DNA from: Bacteroidota bacterium
GTDB taxonomy: Bacteria; Bacteroidota; Rhodothermia; Rhodothermales; UBA10348
Direction of reading: 5' to 3'
Length of the DNA: 64,000 nucleotides
NCBI GenBank assembly: GCA_022567305.1
Contig: JADFHF010000018.1
Span: forward strand, 1-64,000
Under the pieces are notes generated by a model, which was not told the DNA's origin, did no database searches, and was given only the letters and a program-made list of their open reading frames with translations. The translations under genes were made by a program, and so were the position numbers. This document shows, in pieces, positions 1 through 64,000 of this stretch. Positions within the stretch are counted from its first letter, which is position 1; each line of letters starts with the position of its first letter.

Positions 1-2
1 CG

Positions 3-296
3 ATGAAAACAGGGCGTGCGATTTTCATCTCTGGAAACGCTCGGCCTGTTTTGCTCAAACTTAAACCTTACTTCAAACGAAGAAAGCTTCGGCGCCGGTC
101 GGAGCTTCCCGTTCCTGTTGCCCGTGACGGCATGGAAGTCACACCCGTTGAGTACATAAAATTGCAGAGGAAGGCCGAGGTTACTCGTCCACTGCCCGCT
201 CTGCAGGATGATATAATCAATCGTAATGACGCAGACGAAACCGCTCTGCCACGTATAGCAACGGTAGGCCTTACTGGGAGCGCGGCGAAAGTGTAA
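3..296 (+). CDS. Hypothetical small basic protein, possibly 5'-truncated by the window edge
   Basis: A 97-residue reading frame beginning with ATG two bases inside the window, so the true start may lie outside. The N-terminal half is strongly basic (a KRRKLRRR run around residue 25) and the rest is polar, with no membrane segment or recognised domain. Its TAA overlaps the ATG of the next gene by one base (TAATG), so the two are probably translationally coupled. That coupling is the main reason to regard it as real. The partner is a DNA-binding protein at the edge of a likely integrated element, so an accessory role in that element is possible, but no function can be read from the sequence. 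Confidence 0.5.
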   Translation: MKTGRAIFISGNARPVLLKLKPYFKRRKLRRRSELPVPVARDGMEVTPVEYIKLQRKAEVTRPLPALQDDIINRNDADETALPRIATVGLTGSAAKV

Positions 297-766
297 TGAA
301 GGACGCGATTCTCATAGACCAGATTTCTACAGCCGAGCTCCGGGAGCTATTTCGGGGCATCGTTCAGCAGGAGAATGAAGAGCTCCGAAAAGAGGTGGCT
401 CTGTTAAGAGAGGAGATTCGTCTCGGTCGCAGGGTTATAACACATAGACAGGCCATTCATTATTTCGATTCAAGAGTTACGTCTGAAACGATTCTCGAAT
501 ATATCTGGTGGTGCGGATTACCCGCGAGCAAACGAGGCCGCCTGTGGTTCATCCAAATCGAAGATTTGTATGACTGGTTGCTTGGGAAAATAGGTTTTGA
601 ATCGGCGAAGACGACAGGCATTAAGAGGATTAGTCCACCCAGACACCTTCGCAACGTGAATGCCAGATCAAGTTCTGGTCACAGCCGGTTAGCTCGGCAT
701 GGAGAAAAGGAATCGGTTCCTACCGACGCGAGAGAGTTAAACGCGCAAAAAAATCGTCATCACTAG
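296..766 (+). CDS. Helix-turn-helix (excisionase/MerR-like) DNA-binding protein of a mobile element
   Basis: 156 residues. Residues about 10-45 form a charged helix with coiled-coil character (ENEELRKEVALLREE). Residues about 50-95 fit the HTH_17/excisionase fold: a helix, a recognition helix region, then the wing and closing segment GRLWFIQIEDLYDWL, which matches the usual GRRWRFRREDLDAWL type ending. The C-terminal 60 residues are basic and low in complexity. Small proteins with this N-terminal helix plus HTH are common accessory factors in Bacteroidota integrative elements. It ends 66 bases from the 3' end of tRNA-Ser, which fits an element edge. The DNA-binding call is fairly safe; the excisionase role is inference. 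Confidence 0.65.
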   Translation: MKDAILIDQISTAELRELFRGIVQQENEELRKEVALLREEIRLGRRVITHRQAIHYFDSRVTSETILEYIWWCGLPASKRGRLWFIQIEDLYDWLLGKIGFESAKTTGIKRISPPRHLRNVNARSSSGHSRLARHGEKESVPTDARELNAQKNRHH

Positions 767-790
767 CGTCACCAGTAGACAATTGATAAA

Positions 791-822
791 GCGCAAAGTT
801 CTATTTATATAGAACTTAGCGC
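791..822 (-). terminator. Long hairpin just past the tRNA-Ser 3' end
   Basis: Two 14-base arms (791-804 and 809-822) pair with a single mismatch around a 4-base loop. On the minus strand the hairpin follows the tRNA 3' end by about 10 bases and is followed by TTTATC, a weak U tract. It most likely ends the tRNA transcript. As a dyad at the junction between tRNA and element it could also be a recombinase or regulator site. Confidence 0.5.
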
Positions 823-832
823 TTGAGCATTG

Positions 833-921
833 CGGAGAGGGAGGGATTCGAACCCTCGGTACCCTGTTGAGAGTACGCTGGTTTAGCAAACCAGTGGTTT
901 CAGCCACTCACCCACCTCTCC
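833..921 (-). tRNA. tRNA-Ser (anticodon GCU)
   Basis: 89 nt on the minus strand. The 7-bp acceptor stem pairs GGAGAGG (915-921) with CCTCTCC (834-840), with discriminator G at 833 and no encoded CCA. The anticodon loop reads TTTGCTAAA, giving GCU (serine, AGC/AGU codons). A long variable arm, expected for tRNA-Ser, lies between the anticodon and T arms. The T arm reads GAGGGTTCGAATCCCTC (841-857). It lies downstream of atpG on the same strand. Its 3' end faces the 1-790 region, the usual geometry for integration into a tRNA gene. Confidence 0.97.
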
Positions 922-1002
922 GAGATAGCTGAAATGCGGGCCATAAATATAAACTTTTTACCGAATATCAAGCCGTCGGTTGCTCAAATCTCCTAAAAAA
1001 CC

Positions 1003-1926
1003 CTACGTCGACGCGAGGGCGTCAGCGCCGCTCGTGATTTCGATCAGCTCTCTCGTGATCGCATCCTGGCGAGCGCGGTTATAGGTGAGCTTGAGGTTAT
1101 TCAGCATTTCGTCGGCATTCGTCGTCGCGCTGTCCATGGCCACCATGCGCGCGCCCTGTTCCGCGGCATAGGACTCCAGAAGTGCACGCCAAACTATATA
1201 TCCGAGATAGAGCGGTATCAATGCATCCAGCGTCGAGCGGGCATCCGGTTCGAAAATAAAATCGACGGCGCGCCCCTCTTTCAACTCGGCCTGGTGTCCG
1301 ACCTGCGTTTCCATGACTGGCGTCATGAACTGCTCGCTCGGAATCGGGAGGAACGGCTCGACAATGCGGTTCTGAGAAATAGTGTTTTTGAACTCATTGT
1401 AAATGATATGAACGTCGTCCCATTTCTTCTCCTCATACCCTTCGCGCGCCAGCTGGCTTACCTGATGGGCGGTATCAAACGTGAGGTTATCGAATATTCC
1501 CCTGAAATCACCAACCAGGGAAAATCCGCGCTTCCCAAAGTACTTGTGACTTTTACGGCCAACGCAAAGAAGATGCAGCGAACCCGCATCCTGATGACTC
1601 TGATAACGCTCCCGGATGGTCTGCTCAGTCAGTTTGATGATATTCGAGTTGAAAGCTCCCGCTAGTCCTCGATCCGCCGCAATTACGACAAGCAACACGG
1701 CGTTGGTTTCGTTCCGAGGGTGAAACAGTGGATGCGAAAGTGGATCCAACTGACTTTTCAGGCGATTGGTGATCTCTCCAATCTTGTACGCATACGGACG
1801 GGTCTGAAAAATATTTTCCTGCGCCCGGCGCAGCTTCGCGGCAGCAACCATCTTCATCGCACGGGTCACCTGCTGGGTGTTTTTAACCGATGCGATTCGA
1901 TCCCGAATATCTCTAAGGCTTGCCAT
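1003..1926 (-). CDS. atpG: ATP synthase gamma subunit
   Basis: 307 residues, normal for the family. Gamma is the central rotor shaft that couples the c-ring to the alpha3beta3 head of F1. The N-terminal segment has the conserved DIRDRIASVKNTQQVTRAMKM helix region, and the C-terminal helix contains NADEMLNNLKLTYNRARQ followed by ITRELIEI. It is the last gene of the cluster, 41 bases after atpA, and no beta or epsilon gene follows. A separate atpDC pair elsewhere in the genome is the usual arrangement in Bacteroidota and is inferred here. Confidence 0.97.
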   Translation of the reverse strand: MASLRDIRDRIASVKNTQQVTRAMKMVAAAKLRRAQENIFQTRPYAYKIGEITNRLKSQLDPLSHPLFHPRNETNAVLLVVIAADRGLAGAFNSNIIKLTEQTIRERYQSHQDAGSLHLLCVGRKSHKYFGKRGFSLVGDFRGIFDNLTFDTAHQVSQLAREGYEEKKWDDVHIIYNEFKNTISQNRIVEPFLPIPSEQFMTPVMETQVGHQAELKEGRAVDFIFEPDARSTLDALIPLYLGYIVWRALLESYAAEQGARMVAMDSATTNADEMLNNLKLTYNRARQDAITRELIEITSGADALAST

Positions 1927-1967
1927 AGCGATGCGATTACACCGTTTCTCTCTTAGTTACAAGTAAC

Positions 1968-3563
1968 TCAACTCTCCTCCGTGTAAACAAGGACCATTTC
2001 TTCAGCTTCTTTGGCCAGAAGCTCTGCCACTTCATCCGACATCGCGCCGGTGTCGGCAATGGATTTCATCTGATCGCCGTGCTTCAGGTGCAATCGTTCG
2101 ATGAATTCTATTTCGAATTCGGAAATACGATTTACGGGTACTTGGTCGAGCAATCCGTGGGTAGTAACATAAATAATGGCGACTTGGTTTTCGACTGAAA
2201 CCGGTACGTACTGTCCCTGCTTCAGGATCTCCACCAGGCGTTCTCCTCTTCTGAGTTGCCGCTGCGTGGCCGGGTCCAAATCGGATCCGAACTTTGAAAA
2301 CGCTTCCAGCTCGCGAAACTGGGCGAGATCGATTCGAAGTGTTCCCGCTACTTTCTTCATCGCCTTGATCTGCGCGTTCCCGCCGACTCGGCTCACCGAG
2401 ATGCCAACGTTAACGGCCGGGCGAACACCCGCGTTAAAGAGTCCCGGCTCCAGGTAAATCTGTCCGTCCGTAATGGAGATCACGTTGGTCGGAATGTACG
2501 CAGATACGTCACCGGCCTGCGTCTCGATCACCGGCAGCGCCGTAAGTGACCCACCTCCCTTAACTTTTCCCTCCAAACACTCGGGAATATCATTCATCTT
2601 CTGCGCCACTTCGTCACTTCCAATCACCTTGGCAGCGCGCTCCAAAAGGCGGGAGTGGAGATAGAACACGTCTCCAGGGTAGGCTTCACGTCCGGGAGGA
2701 CGTCTCAAAAGCAGCGACACCTGTCGATAAGCCACCGCCTGCTTCGACAAATCGTCGTAGATGACGAGGGCATGGCGTCCGGTATCGCGGTATAGTTCTC
2801 CGATACATGCGCCCGCGTACGGGGCGATAAACTGAAGCGGTGCCGGAGACGAGGCTGACGCATTGACGATGACGGTGTATTCCATGGCGCCGTGCTCTTC
2901 CAGCGTCTTCTTTACCAGTGCGACGGTCGAATTCTTCTGCCCAATTGCTACATAAATGCAGAACACCGGCTTGTCCGTTTCGTGCGTCGACTTCTGATTG
3001 ATGATCGTGTCAATCAGAAGAGCGGTTTTACCGGTCTGGCGGTCTCCGATAACGAGCTCGCGTTGTCCACGGCCGATCGGCGTCATCGAATCGATCGCCT
3101 TGATTCCGGTCTGGAGGGGTTCTGACACCGGTTCGCGGTACACCACAGACGGAGCTTTTCGCTCGAGCGGCATTTCGTAGATTTCTCCTGAAATCGGACC
3201 CTGTCCGTCCATGGGTCGACCCAAGCCATCGACTACTCGACCGAGCATTTTTTCAGAAACCGGGATCGATGCGATCCGATTCGTGCGTCGAACCTCATCT
3301 CCTTCCTTGACTTCATCGACCTCGCCGAACAGCACGGCCCCAACGTTGTCTTCTTCCAGGTTCAATACCATTCCGGTGACGCCGCTCGAAGGGAAATCGA
3401 TCAGCTCGCCGGCCTGTACTTTCGACAAACCATAGATCCGGGCGATACCGTCTCCAACCTGGAGTACGGTGCCCACTTCATACACATCTGTTCCAGCCTC
3501 AAATCCGCCTAGCTCGCGCTTGAGAACTGCCGTGACTTCATCCGGTCGAATTGCCGTTGCCAT
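1968..3563 (-). CDS. atpA: ATP synthase alpha subunit
   Basis: 531 residues. This is the non-catalytic nucleotide-binding subunit of F1. The N-terminal beta-barrel is followed by the nucleotide-binding domain with Walker [11 protein letters not shown] (about residue 172) and the signature [14 protein letters not shown] near residue 380. It ends in the helical C-terminal domain. It lies between atpH and atpG in the standard order. The start ATG follows a GAAGGTACCAG stretch in a 71-base gap after atpH. It is slightly longer than the roughly 510 of E. coli because of an extended C-terminus. Confidence 0.98.
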
Positions 3564-3634
3564 CTGGTACCTTCGTTTAACCTTTCCTTCTTAGTTGCCT
3601 AAATCTTTTCCTAGTTCGTTGCTCAAGTGACTGC

Positions 3635-4189
3635 CTAGTTCAGAGAAAGGTGGCCGGTCTCGAGTCTTTCCCTCAGCGACTGAAGCTGGTTTGAAAAACT
3701 ACCATCATAAACCGTGTCCCCTATTCGAACGACCAGACCTCCCATCAGGGATGCATCGACGGACGATTCAAGCCGAACGCTCTTCTGAATCATCCCCTCA
3801 ATCGTTGCAATCAATTCCTTCTCTTCTTCCTCCCCCATCGCTCGGGCCGCTCGAACCGAGACGTTGACCACTCCTCGTTGCTCATCGCGAAGCGCCATAT
3901 AGGCGCTCACGACTTCTAGAAGGGCGTACTCTCGCCGTTTATCAACCATGAGCAGCAAGAACTGAAGTGTCGTTTTTTCTACGCGCTCACCGAACAATTC
4001 GCTGACTACGGATGCCTTCTTCTCTCTCGATATCACCGGGGATTGGAAGAACTGCAAGAGTTCGCGGGACGCGTTCAGACTTTCACGAATCAATGCCACG
4101 TCGTCGTCAACCTGTTCAATGATTCCGAGTCCGTCGGCTTCTTCTTTCAGGGCCTTCGCATATCGTCGGGCTATGAGGACGTCACTCAT
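3635..4189 (-). CDS. atpH: ATP synthase delta subunit
   Basis: 184 residues, typical for the peripheral-stalk delta subunit (OSCP family) that ties subunit b to the top of F1. The N-terminus ARRYAKALKEEADGLG and the C-terminal segment SLMGGLVVRIGDTVYDGSF, followed by a terminal helix, are the two conserved family blocks. It sits 17 bases after atpF, so the two are co-transcribed. Nothing appears missing. Confidence 0.95.
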   Translation of the reverse strand: MSDVLIARRYAKALKEEADGLGIIEQVDDDVALIRESLNASRELLQFFQSPVISREKKASVVSELFGERVEKTTLQFLLLMVDKRREYALLEVVSAYMALRDEQRGVVNVSVRAARAMGEEEEKELIATIEGMIQKSVRLESSVDASLMGGLVVRIGDTVYDGSFSNQLQSLRERLETGHLSLN

Positions 4190-4206
4190 TTTCTATTCTC
4201 GCCCCG

Positions 4207-4716
4207 CTAATTCTTAGAAAGCGTGCTTAGAAAATCAGCGACAATCTTCTTTTGCCGTGATTCATCCAGATTCTCATTCAGGATCTTTTCGGCTGCGTTG
4301 ATCGCGAGATCAGCCACTTCCAGGCGGAGGGAGTCCAGTGCGGAATCTCTTTCGCGTTCGATCTCCTGCTTCGCCTGTTCCTGTAGAGTCAGAATTTGCG
4401 TTTTCGTGTTTGCTATTTCTTCGCTTCGCAAACGGTCGGCTGCTTCTCGGGCCTCGCGGATCAGACGTTGCCCTTCTGCTTCGGCCTCTTTTCTAGCCTT
4501 TGTGTTGTCTGCCTGAAGCTTTTTGGCTTCCGACAAGGCACGATCGGCCTGTTCCATCGACTCTGTGATCCGTTCTTCGCGCTCCGCGAGAGCGGTGGTA
4601 ATCGGTCCCCAGGCATATTTTTTCAGAACAAAGAGAAGCGCCAAAAAGGTAAAAGTAATCCATACGATCAGTCCAAGATTGGGCGCCAAAAGATCGGCTG
4701 CTATCAGCGGATTCAT
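4207..4716 (-). CDS. atpF: ATP synthase subunit b
   Basis: 169 residues. One membrane helix (residues about 13-33, LGLIVWITFTFLALLFVL) is followed by a long charged helix rich in E, A, K and R, the dimeric stator stalk. The family word WGPI follows the membrane segment. It lies between atpE and atpH. The gap before it (4717-4887) is unusually long for this operon and is AT-rich, with repeated CAGAA-type words, possibly an expression-tuning region since the c subunit upstream is needed in excess. Confidence 0.95.
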   Translation of the reverse strand: MNPLIAADLLAPNLGLIVWITFTFLALLFVLKKYAWGPITTALAEREERITESMEQADRALSEAKKLQADNTKARKEAEAEGQRLIREAREAADRLRSEEIANTKTQILTLQEQAKQEIERERDSALDSLRLEVADLAINAAEKILNENLDESRQKKIVADFLSTLSKN

Positions 4717-4887
4717 CTGTTCTTACCGTAGTTCGAATGAAGAAATCGTTCGGGCAATATTTTTTTCAGAAATATTTTCAGAATTTTTTTCCAGAATGGT
4801 GTCTTCCAGAATGGCGCCTAGAAACAGACTGGCCTTCCTGCTGGATGAGCCAACAGGTCATCTATTAATCTACGAGCCTGCCTTCAC

Positions 4888-5115
4888 CTATTTGAACACA
4901 AGAATGATGCAGATAACCAGGCCGAAGAGTGCAACGCCCTCAATAAGGGCAGCTGCAATAATCATCGTACCACGGATATCTCCGGTTGCCTCAGGCTGAC
5001 GAGCGATGCCGGCCATTGCGGGACCTGCTAGATGACCGATACCGATACCTGCGCCAAGAGCTACGAGCCCCGCGCCAAGACCAGCACCTAAATATGCCAA
5101 TGCTGTGGGATCCAT
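4888..5115 (-). CDS. atpE: ATP synthase subunit c (ring proteolipid)
   Basis: 75 residues forming a two-helix hairpin: a glycine-rich first helix (GAGLGAGLVALGAGIGIG), the polar loop RQPE at residues 39-42, and a second helix with the ion-carrying glutamate at residue 59 (AALIEGVALFG). The residue after the glutamate is glycine, not the serine or threonine of classic sodium-binding c subunits, so proton coupling is the better inference. It lies between atpB and atpF. Confidence 0.96.
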   Translation of the reverse strand: MDPTALAYLGAGLGAGLVALGAGIGIGHLAGPAMAGIARQPEATGDIRGTMIIAAALIEGVALFGLVICIILVFK

Positions 5116-5167
5116 AAGACGTAAATGTTTTCGTTAATGATTTCGAGTTAGGAGTGAATGTTATGCG

Positions 5168-6352
5168 TCATGATGTCAGGGATTCAACCGGAACCGCCGC
5201 TTCGACCAGCCGACCGAGATCGGATTCCCGATGATCCGGGACATGTTGATGATGCTCCTCAACCGCCATATTGATAAACAGCGCCGAAAGCATCGTGAAA
5301 ACGTAGGCCTGAATGGTTGCTATCAGAAGTTCAAGCAAATTGATAAACAGCGCGAAGCCGACGCTGATCGGCACAACGCCGAAACCGACAATCGGACCAA
5401 ACAAATTCGTGAAAGCAAAGATGAGTCCGATCAGGCTCAGAATGACCAGATGACCGGCGGTCATGTTGGCGAAGAGTCGGATCGCGAGCGCGAACGGTTT
5501 CGTAAACAAACCCATTATTTCTACGGGTATCAGAATGAGCTTTACGAAAACCGGAGCGTCTGGCGGCCAGAAAATGTGTTTCCAATAGTCCCTCGTTCCA
5601 CCAATCTGTGTAAGAATGAACGTGAACGAGGCCAGAACCGCCGTGACCATCAGGTTCGCCGTAGCTGTTGCTCCAAACGGAATCAGCCCCAACAGATTAC
5701 AGGTCAGGATGAAGAAGAAAACGCTAAGCAGGTATGGCAGGTATTTATCAGATTTTGCTCCAAGAACCGGTACCGCTATTTCGTCACGAATGTACATGAC
5801 GAGCGACTCGAACATGTTCTGGAAAAGGCCTTTCGGAGGTGTCTCTCTCCCGATTCCCCGTTGATACATTCGTGCCAGGCGAATGAAAATAAACGCCACG
5901 ATTAGTGCACTGAGCCATGCGAAAATCAGATGCTTGGTAAGAGAAAAATCGATCAGGATATGACCATTGTCTGGTTCGAGTTTCGCATCCAGTACGCTGT
6001 GGACACCTTCTTCCATTTTTGGCAGATAACCGCCGCGATCAATCGCTGAATCAGTGGAGCGGTACACCTCTACGCCGAACGATCCGTCATTTCCACGTAC
6101 AAGAAAGATCCGCGGGAGCTGAAGCTTGCCGATGGGTGTAAAGTCGAGGTAATACGAGTCGGAACCGTGGTGCACGGGATCCAGCTGCTCCTCCTCAGCC
6201 GCATGGTCTTCCGCCTCTGCTGCGATGTTGCCGACTTCCTGCTCCTCAGCATGCTGTTCGGCGTCCTGCATCGCAAAGCCTTCTCTCGCGGGAACTACGA
6301 GCAGGCTTGACAGGGTCAGAATCGCCAGAAGATTTTGCTTCTGGAGCTTCAT
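5168..6352 (-). CDS. atpB: ATP synthase subunit a with a long periplasmic N-terminal extension
   Basis: 394 residues, well above the roughly 270 of E. coli. An N-terminal signal-like hydrophobic segment (residues about 8-27) is followed by a highly acidic, histidine-containing stretch (about 30-60) and a soluble region to about residue 140, then the membrane domain. The essential arginine lies in KPFALAIRLFANMTAGH. Extended, signal-bearing subunit a proteins are typical of Bacteroidota and Chlorobi. The subunit forms the two half-channels against the c ring. It lies 29 bases after the AtpI-like gene. Confidence 0.95.
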   Translation of the reverse strand: MKLQKQNLLAILTLSSLLVVPAREGFAMQDAEQHAEEQEVGNIAAEAEDHAAEEEQLDPVHHGSDSYYLDFTPIGKLQLPRIFLVRGNDGSFGVEVYRSTDSAIDRGGYLPKMEEGVHSVLDAKLEPDNGHILIDFSLTKHLIFAWLSALIVAFIFIRLARMYQRGIGRETPPKGLFQNMFESLVMYIRDEIAVPVLGAKSDKYLPYLLSVFFFILTCNLLGLIPFGATATANLMVTAVLASFTFILTQIGGTRDYWKHIFWPPDAPVFVKLILIPVEIMGLFTKPFALAIRLFANMTAGHLVILSLIGLIFAFTNLFGPIVGFGVVPISVGFALFINLLELLIATIQAYVFTMLSALFINMAVEEHHQHVPDHRESDLGRLVEAAVPVESLTS

Positions 6353-6381
6353 GTTTTCGTTCTTGTTCTGAGTGAAGAGGC

Positions 6382-6699
6382 TTAGTGTTCGCTCGACTTC
6401 CTTTTTTCTGGAGATCCCTGTTGACGAAGAAGTATCACTACTTCGGTTGTCAAACCGATCAGAAAGACACCGAGAAACGCCGCAAGAAAAACAACTTGTT
6501 CAACCGGGGCCAAAGCAATAATGATTGCAATGGCTGCTACGGCAAAAAACAGACGCATGGCCATTCCCCCAATGATGACCGTAACGAAGGAGCGTTTGGT
6601 TTGCCGCAACGTAAGTCGCAGACTCAGGAACACCAGAAGTGCGTATATCCCTCCAATTCCTAGGCCAAGTACGGCACTGAACCAGAACCCTTCCTCCAT
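6382..6699 (-). CDS. AtpI-like small membrane protein of the ATP synthase operon
   Basis: 105 residues with about three to four hydrophobic segments (near residues 8-26, 38-60 and 66-88) and a charged C-terminus. A conserved-looking arginine is buried in GGMAMRLFFA. Its position between atpZ and atpB and its size match the AtpI/ATP synthase I family, thought to assist c-ring assembly or magnesium supply. Sequence similarity in this family is weak, so the call relies mainly on context and topology. Confidence 0.65.
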   Translation of the reverse strand: MEEGFWFSAVLGLGIGGIYALLVFLSLRLTLRQTKRSFVTVIIGGMAMRLFFAVAAIAIIIALAPVEQVVFLAAFLGVFLIGLTTEVVILLRQQGSPEKRKSSEH

Positions 6700-6849
6700 A
6701 CGGTGTTATTTCTTTTGGGCTCACGTAACCCGTCTGAATTTCAGCACCTAAACTACGTAGAAAGGGCCCTAACGGTGTCAGAAAGGCCGTGAATTATAAA
6801 TGAACGGAGCCAAAATCAGAGTGAAAAGTGAGTGAACGAAGGAGCCCGT

Positions 6850-7188
6850 TCACGTCTTGTCAGACTCCTTTTCCCCAGCCTCGTTTTTTCCGCCTTCGTT
6901 TGACATTTTCCTGGACATACGAGCCACTTGCATAAAGAAGGCCACCATCCCTATGGCTGATCCAATTAGAATGAACCAGGGTGCCGTATCCAGCCATCGG
7001 TCGAGCAGATATCCGGCCAACACGTAAACAAGCATCGATCCAGCCAGCTGAATGCCGAATCCAAGAGAAGGAGACCATTGCGCGAGGTCCGATTGCCAGG
7101 ATCTCTTTGCCTTTGTGCTTCGATTTTCGTCAGTTGGCAATGGAGGGGGGCCGATTTGGTGCCGGTAGCTTCGAAGCGGATCCTTCAT
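6850..7188 (-). CDS. atpZ: AtpZ/AtpI-family protein
   Basis: 112 residues with a polar N-terminus and two membrane helices (about 43-61 and 68-88). The family word GYLLDRWLDTAPWFILIG joins the helices, as in AtpZ (F0F1-ATPase-associated, proposed to help Mg/Ca handling and F0 assembly). The chosen ATG overlaps the bactofilin coding end by 59 bases. The next in-frame ATG lies inside the first helix, so either this overlap is real or a non-ATG start inside the N-terminus is used. A gap of about 150 bases follows before the AtpI-like gene. Confidence 0.85.
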   Translation of the reverse strand: MKDPLRSYRHQIGPPPLPTDENRSTKAKRSWQSDLAQWSPSLGFGIQLAGSMLVYVLAGYLLDRWLDTAPWFILIGSAIGMVAFFMQVARMSRKMSNEGGKNEAGEKESDKT

Positions 7189-7558
7189 CGAGGGCCTGGG
7201 CGCGTGACTTGTCGAGTTTACCCATCTCGCATTTTCCTTCGAACACCGCGCCTTCTTCCATTATGAGTCGAGACGTGCTGATTGAGCCTTCAACGCGGGC
7301 CGTTGCCTTAAGCACGAGGCGTCCCTTAACGACAATCTCTCCACTTACTTTACCAGAAATATCAGCGTCATTCGCATGAATGTCGCCTTCCACGACTCCG
7401 TCTTGGGCGATGATGGCTTTGCCGTCCACATGAAGAGCGCCTTTGACCCGACCACTGACACGGATATCGTCCTTAGCCCGTAAGGTGCCTTCAACTTCAG
7501 TACCCTCTGCGATCATATTGATCTGAGCCGGATCTGCTGGCGAATTCTTAGTTATCAT
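7130..7558 (-). CDS. Bactofilin (polymer-forming cytoskeletal protein)
   Basis: 142 residues. The centre (about 15-115) is the DUF583 right-handed beta-helix, seen as short repeats of hydrophobic and glycine residues (VEGTLRAKDDIRVSGRVKG, then VEGDIHANDADISGKVSGEI). The tails are short and disordered. Bactofilins polymerise without nucleotide and position cell-wall enzymes. Bactofilin and M23 peptidase genes are often neighbours; here the M23 gene is 6.3 kb upstream on the same strand, separated by the element at 7607-13896. It heads the ATP synthase cluster and overlaps atpZ. Confidence 0.93.
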   Translation of the reverse strand: MITKNSPADPAQINMIAEGTEVEGTLRAKDDIRVSGRVKGALHVDGKAIIAQDGVVEGDIHANDADISGKVSGEIVVKGRLVLKATARVEGSISTSRLIMEEGAVFEGKCEMGKLDKSRAQALDEGSASKLPAPNRPPSIAN

Positions 7559-7606
7559 AATACTCGACTGGTGCTCAACCGTTTAGACGTCCGGGGCTAA
7601 CTGATC

Positions 7607-7626
7607 ACATACCAATAACGTAATAA
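7607..7626. repeat. Left attachment repeat (copy of the M23 3' end)
   Basis: 20 bases, ACATACCAATAACRTAATAA, matching 13877-13896 at 19 of 20 positions. Read on the minus strand this copy encodes Y-Y-V-I-G-M and then TGA, the same six residues that end the M23 protein at the other copy, where the stop is TAA. The one mismatch falls in a tyrosine third position (TAC/TAT). The TGA would lie 46 bases upstream of the bactofilin start, a natural operon distance. This is therefore probably the original M23 gene end and the chromosomal half of an attachment site. Confidence 0.8.
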
Positions 7627-7745
7627 ATGAGATACTAACAGGAACAGTTGTGAATAGTCGAGAATTCGCTTGTAATAGCAGTATTTTTAGTATTCCCTTC
7701 TATTCTCGTCAATTCCAAGCTAAACACGTCAACCCGGAAGTCAAC

Positions 7746-8561
7746 ATGGCAAGAGTCAGTTTCTCTCTATGGAAAGGTAAGGTCTATCCGGTAATTCGCC
7801 ACAAAAGGCAGCGCAGCACTAAAGGTCTGCCAATAGAGCTGAAAAAAAGACTGGAATGAGAAAAAAGGGGTGGTTCGAAAGAGCCACCGCAGCCATGTGA
7901 AAATCAATGCGAAGATACAGGAGATCCGTGAGGCTGCCGAGGACGCCCTGTACGCTTCCATTTCCCCGAGTGGCCTGGATCTAAAAAATGTACTGCATTC
8001 ATTAGAAAGCAAATATGGAATCCCTCGGAGCAGTATAGACTTCATTGCTTTCTGTGAGGGTGTTATAGCCACCTACAAGGCCGCAGGGAAGGCGGGGACA
8101 GCAAATGTGTACGGCGAGAGTCCTCCGAGCCTTTCTGAGGGAGACGGGGCAGTATGAGTGCCTTCCTTTCTCCCGCCTTTCTCCGGAGCTAATGAGGTTG
8201 CGTCTAATAATGAAGAAGACTGAGAACGAGAAGAGTATGATTCTGCCCAAGCAGGCAGTACAGATCCTTGAAAGGTATCCCTCTAAGGGCATCATCTTCC
8301 CGATGCTGAGAGCCGATAAGATAGGTACAGCTGCTAAGGAGCTCCAGGAGAGGCGCACAGCCACGAGGACGATGAATAAAATGTTAAAGAGTAATAGGAA
8401 GAGCATCGGGAGTAGAGACACCATTGACCACGTCTCTTACGCGGCATTCTTTCGCGGACCACGTTCGAAAGAAGGGTTGGGCGGTATATGATATATCAAA
8501 GGCATTGGGTCACTCCAAGGTGTCTATTACAGAAAACTACTTGGTCTCCTTTCGAAGATAA
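7746..8561 (+). pseudogene. Tyrosine recombinase (integrase), frameshifted and internally deleted
   Basis: Pieces of one integrase lie in successive frames. 7746 begins MARVSFSLWKGKVYPV, the usual N-terminus of Bacteroidota recombinases. After a run of seven A bases the frame shifts to WNEKKGVVRKSHRSH and NAKIQEIREAAEDAL, then IAFCEGVIATYKAAGKAGTA (SAM-like core-binding domain). A second shift near 8110 gives LPFSRLSPELM. About 130 residues of the catalytic domain are then missing before LPKQAVQILERYP and IIFPMLR. A last shift near 8440 gives RHSFADHVRKKG and LGHSKVSITENYL, which carries the box-II arginine, the conserved histidine and the tyrosine nucleophile. The reading ends at TAA 8559-8561. 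Confidence 0.85.
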
Positions 8562-8643
8562 ATGGGGGTGATTGAGGAGGCGGTTCCAAAAGGCAAGATG
8601 CGATTCATAGCAGAGAGAAGCCTCTCAATACTGACGGAAAAAA

Positions 8644-8973
8644 ATGTACAGTGACTGCGTAAGAATGGCTTCCAAGCCATTTTACCGGGTATCGAATCCT
8701 GATATTCGATGGGCAACAAATCGGGAACGGGACGCAAACAGGCCAAGGAGAAGACGACCTAGGCACATACGACACCTGCTGGACACGGATCGCTCGGTGC
8801 GCGATTTCTTCGAGTGCGAGACCGAGGTTATTCCGTCGTTTTACATCAATCGCATGAAACAAGATTGGGGAGAATTCCGGGCGTACTTACCCGAGGGAAC
8901 CATTCACGACGATCCCAATGCCTATCTCAAGAAAATAGAGCAACAAAATCTGAATGCGATCCCGCACGCCTAA
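8644..8973 (+). pseudogene. C-terminal fragment of an unidentified larger protein
   Basis: The open frame spans 109 codons, but only the last 67 or so (from RHIRHLLDTDRSV) look like real protein: an amphipathic stretch, then ETEVIPSFYINRMKQD, WGEFRAYLPEG and HDDPNAYLKKIE. The first 40 codons are arginine-rich and unconvincing. The reading resembles the tail of a long enzyme; C-termini of some B12-binding radical SAM proteins have a similar feel, but that is a weak impression. Lying between the dead integrase and the aldolase, it is best seen as a truncated remnant within the element. Confidence 0.4.
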
Positions 8974-9047
8974 CCAGCAACCGTGTTCGTCGTCCCCCGC
9001 TCTCGCGTTTGTCAATGAGAGCCGGATGGAGTCTGCCCAAAGCAATC

Positions 9048-9698
9048 TCAACTTGAAGCGATGTGAGGCCGTTCAATCTCCAGTTTTGAATCCCTGAATA
9101 TCCGATCGCAGCAGGTCAGCAAAACAGAGGCCGCGTGACCGAGACTGCTACCGTACGCCATCACCCCATCTTCGTGTCCGCCCATGATGACCAGCTGTTT
9201 CGTCGGCCGAGTGTTGTCTTTCAACAGTCGAAACACTTCGCGAGCCATTTCGGGGGTGCCGTAGGCCACATCGGGTCGAGTTGTCGGGAGCTTGTTGAAG
9301 TACTTGCGCCAGAGTTCTCTATGATGAATGTGGATGACGGCGTTGATGGATCTAGACGCTTCATAAAAAGAAGCATGCGTCAACGATTCTGATGAAGCCT
9401 TGATCGGACCCTTGCAGCGAACGCGATTTTCATCGAAGTCATAATCAAGAACACGCGTAAAGTGCTCAGGGCGAAGTTTTCGCAGATTCCCAGTCGCCGA
9501 ACCCGTGATGATGAATTCATGGGCCGGTGTATCCCTGATACTAATATTGCCGAATCCGATTCCGTCGCGATAGGCTCCGATGAGCCCTACGTCGTACATC
9601 AACTGTCGCCACTCATTGAGCGTTTGGATTTTGTGCCAGCCACGTGCCGGACTGTCTATCCATTCGCAGTGAAACTTGATATATCCTTCGTCTCGCAT
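9048..9698 (-). CDS. Class II aldolase/dehydratase-family protein, probably acting on 5-methylthioribulose 1-phosphate
   Basis: 216 residues. The class II aldolase fold is marked by GFGNISIRD (residues about 50-60), the phosphate-site region TGSATGNLRKLRP, the acidic catalytic position in SSESLTH, the zinc-ligand block AVIHIHH and a third histidine in GGHEDGVMAYG. It starts 20 bases after mtnA in the same direction, so the two form an operon. The family includes MtnB dehydratases and the Ald2-type aldolases that split methylthioribulose 1-phosphate into DHAP and an aldehyde. No other methionine-salvage gene is present, which favours the aldolase (DHAP shunt) reading, but substrate is not settled by sequence alone. 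Both genes are intact inside an otherwise decayed element. Confidence 0.7.
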   Translation of the reverse strand: MRDEGYIKFHCEWIDSPARGWHKIQTLNEWRQLMYDVGLIGAYRDGIGFGNISIRDTPAHEFIITGSATGNLRKLRPEHFTRVLDYDFDENRVRCKGPIKASSESLTHASFYEASRSINAVIHIHHRELWRKYFNKLPTTRPDVAYGTPEMAREVFRLLKDNTRPTKQLVIMGGHEDGVMAYGSSLGHAASVLLTCCDRIFRDSKLEIERPHIASS

Positions 9699-9718
9699 GT
9701 AACGTTCCGTCGCTCGAC

Positions 9719-10819
9719 TTAGCGTCGCTCCGGGTAGAGATCCAGGATGTCTGCCTCATTCGGAGGTACGACTCCGCGTTCTGTAATGAGCCCGGTGACC
9801 AATTGTGGTGGTGTGACGTCGAAGGCAATATTTACGGTCGGACTATCTTCCGGCGTCAGTAACACACTTCGGATTTCGCCTTCAATGAGGCCCTGCGCAA
9901 ACTTAACCTCATCCCCGTGCCTTTCTTCAATCGGCGTTTCGGCAAGTCCGTCTCGAATATTCCAATCGAAGGATGTGGACGGTAGCGCAACGTAAAACGG
10001 AACATCGTTGTCCTTTGCCGCGAGTGCTTTCAGATAGGTTCCGATCTTATTGGTTACGAACCCCGTGATAGAGGTTCGATCGCTTCCAACGATTACCAGG
10101 TCCACCATGCCATGCTGCATCAAGTGCCCACCCGTATTGTCGGCAATTACAGTGTACGGTACCCCATGCTGGCCCAGCTCCCAGGCCGTGAGTCTAGCGC
10201 CCTGATTTCTAGGGCGCGTCTCGTCTACCCATACGTGGACGTCGATGTCGGCATCGTGCGCTGCATAAATCGGAGCCGTTGCCGTTCCGAAGTCGACAAA
10301 TGCAAGCCAGCCCGCATTGCAGTGCGTGAGAATATTGACACGGCCTTCCTGTTTTGCCTTACTCACACTTCGAATTAATTCAAGTCCATGCTCACCGATT
10401 CGACGACAGGCTTCCACGTCTTGGTCGGCAATCTCCTGGGCTCCGCAAAGCGCTATTTCTTTCTTCTCACGGAGAGTGTCTCCCAGAGTAATCGCGCGGA
10501 ATTGTCGATCGACAGACCACTCAAGGTTTACGGCCGTCGGGCGTGAAGCCTTTAAGTCGGCAGCGGCTTGTTGAAGCCTGTTCTCGATGGACGACTCATC
10601 GGCTGTGACTACGGCTAGATACATCCCGAAGCCGGCGGCTGCACCGATCGCACCCGCACCTCGAATATGCATGTCGTGAATGGCCGTAGCCATCTCAACG
10701 TGAGTAGACAGACGTTCTGTCTCAAATCGATGAGGGAGCCAACGCTGATCAATGATTTCAACGGCTTCACCCTCCGAAGCGGCCCAGATCGTTCGATAGT
10801 GTTTATTATTGACCTTCAT
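9719..10819 (-). CDS. mtnA: S-methyl-5-thioribose-1-phosphate isomerase (MtnA family)
   Basis: 366 residues, the family's normal length. MtnA converts 5-methylthioribose 1-phosphate to the ribulose 1-phosphate isomer in methylthioadenosine salvage and belongs to the eIF2B-alpha-like isomerase fold. The N-terminal substrate region has MHIRGAGAIGAAAGFG. The catalytic cysteine lies in ILTHCNAGWLA and the catalytic aspartate in VIVGSDRT. The C-terminus has the usual block up to TPPQLVTGLITERGVV. Paired with the aldolase downstream. Related members can act on other aldose 1-phosphates. It is not disrupted, unlike most of the surrounding element. Confidence 0.88.
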   Translation of the reverse strand: MKVNNKHYRTIWAASEGEAVEIIDQRWLPHRFETERLSTHVEMATAIHDMHIRGAGAIGAAAGFGMYLAVVTADESSIENRLQQAAADLKASRPTAVNLEWSVDRQFRAITLGDTLREKKEIALCGAQEIADQDVEACRRIGEHGLELIRSVSKAKQEGRVNILTHCNAGWLAFVDFGTATAPIYAAHDADIDVHVWVDETRPRNQGARLTAWELGQHGVPYTVIADNTGGHLMQHGMVDLVIVGSDRTSITGFVTNKIGTYLKALAAKDNDVPFYVALPSTSFDWNIRDGLAETPIEERHGDEVKFAQGLIEGEIRSVLLTPEDSPTVNIAFDVTPPQLVTGLITERGVVPPNEADILDLYPERR

Positions 10820-11489
10820 CCAAGCTTCTACTCATCGGTGTATTCGGAGAAAACGCTCCGTTCGTCAACATTTTCAACTCCCAACACCCATCCGGAATTT
10901 CCTGACGCGCCGGTACCCACCGCTGGACGGGTTAGACAAATATGGATGTTTTTTGGAGGAGATTCAACGCTCGTCTCGACTATTCACAGTCAGAGCCGAA
11001 AAGTCCGTAGAACCCCCGTAAGATTATCGGCCTTGAAAGACACCATGTGGGTGTTTGGGCTTCTGCAAAGATTGTATTTCGATTACCCTAGACGCAGTGC
11101 CAGTCATGTGTTTACGTTGCTGCTTATTACACCCTCAAAGGGCCGTATGCCATTTCGACACCAGGCGCAATATGCGCTAATAGTAGGAGAGACAACGTTG
11201 AAATCGACGCGGCTTTAATGCTCATGGAATGTGAACCGATTGGCAAGAGACACAAACAATCGGAGTTTCTCCTCGTGCACTAGCCCTGTCGTTTGTTCGG
11301 CGTCGCTGGCGGCCTGCTGCTCTCAGCCCTGAATTGTTTTAGAATGGTGTTATCAAAAGTTGAGAGCAGTCTAGCGACCGAGCGAGTCACCGGCTGGACC
11401 AATATGCGCTTTTGCACTTCCGTCCTCCACCCCCTCAGATATCTTTCGCCATCACATAACTTAAAGGCAGATTCATTTCAGAAGGCGAG
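10820..11489. other. Intergenic stretch with no convincing gene
   Basis: About 670 bases upstream of mtnA. Open frames here extend antisense into mtnA or have no protein character. One 28-codon run (11197-11283, plus) reads like coding sequence but has no start context and may be another gene scrap. The mtnA promoter should lie at its left end. Confidence 0.5.
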
Positions 11490-11497
11490 TATCTTTG
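11490..11497 (+). promoter_or_regulatory. Candidate Bacteroidota -7 promoter box
   Basis: TATCTTTG fits the TAnnTTTG -7 consensus of Bacteroidota primary sigma promoters and lies 38 bases upstream of the SieB-like start. A clear TTTG -33 box is not seen at the expected distance, so support is partial. Confidence 0.3.
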
Positions 11498-11535
11498 GCT
11501 GAAAATACCCACTGCATTTATCGTAAAACAAGAGA

Positions 11536-11921
11536 ATGGATCTCTGGAAAATATTCGAGTGGATCAAACCGAAGCCCAGCACTTATTTGCGATTGTCTTG
11601 GCAAGCGGTCTGCTTCTCTTTCTTCCCGGTAGCTTGCTTGGCTACCTCGCACTAACTGGATTGCGCTACGATTACAGAGCGTGGATTGGAGGTGTTTTTC
11701 TTATTTCTATTGCAATATGGCTTGCTCAAGGTATCTCGGTAGTCGCGAACATGGGTGTTCACGAAGTTACTTCCCGTTGCAATATTCGGGCAGCGAAAAA
11801 ATCCCTCAAGGATCTGACCAAAGATGAAAAAGCAATTCTATGACAGTTCTTGGAGAACGAGTTTGTCCCCCAACATGTAAGTCTCGAAAGTGGTAGCGTA
11901 AACCGTTTGGTCTCTAAATAA
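11536..11921 (+). pseudogene. SieB-like superinfection-exclusion protein, broken by one frameshift and one in-frame TGA
   Basis: The ATG at 11536 gives MDLWKIFEWIKPKP, then a one-base shift near 11577 leads into the frame of QHLFAIVLASGLLLFLPG and YRAWIGGVFLISIAIW, two membrane helices. The same frame goes on to LKDLTKDEKAIL, meets TGA at 11841-11843, and continues as QFLENEFVPQHVS and SGSVNRLVSK to TAA at 11919-11921. Two helices followed by an LT-x-x-EK-x-IL/FI segment match the phage SieB family (PF14163) in order and spacing. The protein would act at the inner membrane to block superinfecting phage. The two lesions suggest decay, unless the smaller 11559-11843 product is made from an alternative GTG start. 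Confidence 0.65.
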
Positions 11922-12073
11922 ATGATATATCGAGCATCACAGTTTGCTAATTGATACCTAGGTGGTGATCTAACCTCTGACTACAATATTCAACCGTGGC
12001 TGCGAAATCATCTGAGGGACATTCTGGACTTTCTTGAATAAACGTGGAATGACTAGGAATTGCTGATTCCGTC

Positions 12074-12850
12074 ATGATGTGGCTCACCTCCATGGTTTCT
12101 CCATCTACTCCCATTTCGAACTGGCGCCTGGTGGTACTATTTACGTTTGTCCTGGGATCTCTCGTCTGGTTTTTTACCCTTTCACCTATTCCCCAGGATC
12201 TTGCACACCATTCGTTAGCCGATAGTCGTCGCGTGCTCGGCATTCCTAACACCATTGACGTCCTGTCCAATCTTCCCTTCCTGATCGTGGGAATTCTCGG
12301 TATTCGGATTGTAATGCAGCATTATCTAAAGCCACTGTCGTTAGGCTGGTTGGTTCTGTTTATTTGCGTATCGCTCGTCTCTGTCGGCTCTGCTTATTAC
12401 CACTGGGCTCCTGACAACGATTCGCTCGTGTGGGATCGATTACCTCTGACGGTCGGATTTATGGGCCTGTTTGTTTCCTTAGTTGGCGAATACTTTGATC
12501 CACGATTACCTAAAATGACGTTGATACCGGCGATTATGGTTGGCATCAGCTCGGTGATTTACTGGCGTCTAACAGATGATTTGAGATTCTACATCTGGGT
12601 CCAATACATGCCGATGGGCGTCATAGTTATTTCGGTGGCGCTCTTGAAGTCACGGTTTTCACACAGCTACTTATTGGCTGTAGCTTTGGGGTGGTATCTT
12701 TTAGGTAAGTTATTTGAAGCTAATGACGCGGCGGTATTTCGGTATTCTCAAGAAGTAGTGAGTGGCCACAGTATCAAGCATTTGCTCGCCGCGGCGGGCT
12801 GTTACACATTGGTTGTCTATTTCCGGAGGCGTCGTTTTCTCGAAAGATGA
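12074..12850 (+). CDS. Alkaline ceramidase/CREST-family membrane hydrolase
   Basis: 258 residues with about seven membrane helices. The hallmark motifs of the CREST superfamily (alkaline ceramidases, PAQR, Per1) are present: a serine-histidine block SAYYHWAPDNDSLVWDRLP around residue 115, with the conserved aspartate, and a late HSIKHLLAAAG helix near residue 235 with paired histidines for zinc. The substrate could be a ceramide-like lipid or another amide or ester lipid; Bacteroidota make sphingolipids, so this is reasonable but unproven. The start could also be the ATG three codons or seven codons further in. It is the second intact unit in the element. Confidence 0.75.
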   Translation: MMWLTSMVSPSTPISNWRLVVLFTFVLGSLVWFFTLSPIPQDLAHHSLADSRRVLGIPNTIDVLSNLPFLIVGILGIRIVMQHYLKPLSLGWLVLFICVSLVSVGSAYYHWAPDNDSLVWDRLPLTVGFMGLFVSLVGEYFDPRLPKMTLIPAIMVGISSVIYWRLTDDLRFYIWVQYMPMGVIVISVALLKSRFSHSYLLAVALGWYLLGKLFEANDAAVFRYSQEVVSGHSIKHLLAAAGCYTLVVYFRRRRFLER

Positions 12851-12969
12851 GGCGCATAAGAAGGAGCTGTACTCCATACATATCTGGTTCCTGACTACGC
12901 CTCCACCCCCCCTAATTGCACTTCCACCCTGAACCCCGTTTCTTCTAGGTTCACCTACTCAGAACCCTG

Positions 12970-13038
12970 ATGGACGGCGAGAACCTATCCCACCAAAAGA
13001 TCCTCGAAGAACTTGGCCGAGGACCTTTAACCGAATAG
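12970..13038 (+). pseudogene. Short scrap resembling the start of a serine/threonine protein kinase
   Basis: 22 codons reading MDGENLSHQKILEELGRG and then a stop. The words fit the N-terminus of PknB-type kinases up to the glycine-rich loop (Y-x-I-L-E-E-L-G-R-G-G-M-G). Nothing of the kinase follows. Such a short match could be chance. Confidence 0.3.
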
Positions 13039-13152
13039 GGCCGCCGTCAACATTTCATAGGCCGAGTTTTCACGACTTGAAGTGAATATTAGTAGACATG
13101 AGAACAACCCGCCACTACAACAGGCGTGACAGGGTTGGACGACGTAGGTCAG

Positions 13153-13606
13153 TCATGGCTGCGCCCTAACTTGTACGTCGATCACTCCCGGCTTGTCTTC
13201 TCCTGACGTTCCGTGTATTAGTGTGACTTCCATGACCGAGCATCTATGCCTGAACTCAAAGGCATTGACAAGTTCGAAGATTGATTGCCCCAGCTCTGGT
13301 AACTCGTCCCATAGGTCCTGTAGTATTAGATCAGTCTTTGTTATTTCTAGTATCGTGTACGGGTGAAACCCGTCTCAGCAACCAGTAATTTAGAGTTTGG
13401 GTTTTTTAGTCCCCCATCTAAAAGAAACCCTTACTTCGTCTTCCCAACAATTCGGTGTTGAACACGGAGCCGTGAATAATCTTGTCACGAGACGATTGAC
13501 TTTTCGTGCGTCAACTTCGACGACCAGAATAGGCGGCGACGATCTTCACGGTCACTACAGCATCCCTTCCTTGCTCCGGGCCCATCTGATAATAAATCCG
13601 TAGCAT
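13153..13606 (-). pseudogene. Frameshifted remnant of an unidentified protein of about 150 residues
   Basis: Three coding-like pieces follow each other on the minus strand in different frames: from ATG at 13606, MLRIYYQMGPEQGRDAVVTV and VKIVAAYSGR; then VEVDARKVNRLVTRLF and EDEVRVSFRWGTKKPKL; then HPYTILEITKTDLILQDLWD, FELVNAFEFRHRCSVMEVTL and DKPGVIDVQVRAQP, ending at TGA 13153-13155. The segments look like one beta-rich cytoplasmic protein broken by two frameshifts. No family is recognised. It lies immediately downstream of the second integrase remnant on the same strand. Confidence 0.45.
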
Positions 13607-13619
13607 CTTGAGCAGTCAA

Positions 13620-13772
13620 CTACGGATTCAACAAGCTATTCCCATATGCCGCCGAGACCCGATTACCCAGTGTACTTACATCTAAATCGCGCACATACGC
13701 ATCTGTCCTACTAGCGTCGGTGTGCCCAAGAGAGTTTGGCAGATCCCAAATTGAAAGACCACTGCCAGCGTT
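13620..13772 (-). pseudogene. C-terminal remnant of a second tyrosine recombinase
   Basis: 51 codons on the minus strand: NAGSGLSIWDLPNSLGHTDA then SRTDAYVRDLDVSTLGN to a TAG at 13620-13622. This is the final block of a tyrosine recombinase: the helix before the conserved LGH, then the tyrosine-bearing T-x-x-Y-V-R-D-L-D. Upstream sequence has lost the rest of the catalytic domain. It is a different family member from the 7746-8561 remnant and lies about 100 bases from the right attachment repeat. Confidence 0.7.
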
Positions 13773-13874
13773 ATTCTCTTCGTTCTCCTCTTCTCAGCAA
13801 AAAACGTCACCGATAGCGCATATCATAATTATTGAAATCAGTATAATTATTTGCGTTGCTTGATGTTACAGTCA

Positions 13875-14798
13875 TTACATACCAATAACATAATAATTCG
13901 GGTCCTGCGCCAGTCCGTTGTGCCACAGCTCAAAATGCAGATGTGGACCGGTCGTGATTTCGCCAGAATTCCCGCTTAATGCCACTGCTTCTCGATCCCG
14001 AACGCGATTTCCAAGGCGTTTCAACAGGCGACTGTTGTGTTTGTAGACGGAAACAAAGCCATCTGCATACTGGATCGCAATGATTTGGCCGCCATCGTGT
14101 GTCCAATCTGCCATAATCACATAGCCGTCTCCGATCGCGCGAACAACACTTCCCTCGTTAACGGCTACGTCGATTGCGTAGTGGCCTGTCCTCGCTTCAA
14201 ATCCTCTCGACACAATTCCGGATACCGGGGGAAGAACCGGAAATCGGAGTCCCGACAGATACCGGGCCTCAATAGAGGAAAGAGAAGCCGGAAGAGATAC
14301 CTCGCTTGAGAGCCGCGTCAGCGGCAATGCTGGTTGTTCATGATCCTCCCAATCGGCAGATATGGGATCAAAAGCGGGCTCAAGCCGATCGCCCTGAATC
14401 GAAAATACGGGCTGCGGACGCCTCGAAGGCCGTGTTGCCGTCGTATCGACGGTCCCCATCATCAAGTCTCGAAGCTGGTTGACGTATTCGGCTTGCATGA
14501 CAAGCGTGTCTTCCATTGCCCGAATCCGTAACTGATTAAGTCGAGCGTCGCTCCTCATCTGGATCGTTCCATAGCCCGGAAGAAATCCACGAACCGGCGT
14601 AAACAGAAGGAGACAAAGAATAATAATGGTTACGAAGAACACGCCCCCGACGAAAAAGCCTAAAATCTGACTGGGATTTATCGAATGCCTTCGTGGGGGA
14701 TCGAGACCCTCCTCGTCCATTACAATCACGGTAATTCGATTACCCAGGTTGTGAACGATCTCTGAAAAAAATGACCACATAGACTCTTTAATGCTCAA
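13875..14798 (-). CDS. M23 (LytM-type) peptidase, membrane-anchored
   Basis: 307 residues. A cytoplasmic N-terminus of about 45 residues, one membrane helix (about 47-70, LGFFVGGVFFVTIIILCLLLF), a linker with a short helical region, then the M23 domain from about residue 200. Zinc ligands appear as H and D in GHYAIDVAVNEGS and the last H in GPHLHFELWHNG. It cleaves peptidoglycan cross-links or regulates an amidase at the outer face of the inner membrane. Its partner is probably the bactofilin at 7130-7558, from which it has been separated by the element. Its last six codons are shared with the element's left end. Confidence 0.92.
   Translation of the reverse strand: MSIKESMWSFFSEIVHNLGNRITVIVMDEEGLDPPRRHSINPSQILGFFVGGVFFVTIIILCLLLFTPVRGFLPGYGTIQMRSDARLNQLRIRAMEDTLVMQAEYVNQLRDLMMGTVDTTATRPSRRPQPVFSIQGDRLEPAFDPISADWEDHEQPALPLTRLSSEVSLPASLSSIEARYLSGLRFPVLPPVSGIVSRGFEARTGHYAIDVAVNEGSVVRAIGDGYVIMADWTHDGGQIIAIQYADGFVSVYKHNSRLLKRLGNRVRDREAVALSGNSGEITTGPHLHFELWHNGLAQDPNYYVIGM
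13877..13896. repeat. Right attachment repeat, inside the M23 coding end
   Basis: Matches 7607-7626 at 19 of 20 positions. It covers the last codons of the M23 gene (Y-Y-V-I-G-M) and the final base of its TAA. An element that integrates here and carries the same 20 bases restores the protein's C-terminus, which explains why the gene is intact. Confidence 0.8.
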
Positions 14799-14925
14799 CA
14801 GAGACGTTTTCGATTACGAAGCGGTGATCCAGGGAGTTCCGGAGCTAACATGGATTGACAATAGAAGTACAAGAACAGTATATTTTAAGATTAGAGTTTT
14901 ATCCAGTTGATCGCTAAAAATACAC

Positions 14926-15180
14926 ATGCCGCAGCATAAATCTGCCGCCAAACGTGCCCGTCAGTCAGAGACACGTCGTCTGCGTAACCGAATTCACAGA
15001 AGTCGAATGCGCTCCATGATGGCAACTCTCCGTGAAACGAAAGATCCTGTTGAAGCCCAGGCTCAGCTTAGAGAAACCAAGGCCTACCTCGATCGAATGG
15101 TGAATAAGAACATTCTCAATAAAAAGAGGGCGGCAAATTACAAGAGCGCTCTGGAAAAAACTGTAAACTCACTGTCGTAG
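14926..15180 (+). CDS. rpsT: 30S ribosomal protein S20
   Basis: 84 residues, the usual size. The basic helical S20 pattern is clear: MPQHKSAAKRARQSETRRLR at the start, SRMRSMMATLRET in the middle, and NKKRAANYKSALEKTVN at the end, where K-N-x-x-x-R-x-x-S/N binds 16S rRNA. Stand-alone gene, divergent from M23 and with no neighbours in a ribosomal operon, as is usual for rpsT. Confidence 0.97.
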   Translation: MPQHKSAAKRARQSETRRLRNRIHRSRMRSMMATLRETKDPVEAQAQLRETKAYLDRMVNKNILNKKRAANYKSALEKTVNSLS

Positions 15181-15339
15181 CTCAGCTTTCGACTCCCGAA
15201 AGACCTACACTCAATATTTGAAGCTGACATTTTTGTGCGGTTCGCACAGTATGGCCCGTAATTGAAAAAATGGGAGTATATTGCGTGGACCGCTGAAATG
15301 CAGAATCGCGGAAATCATCTGACAAAGACTCGAAATCTC

Positions 15340-16278
15340 ATGGCCAGAAAATTCACCTCGACATTATTCGTGCTCTCATTCTTACTTGTGGGCGCGATCA
15401 TGACCGGATGCCGTAGCGTTCCAGTCGATATTCTTTCGATTAGCGCGCCGGACAGTCTCCAAACAAACGAGACGGGCACATTTACGGTCACGACCAACGA
15501 CGACGCCAAACAACCGGTTACAGTCACCTGGGATTTCGGTGACAACGGAAGTGGGTCCGGAAGCGCATCAACCCATTCATTCCGTCAGCCAGGATCCTAC
15601 AACGTGACGGCCACGGCTACGAATCGGAAAGGGAAATCATCGGATGCGGAGTCTTCGCTTGTCGTCGTCTCCAATCCGCCGGTCCCCGCCGAAGTGGTTA
15701 GCATTCAAGCGAGCAATATGAGTCCGGACACCCGGACGCAGGTCCGATTCACGGCGACCGTTAATGGCGACTCACCGGTCACGTACGCGTGGAGCTTTGG
15801 TGACGACGGATCCAGTACGTCAGCATCTCCGGAGCATACGTTTGAAGCTCCCGGCGATTATACTATATCGCTCGATGTGTCCAACCGCTACGGCTCTGAT
15901 TCCCGTTCAATGAATCTGAGCGTACAATGGTACGAAGCGGCCATTTGTAAGGAGATCACTGAGCTGGATGCAGCATTCTTCTCGCGCAATGGCAGCGTCC
16001 TCTCCGATGAGGCTCAGGCTTCTCTGGATCAAAATCTTCAGATCTTGAACGACTGCCCGAACACGAACGTCCGCGTTGAAGGTGTATCCGCCCCGGGCGA
16101 GCGTCGGCCTCAGGAACTCTCCGAAGACCGCGCACGCGCTGTTGAACAGTACTACACGGATCACGGCGTATCCGCTAGTCGGATTGTTACCGTTGGAACG
16201 GGTCGCGCCTCTGGCCTGACCAGTAAGAAGGAAGGCCTCAGCCAGTATCGCCGCGTGGATACGATCATCATCCGCTGA
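15340..16278 (+). CDS. Lipoprotein with two PKD domains and an OmpA-like peptidoglycan-binding domain
   Basis: 312 residues from the ATG at 15340, chosen because it starts directly at a lipoprotein signal (MARKFTSTLFVLSFLLVG) with lipobox IMTGC; an upstream in-frame ATG at 15262 would bury it. Two PKD domains follow (about 35-115 with VTWDFGDNGSGS, and 125-200 with YAWSFGDDGSSTSASPEHTF), then an OmpA-like domain from about 215, where DRARAVEQYYTDHGV and SRIVTVGTGR match the family. It probably anchors the outer membrane to peptidoglycan with PKD domains as spacers. A hairpin terminator follows directly, and a second OmpA-domain protein comes next. Confidence 0.87.
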   Translation: MARKFTSTLFVLSFLLVGAIMTGCRSVPVDILSISAPDSLQTNETGTFTVTTNDDAKQPVTVTWDFGDNGSGSGSASTHSFRQPGSYNVTATATNRKGKSSDAESSLVVVSNPPVPAEVVSIQASNMSPDTRTQVRFTATVNGDSPVTYAWSFGDDGSSTSASPEHTFEAPGDYTISLDVSNRYGSDSRSMNLSVQWYEAAICKEITELDAAFFSRNGSVLSDEAQASLDQNLQILNDCPNTNVRVEGVSAPGERRPQELSEDRARAVEQYYTDHGVSASRIVTVGTGRASGLTSKKEGLSQYRRVDTIIIR

Positions 16279-16297
16279 TTGCGATTTCCGATTTGAT

Positions 16298-16333
16298 AAA
16301 AAGGGCTGTTCGAGGATTCGGGCGGCCCTTTTT
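16298..16333 (+). terminator. Rho-independent terminator after the PKD/OmpA lipoprotein
   Basis: AAAAAGGGC (16298-16306) pairs with GCCCTTTTT (16325-16333) across an 18-base loop, giving a U tract on the plus strand about 20 bases past the stop. The A tract on the other side makes it potentially bidirectional. Confidence 0.75.
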
Positions 16334-16403
16334 CGTTCATCAACCGAACGACTCTGGGGGTTTTCGTCGTTTTAGTGAGAGTGAATAGCACCGAGCTCGT
16401 CCC

Positions 16404-17549
16404 GTGGGTCAAATGCACGCCGTCGTTCGTCAATTCCTGTTTCTTGCACTCGCCACCCTCGTTCTACGTCCGGCCGCGGGTCAGAATGTCAAACGCAGAG
16501 ATGCCGGAACGTATCTGGGGGCGGGTATTGGGCTCTTTACCTATCACGGACCAATCGACTTACTTGGTCCCGAAAACAGCTCGAACTTCGTCCACGAAAG
16601 CGGCCCAGCTGCAGTCATTTGGGGCTCGTTCCCTGTCCTGGAGCAATGGGTATATTTTCGATTCATGGTGCTCGTTACCAATTTTGAAACGAGCCGTGGA
16701 AGGCATCTGGTGGGAAGTGGGGAGAATGAGTTTCTGACCAAGAGCCTGCTCATCTTCGAACCGGAAATCGTAGTCAATTTACCGGCACTCGGGTACGGGC
16801 GCGTACTGCCGTACCTGTTCAGCGGCTTCGGTGGAACGATTGCTGATTTTTATGATGGCGACCGGGGTGTCATAGACGTTCCAGGAACCGGCATTCCCGG
16901 GCCGGAACGATCGGTCTTTCACATTCCATTGGGTTTCGGCGTCGACGTTTCCGTCTCCGACATGTACTCCGTATATGCCGAAGCCAGCTGGCGTCTTAAT
17001 TTCAATTACGCGTTCCGAAACGAACCGAACTATGATGCCCACAGCACCTCGCTATTGACCGCGGGGCTGACGGTGTGTTTGGACTGCAAGCGGGACATCC
17101 CCTACTCTTTTCCGCCGCCGAGCGACTATCCTGAACTGAACATTCCCGGTGACGACGCCCCCAACTTCAACGGGTTGCGCGAGTGCTCTTTACGAGAGCT
17201 GAGTTCCATCGCCTTTCCCGAAGGATCTGCGAACCTTACAGAAGAGGCCATGGCCCAACTTGATGAAAATATTGAGGCACTTCTATCGACATCGAATTGC
17301 TGTTTCCATATTACAGGATATGCCGGTAGTGATAATCAGGTCACCGCCAGACTGCTCGCAACGAAACGGGCATGGGCCGTCAGACAGTACTACGTGACAC
17401 AGAATGTTTCGGAATCTCGTATTTCGCATTCCGGTGAATGGATCAGCGAAAAATGTCGAACGGAATCGGATGACATTTGCCAGTGGAGAAACGCAGTTAC
17501 GACGACCCCGGCCGATTGCATCGAATTGCTGGATAGGATGGACGACTAG
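16404..17549 (+). CDS. Outer-membrane protein: beta-barrel plus degenerate OmpA-like domain
   Basis: 381 residues. A signal peptide (HAVVRQFLFLALATLVLRPA, cut near AGQ) is followed by a region of about 200 residues with alternating hydrophobic strands and glycine/aromatic turns (AGTYLGAGIGLFTYHGPIDL, YVYAEASWRLNFNYAF pattern), consistent with an eight-stranded barrel. A cysteine-containing linker leads to a C-terminal domain from about residue 265 that keeps an OmpA-like outline (FPEGSANLTEEAMAQLDENI, AKR/TKRAWAVRQYYV), though the peptidoglycan-binding words are weak. It may be involved in envelope organisation or, in this phylum, in gliding/secretion complexes; the role is not fixed by sequence. 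Confidence 0.72.
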   Translation: MGQMHAVVRQFLFLALATLVLRPAAGQNVKRRDAGTYLGAGIGLFTYHGPIDLLGPENSSNFVHESGPAAVIWGSFPVLEQWVYFRFMVLVTNFETSRGRHLVGSGENEFLTKSLLIFEPEIVVNLPALGYGRVLPYLFSGFGGTIADFYDGDRGVIDVPGTGIPGPERSVFHIPLGFGVDVSVSDMYSVYAEASWRLNFNYAFRNEPNYDAHSTSLLTAGLTVCLDCKRDIPYSFPPPSDYPELNIPGDDAPNFNGLRECSLRELSSIAFPEGSANLTEEAMAQLDENIEALLSTSNCCFHITGYAGSDNQVTARLLATKRAWAVRQYYVTQNVSESRISHSGEWISEKCRTESDDICQWRNAVTTTPADCIELLDRMDD

Positions 17550-17633
17550 CATCGCTCATCTCACCTCCTCTGCCTATCTTTCTGCATATCCCAATGTTTC
17601 CGGAACTATTTCGTCTTTTCGGCGCCCTGGTCG

Positions 17634-18641
17634 ATGACCAACATTCCTCATTTCAATTCACGCGAACTCAAAACCGCTCTTCGAGAGGAAGCGTTGTGTC
17701 TTGGATTCATTGATCTCGGCGTATCGAGAGCCGAACCCCTGGACCGAGAAACTGAACAGTTACGTGCGTGGCTCGGATCGGGCATGCATGGAACCATGGG
17801 ATGGATGGAACGCAATTCCGAAAAACGAGCCGACCCTCGTGAGTTGGTCCCGGGTGCCAAATCGGTCATCTCCGTCCTGGAGAATTACTTCAAATCGATT
17901 CCCCACCCGTCGCAACCGAATCTCGGTCGGATTAGTCGATACGCGTGGGGCGATGATTATCATCTCGTTATGCGGGATAAGATGCAGACTTTGCTCTCCT
18001 GGCTTCATGATCAAAGCGGCGCCGAGGGCAGAGTGTTCGTCGATTCTGCTCCGGTCATGGACAAGGCCTGGGCAGCGAGATCTGGTCTGGGGTGGATCGG
18101 AAAGCACTCAAACTTAATCAATACATCCCATGGCTCGTGGTTCTTCATCGGCGAGCTGATCGTCGACATCGAATTGGAACCAGACGAACCCGTTGCCGAT
18201 ATGTGCGGGACCTGCACCCTATGCCTGGAGGCGTGTCCGACGGATGCGATTACCGAGCCCTACGTCGTGGATTCGAGGCGGTGTATTTCCTATCTGACCA
18301 TTGAGCATCGAGAGGATGATATCCCGAGCGATCTTCAGGCCCAAATGGGAAACTGGATCTACGGTTGCGACATCTGCCAGGACGTTTGCCCATGGAACAA
18401 GTTCAGGCAGGAAGCCACGGAATCCAGGTACAACCCTCGACCCGGCTCGCTGGATACTTCACTAGATGACTGGGCTGCGCTGACCGAGGAAGATTTCCAA
18501 AGGCGGTTTTCTAATAGCCCTGTCAAACGGACCAAATGGAGGGGTTTTACACGAAATGTTGGAATAGCGAGGAAGAATGTCGGCGAACTGGGCTTAACTG
18601 ACATTAAGAGCCCAAGTTCGGTAGAAGAATCCGAAAGATAG
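17634..18641 (+). CDS. queG: Epoxyqueuosine reductase
   Basis: 335 residues. QueG reduces epoxyqueuosine to queuosine in tRNA using cobalamin and two [4Fe-4S] clusters. The N-terminal reductase domain has GSGMHGTMGWMERN and the B12-site region FVDSAPVMDKAWAARSGLGW. The C-terminal ferredoxin-like part has MCGTCTLCLEACPTDAI, CISYLTIEHR and YGCDICQDVCPWN, giving the eight cluster cysteines. Length fits the family, which lacks the HEAT extension in some phyla. It runs toward the histidine kinase gene and overlaps its end by 38 bases (convergent). Confidence 0.95.
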   Translation: MTNIPHFNSRELKTALREEALCLGFIDLGVSRAEPLDRETEQLRAWLGSGMHGTMGWMERNSEKRADPRELVPGAKSVISVLENYFKSIPHPSQPNLGRISRYAWGDDYHLVMRDKMQTLLSWLHDQSGAEGRVFVDSAPVMDKAWAARSGLGWIGKHSNLINTSHGSWFFIGELIVDIELEPDEPVADMCGTCTLCLEACPTDAITEPYVVDSRRCISYLTIEHREDDIPSDLQAQMGNWIYGCDICQDVCPWNKFRQEATESRYNPRPGSLDTSLDDWAALTEEDFQRRFSNSPVKRTKWRGFTRNVGIARKNVGELGLTDIKSPSSVEESER

Positions 18642-20805
18642 ACCCCTTCCCCTTTTTGCTCTCTACTTCGATGCGTCCATCAAACTGCTCGAGGAGTCGT
18701 CGAGATAGGGCAAGACCCAATCCGATCCCACCGAATTTTCTCGTTCGCCAGTCTTCTTCCTGGGAATACGGCTCAAATAGACTGTGCTGATAATCATCGG
18801 AAATGCCTATCCCGGTATCTTCTACTTCCAGGATGGCCGTCGAGTCCTCAATCGACGTCCGGATCGTGACCGATCCACTCTCTGTAAATTTCGTGGCGTT
18901 CGAGAGCACATTGTTGACCACCTGTTCCAGGGAATGAGCGTCGCTTAACACGATCGGATCCTCGTCCGTCAGCTCCAAAATCAGTTGGATTCCTTTTCGT
19001 TGGAGTCGTGGAGCTTCTATTGAAGAACATTTCTGAATGACATCGTGAAGGGATACTCGTTCCTTATGAACGTGCCCGCTCCCCATCTCCAGATTGGAGA
19101 GCTCGAACAGATCGTGGACGAGGGTCTGAAGTTTATGTGAGCGGTTGTTCAACACATTCGCGAACTCGTGTATCTGCTCCGGCAATGCTGAACCGGTCGT
19201 CTGCTCAAATTCAACCAGTTCTTTTTGCAGGAGCTGCGCATAGCCGTTCAGTGCACCAACCGGAGTTCGGACCTCATGACTCAATGTCGCAATAAACGCC
19301 GTTTTTGATCGCCGAGAGGAATCGGCAACGTCTTGAGCATCGGTTGCCGTGACTTCCATAGCCTTGATCTCTGTCACATCGGTCAGCGTGCCCGAGATAC
19401 GGTGAAATCCGACCGAATCTGTACTCGGTCTGGCTCGTTCACGCACCCATCGAATCGAACCGTTCCGGTGAACGATTCTGTAGTCCATCGAAATCTCGTC
19501 ACCTGACCGAAGCGCGAGCGTTTTGGAACGGACCAGCTCCCTGTCAGATTCTTCAACAATATCATCAATCCAGTTGTGGTTACCGGGTCCTGTTCCGGTA
19601 ATTTGATAGGCTTTGTAGCCGGAAATCTGTTCCAACCGATCTGAAAAAAAGCAGTAGTTCCGCGATCCACTCTGGCCGACGTGAAACGAAAATACACTGC
19701 CGTCGATCGTAGAGAGCAAATCCCTGTACCTACAAATAATGGTAATCCAGCCGTATAAGGATTCGAAACACGAAACAAGTCTGTCGGTCTGGGTCCGAAG
19801 AGTTTCAAGTTCACGGTCGCCTAAAAGTTTATCTGATCTCAACACGACAAACACATAACCGACGACGATCGCATGGTCGCGAACGATCGAAACGATCGCG
19901 TTGGAGCAGTTCAACCGCGAACAGATTCCAGGTGCAATGGATCGATTGATCAACATGGACGATCCGTGTGCTTCGACCAGCCCCAGGATGGGGGTTTCGC
20001 CGGAGAAAACGAGTTGCTCCCTGGTATTTTCGGTACTGATTTGACTTTCGGATCCGACGGCCAGATCCCCACTTACATTCTGAATAAACATCAGGACACG
20101 GTCGGCGTCCAGCGCCGTTGCCATGGTTTGCATGGCCGAGTCACAGAATACCGCATGATCGGGAGACGTTGTCGCCAGCAGTCGCAGTGTATTCAGTCCA
20201 ACGTGAAGCTGTTCGCCAGGGACGCTTCGTTCCGCCCGATTGGGTCGGAGTCGAATTTCTCGGGTAGAGAACGACGCCATTACCGGGGATTTCTCATCGT
20301 GCGATTCGTCACGGTACAGTACGTCACTGTACGTCACGTCTTCGTCACGGAGCGATACTTCACTGTACGTCGCGTCTTCGTCACCGTGCGATTCGTCTTC
20401 GTCACTGCGCAAATTCTCTTTTACCTGTTCCTCGGGCGACTCTCCAATTTCGGCCTGGGTTTCCGTGATGGCCTGAGGCCATGGTCCCAACGGATATTTC
20501 GGGTCATAGCCGAAAACTTGCCAGCCACCGTTCTCACTGCGAACAATGGCACCAATATGAAGACCACCGAGCTTGAGTGGAAGTTCGGTGGGCTGGGTAC
20601 CGGCGAGTCCTTCCAGAGCAATTTGCATCTCACGCTGAACGTGGCTGCCCTTCTGCCAACCCCATTTCATCTTTGCAAGTGGGTTGACTACGACCAAATT
20701 GCCACCAGAGTCGACCTCTGCATAAGCGAGATCGGATGTGGACGTGCCACCGCGTTCGGCGTTAAGCCGCGTTGAGGCTAGTTTTAAGAGGGTCGTGAGA
20801 TTCAT
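18604..20805 (-). CDS. Hybrid-input sensor histidine kinase (GAF-PAS-HisKA-HATPase)
   Basis: 733 residues without membrane segments. Residues 1-120 form an unrecognised N-terminal domain; about 131-172 is an acidic repeat region (see findings); a GAF-like domain covers about 195-345; a PAS domain with PAC follows (about 365-490, IVHRNGSIRWVRERARP). The HisKA helix has FIATLSHEVRTPVGALNGYA with the phospho-accepting histidine. The ATPase has NNVLSNATKFTESG, DTGIGISDDY and FGGIGLGLALSRRL. It ends in RILLPNLGS. No response regulator is adjacent. It follows the MFS gene in the same direction by about 70 bases and may share the lysS transcript. Confidence 0.9.
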   Translation of the reverse strand: MNLTTLLKLASTRLNAERGGTSTSDLAYAEVDSGGNLVVVNPLAKMKWGWQKGSHVQREMQIALEGLAGTQPTELPLKLGGLHIGAIVRSENGGWQVFGYDPKYPLGPWPQAITETQAEIGESPEEQVKENLRSDEDESHGDEDATYSEVSLRDEDVTYSDVLYRDESHDEKSPVMASFSTREIRLRPNRAERSVPGEQLHVGLNTLRLLATTSPDHAVFCDSAMQTMATALDADRVLMFIQNVSGDLAVGSESQISTENTREQLVFSGETPILGLVEAHGSSMLINRSIAPGICSRLNCSNAIVSIVRDHAIVVGYVFVVLRSDKLLGDRELETLRTQTDRLVSCFESLYGWITIICRYRDLLSTIDGSVFSFHVGQSGSRNYCFFSDRLEQISGYKAYQITGTGPGNHNWIDDIVEESDRELVRSKTLALRSGDEISMDYRIVHRNGSIRWVRERARPSTDSVGFHRISGTLTDVTEIKAMEVTATDAQDVADSSRRSKTAFIATLSHEVRTPVGALNGYAQLLQKELVEFEQTTGSALPEQIHEFANVLNNRSHKLQTLVHDLFELSNLEMGSGHVHKERVSLHDVIQKCSSIEAPRLQRKGIQLILELTDEDPIVLSDAHSLEQVVNNVLSNATKFTESGSVTIRTSIEDSTAILEVEDTGIGISDDYQHSLFEPYSQEEDWRTRKFGGIGLGLALSRRLLEQFDGRIEVESKKGKGSIFRILLPNLGS

Positions 20806-20874
20806 TGTTGGTGAGAGAAACCTGAATTTTTCCGGGCTTCAGACTCCTCTAATCAAATACGAGGCCAATCGTAA

Positions 20875-22146
20875 CTATAGCGCTGAATCTACCGTCATTT
20901 CTTCTCTTCGCTCACGAGGAACCACCGAAAACAACCAAATCAGGCCGGAAAAGAGCTGAACAGCCGCAAAGATTAGGATGACCTGTCGCAGGATAAGAAC
21001 GGTCCCTTCCAGAACGAGACTCGCAGTGAGGATGGAAAGGGTATCCACCGACATGATGAGTAACCATTCCGTGGAAAATACGCGGCCGCGGAAACGATCT
21101 TCCGTGCGTTCTTGCAGCATAACGCTTGACAGAACCCAGTTTACGCCGCCGGCTGAATGCGCGACGATAACAGGAAGGACTACCAGATAGGTCCAGTCGA
21201 TTAAACCCACCACGGTATAGCCAATGCCAGTTAGAGCGATACACCCACCGAGCACAGTCGGCCAATGTGCGCGATTTTTAAATATGGCCCTACTGATGAT
21301 CGGTCCGATTCCCGTTCCCAGTCCTCGAGCGGCAAAGAGCAGCCCGATTGCAGCGGCTTCCCGGCCGGGTGCCAACTCTTCGCCTAACAAAGCCAGCATA
21401 TAGACCAGGCCTCCACCTGCAACGACCCACATTGCTTTCGATAAAGTAATCCTCCCGATCCGGGGATTGACTCGCACATGATTCCAACCGTCAAGAATGT
21501 CTCTAAGTACAGCACCCAGTCTGACGGGGCCCCTCTGTGTGTCTGTGTTCTGAGGGATGACCGCTCGATAAATAAAGAAAGCCGACAAGAGGTAACTGGC
21601 GCTGTCGATAATGAACACGGCTTCAATTCCCAAATATTCCGTCGCGAAACCACCTAGTGCCGCCCCGATCGTGAGCAGGAGTGACCACGTTGCCGCCATG
21701 ATCGTATTTGCCGTTACCAGTTCACGCCTGGAGGTGATGTTCGGAATCGATGCGCTCTGCGCAGGGTGAAATACAGATCCGATGACCACTTGCACGGTGG
21801 TAATCACATAGACGAGATAAATTTCTGAAGCTTCATCTACTAACAGAAGCCCCAACACGACCACCGCGCGAAGCAGATCGCTCCAGATCATGAGCTTCCG
21901 CCTGTCAAATCGATCGACCAGGAGTCCTGCGAACGGTGCAGACAGCGCCCAGGGCAACATCTTCGTGATAAACACGGCCCCGAGAGCGAATTCGGAACCG
22001 GTCAACCGCAGTATCAGACTGTAGAGAGCGATGGTATTAAACCAATCGCCAAACAGTGAGATGACATTGCCCATCCAGAGTCGGCGAAAAGAGGTGTTCC
22101 TCTTGATAAGCCCGAGATAGCTCGTTTCATTCGAGCTCGCCATCAA
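20875..22146 (-). CDS. MFS transporter (EntS/macrolide-exporter type)
   Basis: 423 residues with about 12 membrane helices. The N-terminus FRRLWMGNVISLFGDWFN and the loop motif FAGLLVDRFDRRKLMIWSD (the D-R-x-x-R/K signature between helices 2 and 3) match the MFS_3 group that includes EntS and macrolide or drug exporters. It probably exports a small molecule by proton antiport; the substrate cannot be told. It lies 9 bases after lysS and ahead of the histidine kinase, so all three may be one transcript. Confidence 0.85.
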   Translation of the reverse strand: MMASSNETSYLGLIKRNTSFRRLWMGNVISLFGDWFNTIALYSLILRLTGSEFALGAVFITKMLPWALSAPFAGLLVDRFDRRKLMIWSDLLRAVVVLGLLLVDEASEIYLVYVITTVQVVIGSVFHPAQSASIPNITSRRELVTANTIMAATWSLLLTIGAALGGFATEYLGIEAVFIIDSASYLLSAFFIYRAVIPQNTDTQRGPVRLGAVLRDILDGWNHVRVNPRIGRITLSKAMWVVAGGGLVYMLALLGEELAPGREAAAIGLLFAARGLGTGIGPIISRAIFKNRAHWPTVLGGCIALTGIGYTVVGLIDWTYLVVLPVIVAHSAGGVNWVLSSVMLQERTEDRFRGRVFSTEWLLIMSVDTLSILTASLVLEGTVLILRQVILIFAAVQLFSGLIWLFSVVPRERREEMTVDSAL

Positions 22147-22155
22147 CCGACCTCG

Positions 22156-23700
22156 CTATTCGGTTTCGTCTGTACCCTCGGACTCCGGTCGGAGAAGAGG
22201 AAACAGAATCACATCGCGAATTGATTGCTGGCCGGTCATCAGCATGGCCAGTCGGTCGATTCCCATTCCCATTCCTGCGGTGGGCGGCATACCGTATTCG
22301 AGCGCTCTTAGATAATCCTCATCGAGCAGCATGGCCTCATCGTCACCGTCAGCCTTGAGTCGTCCCTGATCTTCGAATCGTGCTCGCTGATCATCCGGGT
22401 CATTCAGCTCAGAAAATGCGTTGCACAGCTCCTTTCCGTTGCAGATCACCTCGAAGCGCTCAACCAGCAGTTCGTTGTCCCGATGCCGTTTTGCGAGAGG
22501 GCTCAGCTCTATGGGATAATCGGTGACAAAGGTTGGTTGGATGAGGTCCGGCTCGACCCGTGCGCCGAAAATCTCGTCGATCAGTTTACCCGTTCCCATT
22601 GAATCCTGGATTTCCAAATCCAGTTTTTCACAGACATCCACAAGTTCGTCCCTGGACATGCCTTCGATTTGGAATCCGGTTACAGACTCGATGCCCTCGA
22701 GCATGGAGAGACGCTTCCATGGTCGTTTGAACGATATCTCCGTATCTCCGAATTGAACCTCTGTCGATCCATGAAGCTCGATGGCAACCCCCTCGATCAT
22801 TTCTTCCACCAACTCCATCATCCACTCATAGTCTTTGTAGGCGACATAGAGTTCGAGCATGGTGAATTCGGGATTGTGGTATCTCGAAAGGCCCTCATTG
22901 CGGAAATCTTTAGCTATTTCGTATACCCCATCGTATCCACCCACAATGAGTCGTTTCAGATACAGCTCATCCGCTATTCTCAGGAAAAGCTGCATATCAA
23001 GCGAATGATGATGGGTCGTGAACGGACGCGCCGCCGCTCCACCATAAATGGGCTGCAAAGCAGGGGTCTCGACCTCCAAATAGCCCCTGTCGTCCAGAAA
23101 TCGACGTATGGCCGTTACCATTTTGGCCCGCTCCCGAAATACACGTCGTACATCGGGGTTAATGATCAGGTCGGCGTATCGCTGCCGGTATCGAAATTCT
23201 TTGTCGGTAACTTCGTTGTAGAGCCGTCCGTCAAGCTCCTTCACTACCGGGAGCGGTCGTAGCGATTTCGTCAATAGCTCCAGGCGTTGTGCGTGGACCG
23301 ACACTTCCCCCATTTTCGTTCGGAACACGAATCCTTCGATGCCAACAATATCCCCGATATCGAGCAGCTTTTTAAAGATTTGGTTATAGAATCCCTCCGG
23401 TAGATCGTCTCGTCTCAGATAGATCTGAATCTGTCCCGATGAATCCTGAAGGTGAAAAAAGGACGCTTTGCCCATAATCCGTTTGGACATGATGCGACCC
23501 GCGACGGAAACCTTGAACGGCTGCTTGGTCGCTCCGTCGTCTGTCGGTTGATGACGGTCGTCATCAAACTCGGAAAGGATACTCGATGCCAGCGCCGTGA
23601 CATCCCAGTGATACGCATACGGATTGATGCCGGCCTGCTTCAGCCGTAGCCGTTCTTCTCTGCGCCACTGCTCCTGTTCGCTCAGTTCACGTTTCATCAC
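22156..23700 (-). CDS. lysS: Lysyl-tRNA synthetase, class II
   Basis: 514 residues, normal length. An N-terminal OB-fold anticodon-binding domain (about 60-160, with [19 protein letters not shown]) is followed by the class II catalytic core: motif 1 around [11 protein letters not shown], motif 2 in [20 protein letters not shown], and motif 3 in [12 protein letters not shown]. It charges tRNA-Lys. It begins 66 bases after the cyclophilin gene and is followed at 9 bases by the MFS transporter. Confidence 0.97.
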
Positions 23701-23766
23701 ATCCGTAGTCGGAGTTCGTTTCGTGGGCAGAAAGTACGGATACGCTTTCCGATCCGCATATCGCCG

Positions 23767-24471
23767 CTACTCGGGTGTGTAATCGGAGAGTTTACGAATG
23801 GTCAATCTTATATCGGTGAGTGGACGATCGTACGTTTGGCTCTGCGGCTGTCCAAGCCTCCTTGGTGTATCCGCTTTGGCGATCTGATCCAACACGTCGA
23901 TGCCCTCAACCAGTTCTCCAAAAACGGTATAGTCCATATCCAGAAACGGTGTACCGCCTTCGGTTGCGTAAATTTGACGGGCTTCTTCAGAGTATGAGAA
24001 GTCGACTCCAACTTTCTGTTTTATGCCCTGCTCGACCTGAGCGAGCTGCGCCGCGGTGTATGGCCTTCCTTGAACGACATAGAATTGAGACCCACTCGAT
24101 TCCCGCTCGGGATTCGTTCCAGCCGGTTGTCGAGCCGCGGACAACGCGCCCTTTTTGTGAATGAGATTGGGATTGAATTCCCCAGGAATCGTATATCCGG
24201 GACCTCCAATACCGTCATTCGAGGGATCGTTGTCTTTCGAATTGGGATCTCCCCCTTGAATCATAAAATTCGAAATCACACGATGGAAAGTGGTGTTGTC
24301 GTAGAATCCTTCGTCGACCAGTTTTATGAAGTTATCCCGATGAAGCGGGGTCTCGTCGTATAGTTTGAGGACCATACGACCGTAAGAGGTCTCAATTTCA
24401 TAATAATCCTGACTGGAGCAACCGGTGGTCGTCATCAATAGCATGGCGAAGAAGGGAATGAATGTTTTCAT
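23767..24471 (-). CDS. Peptidyl-prolyl isomerase, cyclophilin type, lipoprotein
   Basis: 234 residues. A lipoprotein signal (MKTFIPFFAMLLMTTTGC) is followed by the cyclophilin domain: YGRMVLKLYDETPLHRDNF, the active-site segment FHRVISNFMIQGGDP with its arginine and glutamine, GALSAARQPAGTNP, and SGSQFYVVQG. It would speed prolyl isomerisation during folding of exported proteins in the periplasm or at the outer membrane. A loop enlarged around residues 140-175 (YTAAQLAQVEQGIKQKVG) is typical of Bacteroidota members. Confidence 0.93.
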   Translation of the reverse strand: MKTFIPFFAMLLMTTTGCSSQDYYEIETSYGRMVLKLYDETPLHRDNFIKLVDEGFYDNTTFHRVISNFMIQGGDPNSKDNDPSNDGIGGPGYTIPGEFNPNLIHKKGALSAARQPAGTNPERESSGSQFYVVQGRPYTAAQLAQVEQGIKQKVGVDFSYSEEARQIYATEGGTPFLDMDYTVFGELVEGIDVLDQIAKADTPRRLGQPQSQTYDRPLTDIRLTIRKLSDYTPE

Positions 24472-24609
24472 GAGTTCGGCAAATGCACTGCCCGCGTTAA
24501 TGTCAGATTCTTACCGTTCGTTTAGGATGCGAATCGGATGAGTTGCAAATCGCTCGGGTACAGGTGCCTGTTCCTTTGGTTCCACTTCAAGCCGCGGTCC
24601 GCATGGATA

Positions 24610-25563
24610 TCAAATCCGGTCTTTGTCAGGTGGGCCGGGTGGCAAATAGTCAGGGAGATGATCCAGCATCGCCTCGGCGATTTCTTGATTAATCGTGCCT
24701 GCATCCGACGCCAGTCGAATGGTTTCCGTTGCCAGAGCAGCGTAGACCGGAATCAGATGGGGCGCTTTCTCTTTCATCTGCTGAAGATGCTCGCGAAGGA
24801 CACGAACATCTCCTCTAGCGATGGGCCCCGTCAGGGCGTCCCGAGATCCGAGCTTGAACGAATTTGACAAGGCCTGTTTGGTCAATTCGCCAAATAGGTC
24901 GCTGTATCGTTCTCCGTCTGGATGGTCCTCACCAAGCGCGACCTCCGACAACTCCTGCGCCATCGCCTGCAATGTGACCAGATAATTGCTAGCCATAACG
25001 GCTGCGGCATGAAAGAGCCCCTTGGCGCTTGCACGAATGGTAAACGGCGCCGATCCGATGGCCCGGGCAACCGCCGATGCGGCCGATACGGCCCTTTCGT
25101 TCCCCTCTATCCCGACGGGCAGGCCGGTAAACCCAGCGATATCCTTTGTCAGCGTCTCCCGATCCGCAAACGTCTGAAGGGGATGGAATGATGCCGTTAG
25201 GGCTCCGACTGCTTCGAATGGAGACAAAACATCCGACGTCCACGTTCCCGAAGTATGAATCACCAACCTCTCGGTCCAGTCGTTAGAAGGGCCGGCCACC
25301 TGTTCGGCGATCATTTCTGCGGTCTGAACGAGGGCATCGTCGGAAACAGAAAACACGACAAGATCTCCCGGCAGGTCCGTCAGTTCGTTCAGAGGCACGC
25401 TACTTGGCCCGTCAAGTTGAGAGGCCAGGTACTCGGCGGCTTCGCGGGTGCGGCTCACCACAACGAGAGGCCTAATGCCTTTTCGTGCGAGAACTATCGA
25501 GAGCGCGCTTGCCACTCTCCCAGCTCCAACTACAGAAAACGTTTCCGGTAATCGAGTGTCCAT
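24610..25563 (-). CDS. Rossmann-fold DUF2520 protein (reductase-like)
   Basis: 317 residues. The start has the nucleotide-binding word FSVVGAGRVASALSIVLARK, followed by the strand-loop VVVSRTREAA and FSVSDDALV, as in the pyrroline-carboxylate/ketopantoate reductase-like group. A DUF2520 helical domain begins near residue 150 (IRASAKGLFHAAAVMASNYL), which carries the conserved histidine and asparagine. An NADP-dependent oxidoreductase role is expected from the fold, but no substrate is established. It starts 25 bases after the choice-of-anchor B gene ends. Confidence 0.85.
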   Translation of the reverse strand: MDTRLPETFSVVGAGRVASALSIVLARKGIRPLVVVSRTREAAEYLASQLDGPSSVPLNELTDLPGDLVVFSVSDDALVQTAEMIAEQVAGPSNDWTERLVIHTSGTWTSDVLSPFEAVGALTASFHPLQTFADRETLTKDIAGFTGLPVGIEGNERAVSAASAVARAIGSAPFTIRASAKGLFHAAAVMASNYLVTLQAMAQELSEVALGEDHPDGERYSDLFGELTKQALSNSFKLGSRDALTGPIARGDVRVLREHLQQMKEKAPHLIPVYAALATETIRLASDAGTINQEIAEAMLDHLPDYLPPGPPDKDRI

Positions 25564-25588
25564 GCCGCATCTCCAGACGGCGTACCGC

Positions 25589-27973
25589 TCAGATATCGAT
25601 TTCTCTTTTCTTTACGATAAACAGTCCTTCTCGGCGGCTTGTCAGGAGGATCATTCCGCTGTCGAAAAACGGATAGGTACTCCAGGTGCCATCGAAGCCC
25701 GCGACATTTTTCCCGTACGGAGTGGTGTCGAAAAAGCCCACCTCTACCGGATTCGTTCGGTCTCTAACATCGATGATTCGCAGGCCGCTCGCATTGTTCG
25801 CCTGATACATGTAATTCCCGTGCACGTAAAGGTTGTGGTCGGTTGAATTGGAATCACCAAAGAATTCCCCGATCATTTCAGGATCATCGAGGTCCGTGAC
25901 ATCCCATATCATGGTCCTCGTCCGATCGACAACCCCTCTAATTTCATCACCCTCGTCGTTCTGATAGAAAAATGTATGATCGTCCGTCAGCCAGCCCTGA
26001 TGAACGTATGCAGAATTGGGGTACGTGCCCGTGCTGATTGGAACCGGGTTTTCCTTGTTCGAAACATCGGCGATACTGATGGCCGTTCCGTTCGATCCAA
26101 TGCAGATCTCTTTCCCGCGATGCTCCGCGTCCGGCCCATTATATACAACGCACTGTGCATCATGCGTCGCGCCCGATCCCCCGCGACCGGTCGATTGGTC
26201 TACAAAACAGCCAACAAAAGATGGGTTCGTCGGATCCTGAATGTTGATCATATGCAGCGCGCCGCCGCACGTATCGCCCCCGGATCTGCCTCCAACCGTA
26301 TAGGCATAGCCCGAGTCTTCGTTGATGACGATGTTATGGGCGCTCGCTATGCCGTGATAGGTCATGTTCGGTTCAAAAATGACGGGTGGATTCTCGACGT
26401 TCCGAAGTCGAGTCAGATCAAAGACCTGCATGCCATGTTCACGGGCTCCGTCGGCTACGATAAAGGCATGGTCTTTATACACCTTGATATCGCGCCATGT
26501 GCTTCCGGGTGACCCATCGGTGCGCGGTAATTCCCCTAAAATGACCGGGGATTCAGGCGTCGAGAGATCTATAAACACGGCGCTTTCCATGTGTGCGATC
26601 AGACCGTACTCCTTGCCCGTTTCAGGGTCGGTCCAGCCCCAAACATCGTTGAGTCGAACACCCCGATTCATACCCAGAACGTTATTTGGAATGAATGAGA
26701 CCAGATCTACGTTGGAGCACTTAAACTCGCGCGCCGCTCCGTTTTCACAATCCGTTCGATCGTTAAACACGCTCTGATGACTTCCCAGGTCACGATACAC
26801 CGTTACTGTTTGGTTCCAATGGTCGTCGCTTCTTTCAAAAATTGCGGCGATACCCTCCCCGTAGTCATGACCGGGCATCCCGATAACCGCAATATCCTCC
26901 GATACAGCCATTGAGCTTCCGAAGCCACTTCTCTCGTCCGATTCGGCGCTTGTAAGCTCAACAACATCCTTGAAATCATGTGAATAGTCGACGACCATAC
27001 CCTTGCGAAAATTTTCGAATGGCGCTGAGGCCCATAGACGCCTTCCGTCAAACACCAGCGCAGACCCGAGCCCAACTCTTTGGCCCTCCGTCGCTTCTGG
27101 TGCAGCCTGATTAAAAAAGTACCAGGATGAGCGTCGATGCACGAGCACTTCGAGCCGACCCGTAAACTGATTCGCCATAGGAACTCCTACGGCGATTCGA
27201 TCGAGGTCGATAGCCACACTCGTCCCGAACCGATCCTGCGACGATTCCTCGCGATCTCGAATAATGTGGGTCTGTGACCACTCCGAAGCTCCCTCGGCGT
27301 GTTCATAAACATATACGGCTCCACGATTTTCATCGGTACCGGGTGCTCCGACAGCGAATCGATTTTCCCGGATCGCCAGGGCGGCTCCGAATTCGTGGCC
27401 CTCATCGACGGTGTCTCCGCCCAGGCTTTGCACCTCTCGCCAGGAGGACTCCGCGTAATGAAATACGTAGACGGCTCCGGCCCTTCCATTTCTTTCTGGC
27501 GCAGCTACCATTCCCCATTCACCAGCAACGGCCACCGTCGCACCAAACCGGTCGCCAGTTTCAGTCACCCCCGACTGCAACGTCCCAGATTCCCTCCATG
27601 TGCCGTCATTTCCCTTCTCAAAAACATATACAATGCCGGCATTTTCATTGAATTCAGTCGCTCCAATAAAGAGATGGTCTCCACTTCCAGAAAGGGACGA
27701 TCCAAACCGGTCACCAACGCTAGAATTTGAGCTCACGAGGGTTTGAGATTCCACCCAAGAGCCGTCTGCTTCCTTTCTGTAAACATGGACCATTCCAGGC
27801 GTGGAAAAACCACTCGGTTCAGCGATTAAAATGTCGCTGCCGACAATCGCGACCGCGCCGCCGTAAGTGGAGCGAAGCTTTTTCAATTCAACGTATGACT
27901 CGGCTGAAAACGCTCCAGCATGCAGGACGGCGAAACACAGAACGAGAACCCATGATAAACGCTTCATTTCCAA
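25589..27973 (-). CDS. Choice-of-anchor B family secreted protein with FG-GAP propeller
   Basis: 794 residues. A signal peptide (MEMKRLSWVLVLCFAVLHAG, cut after AFSA) leads into six or so FG-GAP-like repeats (residues about 30-395, each with a GDRFG or GHEFGAALAI type word and GAVYVF/GIVYVF), a beta-propeller. The second half (about 400-790) is the choice-of-anchor B domain: GWTDPETGKEYGLI, AFIVADGAREHGMQVFDLTR, ASAHNIVINEDSGYAY, GGRSGGDTCGGALHMI and DHNLYVHGNYMYQANN, with LVIVD repeats. No sorting domain is seen at its C-terminus, so its mode of attachment is unclear. It is probably extracellular and perhaps binds calcium through the propeller. Confidence 0.88.
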   Translation of the reverse strand: MEMKRLSWVLVLCFAVLHAGAFSAESYVELKKLRSTYGGAVAIVGSDILIAEPSGFSTPGMVHVYRKEADGSWVESQTLVSSNSSVGDRFGSSLSGSGDHLFIGATEFNENAGIVYVFEKGNDGTWRESGTLQSGVTETGDRFGATVAVAGEWGMVAAPERNGRAGAVYVFHYAESSWREVQSLGGDTVDEGHEFGAALAIRENRFAVGAPGTDENRGAVYVYEHAEGASEWSQTHIIRDREESSQDRFGTSVAIDLDRIAVGVPMANQFTGRLEVLVHRRSSWYFFNQAAPEATEGQRVGLGSALVFDGRRLWASAPFENFRKGMVVDYSHDFKDVVELTSAESDERSGFGSSMAVSEDIAVIGMPGHDYGEGIAAIFERSDDHWNQTVTVYRDLGSHQSVFNDRTDCENGAAREFKCSNVDLVSFIPNNVLGMNRGVRLNDVWGWTDPETGKEYGLIAHMESAVFIDLSTPESPVILGELPRTDGSPGSTWRDIKVYKDHAFIVADGAREHGMQVFDLTRLRNVENPPVIFEPNMTYHGIASAHNIVINEDSGYAYTVGGRSGGDTCGGALHMINIQDPTNPSFVGCFVDQSTGRGGSGATHDAQCVVYNGPDAEHRGKEICIGSNGTAISIADVSNKENPVPISTGTYPNSAYVHQGWLTDDHTFFYQNDEGDEIRGVVDRTRTMIWDVTDLDDPEMIGEFFGDSNSTDHNLYVHGNYMYQANNASGLRIIDVRDRTNPVEVGFFDTTPYGKNVAGFDGTWSTYPFFDSGMILLTSRREGLFIVKKREIDI

Positions 27974-28211
27974 TCGAGAATCAAATGGCGGGACGGGGGT
28001 GTGAGTCGCCGTCAGAAGATGGCGTTTTCACAAAAGAACTCTAAATATAACGGGTTCGGCCATCGGTTACCGGCCTTTGTTGGGAACTTCGCACATCCAT
28101 TATCTGGAAGGCCCGATCATCGGGATAAAAATCATATATGTTAATCCGACTTCCGTGATAACATTGTATTTGCCTAGTATGTACACTGCGTTCCGTAAAA
28201 GAAAATCTCCC

Positions 28212-28526
28212 ATGTCAGATACTGAACATCTTGAACCGGAAGAGTTGGATATTGCTTTCTTTGAGATCCCTCCAGCGGCCGCGTATTTCGAAACCATTCA
28301 GCAGCTCCAAAAGGTGAATGCTAAGCTCGACGTTCTGATAGGACACCAGTGTGAGATTCTGGCGGCACTGAACGAGACAGACGTCGAAACAAATCTTGAT
28401 CAGGCCCGCACGGAAGTGGCACGCCTCTACGAAGCACATCTCCTTCGATATTTCAGCGAGACCGATATTGATAAGGAAGCGCTCAAGAAGTCGATTCATC
28501 CTGCGGACAGACAGCACAGCGAATAG
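28212..28526 (+). CDS. Hypothetical small soluble protein
   Basis: 104 residues from the ATG at 28212 (a longer in-frame start at 28077 adds an unconvincing hydrophobic leader). An acidic start (MSDTEHLEPEELDIAF) is followed by helices with heptad-like hydrophobics (YFETIQQLQKVNAKLDVLIG, CEILAALNETDVETNLDQAR), so a coiled-coil or helical bundle is likely. No family is recognised. It stands alone between two divergent transcription units. Confidence 0.5.
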   Translation: MSDTEHLEPEELDIAFFEIPPAAAYFETIQQLQKVNAKLDVLIGHQCEILAALNETDVETNLDQARTEVARLYEAHLLRYFSETDIDKEALKKSIHPADRQHSE

Positions 28527-28765
28527 GTGGGTACAAATTGGTGACCGCTCTTGTTTTTGCCTTTCTGTCCGTCAGAGTAGTCCTGATCTTAGCGTCAAGT
28601 CCGAGAAAAATCCCTCAGACCGATATTTTCCTCGGCATTCAGCTCTGAACTTCCCCCGCCGGAGTCTAATACGACACGCTTTCGTGTCCGTGCTCATCCG
28701 TCACCTAGATCGATTAAACACCGATTCGGGTCAATTATCTCGTTTCACGAGCGCGGGAGGCACCA

Positions 28766-30508
28766 ATGGGAAGACGAGCTACGAAACTCAGACGAACATT
28801 CTATCTCACTGTTTTTGTTCTCTTATCCGGTTTGGGAACCAGGTCGCATGCCCAGACCAGACCAAACCATCCAATCATCTTTGATGATTTTGACTACCGC
28901 AACGAACAAGAGCTATTTGCTGCTAATCCTTGGACGAATCTCGATGGGCTGGTTCATTTGAGGGAACAGGCGTGGTATAAGGGAAACTGGGATCAGTTGG
29001 AATTCGCCGAAACAGCTCACTTTAGTTTTGCCACGGAAGGAAGTGTTCGGCTACAAACAGACGAAGGACACTTTTATAAATGGGAGTCCGGATATCTCCC
29101 GCCGTTTCTGGTATCCGGATTTGTCAACCGAACGGGAACCTGGGCAGCGCGCCTTCGGCTCGATGATATCTCGTTGGGCAAGGTAACGAACACGCCTTTG
29201 ACCCTTTCTTTTTGGACGCACTCAACCAACGTTGTCTGTACAAAGGATCCTCGGCGTGGTGAATGTGGGGGTCCGGAATCCAGGTGGTCGGAATTCAACC
29301 ACGAATGGAATAATTCATTCGACGACGATTATCCGCAGTATCTAGCCAACGGCGGTGTTATTGACGGCGAAGACAAGAATACAAGTGCATTTCGGATGCG
29401 CGATCCCATAAGACGGCTTAACAGAGATCTTTCCTGTCGCTTGTTTCGAAGTGACGTCGGAGAGAGTATCGAGGATCCGAGCGCCTGTATGAAATGGTTC
29501 ATAAGTAACAATCGTTCGGACCGATATGCGGACTTACTTATTACCTACGACAATGAAACGCTGGTTTTTGAAGCCGCCGCATGGCGGGAAGTGGACACCA
29601 GCGAGATCGGAGACGATTATGTCATCGAGGGGATCAGAATGAGAGAAGAAATACCCATCGGACGTCGGGCACAGTTCATGGCAACGAGGTTCACACTCTT
29701 GGGTCGCACAAAAGAGACATGTGAGTCCATGAACCTCTTTGCCCCATCGTGCTGGAAGCAAGATCGATCGATTGGTTTCAGTATCGACTGGTTCTTTTAT
29801 TCGCCTTCGACTCAAATTTCATTGATGGATGTCGTCGATAATGTGAACTGGCTTCGATCAAAGAATCGAAATCGTGTCAATACCACCGGGCAAATCCTGA
29901 CCGCCCCGCCACAGGCGTCTCGGCTTGCAGTCGAACTCGAAAATCCCCTTACTAGTTCAGTTCCTGAGTGGACCGTCGTTCCCGTACAGCGGGCGACGAA
30001 ATACTACAGGATCAAAGTGGTCTGGCGTTATCGATCTCGAGTCACGCCGGAGCTTCCTTGGACGAATTGGAGCCAGCCCGAAGCTGGAGGGTTTACCTTT
30101 TCGCCGCCCCTCAAATACGAAGCCCGATATCAAGTGCAAGTGTCGGCCCTCGTTTCGGATTGGTATGACGAGTCCAATCAAATCCGGGTCTCGGGATGCA
30201 TGACGGATTTCGGAGATCGAGTCGGAGATTGCGACGTGATTTCGGATTCAGACGTACTGGCCGAAAACTACCCCGAGCCGTTCAACAACGGGACGAATAT
30301 CCGATTTGAGCTCCCCGAAAGCAGTTTGGTCAAGTTGACGATCTACGACGTGCTCGGGCGATATGTAACCACGTTGGCCAACGACTACCGCCTGGACGGT
30401 GTTTACATCGTGCATTGGGACGCCTCCGCCGCCGCTAGCGGTATATATTTCTACGTATTGGAAACCAACGACTCGCGATTGGTCAAGCAGATGGTTTTGC
30501 TCAAGTAA
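28766..30508 (+). CDS. T9SS-exported protein of unknown function
   Basis: 580 residues. A signal peptide (about 1-30, with FYLTVFVLLSGLGTRSHAQ) is followed by a region opening DDFDYRNEQELFAANPWTN that, together with the following aromatic and acidic strands, recalls a concanavalin-like beta-sandwich (glycoside hydrolase 16/laminarinase type), although the usual E-x-D-x-x-E catalytic word is not found. A fibronectin-type-III-like stretch occupies about 385-480. The end is a Por secretion-system sorting domain from about residue 500: ENYPEPFNNGTNIRFELPES, LTIYDVLGRYVTTLA, GIYFYVLE and the final KQMVLLK. So it is secreted through the outer membrane and attached to the cell surface. Cysteines are frequent. 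Confidence 0.75.
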   Translation: MGRRATKLRRTFYLTVFVLLSGLGTRSHAQTRPNHPIIFDDFDYRNEQELFAANPWTNLDGLVHLREQAWYKGNWDQLEFAETAHFSFATEGSVRLQTDEGHFYKWESGYLPPFLVSGFVNRTGTWAARLRLDDISLGKVTNTPLTLSFWTHSTNVVCTKDPRRGECGGPESRWSEFNHEWNNSFDDDYPQYLANGGVIDGEDKNTSAFRMRDPIRRLNRDLSCRLFRSDVGESIEDPSACMKWFISNNRSDRYADLLITYDNETLVFEAAAWREVDTSEIGDDYVIEGIRMREEIPIGRRAQFMATRFTLLGRTKETCESMNLFAPSCWKQDRSIGFSIDWFFYSPSTQISLMDVVDNVNWLRSKNRNRVNTTGQILTAPPQASRLAVELENPLTSSVPEWTVVPVQRATKYYRIKVVWRYRSRVTPELPWTNWSQPEAGGFTFSPPLKYEARYQVQVSALVSDWYDESNQIRVSGCMTDFGDRVGDCDVISDSDVLAENYPEPFNNGTNIRFELPESSLVKLTIYDVLGRYVTTLANDYRLDGVYIVHWDASAAASGIYFYVLETNDSRLVKQMVLLK

Positions 30509-30636
30509 AAGCACCGTTCTATCGTACCTGGAACACCGATGGCTTTGCCGTCAACGCTGCGAGAAAGATCCGACGTTGCGATTGCGAGAAAGTGGGCGTT
30601 TCTTGGACCTCCTCCTACCAACTCGTATCCACCAAG

Positions 30637-31995
30637 ATGCAACTCACGTTCCGCACGGCGATTCTGAGCTTGATCGCCTTCTTCGTCGTCGCATTGCCTT
30701 CATTCGGCCAAGAAGCGATCATTCGTCCTTTGCCCTCGCTTCGAGACCAGGCTGACGAACAGCAGGCTTGGACCGCGTATCGGGTGAACCACATTCTCCC
30801 CGGATTGATGGAGAAATATGGTGTAGATCTCTGGGTGCTTTCCATGCGCGAGTATGCGGAAGATCCCGTTTTCTGGTCGATTGCCGCGCCCACGACCTTC
30901 GCTGCTCGCCGCCGGTCCATCTATCTCTTCCACCGTCGCGAAGATGGATCGGTGAGAAATATTGCTCTTGGGGGCACCAGTCAGGGGGGCGTTTTCGAAG
31001 CTTATAAGGACCCAAATCAAGACGTTGCCGGGCGAGAACTCTGGGACAATGGACAGTGGCAGCTCTTCAGGACGTTTGTTGAAGAGGCTGATCCTGGAAG
31101 TATTGCCCTCAACATAGATCCAGTCCATGCTTTCGCAGATGGGCTTCATTCGGGTGAGCGGGAAGCGCTCGAGGCCGCCCTGGGTACGGAGTATCTCGAG
31201 CGGGTCATTCGAGTACCACAATTGGCCATCGATTTCATCGCCATTCGAGCACCCGGGATGGAAGAGCGCTATCGAATGATCGAGGAGACGATTCATGCTA
31301 TCATCGGAGAGGCGTTTTCTTCTGCGGTCATCACACCCGGCTCGACGACGACCGATGATGTACGCTGGTGGCTCCGAGAAAAAGTTCAAGAGTTGGGCAT
31401 GACCACGTGGTTTATGCCATCGGTTGCCGTGCAGAGGAAGAACGTCGAGGGCGCTACCGGCCCGCAGGGAGACACCGTGATTGAACGCGGCGATCTGCTC
31501 TGGTGCGACTTCGGGGTGATTGCGATGCGCCTCAAAACAGACACGCAGCATCTAGGCTACGTCCTTCGCGAGGGAGAATCCTCACCACCCGAAGGACTAC
31601 TGAACGGGCTTCGCACCAGTAACCGATTACAGGACATCTTGTTGGCGGAAATGGAGCCTGGACGCACGGGGAACGAAATCCTGCTGGCTGCCCTTGATCA
31701 GATGAATAGCGAGGGGATTGACGGCACCATCTACACGCATCCAATCGGCGATCACGGACACGGAGCAGGTCCGCTCATTGGTCTTTGGGATCGACAGGAA
31801 GCCCTACCGGGCCGAGGAGACGTTCGACTGTCTTCAAATACCTGGCATTCCATCGAGCTACGGGCCACCGTTGCAGTGCCCGAATGGGACGACCAACGGG
31901 TCAGTTTCCGGCAGGAAGAAGAGGCCCGTGTGGGAAGCGACGGAACACGTTCGTGGGTGTACATGCGCCAGACGGAATTTCACCTTGTAGACTAG
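30637..31995 (+). CDS. Secreted M24 (creatinase/aminopeptidase P fold) metallopeptidase-like protein
   Basis: 452 residues from ATG 30637, chosen because a signal peptide follows at once (MQLTFRTAILSLIAFFVVAL, cut near PSFGQ). Residues about 25-200 are the creatinase-like N-domain; from about 215 the pita-bread domain. The five metal ligands can be placed: D in LLWCDFGVIA, D in KTDTQHLGYVL, H in HPIGDHGHGAG, E in SIELRATVAVP and E in FRQEEEARV. So it should be an active di-metal enzyme such as an X-Pro aminopeptidase, in the periplasm. The N-domain and the word DFG are atypical for cytosolic aminopeptidase P. Confidence 0.82.
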   Translation: MQLTFRTAILSLIAFFVVALPSFGQEAIIRPLPSLRDQADEQQAWTAYRVNHILPGLMEKYGVDLWVLSMREYAEDPVFWSIAAPTTFAARRRSIYLFHRREDGSVRNIALGGTSQGGVFEAYKDPNQDVAGRELWDNGQWQLFRTFVEEADPGSIALNIDPVHAFADGLHSGEREALEAALGTEYLERVIRVPQLAIDFIAIRAPGMEERYRMIEETIHAIIGEAFSSAVITPGSTTTDDVRWWLREKVQELGMTTWFMPSVAVQRKNVEGATGPQGDTVIERGDLLWCDFGVIAMRLKTDTQHLGYVLREGESSPPEGLLNGLRTSNRLQDILLAEMEPGRTGNEILLAALDQMNSEGIDGTIYTHPIGDHGHGAGPLIGLWDRQEALPGRGDVRLSSNTWHSIELRATVAVPEWDDQRVSFRQEEEARVGSDGTRSWVYMRQTEFHLVD

Positions 31996-32028
31996 TGGAC
32001 GGTCGTCCTTCCTTAATCCACTCCAAGC

Positions 32029-32328
32029 ACAAAATGGCTATCCAACTCAGGCGCCGAACGGTTCTCCGAATTCAAAGCGGGTGTGCACTTCGGCGATGTC
32101 ATCACAGCTGAAATCGGGGATATTAAAAGGGAGATTTTTTATAACGGCGATGTGCTCAATACAACTGCACGAATTCAATCCATGTGCAACCCGTTCGACC
32201 GGATATTGATTGCCTCCGAGTCACTCGTGTCCGCTCTCTAACTACCCGAATTCATTGAGCCCAGATCCTTGGGCGATGTCGCACTCCGCGGTAAAGCTGA
32301 GCCTATACCACTTGTTGCACTCGTTTAG
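32029..32328 (+). pseudogene. Remnant of a class III adenylate/guanylate cyclase C-terminal domain
   Basis: In one frame: ERFSEFKAGVHFGDVITAEI, GDIKREIFYNGDVLNTTARI, QSMCNPFDRILIASESLVSA, TAA at 32239-32241, then EFIEPRSLGDVALRGKAEPI up to TAG at 32326-32328. This is the last third of a nucleotide cyclase catalytic domain (the K-A-G-x-H-x-G block, G-D-I-K-R-E-I-F, N-T-T-A-R-I). The N-terminal part is gone, the metal-binding aspartates are absent, and a stop interrupts what remains. It lies directly after the M24 gene and has no expected function. Confidence 0.8.
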
Positions 32329-32350
32329 ACATCTCGAATCCGACCCATAC

Positions 32351-34723
32351 CTAAACCCGAAAAAGATAACTCAGCTTCATGAAGAAGCCATCTGAAAGCC
32401 GTTCTAGGCCTCTGAATCGATACGTCTGTGGCTCCTCAAGGCTTGCTCCATACCCGAAAAACACGACGGTGCCTGGTACGGGTCGATAGGAGAACAGCCA
32501 GTCCACAGTCAGGTTATTGCTGCGGAATTTTTCCGTTCGGTGGAATTCCCCTTCCGAATCTTTGATCAGAATGGGGTCCTCGGTCCTGGAGTTGTCTCTT
32601 AGCTCATCAATGATAAACGAGTCGTATTGCGTAACCAGTCTCAGAAATAATGCTCGTGTGATTTGATATTCGATTTTTAGTCGTGGAATGCGACTCATGG
32701 TCACGTTAGAACGGTCACTTGTACGGATGAATTGTTGGTGATTGTAGCGCAAATTCACACGAAGCTGATCGGTCGGATTCCAGTTCGCGCTTGCGGTAAT
32801 GAACAGGATATCAGCGGGAGCCCATTCCTGAAAGTTGTCGTCTCTTCCGTAGAGTAAGAATAGAGATCCCGAAAACGTATCGAAGCGTGGAGTATTCAGG
32901 CTGACCCAGTACGAAAAGTTACTCAGTCGGTTTGTCCCCACGTACGATACCGTATCGACGACCACACCGTTTTGGGTTCGTTCGATGTAATAGTCCTCGT
33001 AAAGCTCGTCCGGATATTTGAACGACTCAATGAACAACCGCGTGGAAACCGACCAGCCCCCACGCAGAACGACGGCGAGCCCAGGATGGAGTTGTTGATC
33101 ATCCGGCTCCTTGCCGGCCGTGAATCGATCATAGGTCCACCTGCCAGTAAGACGGATACTAGCCGTTACCGATTCGACCAGTGAGCCCTCATCCGAATAC
33201 CATGTCAGCCGCGGATTTAGGCTGGTTGTGACGATGCCTGCACGACTGATGAAACCGGTCTCCGCATTGAATTCGTCATGGATGCCCGTAAAAGACGCAC
33301 TGAAACCGAATTTTCTACCGGAGCGACTTGTTGAAAGTGTCCACAACGGAGCGAACCGAGTCCCCGTAGAGTCATCATCACGCGTAAAGCTACCGGATCC
33401 CTGAAACGTGATGGTGTACTTTTCTGCGAGCACGAGGCGTCCGTCTAAAGAGGCGACCTGATTCAAATGATTGCCATCCTGATTATAGGTATATGCCATT
33501 CCCAACGTCGACTGTCTGAGTATGTCTCGAGTGACTCGAATCGCATTCATATACCGAAGCTCCTCCCCCGTGATGGATGTACTTTTTTTATCGATGCCCG
33601 ACAAAAAACCAATACTCGTGCCTGAAATTTTTCCGGTCATTTTAATCGCCGAGATAGGCTGCGTGAGGCGCCGTGTATAGATCAGATTCTGCGGCATGCT
33701 GAAGTACTCAATCCCGTCGATGAAGAACGGTCGTTTTTCGGGAAAGAATAAGGCTCGCCTCGGATCGAACTGGTTCTGCGCTACGTCTGCTTCGACCTGG
33801 GAAAAGTCTGGGTTAACGGTCGCATTGACCGTGAGATTATTCGTTATGCCCCATCGAAGATTTCCGCCTAGATCATCGACGTCGAAGGTCGGGGTTTCAT
33901 ACTCCCATTTATTGCCAACGGACGCTCCCTCGACGACGTTCGTGATCTCCGGATTGAGATCCAATACCAGGCCGCGTTTCAGGTTGGTGAGCCCTGTGAG
34001 TTTGCCACTCTGAGCCAAAAACGATGCGTTCGATCGCAGGACGGGTGCCCACGAGTGCGAATATCCGGAGTGCTGGACGTTTCGGACGACATTGAATCCC
34101 CAGTTCTGAACGCGCTTCGACTGGTAGCGAAGGCTCTTGAAGGGAACGAAAATCTCGACCTCATAGCCGAACGCAGTAATCCTACCGCCTGACTCAAACA
34201 CGTAGTCTGGATTCAGATCAGTCCGAAACAGCGAGGAACTGCTTCCTCCGCCGGAAGAGAATGACCTGCGCCCACCGCCGGAACTCACTACGATACCGTC
34301 TGCTTGGCTCCCGAGCGCATTTGCAGCGATCACGATGGCCTGTCGTTGATCATCAAACGTGTCCAGAATAAGTAGAATATGATCGTCACTGCTGATTTTG
34401 TCGCGGTCCGCGAGCGTAGCTCGAACGTTGCCATGCGTCTCATACGCCCTGATCCCAAAGTGAATGCCTGTCGGCGCGTACCAGATCAGAACGTGGGTGG
34501 AATCGACGGAAGGTCGTCCGTCCACAGGATGGAATTGCGAGAAACCAGTTAATAATGCCGCTTGGTCCCATTCCGGCTCATTCAAGTGCCCGTCGATGGT
34601 AATCTTTGCATCGATGCGAGGGATCGGAATGTCGAGCACGGGTGGAGGAGCATTCGAATTCGCTAGAATCAAAGATGAAAATACAAAGATTAAAAGAGGT
34701 ACGATTCTAATCCCGACTCGCAT
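32351..34723 (-). CDS. CBM9-like/DUF5916 outer-membrane protein
   Basis: 790 residues. A signal peptide (about 1-24) is followed by a family-9 carbohydrate-binding-like domain (residues about 30-200: ITIDGHLNEPEWDQAALLTG, WYAPTGIHFGIRAYE) and, from about 240, the DUF5916 region with NLTVNATVNPDFSQVEADVA, FFPEKRPFFIDGIEYF and then many amphipathic strands ending in an aromatic residue (RLSDGFFMKLSYLFRV), as in a large outer-membrane barrel. Common in Bacteroidota and usually single; function not established, possibly surface glycan sensing or binding. A serine/glycine-rich loop (about 155-170) is unusual. Confidence 0.88.
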   Translation of the reverse strand: MRVGIRIVPLLIFVFSSLILANSNAPPPVLDIPIPRIDAKITIDGHLNEPEWDQAALLTGFSQFHPVDGRPSVDSTHVLIWYAPTGIHFGIRAYETHGNVRATLADRDKISSDDHILLILDTFDDQRQAIVIAANALGSQADGIVVSSGGGRRSFSSGGGSSSSLFRTDLNPDYVFESGGRITAFGYEVEIFVPFKSLRYQSKRVQNWGFNVVRNVQHSGYSHSWAPVLRSNASFLAQSGKLTGLTNLKRGLVLDLNPEITNVVEGASVGNKWEYETPTFDVDDLGGNLRWGITNNLTVNATVNPDFSQVEADVAQNQFDPRRALFFPEKRPFFIDGIEYFSMPQNLIYTRRLTQPISAIKMTGKISGTSIGFLSGIDKKSTSITGEELRYMNAIRVTRDILRQSTLGMAYTYNQDGNHLNQVASLDGRLVLAEKYTITFQGSGSFTRDDDSTGTRFAPLWTLSTSRSGRKFGFSASFTGIHDEFNAETGFISRAGIVTTSLNPRLTWYSDEGSLVESVTASIRLTGRWTYDRFTAGKEPDDQQLHPGLAVVLRGGWSVSTRLFIESFKYPDELYEDYYIERTQNGVVVDTVSYVGTNRLSNFSYWVSLNTPRFDTFSGSLFLLYGRDDNFQEWAPADILFITASANWNPTDQLRVNLRYNHQQFIRTSDRSNVTMSRIPRLKIEYQITRALFLRLVTQYDSFIIDELRDNSRTEDPILIKDSEGEFHRTEKFRSNNLTVDWLFSYRPVPGTVVFFGYGASLEEPQTYRFRGLERLSDGFFMKLSYLFRV

Positions 34724-34791
34724 TACGTTCGTCCGGATCGATTAAAGGGAATAGTACGCCGAAGTTGAATCCAGCCTTAGGAATGGCCCTA

Positions 34792-35442
34792 CTACGGAGC
34801 AATCTCACGATCTCGGATTCGATAATGTGACCTGAGCGTGTCGTTACCTTGATAGGGCCAGCGCATGGGAGTCATGTAGCCGGCTCGGGCGACGACAGGC
34901 AGGGCTGAAACCGGCCCAAAAATCCCCGCCCTGTTCGAACTGCCAAGTTGCTCGAGGGGTACGGTTCTCCCCAGGTAAACATGTGCATCGGTAAGAATTT
35001 CCATCCCGGTGGTCGGACGCTCTATTCTTGTCGTCCTCTCCTGAGAGCCAACCACAACCGTGTGTTGTAGGGTGGAGATACCGGCCATCATTCCAACGAT
35101 CAAGAACAGTCCAACGGAGGAAGTAAATAATGCCGCATTCCCCAACCGACTCCAGACGGCTGCTGAAGTACGGCTTTTCCGAATCAGTTCATTGGCGAGT
35201 TTGATACGGAGCTGAGCCTGGAGACTCACCGAAGCACAGTGGCACGCACCCACGCGACACAACATCTGGCGTGTATCGCTAAGGCAGCGGACGTGCGCTG
35301 CAAGATCGGGATTGGCCTCGAGGTACTCTTCAAAGACGGTCTGTACGGTGGGATCCATCGTACCATCGACATACTCACAGAGCAGTTCGTCTAGCGCGTC
35401 GTCAACTGAATCAGGTAACTCGGGGTAGTAACCTTTCGGCAT
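34792..35442 (-). CDS. Possible anti-sigma factor, single membrane span
   Basis: 216 residues from ATG 35442 (a longer frame upstream from 35493 is less likely). The cytoplasmic N-terminal region has a short helical domain with CEYVDGTMDPTVQTVFEEYL, AHVRCLSDTRQMLC and a CRVGACHC cluster, resembling anti-sigma zinc-finger domains in outline, although the canonical H-x3-C-x2-C is not matched exactly. A membrane helix lies at about residues 95-115 (ALFTSSVGLFLIVGMMAGIS), followed by a periplasmic part of about 100 residues. It comes directly after the ECF sigma gene on the same strand, but with a strong terminator between them. Confidence 0.6.
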   Translation of the reverse strand: MPKGYYPELPDSVDDALDELLCEYVDGTMDPTVQTVFEEYLEANPDLAAHVRCLSDTRQMLCRVGACHCASVSLQAQLRIKLANELIRKSRTSAAVWSRLGNAALFTSSVGLFLIVGMMAGISTLQHTVVVGSQERTTRIERPTTGMEILTDAHVYLGRTVPLEQLGSSNRAGIFGPVSALPVVARAGYMTPMRWPYQGNDTLRSHYRIRDREIAP

Positions 35443-35571
35443 AAGCGATGGGATATCATCACGTGGTCTTATCCGCCAACAACCATCCCACACATATGTT
35501 CTCGAAAATAATCATACCCCTCTCACATTTACGAGATGAGGCCAATACCCGTTCCAGTGAACATTTGATGC

Positions 35572-35605
35572 AAAAAAAAGGGGCCAGAAAATCAATTCCG
35601 GCCCC
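35572..35605 (-). terminator. Terminator between the ECF sigma gene and the putative anti-sigma gene
   Basis: On the minus strand GGGGCCGGAA pairs with TTCTGGCCCC (35580-35605), followed by eight T residues (35572-35579). It stands 26 bases past the sigma-factor stop and about 130 bases before the next gene's start. Confidence 0.85.
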
Positions 35606-35630
35606 TGCTAGAAATCCAAAAAGAGCAGTA

Positions 35631-36332
35631 CTAATCTATCGTCGGTGTGTAAATCTCGTTCAACAGGTGCTGAAGCTTGGTTCGGCCGCGATTGATTCGG
35701 CTTTTGACGGTACCCATGGGGAGGCCCGTGATCTCTGCGATCTCTTCGTAGGCGAGCTGTTGAACATCTCTTAACACGACGACCTCCCTGAACTCCTCGG
35801 GAATCTGGCTCAACGCCTCCTGGATGAAAAAGTCCTGGATCGTGCTCTCGGTGTGCTTATCCGGCGAAAACGTCTCATCCGGTATTTCGACTTCGTACTC
35901 CTCGTCGTCGCGGTTTACGGACTGGAGTGAGTAAAGCCGACGGCGTTTGCGCTTCCTATATTCCGAACGCGCGAGGTTACCCGCAATCGTATATAGCCAC
36001 GTCGAATACTTGGCGATTCGGCGATAGGAGTGACGATTTCGGTACACTCGAAGGAACGTTTCCTGCAGAAGATCCTCGCACTCCTTCATGTCGCCGAGGA
36101 ATCTATAAATGTAATTCGTGAGGGGATCTTTGTAGCGACTCACGAGGATATCAAACGCCTCAACCGTTCCCATCTGGAACTGAGACATTAAATCCTCGTC
36201 GCTCATCTGAGCAAGCGCTTCGTAGTGACGATTGTTTGGATTAACACCCGACAATCCCAGCTCAGAAGCTTTCACTTTGAGCGTTCGTTTTTTCAGAACC
36301 CCTGTGTTTTTTGTCTTCGACATACTCTCCAT
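35631..36332 (-). CDS. ECF-family RNA polymerase sigma factor (RpoE type)
   Basis: 233 residues. After about 45 extra basic N-terminal residues, region 2 is seen in FDILVSRYKDPLTNYIYRFL, EDLLQETFLRVYRNRHSY and YSTWLYTIAGNLARSEYRKR. Region 4 is IPEEFREVVVLRDVQQLAYE and EEIAEITGLPMGTVKSRINR. The absence of region 3 makes it group 4. The N-terminal extension could host a regulatory contact. The likely regulator is the membrane protein at 34792-35442. A short in-frame alternative start lies three codons in. Confidence 0.92.
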   Translation of the reverse strand: MESMSKTKNTGVLKKRTLKVKASELGLSGVNPNNRHYEALAQMSDEDLMSQFQMGTVEAFDILVSRYKDPLTNYIYRFLGDMKECEDLLQETFLRVYRNRHSYRRIAKYSTWLYTIAGNLARSEYRKRKRRRLYSLQSVNRDDEEYEVEIPDETFSPDKHTESTIQDFFIQEALSQIPEEFREVVVLRDVQQLAYEEIAEITGLPMGTVKSRINRGRTKLQHLLNEIYTPTID

Positions 36333-36385
36333 CTATGAAGCGGAACCCCCTTCCACATCCTTCGTTTGTTTTCAGGTGACGTCCG

Positions 36386-37447
36386 TTACGCGGTTGTATT
36401 CGCAACGGGCGTTAACATGCGTCGCAGCATCAAATTCAGTATCAGTCTTTCGCTACGCGAACTCCCTCCTTTCAGTTCGTAGTCTGCAGCGAGCAATGCC
36501 GAAAAGGCACGTTTAAGTGCTTTTTCGTCAAATCGCCGCAAGCACATAAGATACTCCTTTAAAAAGAACGGAGAAACCCCAATACTTGACGACATCTCTT
36601 TTTCAGAAATCCTTCTTTTTTCCGAGGATCTATCTGTGGGTCTCTGAGCCGAGGCCAATTTCCAGAGTTTAATAAAATAGGATGTAAGCACCGCTATGAT
36701 CCTGGAACTCTCCTGACGCCGGTTCGATGACTGTTGCAACAATCGTTCCGTGACCCGAATTGCGTCATTATGGCGCCTTTCTCCGATGGCCCGTTGCAAT
36801 TCAAATACGTTAAATTCGCGCGTCTGCCCACTTGCCTGGACAACATCGTCCGCGGTTAGTGTCTTGCGGTCGCCCACATACGTAGACAGCTTCTCCAACT
36901 CGGTTACGGCGTTCTGCAGATTGCATCCGACAAATTCCGTTAGCATTTGAATCGCATTCGGCTCAATGGAAAATCCTCGGTCTCGCGCTGCTCTCTCGAT
37001 CCAACTCGGCATCTGATTCGAATAAAGTGCCTTAAACTCGGCTACAACGCCGTGTTTGTTAATGGCCAGATAGGGATGAGCCGACATTTTGGGCCTTCTT
37101 CCACACACAAGGAAGACCACGGTGGAGGGGTTGGGTTGCTTCGCATAGTCGGCGAATCGTCGATTTTCCTTCAATCTGTCGAAATCTCGGACAATAACCA
37201 CGCGGCGCTGCGCCATGAGCGGATAACTCGCGCAAATGCTCAACACATTCTGTACATCTGCCTCGGCGCCGTAGATAATATCCAGATTGAAGTCCTTTTC
37301 AGGCTCTTCGAGAGCGTTTTTAAGCAAAAGTGCCTGCAGAGACTCAATGAAATAGCGTTCCTCCCCATAAAGCAGGTACATGGGCTTAAAATTACCCTGC
37401 TTGAATGCGGCAGCCAAATCCTCATATGTCGCCTTTTTCGATGCCAT
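36386..37447 (-). CDS. holA: DNA polymerase III delta subunit
   Basis: 353 residues from ATG 37447. This is the clamp-loader subunit that opens the sliding clamp. The N-domain begins ATYEDLAAAFKQGNFKPMYL and YGEERYFIESLQALLLKNAL, followed by the segment RRVVIVRDFDRLKENRRF and the mid-domain DNLQNAVTELEKLSTYVG-type words, and a helical C-domain. Weakly conserved between phyla but length and blocks agree with HolA. It has its own gap on both sides. Confidence 0.9.
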   Translation of the reverse strand: MASKKATYEDLAAAFKQGNFKPMYLLYGEERYFIESLQALLLKNALEEPEKDFNLDIIYGAEADVQNVLSICASYPLMAQRRVVIVRDFDRLKENRRFADYAKQPNPSTVVFLVCGRRPKMSAHPYLAINKHGVVAEFKALYSNQMPSWIERAARDRGFSIEPNAIQMLTEFVGCNLQNAVTELEKLSTYVGDRKTLTADDVVQASGQTREFNVFELQRAIGERRHNDAIRVTERLLQQSSNRRQESSRIIAVLTSYFIKLWKLASAQRPTDRSSEKRRISEKEMSSSIGVSPFFLKEYLMCLRRFDEKALKRAFSALLAADYELKGGSSRSERLILNLMLRRMLTPVANTTA

Positions 37448-37600
37448 ATATCTATCCATTCGGCGTTTTCAGAACCCAAATCAACCCGAGAGGGAAACTA
37501 ACTCACTGTACTGACAACCGATTGTCATAGAGTAACCGGCCATCTCTATTTGAAATAACGAATGAACTGCAGGATTTCGTGTCAATTTACAGACAAAATG

Positions 37601-38113
37601 TCAGTCATCTGATCTGAAGGTCACTTTTTGCTCTGAAAACTGGACGGCGATCTCCCGCAGCTCGTCCGCATCCTGCAAGACCATGCGATAGGCCCACACG
37701 CGGAGACTCATGGCCTGATCGTTCAGAACCGTCTCACGAGACCATGTTGCTTCATCGATACTCTGCAGGCGATCGACGTTCAGCAGCCTCGCCTCAATCA
37801 TGCGATCGACGAGATCTATGACGTCAAGCGAGTCGTACTCCCCTGACTGCTCAGAAAGGGCGACGGCATCCCTTGATCCTGACGCGAAGTGCTCGATTAC
37901 TTTTCGGTTCACGTCTTCTTCCCTCGCCAGAAGAATTTCATACCTCCCGCGAATAGAGACGGAGTCTTTGTACGGGGCGGACGTGAGGATCGAATCTGGA
38001 ATTCGAGCCAAAAATGACCGCTGGGCTTTGAATTCCTCCGTCAAAAAGGCGAGTTGTTGAAGAAGCGATCGGATGTTTCCCTCTTCCACGGTGTCTTGCG
38101 AGGCGGTGGACAT
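37601..38113 (-). CDS. DinB-like-fold hypothetical protein
   Basis: 170 residues, all helical: LLQQLAFLTEEFKAQRSFLA, SIRGRYEILLAREEDVNRKV, DLVDRMIEARLLNVDRLQSI and LRVWAYRMVLQDADELREIA. The order of helices fits the four-helix DinB/YfiT group, but the three metal-binding histidines are not evident (one candidate H at the end of helix 2, IEHFAS). It may therefore be a non-metal member. Starts 23 bases after nuoI; function unknown. Confidence 0.5.
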   Translation of the reverse strand: MSTASQDTVEEGNIRSLLQQLAFLTEEFKAQRSFLARIPDSILTSAPYKDSVSIRGRYEILLAREEDVNRKVIEHFASGSRDAVALSEQSGEYDSLDVIDLVDRMIEARLLNVDRLQSIDEATWSRETVLNDQAMSLRVWAYRMVLQDADELREIAVQFSEQKVTFRSDD

Positions 38114-38136
38114 TGGGGTATGGATCGGTCTAGTGG

Positions 38137-38748
38137 TTATTGCTCGGTCTGAATCGACTCTGCATCAGTCGTCAGATCTCTTAAAGAGTGACGATTATTC
38201 TCGCGCGGATATTCCCAGGTCGATCCAAACTGCGGATTTTGTTGTTTGCGCAGAAACGCCAGCCGGTCAGCAAGACGCTCTTTCGGAACGAGCAGGCGAT
38301 CGAGTCCGAAAATAGCTTCCTCCCGGTCCTGAAAAGTCAGATCGTATTCTTTGGACATCACGATGGCCTCCTCCGGACAAACTTCTTCACAGAAGCCACA
38401 ATAAATGCAGCGCAGCATGTCAATTTCGAACCAGACCGGCTCCCGTTCCTTGGGCCCGTCTATCTCCCGGGATTCCATCGATATAGCCATGGGCGGACAG
38501 GCGCGCGCACACAAATTGCACGAAACGCAACGAGTTTTTCCTTCTTCCTGGACCAAAACCGGGCGACCTCGATAGTTGTCGGACGGATACCATTGCTCTT
38601 CCGGATACTGAAACGTGTACGACGGCTCTTTCCAGATTTTACGAATGGACCAGCCAAGCCCTTTCAGCACTTCCGGAAGATAGAGTCGCTCCCAGAAGTT
38701 GAGCTTCCTTTCATTCTTTGTGGCGGTATTAACGGGTTTCCCGGGCAT
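38137..38748 (-). CDS. nuoI: NADH-quinone oxidoreductase subunit I (lone)
   Basis: 203 residues. Two [4Fe-4S] ferredoxin motifs are intact: [16 protein letters not shown] and [16 protein letters not shown]. The N-terminal amphipathic part ([20 protein letters not shown]) and [17 protein letters not shown] match NuoI, the hydrophilic arm subunit carrying clusters N6a and N6b. No other complex I gene lies in the window, although nuo genes usually form one operon. The C-terminal 50 residues are charged and longer than in E. coli. Confidence 0.9.
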
Positions 38749-38926
38749 TCGAGATTGGTTTCTTGGGTCCTAAAACCTGGCTAGTGCTACTCGCCCGATA
38801 AGATAGGTACTCTGTTGAAGCATTTCAGGGTCAGGGGTCGTCACGCTCACGAGCTTATCCAAAAATTACCGGGAACCCAGAAAGAGCTCCACATGAGTCC
38901 CGCCTCGGTCCAGCATGAACCCCGCC

Positions 38927-40228
38927 CTACTTCGCTTTGAAGACCAGTGTGAGCGGCACGCCTTCAAATCCATAGTGCTCGCGAATTTTATTCTCGAGAA
39001 ACCTTCGGTATGGCTCTTTGATGCCTTGAGGATGATTACAGAAAAAATTGAACACCGGCGGCCACTCCCGGACTTGGGTCATGTAGTTGATCTTTACACG
39101 TTGGCCGCGATAGAGAGCCGGATGGTGTTTCGCTATTGCCGGTAGAAGCGCGTCGTTGAGTTTGCTCGTTGTAATCCTCACGCGACGATTCGCTTCGACT
39201 TCCAAAACCTTGTCGAGCAACTTCCACGTCCTCTGTTTGGTCTTGGCTGAAATGGTGATCACGGGGACGTATTCCAGGGTCTTCAAGCGGTCACGTATTC
39301 GGGTTTCGAACTCTTTTGCCGTATTGGTTTCCTTCTCTATCAGATCCCATTTGTTGATCCCGATTACAAGACCCTTGTTCAAGCGTTCTGCTGCCTTCAA
39401 AACGCGAATATCCTGAGCCTGCATGTCATCCGTCGCGTCGATGAGGAGCACAGCCACGTCACAGGTTTCAATCGCCCGCTCCGTCCTCAAATGGGCATAG
39501 AACTCGATGTTTTCACTGATTCGAGTCCGTTTTCGAAGACCTGCCGTGTCGACCAATACGACTTCCCGACCATGATATTTGAGCGGAGAGTCAATGGCAT
39601 CGCGTGTAGTACCGCTGATTTCGGTGACGATCGAACGATTTGTTCCGAGCAATGCATTCGTAAGTAAAGACTTCCCGACGTTCGGGCGTCCGATGATCGC
39701 AATCCGAAGCCGGTCGTCAGGTTCGGCCAGATTTTTTTCTGGAAGGGCCTTGACGACGGCATCCAAAAGGTCTCCGGTCCCGATCCCATTCAGGGCGCCG
39801 ACACCGTAGACTTCTCCCAAACCAAATTGATAAAACGAAGATGTCTCCCACCGCAGTTCTTCGTTGTCGGCTTTGTTGACGAGTGTAATAACCGGCTTTT
39901 CCCCCTTGCGGAGAATCTGGGCCATCTGTTCATCCAGATCGGTAATGCCGCTTTTCACGTCCACGACGAAGAGCAAGACATCTGCCTCATCGATCGCGAT
40001 GTGCACCTGCTCACGAACGGCCGCCTCAATGCGATCCGTCGAGTCCTGAATAAACCCGCCGGTATCGACGAGCGAAAAAGTCCTTCCGGACCATTCCACC
40101 GTTCCGAAAACGCGATCGCGGGTGACGCCCGGAACGTCGTCGACGATAGCGCGTCGTTCTTCAGTAAAACGATTAAAGAGTGTGGACTTACCCACATTCG
40201 GGCGCCCAACAATGGCAACGAGCGGCAT
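38927..40228 (-). CDS. der: Ribosome biogenesis GTPase Der (EngA)
   Basis: 433 residues. Two tandem GTPase domains are clear: the first has [19 protein letters not shown] and NKAD; the second [24 protein letters not shown] and [11 protein letters not shown]-like C-terminal domain ([40 protein letters not shown]) completes it. It assists assembly of the large ribosomal subunit. Starts 17 bases after the EcsC-family gene ends. Confidence 0.97.
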
Positions 40229-40245
40229 AGAATGATCGCCTTATG

Positions 40246-41058
40246 CTACAGGCGTTCCTTTCGTTCGATGTACAGAGCACGGAACAACATATAAGCGCAC
40301 TCGGCGGTTTCCGTCGTAAACCAATAGTTGACCCCTGCACCGATCGCGGCCCCTGCAATCGGGATCGTTTGGGCCAGTTTCCGTCCGACAATATTCTTCG
40401 CCAGCTCACGCGGTAGATGTCGATTCTGTTCGCGAAATGTGCCGCTCACCTTCCCTTTGTAATTCGAGTCTCCAGCGATGGCTGCACCCGCGACAGAAAT
40501 TTCTTTAAGCGCGGCCGTCTTAGCCTCTCGGCTGCTTGATGCGGCTGCATTGAAAATCGAGAGTACAACGGGGGTGAATTCGGGGCCGGCCATCGGGAAG
40601 CCATAGGCCCCTCCAATCTGCTGGATCAGTCGCAGGTTGATGGCGAACAGAAGAGGAATATCTGCCGCGATAAACACCACGCCGCCGAGACCCGTACCTC
40701 CGCCTTCGACGGCTGCCAGAATCGCGTTCTCCGAGAAAAAGTCTCGTGCCAGTTTATCGAGCTCTTTCAAATCGCTCTCACGGAGTTCGTCGAGGGATTC
40801 GATCTTGAGGCCAATAGATTTAGCTCTGGCCAGTAGATCTCGATCGTCCAGCGTCCATTTGGAGGCGTCGTTCAGAAGAGAAAGCGATTGGGATACGGCT
40901 GAATCAGCCTGATCAAGTAACTCCTCGGGAATAATTTGTCGAACGACCCAGTCGACTGGCTGCATGGCCCAGTTTATAGCCTGAGTTAACAGCGAGACGC
41001 CGTGCTGCCAGGAATCAATTTCTCGCTGAACCTCGCGCTCATACGAAGACAGTCGCAT
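40246..41058 (-). CDS. EcsC family protein
   Basis: 270 residues. The EcsC domain (PF12787) is seen in AAVEGGGTGLGGVVFIAADI, PLLFAINLRLIQQIGGAYGF and IPIAGAAIGAGVNYWFTTET. Two or three hydrophobic segments (about 120-145 and 235-250) suggest membrane association. EcsC accompanies an ABC transporter in Bacillus, but no transporter is next to this one and the function in this phylum is unknown. Same strand and very close to der. Confidence 0.85.
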   Translation of the reverse strand: MRLSSYEREVQREIDSWQHGVSLLTQAINWAMQPVDWVVRQIIPEELLDQADSAVSQSLSLLNDASKWTLDDRDLLARAKSIGLKIESLDELRESDLKELDKLARDFFSENAILAAVEGGGTGLGGVVFIAADIPLLFAINLRLIQQIGGAYGFPMAGPEFTPVVLSIFNAAASSSREAKTAALKEISVAGAAIAGDSNYKGKVSGTFREQNRHLPRELAKNIVGRKLAQTIPIAGAAIGAGVNYWFTTETAECAYMLFRALYIERKERL

Positions 41059-41163
41059 ACCAAATCCGGATTTCGTGAACCAGAAAATCGGCTGCTGTGC
41101 CGACTGGGGTTAATATAGGTTGCTAGCTTGGAAAACGTCCCGTGAGGACTGAGAATGGCCGTA

Positions 41164-42642
41164 TCAACTCATCAGTTGATACTTCTTCAGCAGTCGGTAC
41201 ATGGTCGCTCTTCCAATTCCAAGCTCAACGGCTGCACGGTCGACGTTACCATCACAACGACGGTAGGCATGTTCGACGGCGCGATGCTTGAGTTCTTCTA
41301 GAGAAACGATACTCTGACCGTCACCACCCAGTGGTTCGATGCTTGGCGTTTCGTAGCGACTCGAGCCGTTTGTACTGGGAAGTTCAACCTCAGGTTGCGG
41401 CGGAGTGGAAAAATGGGTCTCAGCTGCGTCGGCTAGAGTCATTCGATCTTCCCACGCAGAAATGGGATTGGTTGAGTGAATCATGAGGTCAGTTGCCGTG
41501 ATGGCTTCACCATCTGAAATCAAGATGCCGCGCTCAACCGCGCTTTTCAGCTCGCGCACGTTACCCGGCCATGAATAGTTCGTAATGGCGCGGCGAGCTT
41601 CTATGGAAAGGACCTTTCCCTTGAATTCCGGGTGTTCCTTCGTGTATTCACGGAAAAAATAATTGGTTAGAAGCAACGTGTCCTGCCCGCGCTCTCTAAG
41701 CGGCGGAAGAGGGATCGGATACTGGAACAGGCGATAGTACAGGTCTTCCCTGAATCTCCCTGCCCGGATCATTTTGATCACATCCTGATTGGTGGCGCTG
41801 ATTACGCGAGCGTCGAAATCAATCGTTTCATTGCCACCCACACGCTGCAATTCACCCTCCTGAAGAGCACGAAGTAGTTTGGCCTGGAGATCTAGATTTA
41901 GCTCGCATATTTCGTCGAGAAAAATGGTACCCTCGTTGGCTTGTTCAAACTTTCCGATTTTCCTGGCATGAGCGCCCGTAAATGAGCCTTTCTCGTGACC
42001 AAAAAACTCGCTCTCCATCAGTTCGCGAGCGATGGCAGCGCAATTCACTACGACGAATGGGCCGCGCTTCCTATTCGAGTTGAAGTGGATCGCTTTCGCT
42101 ACGAGTTCCTTGCCGGTTCCACTCTCACCCTGGATGGCCACCGTCAAATCGCCGCGGACCGCCTTCTGGACGAGATGATACACTTGCTTCATGGGAGCAC
42201 TTTCACCGATCAATCCCTTGATCTTATACTTGTTGGTGACCTCCTTGCGAAGGGTGTCGAGTTCTCTTTCCATCGACACTTTCTCTAGAACGTGTTTAAC
42301 GACCGTATCAAGCTTTACAAGATCGTCCTGACCCTTGGTGATGTAGTCGTATGCGCCGAGTTTCATCGACTCGACAGCCGTATCGATAATTCCCTGTGCA
42401 GAAACCATGATGACTGGAACGCCCGGGAGCTTCGATACGACCTCACCAAGGACCTCGATACCATCAATACCGGGCATCATAATATCGAGTAGGATCAGAT
42501 CAGGTTTTTCAGAGAGCCCCTTCAGGACCTCTTCACCACTATTAAACACCGTAACCGAGTAATCTGGATTCTTATCCAGACGATAGCTCAGCATGCGTGA
42601 GTAATGCTCGTCGTCATCTACGACAAATATGCGATACGGCAT
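41164..42642 (-). CDS. Sigma-54-dependent response regulator (NtrC family)
   Basis: 492 residues. The receiver domain (1-120) carries DLILLDIMMPGIDGIEVLGE with the phospho-accepting aspartate and VSAQG for the conserved switch region. The AAA+ domain (about 150-385) has GESGTGKELVAKAIHFNS, the sigma-54 contact GSFTGAH, and the Walker B-like GTIFLDEICE. The C-terminal Fis-type HTH is RAAVELGIGRATMYRLLKKY. It activates sigma-54 promoters. A linker of about 70 residues separates AAA+ from the HTH. No partner kinase gene is adjacent, so the signal is unknown. Confidence 0.95.
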   Translation of the reverse strand: MPYRIFVVDDDEHYSRMLSYRLDKNPDYSVTVFNSGEEVLKGLSEKPDLILLDIMMPGIDGIEVLGEVVSKLPGVPVIMVSAQGIIDTAVESMKLGAYDYITKGQDDLVKLDTVVKHVLEKVSMERELDTLRKEVTNKYKIKGLIGESAPMKQVYHLVQKAVRGDLTVAIQGESGTGKELVAKAIHFNSNRKRGPFVVVNCAAIARELMESEFFGHEKGSFTGAHARKIGKFEQANEGTIFLDEICELNLDLQAKLLRALQEGELQRVGGNETIDFDARVISATNQDVIKMIRAGRFREDLYYRLFQYPIPLPPLRERGQDTLLLTNYFFREYTKEHPEFKGKVLSIEARRAITNYSWPGNVRELKSAVERGILISDGEAITATDLMIHSTNPISAWEDRMTLADAAETHFSTPPQPEVELPSTNGSSRYETPSIEPLGGDGQSIVSLEELKHRAVEHAYRRCDGNVDRAAVELGIGRATMYRLLKKYQLMS

Positions 42643-42684
42643 AATGTTTTCATTCGACAGCTCTTGCCCAAAAGCCCCGGAATC

Positions 42685-42759
42685 CGGTTCATTTGAACGA
42701 TCGAGCCGTTCTACTGCAGTTGTCTGGGGATCAGGTCTGTTATCGGGTAAAATGAACCG
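42685..42759 (-). promoter_or_regulatory. Paired inverted operator-like words upstream of the NtrC-family regulator
   Basis: CGGTTCATTT (42685-42694) recurs inverted as AAATGAACCG (42750-42759), with a perfect 12-base dyad GTTCATTTGAAC at 42687-42698 and more GAAC/GTTC words between. The set lies 43-117 bases upstream of the regulator's start, so autoregulation is possible. Confidence 0.4.
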
Positions 42760-42878
42760 TTCTTAAGGCCCAAACGGTCGTTTTTTGACCGATTCCAGAT
42801 TAGCTCTAATCACACTTATCTCGTGCACACCATGAAGTTATATCCGCGAAGGACTCGATTTCCGTAGCGACGGCAATC

Positions 42879-43694
42879 CTACAAGAGAATCAGTCCAATT
42901 CCGCCCACGATGAAGCAATAAAGAGCGAAGTACTCAAGACGTCCCTTGCGAACCACGTCGAGGACGAACTTGATGGCCAGAATGCCTGAAAAAAATGCCA
43001 CGATCAGACCGATGATCATGGGTGTCCAGACAAGAGAAGCACCCGTTGCAACCGCTTCCGACACTTCCACGCCTGTCCCAATCAGCACGACGGGTAATAG
43101 CATGAGAAACGAAAAGTTGGTGGCTCGTTCCGGCCCTACATCTTGGTAGATGCCTGCGCAGATGGTCGCCCCTGATCGGGAGATACCCGGTAGCATGGCA
43201 ACGGCCTGAGCGACCCCAATGCCGATTGCCTTGAGCGCGGTCACGTGGCCACTTGGTTTTTTTCTGAGTCGAGTCAACACGAGCATCAGACCCGTAATCA
43301 AAAGCATTCCGGAAGTAAACCGAGGTTCACTGAATGCGCCCTCGATAGAATTCTTGAAGACCAGGTATGCGACTCCAGTCGGAATCATGGTAATCAAGAT
43401 GAGTATCGACAGTCGAAACGATTCGTTTTCCGACCACATCGACCGGTAGTCTGACGGTCGAATGACGCCGCTTCCGAACTCCAGGATGAGGTTCAGGATT
43501 TCTCGCCGATAAACGACAAGAATGCTGAACGCGGTGCCGAGATGTACCAGTGACGCAAACAGAATCCCGCTTTCTGCGTCCACCCCCACGCCCAGCACAT
43601 GTCGTCCGAGAACCAGGTGACCCGATGATGAGACCGGTAGAAATTCGGTAAGCCCCTGGATCAGACCCAACAGTGCTGCTTCCCACCAGGACAT
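42879..43694 (-). CDS. uppP: Undecaprenyl-diphosphatase
   Basis: 271 residues with about eight membrane helices. Family motifs are present: GLIQGLTEFLPVSSSGHLVL near the N-terminus (the conserved E and S-S-S-G-H), and MLPGISRSGATICAGIY (the PGxSRSG block) around residue 165. It recycles the lipid carrier for cell wall and surface polysaccharide synthesis and confers bacitracin resistance. It lies 80 bases after the Rqc2/NFACT gene. Confidence 0.95.
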   Translation of the reverse strand: MSWWEAALLGLIQGLTEFLPVSSSGHLVLGRHVLGVGVDAESGILFASLVHLGTAFSILVVYRREILNLILEFGSGVIRPSDYRSMWSENESFRLSILILITMIPTGVAYLVFKNSIEGAFSEPRFTSGMLLITGLMLVLTRLRKKPSGHVTALKAIGIGVAQAVAMLPGISRSGATICAGIYQDVGPERATNFSFLMLLPVVLIGTGVEVSEAVATGASLVWTPMIIGLIVAFFSGILAIKFVLDVVRKGRLEYFALYCFIVGGIGLILL

Positions 43695-43774
43695 AGACTT
43701 TCTACCTCGGACATGAATCGATGATCGCGTGACCCGCTTGCGCGTCCGCTACCTTGTGGGGGCCACGGGGTTCC

Positions 43775-45409
43775 TTACTCTTCCGGTATTTCAGGTTTAA
43801 CAATTAAAACCTCTTCGCGGTCTACGACGACCGTACCCAATGGGCTTTTTCGAGGTTTACGAACGTATCGTTTCTCAGCAACAATTACAGGCGCAAGTTC
43901 ACTCGTTCGGGCCCTGCTGTGGTAAGCGGCAATCGCCGCCGCCTTCTCAACGATGCTCGCAGGCGGCGTTTCCTGCCGTCGAGGCAGGCGTAAAACCGTA
44001 TGCGATCCGGAAACGCCACGAGCATGCAGCCACAGGTCGTACTTTCTGGCATCCCGGGTGGTTAGCCGATCATTCTGCGCTGCATTCCGACCGACCCAAA
44101 CTTCATAACCATTGCCAAGCTCGTATCGTCGATAGGGCACCTGGATATCGACGCCCGTACGCTGCGGAGAAACCGCAGCGAGGGCAGACGCATTTTTCTT
44201 TTTGAATTTCCTGACATCCGCAGCTGTCTCGGTATTAGTCAGTTCATCTTGAAGTGTCTGAAGCCGACTGACGAGGTCGTCCATTTCGGACAACCTCTTC
44301 CGGGCATGTACGCGACCCTGTCGAGATTCTCTGGCCCTTTCGTAATAGTGTTCTGCATTCTGAACAGCTGTTAGTTCTGAGCGAAGCGGAATCGTAAGCT
44401 CTCCGCTCCCCGAGACAATATCTTCAAGCGTGACTGAATCCTGTCCCGGCTCCACGCGCGTGGATGAAGCCATCAATAGATGACCGTAACGCATATACGT
44501 CTCGGCCTTCCTCTCCTCATCCAGTTCTCCGAGTAATCGTTTATGGCTCCGGGCTGCCTTCTTGAGTCGCGTGCTCAGAGCCCGTTCCAGCGGCGCGTGC
44601 TCTCGATCATAGGCGGTCTGGCTCAGCTTTCTTCTGACATAGATCCTGACCGCTTCATCGGCCGTCTGAAAGTTTTCTTCTCGAACACTTTCGTCCAGCG
44701 TAAGTGGTAGGAGGCTGAACAGGTGCGCATTCGTCCCTTTCCAGAATATCCGGGGTGAAGGCGATTCGAGTGCGTTCAATAGTTTTTCTCTGGCCGCCTT
44801 CAGAGCTGAGACCTGACCGCTCGACAAACGATCCTCCGACTCGGCGTCGAGACCCGCATGCAGAATCGCTTCTGATACGAACCTGGAACCCAGCAGGGGA
44901 TCCGCTTTTCGAACTCGTTTCCGAAGGATTCCCTCTGCCACGACAAGTCCTTCAGAAAATAAAACAGCCGGCGACGGTTTCGTGACGGGTTCTCCGAGTT
45001 CAATGCCCTTCTTTCGGAATCTTTCTATGACAACGGTTTCGTTGTCGACGCGATACACATTAGAAGTAGGCCCGAACAGCTCAATCCTCAATCCCGATTC
45101 GTCGGTAAAATTTAGATCGATCAAGCGATCATTTGGATCGATAGACAGAGTTCGTACGCACGAGCCTTCCGCACCCGAAAAGATGCTCGCGACATTTTTC
45201 CTGGCACGAGTGGCGTTGGGATTACAGAAAAGATATCGAAGGGGGGCCTGAACGGAGACCTGCAGGGCCTTCAGCCCCCCTTGAGAATCTCGAAGAGCGA
45301 TGGTGAGCTCTCCACGCTGCTGAGAGTAAATCTCGTCAACCGTTGAGCCGACGATCCACGACTGCCACTCTCTAACGAGCTGGCTAAGTGTATAATAATT
45401 GGTGAGCAC
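43775..45409 (-). CDS. rqcH: Rqc2/NFACT family protein (RqcH homologue)
   Basis: 544 residues from the GTG at 45409. That start is chosen over a longer frame because it directly precedes LTNYYTLSQLVREWQSW and stays clear of the upstream gene. NFACT-N covers about 10-200, with the nucleic-acid-interaction words DEIYSQQRGELTIALRD and the DR pair in DPNDRLIDLNF, which in RqcH contacts the alanine tRNA. A coiled-coil follows (about 250-400), then NFACT-R (VWVGRNAAQNDRLTTRDA, DLWLHARGVSGSHTVLR). It binds split 60S-like 50S subunits carrying stalled peptide and adds alanine tails. In some annotations the family is called fibronectin-binding. Confidence 0.9.
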   Translation of the reverse strand: MLTNYYTLSQLVREWQSWIVGSTVDEIYSQQRGELTIALRDSQGGLKALQVSVQAPLRYLFCNPNATRARKNVASIFSGAEGSCVRTLSIDPNDRLIDLNFTDESGLRIELFGPTSNVYRVDNETVVIERFRKKGIELGEPVTKPSPAVLFSEGLVVAEGILRKRVRKADPLLGSRFVSEAILHAGLDAESEDRLSSGQVSALKAAREKLLNALESPSPRIFWKGTNAHLFSLLPLTLDESVREENFQTADEAVRIYVRRKLSQTAYDREHAPLERALSTRLKKAARSHKRLLGELDEERKAETYMRYGHLLMASSTRVEPGQDSVTLEDIVSGSGELTIPLRSELTAVQNAEHYYERARESRQGRVHARKRLSEMDDLVSRLQTLQDELTNTETAADVRKFKKKNASALAAVSPQRTGVDIQVPYRRYELGNGYEVWVGRNAAQNDRLTTRDARKYDLWLHARGVSGSHTVLRLPRRQETPPASIVEKAAAIAAYHSRARTSELAPVIVAEKRYVRKPRKSPLGTVVVDREEVLIVKPEIPEE

Positions 45410-45429
45410 TAGAAAAAAAGGAGTGTCGA

Positions 45430-45786
45430 TCAGGCGGAATCCGTCTTCGACGACCGCGCCTCCTGGACAGCAGAAAGAATCCAGATAGCGGCCCATCCAA
45501 CAGCGACGACCCACCATTTTGCATAAAGCAGCATGATTAGATTCGCACCGTACAGCGCGTGATAAAACCAAATGGGTACATCGTCCGACGATTTCTTCGC
45601 GCCCCTTTTGACCCCTCTCTTGACGGCACTGCCAATTCCGCTCGAGACGGCGACGATCTTCAGCAAGAGCATGAGCGGAGTGTAAATGATAATAATCCAG
45701 TATCCCCAATCAGCCACCGTGAATACATATACAGCGATCACGATCGTTACCAAGAGGTCGATCACTACGTTTTTTAGCCAGGCCAT
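45430..45786 (-). CDS. Small membrane protein of unknown function
   Basis: 118 residues from ATG 45786. Three hydrophobic segments: about 9-27 (IDLLVTIVIAVYVFTVAD), 29-50 (WIIIIYTPLMLLLKIVAV) and 80-107 (ANLIMLLYAKWWVVAVGW). A basic loop (KRGVKRGAKKS) lies between the second and third. It ends 20 bases before the NFACT gene and is probably co-transcribed with it. No known family is recognised with confidence. Confidence 0.7.
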   Translation of the reverse strand: MAWLKNVVIDLLVTIVIAVYVFTVADWGYWIIIIYTPLMLLLKIVAVSSGIGSAVKRGVKRGAKKSSDDVPIWFYHALYGANLIMLLYAKWWVVAVGWAAIWILSAVQEARSSKTDSA

Positions 45787-45873
45787 CTGGAGGACCAAGA
45801 ATGTAATAGGGTCTTCAAAGTTACGTGATTCGAGTCTAGCACACTGCCGGTTGCAAGACCTGCGAACAAGAAA

Positions 45874-45903
45874 GAGGCACCCCCGGGTTGCGGAAGTGCC
45901 CTC
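45874..45903 (-). terminator. Terminator after the primary sigma factor gene
   Basis: On the minus strand GAGGGCAC pairs with GTGCCTC around a GC-rich loop, then TTTCTTG. It is about 50 bases past the sigma-factor stop and ahead of the next minus-strand gene. Confidence 0.6.
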
Positions 45904-45952
45904 AAAATATTTACCTCGAGGCTGGCTGGCTCCCGGCCGTTCCTAACCTTTC

Positions 45953-46792
45953 TCAGCCAATGTGCATCTGAAGCTCTTCGCGGCGATGCTTCTGGCGAAG
46001 TTTTCTCAGCGCCTTCTCCTTGATCTGACGAACGCGCTCACGCGTCAGTCCAAACCGCTGACCAATTTCTTCCAGCGTCAGTGGATGCTCTCGGCCGATG
46101 CCGAAGTACAGCCTCGTAATCTCAGCTTCTCTAGGATGAAGAAGACTCAGAGCACGCTCGATGTCGATCTTCAACGACTCATCCATGAGCGTATCGTCCG
46201 GTGCCGTGTCTTCGTCATCCGGGAGTACGTCCAGGAGGCTATTGTCGTCATCTTCGTTGAACGGTGCATCCATTGACAAGTGACGACCCGTGTGCTGTAA
46301 AGCTTCACGAACCTTTTCTACGTCGACTTCGAGCTCCTTAGCCAGCTCTTCAATGTTGGGTTGGCGTTCGTGCGTCTGTGCTAGACGAGCACTCGTCTTG
46401 CGAATCTTGGAAATTGTGCCAATCCGATTCAACGGTAGTCGAACCACACGGCTTTGCTCAGCCAGTGCTTGCAGAATCGCCTGGCGAATCCACCAGACCG
46501 CGTATGAGATAAATTTGAAGCCTCGCGTTTCGTCGAAACGCTGTGCGGCTTTGATCAGTCCGTAATTTCCCTCATTGATTAGGTCGGCAAGCGTCAGGCC
46601 TTGTCCCTGATACTTCTTAGCCACAGAAACGACAAAACGGAGATTGGCACGAGTCAGCCGATGCAAGGCTTCCTGCTCGCCTTTCTTGATTTGCCGGGCC
46701 AGATCAACCTCCTCCTGTGGGGTCAATAGAGCAATTTGGCCAATCTCCTGTAAATACTGATCCAGCATTCGCTGCTGGCGTGGGACGTACAT
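45953..46792 (-). CDS. Primary-type sigma factor (RpoD/SigA, short form)
   Basis: 279 residues, missing region 1.1 as is normal in Bacteroidota. Regions 1.2-2 are [56 protein letters not shown] and [16 protein letters not shown]. Region 3 follows and region 4 is [20 protein letters not shown] and [20 protein letters not shown]. It should direct housekeeping transcription from the TAnnTTTG-type promoters of this phylum. An acidic linker ([20 protein letters not shown]) lies between regions 3 and 4. Confidence 0.92.
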
Positions 46793-46931
46793 ATACCCCT
46801 TCCTCTTTCTCTAAATTCTGAATGTGACTCGTGGTGGGTGTCCACGAGTGTCTATAACGATGTTTTACCGATCCCTACGTCAGTAGGTTCTGCAATTTTT
46901 CCACGGCTCTGCAACACGCATCTGGAAGTGC

Positions 46932-48536
46932 TCAGGTTCCCCGGTTCGGCGAATTTGAAGCTGTTTCAACTGGGTGTAACGTATTGTTTCGAGAAATTGA
47001 CAGGACGGCATCCGCAATCAGGCGATCTCCAGACAATCTTGGAATTTTGGACTGGGCACTTACGGACGCCCTGGTCACGGTCAGCCATTGATAGAACGTA
47101 CCGTTCGGTACAGCAACGATTTCAGGGGGTAAAAATGCCCTTGATTCCCGCCGGATGGCATAGTGCCGATTAACCGATCGAAGATGAGAATCCATGAATT
47201 CTGAAAAAAGATTCAAGTCGGGCGGGACGCCATCGAATTCGATAAGCCATAGATGACCCGGCAACGTGTCGGACGTTAGATCTGTCGGTGCGACGTGATA
47301 GTCGTGCACGGTCGTCCCGGATTCACGACACGCATATTCCAGAGCCGAGCGAGCTTCGTCGCCATACATCGCCTCGCCGTATTTATCGATTACTTCGCTC
47401 GTCCGCCCAGCGACAATAATCCGATATGGATTCGTATTCGTGAACTCAATGATGTCCCCAATTCCGTAGGACCAGAGCCCGCTGCAAGTCGTGACCATGA
47501 TCCGGTAAGGAATCCCGAGTTCTATCTCTGAGATGGTGTGTCGAATGGGTTCGGGCGACGTATCGTCTATCCGGACAAATTCAAAAAAGACTCCGTTGTC
47601 GAGGTGAAGGAGCATATCGTGTTGGTTCGGCACCTCTTGAAATGAGAAGAAGCCTTCGGAGGCGCCGTAGCTCTCTACAAAGTCCATGTCCGGAGCGTCG
47701 ATGTCCGGAGGCCCGATTTGCTGAATGAGCAAATCACGATAGGACGACAGGGCGACTCCGCCTGAAAAGAAAACCCGAAGATTGGGCCAGATCTCTCGCA
47801 CAGTCTGAACGCACTCCCTGTGCCGGGCATTGCTTCGAGCATTGTATCGCGCGATTAACTTTTGAAATAAAACAATTGCCCAACTTGGCACCATCACAAT
47901 GGAACGGATGTCCATTTCCAATGTCGAGTCAACAATGGCGTTTAGTTTTTCGTCCCAGATCGGGTGATTAAGAATTCGTCTCGGAACAGCTTCCACAAAG
48001 GTTTGAATGATCCGAGGCGACACGGAGGCAAGCAGCCCACTCACCTCACCTACAATCGCCTCACGACCAAAAGCATCCGCTTCAACCCTTCCTGGAACAG
48101 AGAGCACTCGCCCAAAAGGCAGGTCGAAATGACCCGTTGAGTTCATATAATGCCAGGCTGCTGTTAATGAGAAACTCCGATTACGCTTGAGCATCTCACG
48201 GCTGACAGGAATGATTCTGCCTTCTGAAACCGTACCGCTCGATACGGCAAAATGCTCGAAGCGATCTGGCCAAAAGACATTGCTCTCACCGCGTCTGACC
48301 CGATCAATATCTGATCGATAATCGCCGTACTCGTGTAGCGGCACGGCAGATTGATACGACGAAACAACGTCCTCGGAAGCGGCAATTTCTGAAAAACCCA
48401 ACCGCTGGCCCCACTCGGTATCACGAGCGCGGTACACCAGGTCCAGAAGGAGATCCCGCTGCGTACGTAAAGGCTCGGCCGTAAACTTTGCGACGACGTT
48501 CCAAGGCGTTATCGTGTAATGTTTACGCCTTTTCAT
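46932..48536 (-). CDS. GH3 auxin-responsive promoter family protein (acyl-adenylate-forming)
   Basis: 534 residues. The GH3 fold is marked by TQRDLLLDLVYRARDTEWGQ at the start, AVSSGTVSEGRIIPVSREML (the ATP-binding phosphate loop), VFFSGGVALSSYRDLL, VESYGASEGFFSFQE and GLWSYGIGDIIEF (the conserved aspartate binding ribose). These enzymes adenylate carboxylic acids and, in plants, join them to amino acids. Bacterial members are common in this phylum but their substrates are unknown. Single gene, minus strand, well separated from its neighbours. Confidence 0.88.
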   Translation of the reverse strand: MKRRKHYTITPWNVVAKFTAEPLRTQRDLLLDLVYRARDTEWGQRLGFSEIAASEDVVSSYQSAVPLHEYGDYRSDIDRVRRGESNVFWPDRFEHFAVSSGTVSEGRIIPVSREMLKRNRSFSLTAAWHYMNSTGHFDLPFGRVLSVPGRVEADAFGREAIVGEVSGLLASVSPRIIQTFVEAVPRRILNHPIWDEKLNAIVDSTLEMDIRSIVMVPSWAIVLFQKLIARYNARSNARHRECVQTVREIWPNLRVFFSGGVALSSYRDLLIQQIGPPDIDAPDMDFVESYGASEGFFSFQEVPNQHDMLLHLDNGVFFEFVRIDDTSPEPIRHTISEIELGIPYRIMVTTCSGLWSYGIGDIIEFTNTNPYRIIVAGRTSEVIDKYGEAMYGDEARSALEYACRESGTTVHDYHVAPTDLTSDTLPGHLWLIEFDGVPPDLNLFSEFMDSHLRSVNRHYAIRRESRAFLPPEIVAVPNGTFYQWLTVTRASVSAQSKIPRLSGDRLIADAVLSISRNNTLHPVETASNSPNRGT

Positions 48537-48804
48537 ATTCCCTGACCCATCGATCCGTGTTGAAACAGAATCTCGACTCGCAGCTCAATCGTGTAGGACA
48601 CGAACTTGGTTATGTGAAAATATCCGCATCTTTAAGGTGGCAATCACAACATGGGAAGCGGTGGCGTACAGATGTCAATGATAAAATCTTCCAAGTACGT
48701 TTTCTAAAATTGCTTGGGTAGGATCGTTTTTCTATCCTCCCGGTCCACGCGCTTCAGCCAATGTTCCGTCGCCCGTTTATAGTACCTATCCCGTCATTAA
48801 AAAG

Positions 48805-49260
48805 ATGAACAGTTATCCTGGTTCGTCTACCACTTCGTTTTCCAAGTGGACGTTCCTCAATTTTCTAATTTTTGTCGCGGGGTCTGGATGCGATTCTAAC
48901 GACGACGATCATGGGTTTAAAACCGAATTTCGCGTTCGATATGAGGTCACTCGATCTTGTGACTTTATCGCTGTGGTTGGATATACACTCATCGGCGGAG
49001 GGGCTACCGGGGACTCTATTACCGTTCCTTGGTCATTGCAACCGGATATCGATGTTCCAACTCCATTTACAGCCGTCGCACTTTCGGCAACTCGGGCGGG
49101 TCAAGGCGCAAAAATTGCAATAACGACCAAAATATTTGTCGACGGCAGCGAGAGAGGTTCGCAGAAAGCCTTGGGTACGGGCAGCCTCAATGTAAATGTT
49201 GCCATCACTCTGAACTACCCACTGGATCGCCTGCCGGGAGTCATCCGTGTCCGAGCATAA
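48805..49260 (+). CDS. Small lipoprotein with a possible MmpS-like beta-sandwich
   Basis: 151 residues. A hydrophobic signal region (about 14-28, WTFLNFLIFVAGSGC) with lipobox AGSGC places a lipid-modified cysteine at about residue 29. An acidic DSNDDD stretch follows. The body FRVRYEVTRSCDFIAVVGYT, VPWSLQPDIDVPTPFTAVAL and TTKIFVDGSERGSQKA has the strand pattern of small Ig-like MmpS/membrane-transport-associated domains (V-x-Y-x-V-T... F-V-D-G), but this is a fold guess. The stop lies 14 bases inside folP, so the genes are coupled. Confidence 0.55.
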   Translation: MNSYPGSSTTSFSKWTFLNFLIFVAGSGCDSNDDDHGFKTEFRVRYEVTRSCDFIAVVGYTLIGGGATGDSITVPWSLQPDIDVPTPFTAVALSATRAGQGAKIAITTKIFVDGSERGSQKALGTGSLNVNVAITLNYPLDRLPGVIRVRA

Positions 49261-50149
49261 CACATCGAGCCTCGTCTTACGCGCCAAGGGCCTGACTCTA
49301 GATTTTTCTGCAGGCTTAACACATCCAGCCCATGTTATGGGGATTCTGAATGTGACCCCTGATTCTTTTTCGGATGGAGGTGACTTTATCAACGTTGATC
49401 GAGCCGTCGCCCGAGCGTCGGAAATGATTTCGGAAGGAGCGGCCATCATCGATGTAGGAGGCGCCTCGTCCCGGCCAAAAGGGAACGACTACGGTGAGGG
49501 CGCTTCCGTCGTAGCTCCGTCAGACGAAATCGATCGAGTTGTGCCGGTGATCCGGACCATCTCCCGAAAGCATCCAGATATATGGATCTCAATTGACACG
49601 TTTAGAACTCAGGTTGCCATAGAAGCCTTAAAAGCGGGGGCACATATTATAAACGATATAACAGGACTCCGAGTCGATCCGGCCCTCGCCAATCTGGCCG
49701 CTGCTGAAGACGCGCCGTTGGTGCTTATGCATTCAGTGGGCGAACCAGGTTCTATGCCTCATGCGGCGGAGTACGAAGACGTAGTCTTGGACGTTCGAAC
49801 CAGTTTGCTTGAATCAATTTCCATCGCTGGAGATCGCGGTGTCAAGCAACTCATTCTTGACCCGGGATTCGGTTTTGGCAAGTCCGTGAATGACAACCTC
49901 CGTTTGATTTCGACCATTAACGAACTGGCCGAACTAGGATTTCCCGTGATGGTCGGCGTATCGCGAAAAAGCTCAATTGGAGCCATTCTTGGAAGCTCAG
50001 AGGAACCAGTTTCGATCGAGAATCGGATTTTCGGATCGCTTGGTGTAACCGCTGTAGCTTTTCTTCGGGGCGCGCGAATCATACGGACCCACGATGTCGG
50101 CCCTACCGTCGAGATGCTTCGGGCAATGACGGCAACACTGAATGCCTGA
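49247..50149 (+). CDS. folP: Dihydropteroate synthase
   Basis: 300 residues with a GTG start, chosen because it overlaps the previous gene and gives the normal length. The two family signatures are present: HVMGILNVTPDSFSDGG (pterin-binding loop) and AAIIDVGGASSRPKG. Later words are INDITGLRVDP, MHSVGEPGSMP, LILDPGFGFGKSVNDN and VGVSRKSSIG. It joins dihydropterin pyrophosphate to p-aminobenzoate in folate synthesis. cdaA follows, as in many Bacteroidota. Confidence 0.96.
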   Translation: MSEHNTSSLVLRAKGLTLDFSAGLTHPAHVMGILNVTPDSFSDGGDFINVDRAVARASEMISEGAAIIDVGGASSRPKGNDYGEGASVVAPSDEIDRVVPVIRTISRKHPDIWISIDTFRTQVAIEALKAGAHIINDITGLRVDPALANLAAAEDAPLVLMHSVGEPGSMPHAAEYEDVVLDVRTSLLESISIAGDRGVKQLILDPGFGFGKSVNDNLRLISTINELAELGFPVMVGVSRKSSIGAILGSSEEPVSIENRIFGSLGVTAVAFLRGARIIRTHDVGPTVEMLRAMTATLNA

Positions 50150-50276
50150 ACGGGTACGAATGGATGCGTGAACTCGGGAATATCCGACTCTCTCTGCGAT
50201 GGGTATTTTTGCTACTTTCGGGTTACTAAAGTAGGACACGAGCGGACTTGAAGGACCATTTAGTCATGCTTCGAAT

Positions 50277-51074
50277 TTGACAATATTTCCCTGGGTCATA
50301 CCAATTCGGGCCGTCGATCTACTGGAGATCGTCATTGTAGCCTATGTGCTTTACAAGCTCTATGTGTGGATGCGGGGCACCATTGCCGTTCAAATTTTCG
50401 TGGGGATTCTTGCGCTTTATCTCATCCAGATATTCGTCACTGCGCTGGACATGACCATCTTTCGGGCAGTCTTTGGCTCAATCAGCGAGGTCTTCGTTCT
50501 CGCCGTGATCATACTTTTTCAACCGGAAATCAGACGCCTTCTATTGCTTCTTGGACAGAATCCTCTGGTAAGACGCTTCATGCAGTCGCCGGCGCAGATG
50601 GAGCGTATCTCCGACATTGTCCTGGCCGTTCAGGAAATGAGTGAAAAGAATATTGGTGCGCTGATTGTTTTCGAACGATCAACTGGACTCAGGAGCTATA
50701 TCGAGACCGGTACCGAATTGCAGGCGCAAGTAAGTCGTGATCTACTCGTTTCCATTTTCTATTCCCAAAATCCGCTGCATGACGGAGCCATAATCATCCG
50801 AGATGGGAGAATCGCTGCGGCAAGATGCGTTCTTCCCGTTTCGTCCAATGTGAAACCCGGATCCCAATTGGGTCTTCGTCATAGGGCAGCGGTTGGAATT
50901 ACGGAGTTGGCAGACGCCTTCGTGATTGTTGTTTCAGAAGAAACAGGGCGGATTTCTCTGGCGAGCGATGGCGAGCTGATGTCGGGGGTATCGATTGATC
51001 AGTTGCGGGAATATGTAACTGAGGCACTATCACCAAAACTTTCTGACGAGGCGGAACCGGCTGTAGTAGCCTAG
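50277..51074 (+). CDS. cdaA: Diadenylate cyclase CdaA (DisA_N domain)
   Basis: 265 residues from a TTG start; no ATG lies near the true N-terminus. Three membrane helices (about 8-30, 35-55 and 60-80) precede the DisA_N domain, which carries QNPLHDGAIIIRDGRIAAAR (the DGA motif) and LGLRHRAAVGITE (the RHR motif) for ATP. It makes cyclic di-AMP for osmotic and cell-wall control. It lies downstream of folP with a gap of about 125 bases, the arrangement seen across this phylum, and ahead of pcm. Confidence 0.93.
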   Translation: MTIFPWVIPIRAVDLLEIVIVAYVLYKLYVWMRGTIAVQIFVGILALYLIQIFVTALDMTIFRAVFGSISEVFVLAVIILFQPEIRRLLLLLGQNPLVRRFMQSPAQMERISDIVLAVQEMSEKNIGALIVFERSTGLRSYIETGTELQAQVSRDLLVSIFYSQNPLHDGAIIIRDGRIAAARCVLPVSSNVKPGSQLGLRHRAAVGITELADAFVIVVSEETGRISLASDGELMSGVSIDQLREYVTEALSPKLSDEAEPAVVA

Positions 51075-51110
51075 ACCATTTCGAAGGACGGTTCTCGGAA
51101 GACCACTCGG

Positions 51111-51767
51111 ATGAACGAAGACTGGAAGTTTCAACGGCGTCGCTCAAAACTGGTTGATCTCCTGCGTGAGAGAGGCATCGAGGACGAACGTGTTCTCGTG
51201 TCGATCAACCAGGTGCCGAGACACCTGTTTGTCGACGAGGCTCTGCGAGCCCGGGCCTACAATGATGAAGCGCTACCGATAGGGATGAAACAAACTATTT
51301 CGCAGCCCTTTACGGTCGCTTATCAAACCATGATGCTGGCTCCCCAGCCCGGCGAACGAATTCTGGAAATAGGAACGGGCAGTGGGTATCAGGCGGCGGT
51401 CCTGTGCGAGATTGGCGCCCGCGTGTTCACGATCGAGCGACTTCGCCCGCTCTACGAACGGACTTCACAACTGCTACGCGTGCTCGGATACAAAGCGCTT
51501 TGCCGGTGCGGAGATGGCATCCAGGGTTGGGAGGCCGTTGGTCCGTTCGATGGAATTATCGTGACCGCCGGAGCCACGATTGTACCAGACAAGCTATTGC
51601 AGCAGCTTCGCATTCCAGATGCTGAAAACACGGGGGGGCGCTTGGTTATCCCGGTTGGCAATCGTGATTCTCAGCGAATGAATCGAATCACCCGCGAAAG
51701 CGCGGACGCCTATGCGCGTGAAGAAACAGAAGGGTTTCGATTCGTTCCTCTTATCGGCGCTTCCTGA
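51111..51767 (+). CDS. pcm: Protein-L-isoaspartate O-methyltransferase
   Basis: 218 residues. Motifs: MKQTISQPFTVAYQTMMLAP (the Q-P-F-T substrate loop), RILEIGTGSGYQAAVLCEIG (SAM-binding motif I), and FDGIIVTAGATIVPDKLLQQ. It methylates abnormal isoaspartyl residues so that damaged proteins can be repaired. It follows cdaA at 36 bases and ends 16 bases from the convergent microcompartment gene. Confidence 0.95.
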   Translation: MNEDWKFQRRRSKLVDLLRERGIEDERVLVSINQVPRHLFVDEALRARAYNDEALPIGMKQTISQPFTVAYQTMMLAPQPGERILEIGTGSGYQAAVLCEIGARVFTIERLRPLYERTSQLLRVLGYKALCRCGDGIQGWEAVGPFDGIIVTAGATIVPDKLLQQLRIPDAENTGGRLVIPVGNRDSQRMNRITRESADAYAREETEGFRFVPLIGAS

Positions 51768-51782
51768 ACGAGTTCGCCCTGC

Positions 51783-52076
51783 TCAAGCTCTGCCCGGGAT
51801 CCAACTCCCGTCCCGATGATCAACCCGGTCGATTACACCCACGATCGTTGCGTCCGTGGGAATGAGCAATGGCTTGAAGGGTACCGTCGCTTCTGTAGAC
51901 GACACATAGATAATTGTATCTCCAACACCTGAATCTACTGTATCCAACGCGACGATCGGATCGCCAACATCCGTTCCGCTAAACGCCATGGGCTGAACAA
52001 AAAGCAGTCTTTTATGGTTGAGAGACTCCACCTTTTGTGTTGCCCAAACGCTACCGATGATCTTTCCGAGGTTCAC
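51783..52076 (-). CDS. Microcompartment vertex protein (EutN/CcmL family), copy B
   Basis: 97 residues, the size of BMC pentamer proteins. MNLGKIIGSVWATQKVESLN opens the five-stranded barrel, followed by LLFVQPMAFSG, DPIVALDTVDSGVGDTIIYV and ATIVGVIDRVDHRDGSW. These proteins cap the twelve vertices of icosahedral shells. It starts 12 bases after copy A and is the last gene of the deoB run. No hexameric shell protein lies in the window. Confidence 0.9.
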   Translation of the reverse strand: MNLGKIIGSVWATQKVESLNHKRLLFVQPMAFSGTDVGDPIVALDTVDSGVGDTIIYVSSTEATVPFKPLLIPTDATIVGVIDRVDHRDGSWIPGRA

Positions 52077-52088
52077 AAACGTGCGGAT

Positions 52089-52367
52089 TTAGTTGGCGTC
52101 TCCGGTCACGTCAAGCTTATCGACGATGGCAACAATAACCGCATCGACGGGCTTGTCTCGGGTTAGATCGGTCTGACGGGCGCTGGACCCTTGAGCGAAA
52201 AGAACGGTCTCCCCGACTCCCGCTCCAACGCTGTCCACCGCTACGATGAACCGGTCCTTTAGCTTCCCATCCAGTTGAAGCTCCTGGACAAGTTGGAGTT
52301 TCATCCCCGTCAGTTGATCGTCCTTGCGCGTAGCCCAAACCGTTCCGATTACTTTTCCAAGTGTCAT
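52089..52367 (-). CDS. Microcompartment vertex protein (EutN/CcmL family), copy A
   Basis: 92 residues from the ATG at 52367 (an upstream extension overlapping deoB has no family character). MTLGKVIGTVWATRKDDQLT, MKLQLVQELQLDGKLKDRFI, AVDSVGAGVGETVLFAQGSS and DAVIVAIVDKLDVTG are the family blocks: the pentamer pore and edge strands. It resembles copy B only moderately, which points to two distinct vertex paralogues. It starts 46 bases after deoB. Confidence 0.92.
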   Translation of the reverse strand: MTLGKVIGTVWATRKDDQLTGMKLQLVQELQLDGKLKDRFIVAVDSVGAGVGETVLFAQGSSARQTDLTRDKPVDAVIVAIVDKLDVTGDAN

Positions 52368-52413
52368 TGCATTTCTCTGATGAGCGTGGGGAATCCTAGA
52401 AGAACCGGGATTT

Positions 52414-53580
52414 CTAATGGAATGATATACCGCCACAGTCGAATGGAATATCGAAATAGTCCACTAATGTTGCGGCATGATCACGAAACGAAGATCGAGT
52501 TCCCAGATCCGTCACGTCTTCCGATCCACAATATAAGAGCGGAACGTATTCGCGACTGTGATCCGTACTGGGTGTTGTGGGATCGTTTCCGTGGTCCGCT
52601 GTTATTACCATTCGCCCACCATCGGGTAACGCACCCAAAATCTCAGGCAATGCCAGGTCGAATTCTTCTAGCGCCGCTGCAAATCCTTCCGGATCATTTC
52701 GGTGCCCGTATTCCTGATCAAAATCGACTAAATTTGTCCAGATGAAAGTGGGCATATTTTGTTTCTCGAACTGAGCAATCCGATTCAACAGTTTTCGAAT
52801 TCCGTCCGAGTTGGACGTCGTCTCATGACTCTCCGAAAAACCAATTCCCCCGAATAAATCGAATATCTTGCCAATCGACACCGTGATGATATCATTTTCC
52901 TGCAGCGCCTTCTGCACGGTTTTGGCCGCTGGTAAAAGAGAGAAATCTTTTCTGGATGGAGAAATCCGCTCGTAATTGCCAGCTTCACCACGAAATGGTC
53001 GGGCAATAACGCGTCCTACGGCATGATCACCGATGCAGACCCGATCGCGGGCAATCGAACACAACTCATAGAGCGCCTCGAGTGGAATGACATCAACGTG
53101 CGCCGCAATCTGGAATACACTGTCAGCCGACGTGTACACGATGGGATATCCGGTCACCGCGTGCTCTTCGCCCAGCTCGGCCACGATGGTTGTGCCGGAA
53201 ATCGCCTTGTTTCCCAGGACTCCGGAGCAGTCTGTGTATGCAAGAAATGACTCGATCACTTCTTTGGGGAATCCATTAGGATAGGTGGGAAACGGATAGT
53301 CGAGTGAGAGCCCCGCCAATTCCCAGTGCCCCGTCGTGCTGTCTTTCCCCGCCGACGTTTCCAGCATTTTTCCGAAGCTCGCCGTCGGGTCAGAAACTGC
53401 ATCAACACCCTCCAACGGTCGTATTCTACCAAGACCCAGGCGTGTCAGGTTCGGGATAACGACGTGACGATATATACAGACATGCCCAAGCGTGTCGCTA
53501 CCAACGTCGCCATATTGCACCGAGTCCGGTTGCTCTCCAATCCCCACACCGTCCAGGATTATCGTAATGAATAGCTGCAC
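52414..53580 (-). CDS. deoB: Phosphopentomutase
   Basis: 388 residues, typical. The metal sites are visible: ILDGVGIGEQPDS near the start, TSAGKDSTTGHWELAG (the phosphorylated threonine lies here), NLVDFDQEYGHRNDPEGFAA and VITADHGNDPTTPSTDHSRE. It interconverts ribose or deoxyribose 1- and 5-phosphates. It lies directly upstream of two microcompartment vertex genes, matching the idea of sugar-phosphate-using compartments, in which deoxyribose phosphate chemistry recurs. Confidence 0.95.
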   Translation of the reverse strand: MQLFITIILDGVGIGEQPDSVQYGDVGSDTLGHVCIYRHVVIPNLTRLGLGRIRPLEGVDAVSDPTASFGKMLETSAGKDSTTGHWELAGLSLDYPFPTYPNGFPKEVIESFLAYTDCSGVLGNKAISGTTIVAELGEEHAVTGYPIVYTSADSVFQIAAHVDVIPLEALYELCSIARDRVCIGDHAVGRVIARPFRGEAGNYERISPSRKDFSLLPAAKTVQKALQENDIITVSIGKIFDLFGGIGFSESHETTSNSDGIRKLLNRIAQFEKQNMPTFIWTNLVDFDQEYGHRNDPEGFAAALEEFDLALPEILGALPDGGRMVITADHGNDPTTPSTDHSREYVPLLYCGSEDVTDLGTRSSFRDHAATLVDYFDIPFDCGGISFH

Positions 53581-53630
53581 TTAGCCCGCGTAACACGAAG
53601 AAGAGAGAAATTAAAAATAGCCGAGGAGGC

Positions 53631-54977
53631 TTACTCGACGATCGTACATTCGCCGGATTCAAATGCTTCCTGGAGAGCCGCCGTCGCATCCGCTCGCAAG
53701 TCGTCCGGCCCTTTGTGGCGCGGGTGCATCAATGCAACTCCAACGCTGACACCTCCTTGAAGTCGACCTCTTTCGTCTACAAATGACGTCTGAATTCGGC
53801 TCGCCCATGATGCGACTCTCTCGACTTCACCGTGATAGAACACGCCAAACGTGAGCTCTCCAAATTGCTCAACACGACTATGGTCAGTCACCGCCCGAAT
53901 TCGCGCTTCGAATGCCGATTCCAACTCGTGAATCTCTGTTACGCCCCTTTCACCCAATTCCTCACCGCGATTCAGATAAACGAGAGCGAGAGCGAGAGGA
54001 TGCGACCCGTTCCGGGCTCGTTTCATTTCGTCGTCGATAATCTCTCTTCGCTTCTTGGGTTCTGAATGAGTGGCCGTATGGTCCAAGTCTCCAGTGGCCG
54101 CGCACTCAAGAAGCGTCGCAAAGAGCCTGGCGTACTGCTCAAGCAGAGGCAGGGCGGAATCGAATTCCAGACCGGCTTCATCCATCGAATCGACGACCAG
54201 CAAGTAGGGAGTTTGAGATTTCGGCGACGTCACTGCAACCATGGCCACCTGACGCACAGAAATGGGTTCGAGATAGTAGCCGAGTTTCTGCTTCGGGAAT
54301 CCGTCCGCGCCCACCTTCGGATAAATGATCGGAATCAGCGCTTCATTCCCTACATGAAGCACTTCATTCGCCGCAAACGACCCTTGACTTCTGGCGTACG
54401 AATTCTGACTGACGATAGCCTCAACATGATATCGAAGTGGAAAGTTTTCCTGGCGAAGCAGGCATGCCGTATACGCGTTCATACCTGCCCGGAGAGACCG
54501 CAGCGCGGGAATCAATACTTCTGCATTCTGGTCCGGAGCGACTTCCGCAACCATGATCTTGGCTTTCGGCTTTCGCCTTCGGACCTCCCCGACAAAATCA
54601 CTGGTTGAATCAGGAGCGATTCCCGCGGTCTGAGTAGAAACGGGTTTTGCGGTTTTGGCACCGGCCAGAAACTCCAATTCCTGCTGCACTTCTTCTCGGT
54701 TCTCCGACGCGTCAGAGTGGGTAACGCTGTTGTCCTCACCGTTCGTTTTGGGTCGAATCTCCATAATTCCTAGCGAGCTCAATTCCTCGACAGGAACGTC
54801 CGGCGCCTTCATAAAGCTCTCTGGAATATCGCGATGGCGCTTTTTCATATTCACGGTCGTCAGAGTGGCGGAAGCTGCCAGGAGTCCGAGAGCCACGATT
54901 CCCAGCACCCATTGCTGAAGAGCGTAAGCTAAAATGATGGAGACGACGGAGAGAATGATGAGTAATACGCGAAGCAT
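53631..54977 (-). CDS. Membrane protein with GAF-like and degenerate GGDEF domains
   Basis: 448 residues from ATG 54977. Two membrane helices open it (about 2-40, LRVLLIILSVVSIILAYAL and VLGIVALGLLAASATL). A low-complexity linker is followed by a GAF-like domain (about 150-300, YTACLLRQENFPLRYHVEAI and YYLEPISVRQVAMVAV). The last 150 residues align with a diguanylate cyclase domain (MKRARNGSHPLALALVYLNR, then VEQFGELTFGVFYHGE where GGDEF is expected, and GGVSVGVALMHPRHKGPDDL). The GGDEF loop has become FGELTF, so it should be catalytically inactive and may be a sensor. It lies 50 bases upstream of deoB on the same strand. Confidence 0.72.
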   Translation of the reverse strand: MLRVLLIILSVVSIILAYALQQWVLGIVALGLLAASATLTTVNMKKRHRDIPESFMKAPDVPVEELSSLGIMEIRPKTNGEDNSVTHSDASENREEVQQELEFLAGAKTAKPVSTQTAGIAPDSTSDFVGEVRRRKPKAKIMVAEVAPDQNAEVLIPALRSLRAGMNAYTACLLRQENFPLRYHVEAIVSQNSYARSQGSFAANEVLHVGNEALIPIIYPKVGADGFPKQKLGYYLEPISVRQVAMVAVTSPKSQTPYLLVVDSMDEAGLEFDSALPLLEQYARLFATLLECAATGDLDHTATHSEPKKRREIIDDEMKRARNGSHPLALALVYLNRGEELGERGVTEIHELESAFEARIRAVTDHSRVEQFGELTFGVFYHGEVERVASWASRIQTSFVDERGRLQGGVSVGVALMHPRHKGPDDLRADATAALQEAFESGECTIVE

Positions 54978-55262
54978 TCGCGGACCTGCCGTGACCACAT
55001 GAAGACGTGACGTGCACTAGCCAAACAATCTACCGGCACCCTCAGGAAAAGTCAATACAGAATACCGGAGACATTGCGGAAAAACCAAGGACTTCGCCTG
55101 AGGTTTCAATCCTCCACCGCCGCGGACAAAGATCATGGCATGGCACTCTCGTTCCGGGCGAAAAATGTAGATTTTAACGTTTCCTATTATTGGTGTTGAG
55201 GCCTGGTGTGAACTGCTGATCTTGTGGTTCCAGGTCTGAAGGGATTCCCTCTCGTTTTACGT

Positions 55263-58200
55263 ATGACGCTTACCATCTGGCGGTCAAGGGCGGTTGTTGC
55301 GCAAAAAGTCATCGCTCTTGCTTACGTGTTTCTTCAATTCGCTGTTATTTCTGACAGCGAAGCGGCCGTCTATCCGATCGCTGACCGATCGAGCGAAGAT
55401 TGTGCTATGTGCTCGAGTGTCCCTTTCCCGGACCTCTTTTCCGGTGACAATATTCCCCATTCCTGGGGGGACCCCTTGTGTTATCTGGTCGCCGACAACA
55501 AAGGCTTTATGAATTCAGATGACGTCATCACCTTCGTCGATGAGGCCTTCGATGAAACAGCGCTTGGAAAAACCGGGACCAAACACATGGAGGCGATCGC
55601 TTTTGATCCCAATACCGGAATTCTTTACGGCGCGGATGCCGACCGTTTGGGATCGATTGATCTGACAACCGGGGCCTTCACAGAGATAGGTCCCTTCGGG
55701 TCCGGCGATGGCGTTATAGGGGTGCTCAGCTTCAATGATATCGACGGGCTCACGTTTGATCCATTCAGCGGAATCATGTATGCCTCTGTCCGGCGAAGCG
55801 GCATCGACAAACTCATTCAGGTTGACCTGGCGACGGGTGCCGCAATCGTTGACGCCTTCGGACCCGGACTCACGTACGTCCCCATACCGCCGATCAACAA
55901 TCTCGACGACATCGATGATATCGCCGTCTCCTCCGTCGACGGTACGATGTATGCCATCATGAATGAGAACGGGAAGATGAGTCGGCTGATTACGATCGAT
56001 AAAACGACCGGAGTATCGACGGACGTCACCGATCTCGACGTCGAGAATGTTGAGGGTTTGGGCTTTCACCCGGACGGCCGATTTCTGGGCGTACTCGGGA
56101 ACGGCGGGCAGAAACTCCTCGAAATTGATCCCTCGGACGGCACCACAACGGTGGTCGCCTATCTTGGAATCAACGGAAACAAGGACTACGAAGGGGTTGC
56201 CTGCCTTACCGAAGAGCAGAATCGAATTGAAGGATCGGTTCTGCTGAAGAAAAAGATCGACTTAGAGCTCGAAAAGAGCGCCACTGGGCCCCAGCCAAAC
56301 CTCGACGTCGCCTATGTTCTTTCTCTTCTCTTCAACGCGACGCCTCATGCTACGGCTCCCAATCCGAATTCAGGAGTTCCTGGGGTAGGCATCAAGGTCA
56401 ACCTGTTCGCCGACAACAACGAAGACGGGGTTCTGGACGGGGGAGATTCGTTCCTGGCCTCGACGCTCACCGACGGAGCAGGGGGCTACGCATTCGACAT
56501 CAGCGCCGTCGGTCACTTTGTCGTCCTGGTTGACCTGGCAACGGTTCCGTTCCTTGCCGTTCTACCTTTAGACCATCAAGAGACGGCGGTCTTCGTCGGT
56601 TTCGGTGAAACGGATACCGGCAATGATTTTGTGTTCTTCTCTTTTACGGATGCCACCGGAATTATTGTTTCAGACTTGCTTCCGTCCGGGGTCACGTTTG
56701 TTTCCTCCTCGGCTACGCACGGAAGTTATCACCCAAATACCGGTTTCTGGACGGTAGGAGGGCTTTCGCCAGGCGATCATGCTGAGCTTACCATCAACGT
56801 AACGCAGCAAGGCCTCACCCAAGAAAACTGCGCCGAGGTCAAGCGCGCCGATCCTGACGACCTGGACTCGACGCCACACAATGGCGACCCCCAGGAAGAC
56901 GACTACGATTGCGTGACCACTGAACGCGATCCAGAAATTGACTTGGAGCTTGAAAAATCCGTGGACGACCCGATGCCCGAGTCGTCAGAATCAGTTGATT
57001 ATCTACTTCGCGTAACGAATTCAAATTCGGCCAATTCCATTGCAACCGGTGTAATCGCAGTAGATTATCTTCCAAGCGACGTTACCTTCGTCGAAACCAT
57101 TCCGGTCGGTGGCATATTCGACGCAGCATCAAAGACGGTCACCTGGGAAATAGGGGGGCTCGGCATCGGTGAGAGCGTCGAAATAATCATCCGAATCCTG
57201 GCTCCGTCGTCGGGGACCCACAGAAACTGCGCTGAGATCTTCGAAGCCAATGAAGGCGACGTGGACTCCGAGCCGGGCAACGGGGTCGACAACGCTGAAG
57301 ACGATCAGGACTGTGCAAGCTTCACCGTTCAAGAACCCGTTCTTGGCGAGATCGGCGACCGCGTATTCAATGATTTGAACAGCAATGGGTTGGAGGACCC
57401 GGGCGATCCCGGTTTGCCGGGTGTTTTGCTCCGTCTGTACGAAGGAGCGTGCGGACCAACCGGTGCACCGCTCGCCGCTCAAGTAAGTGATCCAACGGGG
57501 GCCTATCTGTTCACAGACCTTCCCGCCGGTCTTTACTGTGTCGACCCGGTGGATTCGTCGATCCCGTTCGGCTTTGTGCTGACCACGGCCAATGATCCTA
57601 TGACGGTTGATCTTGGCGCGGGAGAACTATTTCTGGACGCCGACTTCGGATACGTGGCTCAGCCTGAATTATTTGAGGCTGATTTGGATCTCACCAAAAC
57701 CGTCTCGAGTTCCTCGCCGGCTTTGAATGAGATCGTCACATTTACCATTACGCTATCGAACAAAGGACCCGCGGATGCCACGAATGTAACGGTACGCGAC
57801 GTGATCCCCGTCGGACTGGTCTATATCGACGCCCAACCGTCGCAGGGTTCCTTCGACACCCAGAACGGTTTTTGGGGTATTGGGGAGCTTCCGGTGGATG
57901 CTTCTGTTGAGCTCAAAATTCGTGTTCAGGTCGTGATTCAGAATATGATCGAGAATATCGCTCAGGTCATCTTCGTGGATCAACACGATCCGGATTCGAC
58001 GCCGAGCAACGGGATTCCGTCCGAAGACGATCAGGACAATGCTATCATCGAAGCTCGTGGTCCGGGTGGCGTGGGCGACATCATTCGCGTGGAATGCACC
58101 GATGTGGGAACGATCAATGCCTTGGCCTACGATCCCGTACGTGACCTTATCATTGCGGGTTCAGAGGGCGGACGAATCCACGTGTCGACCGATTCCGGGA

Positions 58201-60179
58201 TGAATTGGCCTCCGTTTCTAGAAACTTCCGGGAAGGCCCCCATTCGGGATATCGTGATTTCCGCCTCCGGGTCGGCGTACGCTGGAACGTTTGGTGACGG
58301 CGCTTATGCCTCCTTTGATGGAGGGACGAATTGGGCGTCTATCGGCCCGCCAACAGAAACCATCAATGACTTGGACATCGACGATGCCACAGAAACCGTG
58401 TTTGCCGCGGCTTTTGGACGCATCTCCGTATTTGACGGTGTCGTTTGGTCCGACCTTGGTGCGGCGACCAGCCCCTTCGGTGGACGTCAGGTTCTTTCGG
58501 TCGCGTTCGATGCGGCCACGGGCGATGTATTTGCCGCAGCAGAAGGCATCGGCGTGAACCGACATAGCAGCGGTGTCTGGACCGCGGTCAACTCGGGACT
58601 TCCCACAGGAAAGGTCAATGTATTGTTCAGCGGCCCTGGCTATGAGCTCTTGGCCGGTACGAACAACGATGGTGTCTTCGTTTTCACCGGCGGAACGTGG
58701 GCGCGGTTCGGAGCGGGCTTGAATAACGAGCCCATCGAATCGCTGGGATCCGGGCCGAATGGCGAGCTCCTTGCAGGAGCCCGTGAGTCAGCAGCCTACT
58801 TCTTCAATTTCATCACCGACACCTGGCTTTCGATTGGAACTCTACCCATTTACACGGTAACGTCCATTACGGCCAACGCAATAGGCGAGGTGTACGCAGG
58901 CGCTCCCGGAGAAGGCATCTATCGGATCGAGGACACGGATTTCGACGGGATCCCGGATCTCGCCCATCAAGTCGCAAACTTTTTGACGACGGCCGTCATC
59001 CAGGATCTCGTAGTCACTCCGTCAGGTGAACTCTTCGCGGCGACCTACGGCTACGGCGTTCTGTTTTCGAACGACGGTGGAAAGTGCTGGACCCGATTGA
59101 ATCGCGGACTTGAGAACCTCTGGGTTTTTGCGATCGCTCGCCGGCATGACGGCGTCCTGTTTATTGGTGTCTGGGCCGACAGCAAAGGCGGCATCTGGCG
59201 CTCTGACGACGATGGGCGAAATTGGGAATTCGTCGCTTTTGCGAATCGACAAATCGTCTCGCTCGCCATCGATCCCAACGACGATGACATCATGTACGCC
59301 GGTGTCAACCTGAGCGGAACGGGATCGATCTACCGGACACTGGATGGCGGACAGACATGGACCGTACTGGAATCATTCACCGAGCCCGTGTGGTCCATCG
59401 CCATCAGCCCGTTCGACGCCCAACGCGTGGTGATCGGCACACTGGGTGACGGCGTTTGGGAATCTACCGACGGCGGCGCCTCTTTTGCCCAGATCGGCTC
59501 TCCAGCAAATGGATTGCAAAACGACGCGGTCTTCGAGTTGGCGTTTGCTCCTCTCGGAAGCTCGTACGCAGGCGAACCGTTCGCCGGTACGGGAGCAGGG
59601 GTGTATCAATTCGATGCGATTACGGAAACGTGGTCGCTCTTTGGCGCAGGAAGTCAAGGCCACGAAATCAGAGTTCTGGCGTTCGTGGGACCTAATATTT
59701 TCGCTGGCACATGGAGCGCCGGGGTCCTCAAGTATGATCCCGGAACCGATACCTGGGAAGAATTTGTACTGCCCTATATACCCGTCGTTGCATTCGTCGT
59801 ACACCCGGGCACAGAAACCCTGGTCATCGGGACGTGGGGTCATGGGCTCTATCTGGCTCCGAATGTCGTCGTTTCGACAGATATTGATCAACCATTTGTA
59901 GAAAACGATCTGCCCGGAAGCTTTGAATTGCGTCAGAATTACCCCAATCCGTTCAACCCCAGCACGACCGTTCCGTTTGAAATCCATGCGACGGGTCACT
60001 ATCGAGTTTCCGTTTTCGATCTACTCGGACGTGAAATCGGCGTCCTGCTCGACCAGGTGTTACCGGCTGGTAGCTATTCTGTCACCTGGGAAGCGGGGAA
60101 TCGTCCAAGCGGGACATATATGATTCGGATGGCGTCCGACGGGCGTATGGTCTCGCGCGTTGTGGCTCTACTGAAGTAG
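55263..60179 (+). CDS. Giant T9SS-exported surface protein: propeller, DUF11/SdrD-like and BNR domains
   Basis: About 1638 residues from the ATG at 55263 (a GTG at 55224 is possible). After a signal region, a propeller covers about 60-320 (LYGADADRLGSIDLTTGAF, MYAIMNENGKMSRLITIDKT). The next domains are DUF11 repeats (EIDLELEKSVDDPMPESSES; ADLDLTKTVSSSSPALNEIV) with an SdrD B-type domain between (GEIGDRVFNDLNSNGLEDPG). From about 950 come many BNR/sortilin-type propeller repeats (STDSGMNWPPF, SNDGGKCWTRLNRG). The end is a Por sorting domain (NYPNPFNPSTTVPFEI, FDLLGREIGVLL, SGTYMIRM). A secreted, cell-surface adhesin or scaffold is likely. Confidence 0.85.
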   Translation: MTLTIWRSRAVVAQKVIALAYVFLQFAVISDSEAAVYPIADRSSEDCAMCSSVPFPDLFSGDNIPHSWGDPLCYLVADNKGFMNSDDVITFVDEAFDETALGKTGTKHMEAIAFDPNTGILYGADADRLGSIDLTTGAFTEIGPFGSGDGVIGVLSFNDIDGLTFDPFSGIMYASVRRSGIDKLIQVDLATGAAIVDAFGPGLTYVPIPPINNLDDIDDIAVSSVDGTMYAIMNENGKMSRLITIDKTTGVSTDVTDLDVENVEGLGFHPDGRFLGVLGNGGQKLLEIDPSDGTTTVVAYLGINGNKDYEGVACLTEEQNRIEGSVLLKKKIDLELEKSATGPQPNLDVAYVLSLLFNATPHATAPNPNSGVPGVGIKVNLFADNNEDGVLDGGDSFLASTLTDGAGGYAFDISAVGHFVVLVDLATVPFLAVLPLDHQETAVFVGFGETDTGNDFVFFSFTDATGIIVSDLLPSGVTFVSSSATHGSYHPNTGFWTVGGLSPGDHAELTINVTQQGLTQENCAEVKRADPDDLDSTPHNGDPQEDDYDCVTTERDPEIDLELEKSVDDPMPESSESVDYLLRVTNSNSANSIATGVIAVDYLPSDVTFVETIPVGGIFDAASKTVTWEIGGLGIGESVEIIIRILAPSSGTHRNCAEIFEANEGDVDSEPGNGVDNAEDDQDCASFTVQEPVLGEIGDRVFNDLNSNGLEDPGDPGLPGVLLRLYEGACGPTGAPLAAQVSDPTGAYLFTDLPAGLYCVDPVDSSIPFGFVLTTANDPMTVDLGAGELFLDADFGYVAQPELFEADLDLTKTVSSSSPALNEIVTFTITLSNKGPADATNVTVRDVIPVGLVYIDAQPSQGSFDTQNGFWGIGELPVDASVELKIRVQVVIQNMIENIAQVIFVDQHDPDSTPSNGIPSEDDQDNAIIEARGPGGVGDIIRVECTDVGTINALAYDPVRDLIIAGSEGGRIHVSTDSGMNWPPFLETSGKAPIRDIVISASGSAYAGTFGDGAYASFDGGTNWASIGPPTETINDLDIDDATETVFAAAFGRISVFDGVVWSDLGAATSPFGGRQVLSVAFDAATGDVFAAAEGIGVNRHSSGVWTAVNSGLPTGKVNVLFSGPGYELLAGTNNDGVFVFTGGTWARFGAGLNNEPIESLGSGPNGELLAGARESAAYFFNFITDTWLSIGTLPIYTVTSITANAIGEVYAGAPGEGIYRIEDTDFDGIPDLAHQVANFLTTAVIQDLVVTPSGELFAATYGYGVLFSNDGGKCWTRLNRGLENLWVFAIARRHDGVLFIGVWADSKGGIWRSDDDGRNWEFVAFANRQIVSLAIDPNDDDIMYAGVNLSGTGSIYRTLDGGQTWTVLESFTEPVWSIAISPFDAQRVVIGTLGDGVWESTDGGASFAQIGSPANGLQNDAVFELAFAPLGSSYAGEPFAGTGAGVYQFDAITETWSLFGAGSQGHEIRVLAFVGPNIFAGTWSAGVLKYDPGTDTWEEFVLPYIPVVAFVVHPGTETLVIGTWGHGLYLAPNVVVSTDIDQPFVENDLPGSFELRQNYPNPFNPSTTVPFEIHATGHYRVSVFDLLGREIGVLLDQVLPAGSYSVTWEAGNRPSGTYMIRMASDGRMVSRVVALLK

Positions 60180-60266
60180 GCATCTGAACCGCGCAACGAT
60201 CCGGGAGCGCTCCGGAATCGGTTTCCGTATTTTGTCGGCAAAATCCAGTCTCTCGACGGCTATACG

Positions 60267-61064
60267 ATGAAATATTTCCCACGTCTTATTCTTCTCTTCC
60301 TATTTGGATGCTCTGAGCCTTCGGACGAAACACCTTACTCCTTCCCCGATGGTACGATTGTGGACCTGTCCTACGCCTTCGGTTCAGATACAATTTATTG
60401 GCCCACAGCAGATGGATTTGAAAGAACGACGGAGTTCGAGGGTCGAACCGAGTCCGGTTATTATTACTCGGCCTACACCTTCCGGACCGCAGAACACGGG
60501 GGTACGCATCTGGATGCACCCATTCACTTTTCAGAAGGCGGTCAAACGACCGACACGATTCCGCTCGATCATTTGATGGGTGATGCCGTTGTCATCGACG
60601 TGACTGAAGCGGCAGCGGCAGATCGCGATTACCTGGTTTCCACCGCAGACATAGAGGCTTGGGAGTCAGAGCATGGCGCGATTCCAGACGGAGCGATCGT
60701 ACTCATTCGCACAGGTTACGGTCAATATTGGCCAGACGCAGAAGCCTACCTGGGAACGGCCGAACGAGGCGCAGATGCCATACCTCTCCTTCATTTCCCC
60801 GGACTTGACCCCAAGGCCGCGAAGTGGCTGGTCGAGAACCGATCCATTCATGCCCTCGGTATTGATACCGCCTCCATCGATTACGGACAATCGACTCTCT
60901 ACGAGACTCACCAGATCCTTCTCGGAGAGAATATCCCGGGATTCGAAAATCTTGCTAATCTGGACCAATTACCTGAATCGGGCTCGGTCGTGATCGCGCT
61001 GCCTATGAAGATCGAAGGCGGCAGCGGCGGCCCTCTTCGCATCGTTGCGATTGTCGGCCGGTAG
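60267..61064 (+). CDS. Cyclase-family (KynB-like) metal-dependent hydrolase lipoprotein
   Basis: 265 residues. A lipoprotein signal (KYFPRLILLFLFGCSE) is followed by the cyclase domain (PF04199): VDLSYAFGSDTIYWPTAD, the signature HGGTHLDAPIHF with metal ligands, LIRTGYGQYW, HFPGLDPKAAKWLVENRS and LGIDTASIDYG, with HQILLGENIPGFENLANLD near the end. The family includes kynurenine formamidase and related hydrolases; the substrate here is unknown. Its lipid anchor places it outside the cytoplasm, which is unusual for KynB but common in this phylum. Confidence 0.85.
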   Translation: MKYFPRLILLFLFGCSEPSDETPYSFPDGTIVDLSYAFGSDTIYWPTADGFERTTEFEGRTESGYYYSAYTFRTAEHGGTHLDAPIHFSEGGQTTDTIPLDHLMGDAVVIDVTEAAAADRDYLVSTADIEAWESEHGAIPDGAIVLIRTGYGQYWPDAEAYLGTAERGADAIPLLHFPGLDPKAAKWLVENRSIHALGIDTASIDYGQSTLYETHQILLGENIPGFENLANLDQLPESGSVVIALPMKIEGGSGGPLRIVAIVGR

Positions 61065-61068
61065 GGGG

Positions 61069-61206
61069 CTACGGACACACGATATCGTCCTGATTCGTGT
61101 CCCAGGACCCTTTGTCACCATTATTGAAGGCCGTGGAAACGATGGAGCCTTCCTTCGTAAACCGCATCCCACTCCGCCCCGTGACTGTGAGACCGGTAAG
61201 GACGAC
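61069..61206 (-). pseudogene. In-frame open stretch directly after the ftsX stop
   Basis: Beginning at the codon after the ftsX TGA, 45 codons continue in the same frame: VVLTGLTVTGRSGMRF, TKEGSIVSTAFNNG, then DKGSWDTNQDDIVCP to TAG. The text is protein-like, with an internal ATG that would give 32 residues. It could be the tail of a displaced gene, a small gene, or chance. Confidence 0.25.
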
Positions 61207-62082
61207 TCAGTGTAGCGACACACTCTTAATAAAGCGGCGAACGGCGAACAGGGATCCGGCCCAGCCAATAAATACGCCGAACGCGACCTGAAGGAGAACC
61301 AACAGGAAACCTGTCCCTCTCGATATGGCTGACATTTGTGGGATATAATCTCGGAGAAGTCCGTAAATCCCAGATAAAACGACAGCCGCAATAACACCTG
61401 CGATGATTCCCTGGGCCATTCCCTCAACTAGAAACGGCTGACGTACGAAACGGTCTGTTGCGCCGACCAGCTTCATGGTTCGAATCAGGAGACGACGGGC
61501 ATAAATAGTGAGACGAATCGTGTTTCCCACAAGGAAAATCGACGCAAAAACGACGAGCGCACCGAGTGTCAAGCCGAGAAGCGAAATCAATTTCAGATTC
61601 TGTTGCACCTTGACCAACAGCGGCTGATTGAAAATCACGTCATCTACCCGATTCCACGTTGCAAACTCGGCCGCCAAAACGGCAAGACTATCCGCATTGG
61701 CATACCTGGGTTTCACTTGAACCTTGATCGAGGCAGGCAGAAACTGTTCGTCGAAGAAAATTTCCGCGTCTTCCCCGAATTCCCTACGGAAGATTTCCTC
61801 TGCCTCCGTCTTGGAGATATACTGCGCCTCCGAGACGCCCGCTACGACTCCTGCGCGAGCATGAAGAGCCCGCGCTACAGGATCTTCAACGTCCGCCAAA
61901 AACAATTCTAATTCTCCGACGCGTTGACGAAGCCAGTTGGAAACGCTGTTGGCCTGAATCGTCACGATCACGAAAAGTCCAATTAGAACCAACGCCACAG
62001 CCATTGCACTGGTTGAAGCAATCGACGAGAAACGGGCTCTTTTCAGGCCTTTCAGGCCCTCCACGACACTGTAAGGAAGCAT
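61207..62082 (-). CDS. ftsX: Cell-division protein FtsX
   Basis: 291 residues. Four membrane helices with a large periplasmic loop between the first and second: helix 1 (about 22-42, SAMAVALVLIGLFVIVTIQ), loop to about 170, helix 2 (about 172-195, ISLLGLTLGALVVFASIFLV), helix 3 (about 220-245, GMAQGIIAGVIAAVVLSGIY) and helix 4 (about 260-280, FLLVLLQVAFGVFIGWAG). The word IRTMKLVGATDRFVRQPFLV before helix 3 is typical of FtsX. It pairs with FtsE to control cell-wall hydrolases at division; no ftsE gene is in the window. Confidence 0.92.
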   Translation of the reverse strand: MLPYSVVEGLKGLKRARFSSIASTSAMAVALVLIGLFVIVTIQANSVSNWLRQRVGELELFLADVEDPVARALHARAGVVAGVSEAQYISKTEAEEIFRREFGEDAEIFFDEQFLPASIKVQVKPRYANADSLAVLAAEFATWNRVDDVIFNQPLLVKVQQNLKLISLLGLTLGALVVFASIFLVGNTIRLTIYARRLLIRTMKLVGATDRFVRQPFLVEGMAQGIIAGVIAAVVLSGIYGLLRDYIPQMSAISRGTGFLLVLLQVAFGVFIGWAGSLFAVRRFIKSVSLH

Positions 62083-62340
62083 ATCTGGGCTTTCGAATAG
62101 GTTGAGGGTACGTTTAACCGACTATTCTACCTCGTGTATATCGTCAGATTCGGAAAAAAAGAAATAGCACACAACCAGAAAAATCAACTTTTATGGTGAT
62201 TGAGGTCGCGGGGTACCCGATTCGTTGAGGAATCTGATTCTAGGACATGGTTACGGTTCGTAGACAGGGTGATAGCATTCTCATTTTATTCGCTTAACGC
62301 CCCCTGAATCATTTGCAGCCCGTAAGATGCCTCGATTCCT

Positions 62341-62826
62341 CTAATCGTCACTGTCTTCAAGCACCGTCATCCCTCCAATCCATGTCCACCTGCCGTCCAT
62401 TTTCTGCCAGATATTCAGCTGTTTACGAGATGTCGTCGTCAACTTGCCATCATTGTCTTGCTCTGTTGACGTTGCCCAAAAGTAAATCTGAGCTGTATTA
62501 TCAAAGATCGATACCGCCAGAGGAATGATCTCAAAGTAAACTTGCGAAGAACGGGACAAGAATGCCTCGACCCATCGGTCGCCATTATTTTCAAACCATC
62601 CCACAGTTGGTGCACCATTTGGTGTCCACCAATGGGTGGCTTCTGGATGCTCATTACAAACTCTGCGCATTTCGGCGGGACCCTCCGTATTCCAGGCCTC
62701 CTAGCATGCCTGATTGAGATCAATTATTTCCTGCTACTCTGCAGTCCAGTTTTGCGCTAGCAAACGGGTGGGTACTATCGTGGCCAGGACAAACAGAGGT
62801 AGTAAAAAGCGAATTCCCTTAACCAT
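62341..62826 (-). pseudogene. NTF2/SnoaL-like secreted protein interrupted by two in-frame TAG codons
   Basis: From ATG 62826 a signal peptide (KGIRFLLPLFVLATIVPTRL, LLAQNWTAE) meets TAG at 62734-62736. The same frame continues EIIDLNQAC, meets TAG at 62701-62703, then goes on EAWNTEGPAEMRRVCNEHPE, ATHWWTPNGAPTVGWFENNG, YFEIIPLAVSIFDNTAQIYF and WQKMDGRWTWIGGMTVLEDS to TAA at 62341. The 161-codon frame otherwise has no shift. The fold is the NTF2-like/DUF4440 group. The first TAG could be a former CAG (Gln) and the second a former CAG or TGG. As read it cannot make a full protein unless TAG is suppressed; the tail from 62670 could be a truncated product. Confidence 0.7.
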
Positions 62827-63229
62827 GGTATTATCCTCCATGTCGCACGTGAATGGGGAGATAGAGTCAGTCGCTTAACAGCGTTGGGACGTGAGTCGGG
62901 GGTTTTTGAATAGTCAGACGTAGTGGGCTCCGCCGATCCTATTTTATTTAGCGCAACGAGGCCAGATATGCAAATCGCTATTGAAATCTCGGGGCGTCGC
63001 TCGAGTTTATCTTGCTGATAACTAGAACGTAGGAATAGTCTGGTTCTCTCTCTTGGTGGTTAAGTCGATACCCATTTTAGGTCAATTACAAACGGCGACA
63101 TCATCTCCCTTACGCCGAGTGACGATTATCGCGAGTCACGGGAGTTGTAGATAAAGCAATATTACCGCCAGTTGCAATCGCTTTTGAGGGTGAGCTAAAG
63201 CAAGAATCAGCCGCCTGCCAACACACCAG
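62827..63229. other. Intergenic stretch with no recognisable gene
   Basis: About 400 bases between two interrupted genes. No frame with protein character, tRNA-like fold or strong hairpin is seen. GTGAC and GTCAC around 63120-63140 form a weak dyad only. The promoter of the NTF2-like gene should lie in its left part. Confidence 0.4.
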
Positions 63230-64000
63230 TCAGTTCTTCCAATCGGGCCATTCACCCAACCGAGATACTGTCTCAGTTATACCAGTCGCTAGTGTCAGTA
63301 CCTTTATGTCGCCTCGTTTCGTATACGAGACCCGTAATTCGTCCGACGAAATGGACGGGAAGCCGCTTCGGGAGGCGAGTTGACTAACGGTGCCACTTAA
63401 GAGGTTGAGCACGTAAACGTTGTTTGTCTTCCCGTTTGGAAGTCTTCCCATGAACACAATCTGATTCGCCGTATTTGCCCAATCGATCTGTTTGATGCCC
63501 ACATACAAGCCTAAGGCGAGTACAGTCCCGCCGGGCAGCAATTCTATGGAGTAATTGAAATTACCTCCCGTTGCGACATCCGAGCGTTTAACAAAAGCCA
63601 ATCGGCCGTATGGGGCCTATACGGGGTCGTGTAATTGGAATCCTGAAGGCGGCGAACGAAAGATAGAGGCCCCCCCCGAGCTAGGTATGGATAGTAAGTT
63701 GCCGCTGCTACAGTCCTCAAAGACAATCGAGGCTCCGTCCGGGCTGAATGCTGGACCGTAACCGGCTTTAGACATGAGAAGTTGAGGACTTGACCCATCG
63801 ACCTTAATTTTCCACAGATCACCGCTTGAGGCGGTAAACGCGAATCGTTCCCCTTTAAAGTCCCACACAGGACGGTACACAGGCGACCCGTTGTTGAGCA
63901 CGACTCTCTCATTCGAGCCGTCGCTATTGATAACCTTGAGATCGTTGCCGTCCGAGAACACGATGGCAGGATTCGGTGGCGGCTGCGGATCTTCTCCGCC
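63230..64000 (-). pseudogene. TolB/PD40 beta-propeller protein, 5' end outside the window, with an in-frame TAG
   Basis: The minus-strand frame is open from the window edge: PPPNPAIVFSDGNDLKVINS, VYRPVWDFKGERFAFTASSG, GYGPAFSPDGASIVFEDCSS, SGFQLHDPV, TAG at 63617-63619, then continues without a shift as APYGRLAFVKRSDV, IDWANTANQIVFMG, YVLNLLSGTVSQLASRSGF and RLGEWPDWKN to the stop at 63230. PD40/TolB blades read P-x-W-S-P-D-G-x-x-x-A-F, so the TAG stands exactly where the conserved Trp is expected (D-P-V-W-A-P-Y-G). A G-to-A change in TGG explains it. Secreted or periplasmic location is likely but the N-terminus is not visible. Confidence 0.65.

What the first reader, a model, noticed from the sequence alone, without database searches (positions are those of the whole stretch)
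7607..13896. Element integrated into the 3' end of an M23 peptidase gene, with a coding attachment repeat
Seen directly: a 20-bp direct repeat (19/20) 6.27 kb apart; both copies encode Y-Y-V-I-G-M and a stop on the minus strand, the single internal mismatch is synonymous, and the stop differs (TGA left, TAA right). The left copy lies 46 bases before bactofilin. Two dead tyrosine recombinases lie just inside the two ends. Established: tyrosine recombinases often target conserved gene 3' ends and restore the reading frame, mostly in tRNA genes. Inference: M23, bactofilin and the atp genes were once contiguous, and an element split them while repairing the peptidase gene from its own copy. Use of a cell-wall peptidase gene end as the target appears little described.
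Basis: partly seen in the sequence, partly recalled or inferred. Interest (0 to 1): 0.75.

Follow-up and report, generated by a model that had tools for sequence, protein, structure and literature searches.

The report
Dead genomic island in M23 gene
A 6.3 kb mobile element, now dead, once inserted at the very end of a cell-wall enzyme gene, left that gene with a complete end, and so split a gene pair that stays together in nearly all related bacteria examined; the mechanism is of a known kind, but this target gene looks new.

Summary
Confirmed. A 23-bp direct repeat (21/23; core 19/20) flanks 7627-13873. The right copy is the 3' end of an M23 peptidase gene; the left, orphan copy (YYVIGM-stop) lies 46 bp before bactofilin, where the M23 end sits in relatives. 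The repeat has no third copy in the genome. M23 and bactofilin were both found in 107 of 114 genomes of the order; in 105 of the 106 others they are neighbours (matched parts 27-440 bp apart), so the insert is derived. The exception, G051, has them on different contigs, without a repeat at the gene ends. Just inside the left end a frameshifted, partly deleted tyrosine recombinase reads inward. The right-end recombinase is a weakly supported C-terminal fragment; a third remnant lies at 13092-13154. Cargo: open mtnA, aldolase and ceramidase-like genes, plus debris. Best reading: a decayed genomic island integrated by a tyrosine recombinase at a protein-gene 3' end that stayed complete. The kind is known (SGI1 at the trmE 3' end); the target was described by none of the papers my searches returned and seen in no second genome. 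In passing: this genome lists 40 places matching a recombinase-gene, many only its last ~90 bp, in same-orientation arrays.

The parts
13875..14798 (-). M23 peptidase gene, target of the insertion, intact
   Evidence: Pfam Peptidase_M23 2e-23; match in 41 of 41 genomes at E<=0.001 (paralogues included) and 108 of 114 at E<=1e-40
13874..13896 (.). right attachment repeat; last codons and TAA stop of the M23 gene
7604..7626 (.). left attachment repeat; orphan YYVIGM-TGA end
7130..7558 (-). bactofilin gene, neighbour of M23 in relatives
   Evidence: Pfam 1.6e-28; 109 of 114 genomes at E<=1e-20
7746..8558 (+). dead tyrosine recombinase, pieces in frames 0,1,2,0, reading inward
8562..8973 (+). debris of a gene that is a 548-aa frame in G005 (radical-SAM-like by eye only)
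9048..9698 (-). class II aldolase/adducin-family gene, open; MtnB-like only distantly
   Evidence: Pfam 6.2e-14; TIGR03328 29.5 bits, cut-off 137.05
9719..10819 (-). mtnA, methylthioribose-1-phosphate isomerase, open
   Evidence: TIGR00512 392.7 bits, cut-off 279; 10 of 41 genomes, own included
11559..11843 (+). SieB-family frame of 94 aa, matches only positions 2-86 of a 147-position profile
   Evidence: Pfam 7.4e-17
12074..12850 (+). ceramidase-family membrane protein gene, open
   Evidence: Pfam 2e-08, 34.4 bits, cut-off 32.5; 2 of 41 genomes, own included
12896..13022 (+). copy of a dispersed repeat, 26 further matches in the own genome
13092..13154 (+). decayed copy of the 3' end of a multi-copy tyrosine recombinase gene
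13623..13775 (-). probable C-terminal remnant of a second recombinase just inside the right end
   Evidence: profile E 0.0013; 9.1 bits against at most 8.1 in 500 shuffles; no Pfam or PHROGs hit

Best explanation
A genomic island entered the chromosome by site-specific recombination between its own attP and an attB formed by the last codons and stop of the M23 peptidase gene. The two matching sequences became the flanking repeats at 7604-7626 and 13874-13896. The M23 gene kept or regained a complete end, and the displaced gene end stayed in front of bactofilin. The recombinase was most likely of the family left as the pseudogene at 7746-8558, which reads inward from the left end. The recombinase genes seen in the island have decayed, so it is probably fixed, while mtnA, the aldolase and the ceramidase-like gene are still open. 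Shown: repeats, the contiguous arrangement in relatives, dead integrase, cargo. Inferred: the reaction itself, which enzyme did it, and which copy is native.
For: Unique repeat at exactly the gene end and exactly at the expected place before bactofilin. M23 and bactofilin adjacent in 105 of the 106 other genomes with both; stop-to-start gap -1 to 169 bp in 28 of 28 loci measured, 36-39 bp in L005-L007, against 46 bp here. Tyrosine recombinase pseudogene 120 bp inside the left repeat. Sporadic cargo: mtnA in 10 of 41 and the ceramidase-like gene in 2 of 41 genomes, own included. No terminal inverted repeats.
Against: Single case: no other genome, viral contig or integrase locus examined shows the same target. 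The acting integrase is dead, so nothing shows its specificity. The genus is represented by this genome alone, so the empty site is read from other genera. The inside looks like a mosaic with remnants of more than one recombinase. G051 shows that the pair can also be separated without a repeat at the gene ends.
Confidence: 0.85

Rival explanations
1. Composite scar: an att-flanked island did insert at the M23 end, but the left integrase belongs to a later or different insertion, and the acting enzyme is the right-hand remnant or is lost; the inside is an accretion of several elements.
For: Remnants of up to three recombinases in two orientations and debris of multi-copy repeats. The right remnant has no room for its N-terminal part before the repeat.
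Against: The left integrase starts 120 bp from the repeat and reads inward, the usual place (recalled). The right remnant is weakly supported.
Confidence: 0.25
2. A transposon made a long target-site duplication of about 20 bp at the M23 end.
For: It too would give direct repeats and a complete gene end.
Against: No terminal inverted repeats: 12 of the first 30 bases match. No transposase was seen among the insert frames given to Pfam. Duplications of this length are unusual (recalled).
Confidence: 0.04
3. Chance repeat or gene relocation: M23 and bactofilin were never neighbours here and the repeat is a coincidence.
For: G051 shows that the pair can be separated without a repeat at the gene ends.
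Against: 0 matches in 100 shuffles; adjacency in 105 of 106 other genomes with both genes; the orphan copy lies 46 bp before bactofilin.
Confidence: 0.01

Closest known systems
Salmonella genomic island 1 and variants at the 3' end of trmE (PMC8409611, start of abstract seen in the listing)
   Same: Island integrated at the 3' end of a conserved protein gene by a recombinase. That SGI1 has a short direct repeat covering the stop and leaves trmE whole is recalled.
   Different: Target is an M23 peptidase gene; this island is dead and about 6 kb. That SGI1 is far larger and IncA/C-mobilised is recalled except for the mobilisation, which the abstract states.
Islands and prophages in icd and fis (PMC10111431, passages)
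   Same: Tyrosine-integrase islands in conserved protein genes, mapped by comparison with uninterrupted genomes.
   Different: Other genes, other phylum, and elements that are still mobile in part.
Islands in protein genes in general (PMC12884075, passages)
   Same: States that 56.6% of islands of one database lie in tRNA or tmRNA genes or intergenic sequence, that many lie in protein genes, and that islands often reconstitute the gene.
   Different: The passages do not mention M23; the term M23 does not occur in that text.
M23 peptidase-bactofilin gene pair, lmdC-bacA (PMC10945521, passages)
   Same: Adjacent M23 and bactofilin genes, reported there from 226 species of many phyla.
   Different: Here the pair is parted by an island while both genes remain whole.

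Membership tests
Genomic island integrated by a tyrosine recombinase | Direct repeats (attL/attR) at both ends | tested here: met
   21/23 bp, two copies in the genome
Genomic island integrated by a tyrosine recombinase | Uninterrupted site in relatives | tested here: met
   105 of 106 other genomes with both genes, but none of the same genus is held
Genomic island integrated by a tyrosine recombinase | Integrase gene close to an end | tested here: met
   present as a pseudogene 120 bp inside the left repeat
Genomic island integrated by a tyrosine recombinase | Target gene left complete | tested here: met
   M23 frame open to a consensus-like end; expression not tested
Genomic island integrated by a tyrosine recombinase | Excision and transfer | not testable with these tools
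   the recombinases seen are dead
Prophage | Phage structural or replication genes | tested here: inconclusive
   Six insert proteins or fragments scanned against PHROGs; only the integrase scored below 1e-3. mtnA and the aldolase were not scanned there.
Integrative and conjugative element | Relaxase and type IV secretion genes | tested here: inconclusive
   No such Pfam family among the insert proteins and fragments scanned; no dedicated search
DDE transposon | Terminal inverted repeats inside the direct repeat | tested here: not met
   12 of 30 bases match
Integron cassette array (for the ~90-bp repeats noticed in passing) | Shared folded (attC) structure of the sites | tested here: not met
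   consensus energy -1.13 kcal/mol, 8 pairs, 2 with a compensatory change, 25 sequences

The most novel reading that the evidence does not exclude
This genome uses coding gene 3' ends as attachment sites as a habit. Besides the M23 end, the last ~90 bp of a tyrosine recombinase gene (ANHADMRTTRIYDKRDRVIRRTSVERIVY-stop) recurs at many places, often without the rest of the gene and in same-orientation arrays, as if that coding end were itself the att site of a cassette-like accretion system; the M23 island carries a dead copy of it (13092-13154).
Probability: 0.2. Interest if true: 0.75.

Novelty: new member of a known kind. Interest (0 to 1): 0.42.

Why it matters
It adds an M23 peptidase gene, in the middle of a conserved M23-bactofilin cell-shape pair, to the protein genes whose 3' ends serve as island attachment sites, with an order-wide comparison of the uninterrupted site. 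It shows that an island can part two functionally linked genes without breaking either, a natural case in which to ask whether their shared transcription matters. The side observation (a recombinase-gene 3' end scattered in oriented arrays) may be the more original lead.

Tried and rejected
Recurrence of the same att: the codon-degenerate pattern TAYTAYGTNATHGGNATGTRR gave 15 stretches in genome contigs and 11 in viral contigs. None of these 26 loci matched the M23 protein or the left integrase by tblastn at E<=0.01. The exact 19-mer gave 0 in viral contigs. So no second case.

G006 gave two M23 matches and G031 a short one at a contig start, which looked at first like duplicated gene ends. 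In G006 it is one open frame of 360 aa with extra sequence before the tail. In G031 the gene is cut by the contig start and bactofilin follows 285 bp on. G022 has M23 55 bp from a contig start and no bactofilin match at E<=1e-20. G051 has the two genes on different contigs; the stretch after M23 and the stretch before bactofilin share one 12-mer in the same orientation (L118:648, L119:6293), far from both gene ends, so I see no att pair there; what separates them is unexplained.

Integrase relatives: in 12 loci around such genes I looked for 14-mer seeds repeated from beside the integrase start. L106 (28/34) and L127 (19/25) gave hits, the other ten none; by their letters neither is the M23 end. 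Five loci were viewed with their neighbours, no M23 seen. tRNA scan: in the window one tRNA-Ser at 832-921, not at the insert.

attC-like folding of the 90-bp repeats: not supported. A Bacteroidota-type promoter pattern (recalled) gave one match in the window, at 62477, with 0.35 expected. Sigma-70-like sites 12 against 8.0 (sd 3.1) in shuffles, terminator-like 6 against 7.4: no use. Rfam: one match, below its gathering score. A viral-contig scan for the multi-copy recombinase: 5 stretches matched a pattern, none a relative. TIGR01694 in the own genome: two matches, 80.0 and 74.7 bits, below the 274.85 cut-off, so what feeds mtnA is open. PMC6764341 and PMC10936790 were opened for passages only and add nothing decisive; PMC6764341 puts a Bacteroidota-phylum (recalled) island in a tRNA-Arg gene.

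From the integrase profile I left out two of 21 frames (L057, L058). Searches list 40 scored of 59 and 52 candidates, so counts from them are lower bounds.
Full report
Observation. The repeat is real and at the stated place: 7607-7626 and 13877-13896 match at 19/20 and, extended, 7604-7626 and 13874-13896 at 21/23. With up to three mismatches the 20-mer occurs twice in the window and in none of 100 dinucleotide shuffles, and the 23-mer occurs twice in the own genome as held, 3.76 Mb in 115 contigs. On the minus strand both copies read YYVIGM and a stop; the inner mismatch is synonymous and the stops are TGA (left) and TAA (right). The right copy is the end of an intact M23 peptidase gene, 13875-14798 (Pfam 2e-23). 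The left copy has no gene and lies 46 bp before the start of bactofilin, 7130-7558 (Pfam 1.6e-28).

Is the insert derived? Yes, as far as other genera tell; no second genome of the genus is held. In the loci fetched for 29 relatives, M23 and bactofilin are followed by atpI and atpB where the stretch reaches that far and is matched. In 28 of the 28 loci that hold both genes (L010 lacks bactofilin) the M23 stop to bactofilin start gap, extrapolated from the alignments, is -1 to 169 bp, and 36-39 bp in L005, L006 and L007. I then took the 114 genomes held for the order. M23 was found in 108 of 114 at E<=1e-40 and bactofilin in 109 of 114 at E<=1e-20. Both were found in 107. In 106 of these they lie on one contig and strand: the own genome with 6320 bp between matched parts, the 105 others with 27-440 bp, median 114. 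The one left, G051, has them on different contigs. Its M23 downstream and bactofilin upstream stretches share a single 12-mer in the same orientation, far from both gene ends, so I see no att pair there.

What lies inside. Starting 120 bp inside the left repeat and reading inward is a broken tyrosine recombinase, 7746-8558 on the + strand, in frames 0, 1, 2, 0 and, by eye, with its middle deleted. The joined letters hit Phage_integrase at 4.8e-11 and a PHROGs integrase family at 5.4e-11; a profile of 19 recombinase frames from relatives and the own genome finds three separate frames at 6.2e-20, 7.2e-14 and 1e-11. At the right end, 13623-13775 on the - strand, is a fragment resembling the C-terminal box. 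It has no Pfam or PHROGs hit and a profile E-value of 0.0013; in its own kilobase it scores 9.1 bits, against at most 8.1 in 500 shuffles, 468 of which gave any hit. I rate it probable. There is no room before the repeat for its N-terminal part. Another remnant, 13092-13154 on the + strand, belongs to a recombinase family with many copies in this genome.

Cargo. Open frames are mtnA, 9719-10819 (TIGR00512, 392.7 bits, cut-off 279); a class II aldolase, 9048-9698 (Pfam 6.2e-14; only 29.5 bits to the MtnB model, cut-off 137.05); and a ceramidase-like membrane protein, 12074-12850 (34.4 bits, cut-off 32.5). A 94-aa SieB-family frame, 11559-11843, covers only the first part of its profile. At E<=1e-20 mtnA has one match in the own genome and was found in 10 of 41 genomes, own included; the ceramidase-like gene in 2 of 41, own included. 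Among five genomes searched, the aldolase has a 66% identical paralogue in the own genome, a 73% relative in G005 and a 40% one in G039; in the own genome and G005 it lies beside two other shared genes. After the integrase lies debris of a gene that is a 548-aa frame in G005.

Mechanism. The simplest account is site-specific recombination between an attP on an island and an attB made by the last codons of M23. It yields the two repeats, a complete M23 gene and an orphan gene end in front of bactofilin. Shown: the repeats, the contiguous arrangement in relatives, the dead integrase, the intact target. Inferred: that the left integrase family did it, and the direction of exchange; the codons do not tell which copy is native. 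A transposon with a long target duplication is disfavoured, as there are no terminal inverted repeats (12 of 30 bases). An assembly error is unlikely, as the copies share only 13 exact bases in a row (inference). The separation of M23 from bactofilin would end any read-through between them; that effect was not tested.

Recurrence. I looked for other elements at the same gene end and found none. A codon-degenerate pattern gave 15 genome and 11 viral stretches, none matching M23 or the integrase; the exact 19-mer gave none in viral contigs. Matches to the integrase at E<=1e-5 occur in 15 of 41 genomes, own included; in the 30 loci held for them, about 1.5 kb to each side, M23 has no match at E<=0.01. 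The target therefore rests on a single case.

Comparison with what is known. Islands at protein-gene 3' ends are established: SGI1 variants at the 3' end of trmE (PMC8409611, start of abstract in the listing), prophages in icd and islands in fis (PMC10111431, passages), and the general statement that 56.6% of islands of one database lie in tRNA or tmRNA genes or intergenic sequence while many lie in protein genes, and that islands often reconstitute them (PMC12884075, passages). Two searches aimed at an M23 or peptidase-gene site returned one paper each, whose passages do not describe one. M23 and bactofilin genes are known as a conserved adjacent pair with a role in cell shape, reported from 226 species (PMC10945521, passages). 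So the kind is known and the target is new as far as these searches go.

In passing. The second is the end of a tyrosine recombinase gene whose full copy on C80 (424 aa) hits Phage_integrase at 7.3e-18. A search with that gene lists 40 places (40 scored of 52 candidates), from near full length on C96 to copies of only the last ~90 bp. In the window and 24 own-genome stretches, 36 copies were found; the 17 neighbouring pairs within 7 kb are all in the same orientation, counted by eye. One pair on C56 differs in orientation but is 17 kb apart. Between copies lie one to several unrelated genes. No copy was found in 115 other loci (687 kb, fetched for other reasons), and no relative of the recombinase in viral contigs. 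The copies share no convincing fold, so attC-like folding is not supported; an att site inside the recombinase-gene end, with accretion, is one possible reading.

Verdict. A confirmed, well-founded, decayed genomic island with an unusual target; new member of a known kind; moderate interest.

Noticed in passing
window 13092-13154 (+); own-genome contigs C15, C31, C64, C67, C107, C57, C59, C56, C4, C40, C80, C96 (L199-L212, L124): The last ~90 bp of a tyrosine recombinase gene recurs at many places (40 listed, capped; 36 in the stretches fetched), often without the rest of the gene; 17 of 17 neighbouring pairs within 7 kb share orientation, with one to several unrelated genes between. Looks like an accretion or cassette-like array; no shared fold.
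   Followed up: partly
window 12896-13022 (+): Dispersed repeat with 26 further matches in the own genome, mostly 73-82% identical (capped list). By eye it reads as a leader and the first codons of a Ser/Thr-kinase-like gene (MDGENLSHQKILEELGRG); not tested.
   Followed up: no
L118 (G051:C32) and L119 (G051:C124): In G051 M23 and bactofilin lie on different contigs, with an AAA_14/DUF4143 gene and a UvrD_C/zinc-ribbon fragment before bactofilin and no repeat at the gene ends: a second, unexplained separation of the pair.
   Followed up: partly
L136:3139-5886 (G000:C36) and L135:2940-5870 (G005:C20): Paralogue or relative of the cargo aldolase sits beside two other shared genes (Tm-1-like and TIM-barrel-like by eye), a possible sugar-acid or carbon-use cluster from which the cargo aldolase may derive.
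   Followed up: no
L006 (G006:C68): The M23 gene of G006 is one open frame of 360 aa with extra sequence before its last 42 codons, so its tail matches separately.
   Followed up: no

What the first reader, a model, noticed from the sequence alone, without database searches (positions are those of the whole stretch)
51783..53580. Satellite microcompartment locus: phosphopentomutase plus two vertex proteins, no shell hexamer
deoB is followed at 46 and 12 bases by two distinct EutN/CcmL genes. Vertex proteins without BMC-H or BMC-T genes cannot build a shell alone, so the hexamers must be elsewhere, or these proteins have another role. The partner enzyme points to ribose or deoxyribose phosphate chemistry, as in sugar-phosphate-using compartments, but deoB itself is rarely listed as cargo.
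Basis: partly seen in the sequence, partly recalled or inferred. Interest (0 to 1): 0.62.

Follow-up and report, generated by a model that had tools for sequence, protein, structure and literature searches.

The report
Scattered genes of a deoxyribose-processing microcompartment
A gene for a DNA-sugar enzyme (deoB) sits next to two genes for the corner proteins of a bacterial protein organelle, whose other parts lie at four further places in the genome, and together they look like a compartment for breaking down deoxyribose from DNA, a job not previously assigned, as far as I could find, to this 'scattered-gene' class of organelle.

Summary
deoB (52414-53580, minus strand) is followed 46 and 12 bases later by two EutN/CcmL vertex genes. 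The shell hexamers are elsewhere: two BMC-H genes on contig C85 and a third BMC-P on C57, with no BMC-T. The genome belongs to Rhodothermales (Bacteroidota). All 26 other members of its family searched have vertex genes, 25 have hexamers too, and most carry this 2H+3P set. This matches the published 'FRAG' class: dispersed shell genes, BMC-P triplet, function unassigned.

New here is a likely function. Every shell-bearing genome whose DeoC (deoxyribose-phosphate aldolase) could be read carries an N-terminal encapsulation-peptide-like extension. A CoA-acylating aldehyde dehydrogenase with a C-terminal one occurs in 36 of 39 shell-bearing and 0 of 21 shell-less relatives. The deoB/BMC-P/BMC-P linkage persists into Ignavibacteria and Calditrichota, where flanking genes differ. 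DeoC there is also extended. In Planctomycetota and Gemmatimonadota the same vertex triplet is clustered with deoC and rpiB.

Best reading: a dispersed deoxyribose-5-phosphate metabolosome. DeoB has no encapsulation peptide and probably feeds it from the cytosol. The operon also includes a membrane-anchored GAF/degenerate-GGDEF protein, unexplained. All of this is inference from sequence; nothing was tested at the bench.

The parts
52414..53580 (-). deoB, phosphopentomutase (388 aa); no N- or C-terminal extension visible
   Evidence: NCBIfam PRK05362 E 2e-137, TIGR01696 E 1.4e-121, matching residues 4-384 of 388; Pfam PF01676
52089..52367 (-). BMC-P a, EutN/CcmL pentameric shell vertex protein (92 aa from ATG 52367)
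   Evidence: PF03319 E 4.6e-31; best solved relative 5v74 E 1e-24
51783..52076 (-). BMC-P b, second and distinct EutN/CcmL vertex protein (97 aa, GTG start)
   Evidence: PF03319 E 8.2e-25; best solved relative 5v74 E 3.1e-10
53631..54998 (-). 455-aa protein with two predicted membrane helices, a GAF-like and a degenerate GGDEF-like domain; operon partner of deoB/BMC-P in Rhodothermales, Ignavibacteria and Kryptonia
   Evidence: No Pfam hit of its own; AlphaFold model plus Foldseek to diguanylate cyclases, best E 3.5e-10; homologues with PF13185/PF00990 upstream of deoB or BMC-P; GGDEF motif degenerate in all family members

Best explanation
The locus is one fragment of a bacterial microcompartment of the dispersed FRAG class. 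The shell is built from two BMC-H (one with a C-terminal SAP/Rho_N-like tail) and three BMC-P proteins encoded at three loci. The likely lumen enzymes are encoded at two more loci: DeoC, targeted by an N-terminal encapsulation-peptide-like helix, and a CoA-acylating aldehyde dehydrogenase, targeted by a C-terminal one. Proposed flow: deoxynucleosides from DNA give deoxyribose-1-phosphate; DeoB converts it to deoxyribose-5-phosphate; [quoted passage not shown] the aldehyde dehydrogenase turns the trapped acetaldehyde into acetyl-CoA. Shown from sequence: the gene set, its co-occurrence, the extensions and the conserved deoB/BMC-P linkage. Inferred: encapsulation itself, direction of flux, and DeoB acting mainly outside the shell.
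For: Two BMC-H and three BMC-P in the genome, no other shell hits. All 26 other family members have BMC-P and 25 have BMC-H, most with exactly 3 and 2; across the 60 genomes 39 have BMC-P and 38 BMC-H, the only mismatch being G020, an 89%-complete bin. DeoC extension in every shell-bearing genome whose N-terminus could be read (35 loci), absent in five of the seven shell-less genomes with a close DeoC. Acylating AldDH orthologue in 36 of 39 shell-bearing and 0 of 21 shell-less genomes, with a C-terminal helix-like tail in 31 of 31 read. On an AAA-ATPase tree shell and AldDH change together at all 6 inferred changes. deoB upstream of BMC-P a in 57 of 80 loci, including Ignavibacteria and Calditrichota where the Rhodothermales neighbours are absent. 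DeoC extension in Ignavibacteria, Kryptonia and Calditrichota. BMC-P triplet with rpiB and deoC in two Planctomycetota loci, and with cdd, rpiB, deoC and deoA in a Gemmatimonadota locus. NCBIfam: DeoC TIGR00126 E 2.4e-82; AldDH best match TIGR02518 acetylating, E 5.3e-162.
Against: Nothing shows that a shell forms or that either enzyme enters it. Two shell-bearing genomes (G036, complete; G047) have no deoB, so deoB is dispensable. G044 has an EP-like DeoC extension but no shell gene or AldDH orthologue, and G059 has a different 43-aa extension without shell genes. The amphipathicity of the peptides is only modest against a column-shuffle null: hydrophobic/other scale P about 0.04 (DeoC), 0.01 (Ignavibacteria-group DeoC), 0.13 (AldDH); not significant on the Eisenberg scale. 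No PduL phosphotransacylase in any of the 60 genomes, so CoA recycling is unexplained. Only 2 of the 6 independent pairs lie on well-supported branches. The AldDH is below the curated TIGR02518 cut-off (540 vs 620 bits).
Confidence: 0.77

Rival explanations
1. The dispersed shell encloses some other aldehyde-producing pathway; the AldDH is its core enzyme, but DeoC and DeoB are associated for another reason.
For: The signature enzyme is not next to the shell hexamers in this genome; G036 and G047 keep the shell without deoB; FRAG types are described as lacking an obvious signature enzyme (PMC8217296).
Against: DeoC is extended in every readable shell-bearing genome and not in most shell-less ones, also in Ignavibacteria, Kryptonia and Calditrichota; the same vertex triplet lies with deoC and rpiB in Planctomycetota and Gemmatimonadota.
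Confidence: 0.12
2. DeoB itself is a lumen enzyme, so that deoxyribose-1-phosphate enters the shell and both mutase and aldolase act inside.
For: Tight conserved operon with two vertex proteins over several classes and phyla.
Against: DeoB matches the family model over residues 4-384 of 388, leaving no room for an encapsulation peptide; absent in some shell-bearing genomes and present in 7 of 21 shell-less ones.
Confidence: 0.22
3. The deoB/BMC-P neighbourhood is inherited gene order without functional meaning.
For: Inside Rhodothermales the neighbours folP, cdaA and pcm are also widely conserved.
Against: Outside the order those neighbours are absent from the loci while deoB still precedes BMC-P a and b (57 of 80 loci overall).
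Confidence: 0.08
4. The vertex proteins have a role without a shell.
For: This locus alone has no hexamer.
Against: BMC-H and BMC-P occur together in 38 of the 39 shell-bearing genomes; the one exception is an incomplete bin.
Confidence: 0.03

Closest known systems
FRAG1-7 bacterial microcompartments (Sutter et al. 2021, PMC8217296)
   Same: Shell genes scattered over several loci, a BMC-P triplet, AldDH not with a signature enzyme; reported from Ignavibacteriae and related phyla, Gemmatimonadetes and Planctomycetes, the groups where relatives were found here.
   Different: Published FRAG types have no assigned function. The main text as searched here does not mention deoB linkage or a DeoC cargo for FRAG; the paper's supplements could not be read.
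SPU (sugar phosphate utilization) microcompartments (Axen et al. 2014, PMC4207490; Sutter et al. 2021)
   Same: Proposed chemistry: DeoC aldolase plus acylating AldDH on deoxyribose-5-phosphate from DNA. BMC-P relatives sit in loci with deoC and rpiB in Planctomycetota and Gemmatimonadota.
   Different: Here nothing is clustered: deoC and AldDH are unlinked to shell genes; no BMC-T; deoB rather than rpiB is the linked enzyme.
Haliangium ochraceum (HO) microcompartment
   Same: BMC-P triplet; best structural relative of BMC-P a is 5v74/6mzx, which I take from memory to be the HO vertex protein; [quoted passage not shown]
   Different: HO has three BMC-T genes (PMC4207490); none here. The enzyme beside the two BMC-P is a mutase, not an aldolase.

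Membership tests
Bacterial microcompartment | Both BMC-H (PF00936) and BMC-P (PF03319) in the genome | tested here: met
   2 BMC-H and 3 BMC-P in the genome; 38 of 39 shell-bearing relatives have both
Bacterial microcompartment | A shell is formed and holds enzymes | not testable with these tools
   Needs microscopy or purification
FRAG | Shell genes spread over several loci | tested here: met
   Three loci on contigs C82, C85 and C57; in complete or near-complete genomes they are also far apart, e.g. G036, G037, G056
FRAG | BMC-P triplet | tested here: met
   Three PF03319 genes in this genome and in most relatives
FRAG | Shell proteins fall in the FRAG colour groups of the published HMM set | not testable with these tools
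   The published HMM set is not on hand
SPU | DeoC-type PF01791 aldolase as a BMC enzyme | tested here: inconclusive
   DeoC with EP-like extension co-occurs with shell genes; encapsulation itself not shown
SPU | deoC and rpiB clustered with shell genes in one locus | tested here: not met
   deoC lies on contig C45 away from shell genes; rpiB is not at any of the shell loci read
HO | BMC-T shell proteins present | tested here: not met
   The only two PF00936 hits are single-domain ORFs of 97 and 155 aa
Classical metabolosome core | CoA-acylating AldDH | tested here: met
   549-aa AldDH; best NCBIfam match TIGR02518 but below its cut-off; best solved relative 5j78 acetaldehyde dehydrogenase (acetylating) E 7.4e-143; activity not tested
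Classical metabolosome core | PduL-type phosphotransacylase | tested here: not met
   0 of 60 genomes with PF06130
Classical metabolosome core | Alcohol dehydrogenase and Pta-type phosphotransacylase | not tested

The most novel reading that the evidence does not exclude
The FRAG class of microcompartments across Rhodothermales, Ignavibacteria, Kryptonia and Calditrichota is a deoxyribose (DNA-scavenging) organelle whose parts are no longer clustered, and its vertex proteins are co-expressed with a membrane-anchored, catalytically dead GAF/GGDEF protein that senses a ligand or positions or regulates the compartment.
Probability: 0.4. Interest if true: 0.75.

Novelty: new variant of a known kind. 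Interest (0 to 1): 0.62.

Why it matters
FRAG microcompartments are widespread in uncultivated phyla and were left without a function in the 2021 catalogue, whose authors expected an environmental correlation to reveal it eventually. The evidence here names a substrate, two candidate cargo enzymes with targeting peptides and a linked feeder enzyme, so the function becomes directly testable. It also suggests that an organelle can keep a conserved parts list while its genes are scattered over five loci, and that co-occurrence plus terminal extensions can find cargo where gene clusters fail.

Tried and rejected
AAA ATPase and class I aldolase (FbaB-like) beside the third BMC-P: conserved neighbours, but the ATPase is present in 58 of 60 genomes including nearly all shell-less ones, so it is not compartment-specific; the PF01791 hit there is a fructose-bisphosphate aldolase, NCBIfam E 3.7e-197, not DeoC. 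PduL: absent everywhere in the order. Nine other Aldedh hits in the genome: none of those read showed a terminal extension. Tree of DeoC to see whether shell-associated DeoC form one clade: unresolved, clade not rejected, p-AU 0.47. Hydrophobic-moment test of the peptides: weak; the binary-scale test was run second, after the Eisenberg scale gave nothing. Papers pairing phosphopentomutase with microcompartments: two hits, both incidental by title. A first script keyed on a greedy longest-ORF gene call lost short genes and was replaced by a conservation-weighted one.

Full report
WHAT IS THERE. On the minus strand the order is a 455-aa gene (54998-53631), deoB (53580-52414), BMC-P a (52367-52089) and BMC-P b (52076-51783), with gaps of 50, 46 and 12 bases. 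DeoB is a full phosphopentomutase. Both vertex proteins match PF03319 with E below 1e-24 and their best solved relative is 5v74, which I take from memory to be the Haliangium ochraceum vertex protein.

WHERE THE REST OF THE SHELL IS. A search of the genome found two BMC-H genes side by side on contig C85 and a third BMC-P on C57, and nothing else in either family. The BMC-H are 97 and 155 aa; the longer has a conserved C-terminal motif (VRELRALAR...GREIARANK) that I read as SAP/Rho_N-like by eye, with no Pfam match beyond BMC. No BMC-T exists.

CONSERVATION IN THE ORDER. Named relatives place the genome in Rhodothermales. In 60 relatives PF03319 occurs in 39 and PF00936 in 38; the one difference, G020, is an 89%-complete bin. 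G030 has only one BMC-P. Within the family all 26 others carry BMC-P. The usual set is 2 BMC-H and 3 BMC-P; departures within the family (G003, G019, G020, G022) are in incomplete or contaminated bins or involve partial hits.

CARGO. DeoC (contig C45, 287 aa) is a deoxyribose-phosphate aldolase (TIGR00126 E 2.4e-82, matching residues 67-283) with about 65 extra N-terminal residues beginning MNQEEKNELIRRLEKRFGR. In relatives the first 17 or so residues are conserved (consensus MNEQEKQQIVERLEARY) and the linker varies. All 35 shell-bearing genomes with a readable N-terminus have it, and G041 has it on a separate fragment; G006, G012 and G014 gave no DeoC hit and are incomplete. Of seven shell-less genomes with a close DeoC, five lack it, G044 has a similar one and G059 a different one. 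An acylating aldehyde dehydrogenase (contig C93, 549 aa from M30 of the ORF) has orthologues in 36 of 39 shell-bearing genomes and none of 21 shell-less ones; of the other three, G047 has a contig-edge fragment and G021 and G030 are incomplete. Its tail ends in a conserved helix-like peptide (consensus SLSEAEIDRLIARFR) in 31 of 31 sequences read, after a variable linker that holds a second conserved segment, WMDEIEARLRARAG.

HOW STRONG IS THE CO-OCCURRENCE. On a tree of the order from the near-universal AAA ATPase the shell trait and the AldDH change at the same 6 places; only 2 independent pairs lie on well-supported branches, too few for the sign test to reach 0.05. In that tree the DeoC-extension and AldDH states were entered, with G047's AldDH scored present on its fragment. 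So the association is consistent but rests on few independent events inside this order. The amphipathic-helix tests are only mildly positive; the peptide claim rests on position, conservation, variable linkers and co-occurrence.

OUTSIDE THE ORDER. deoB precedes BMC-P a on the same strand in 57, including Ignavibacteria, Melioribacteraceae and Calditrichota, where folP, cdaA and pcm are absent from the locus. DeoC of these genomes carries another N-terminal peptide of the same kind, for example MSTTIDKIVSQVFTEK. In Planctomycetota (L291, L303) the three vertex proteins are interleaved with rpiB and followed by deoC; in Gemmatimonadota (L296) cdd, BMC-P, rpiB, BMC-P, BMC-P, deoC and deoA follow each other. 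Those loci look like the published SPU type, a proposed pathway for DNA-derived sugars (PMC4207490; PMC8217296). The gene identities in these loci other than DeoC and BMC-P are my reading of the translations.

DEOB. It is absent from G036 and G047, which keep shell, DeoC extension and (G036) AldDH, and present in 7 of 21 shell-less genomes. In other families of the order it lies up to 8 kb from the vertex genes. It has no terminal extension. I therefore place it as a linked feeder rather than cargo.

THE FOURTH GENE. The 455-aa protein has two predicted membrane helices, and a GAF-like plus GGDEF-like part that resembles diguanylate cyclases (mean pLDDT 71). An iterated profile finds homologues in 57 of the 80 loci, nearly all directly upstream of deoB, or of BMC-P a where deoB is missing (Kryptonia, Chloroherpetonaceae and others); Pfam confirms GAF and GGDEF in four examples. 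The GGDEF motif is degenerate in all of the family; the one intact motif belongs to a hit downstream of the locus (L292) that I take to be unrelated. Its role is unknown.

KNOWN OR NEW. The dispersed shell with a BMC-P triplet is the FRAG class of Sutter et al. 2021, described without function. I did not find deoB or DeoC linked to FRAG in the literature searched; supplements could not be read, subscription papers are not held, and the published shell HMMs were not run. I file this as a new variant: a FRAG-like shell with a proposed deoxyribose function.

LIMITS. No shell was seen, no enzyme assayed. CoA and NAD recycling are unexplained (no PduL; Pta and alcohol dehydrogenase not tested). Other cargo was not searched genome-wide.

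Noticed in passing
window 53631-54998 (-): Two-helix membrane-anchored GAF/degenerate-GGDEF protein conserved upstream of deoB/BMC-P in Rhodothermales, Ignavibacteria, Kryptonia and Chloroherpetonaceae, also where deoB is missing; function unknown.
   Followed up: partly
window 50277-51074 (+) and L016:8236-9246 (-): A CdaA-like cyclic-di-AMP synthase gene converges on the BMC-P pair, and a weakly YbbR-like gene (E 0.0022, below cut-off) follows the BMC-H pair in 20 of 21 loci; CdaA and YbbR are usually neighbours in other bacteria (from memory), so the split may be worth a look.
   Followed up: no
L016:9253-9720: The longer BMC-H has a conserved C-terminal SAP/Rho_N-like motif, reminiscent of the extended shell protein EutK.
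   Followed up: partly
L017:10104-11996: AAA ATPase with a 350-aa N-terminal region of unknown kind, near-universal in the order and next to an FbaB-like class I aldolase.
   Followed up: partly
L178 (G044:C196): DeoC with an EP-like extension in a genome without shell genes or the AldDH: a possible relic after loss of the compartment, or a gap in the assembly (83% complete).
   Followed up: no
window 55224-60179 (+): 1651-aa protein ending in an NPFNPST...FDLLGREI-type tail, which looks like a secretion-sorting domain of this group of bacteria.
   Followed up: no
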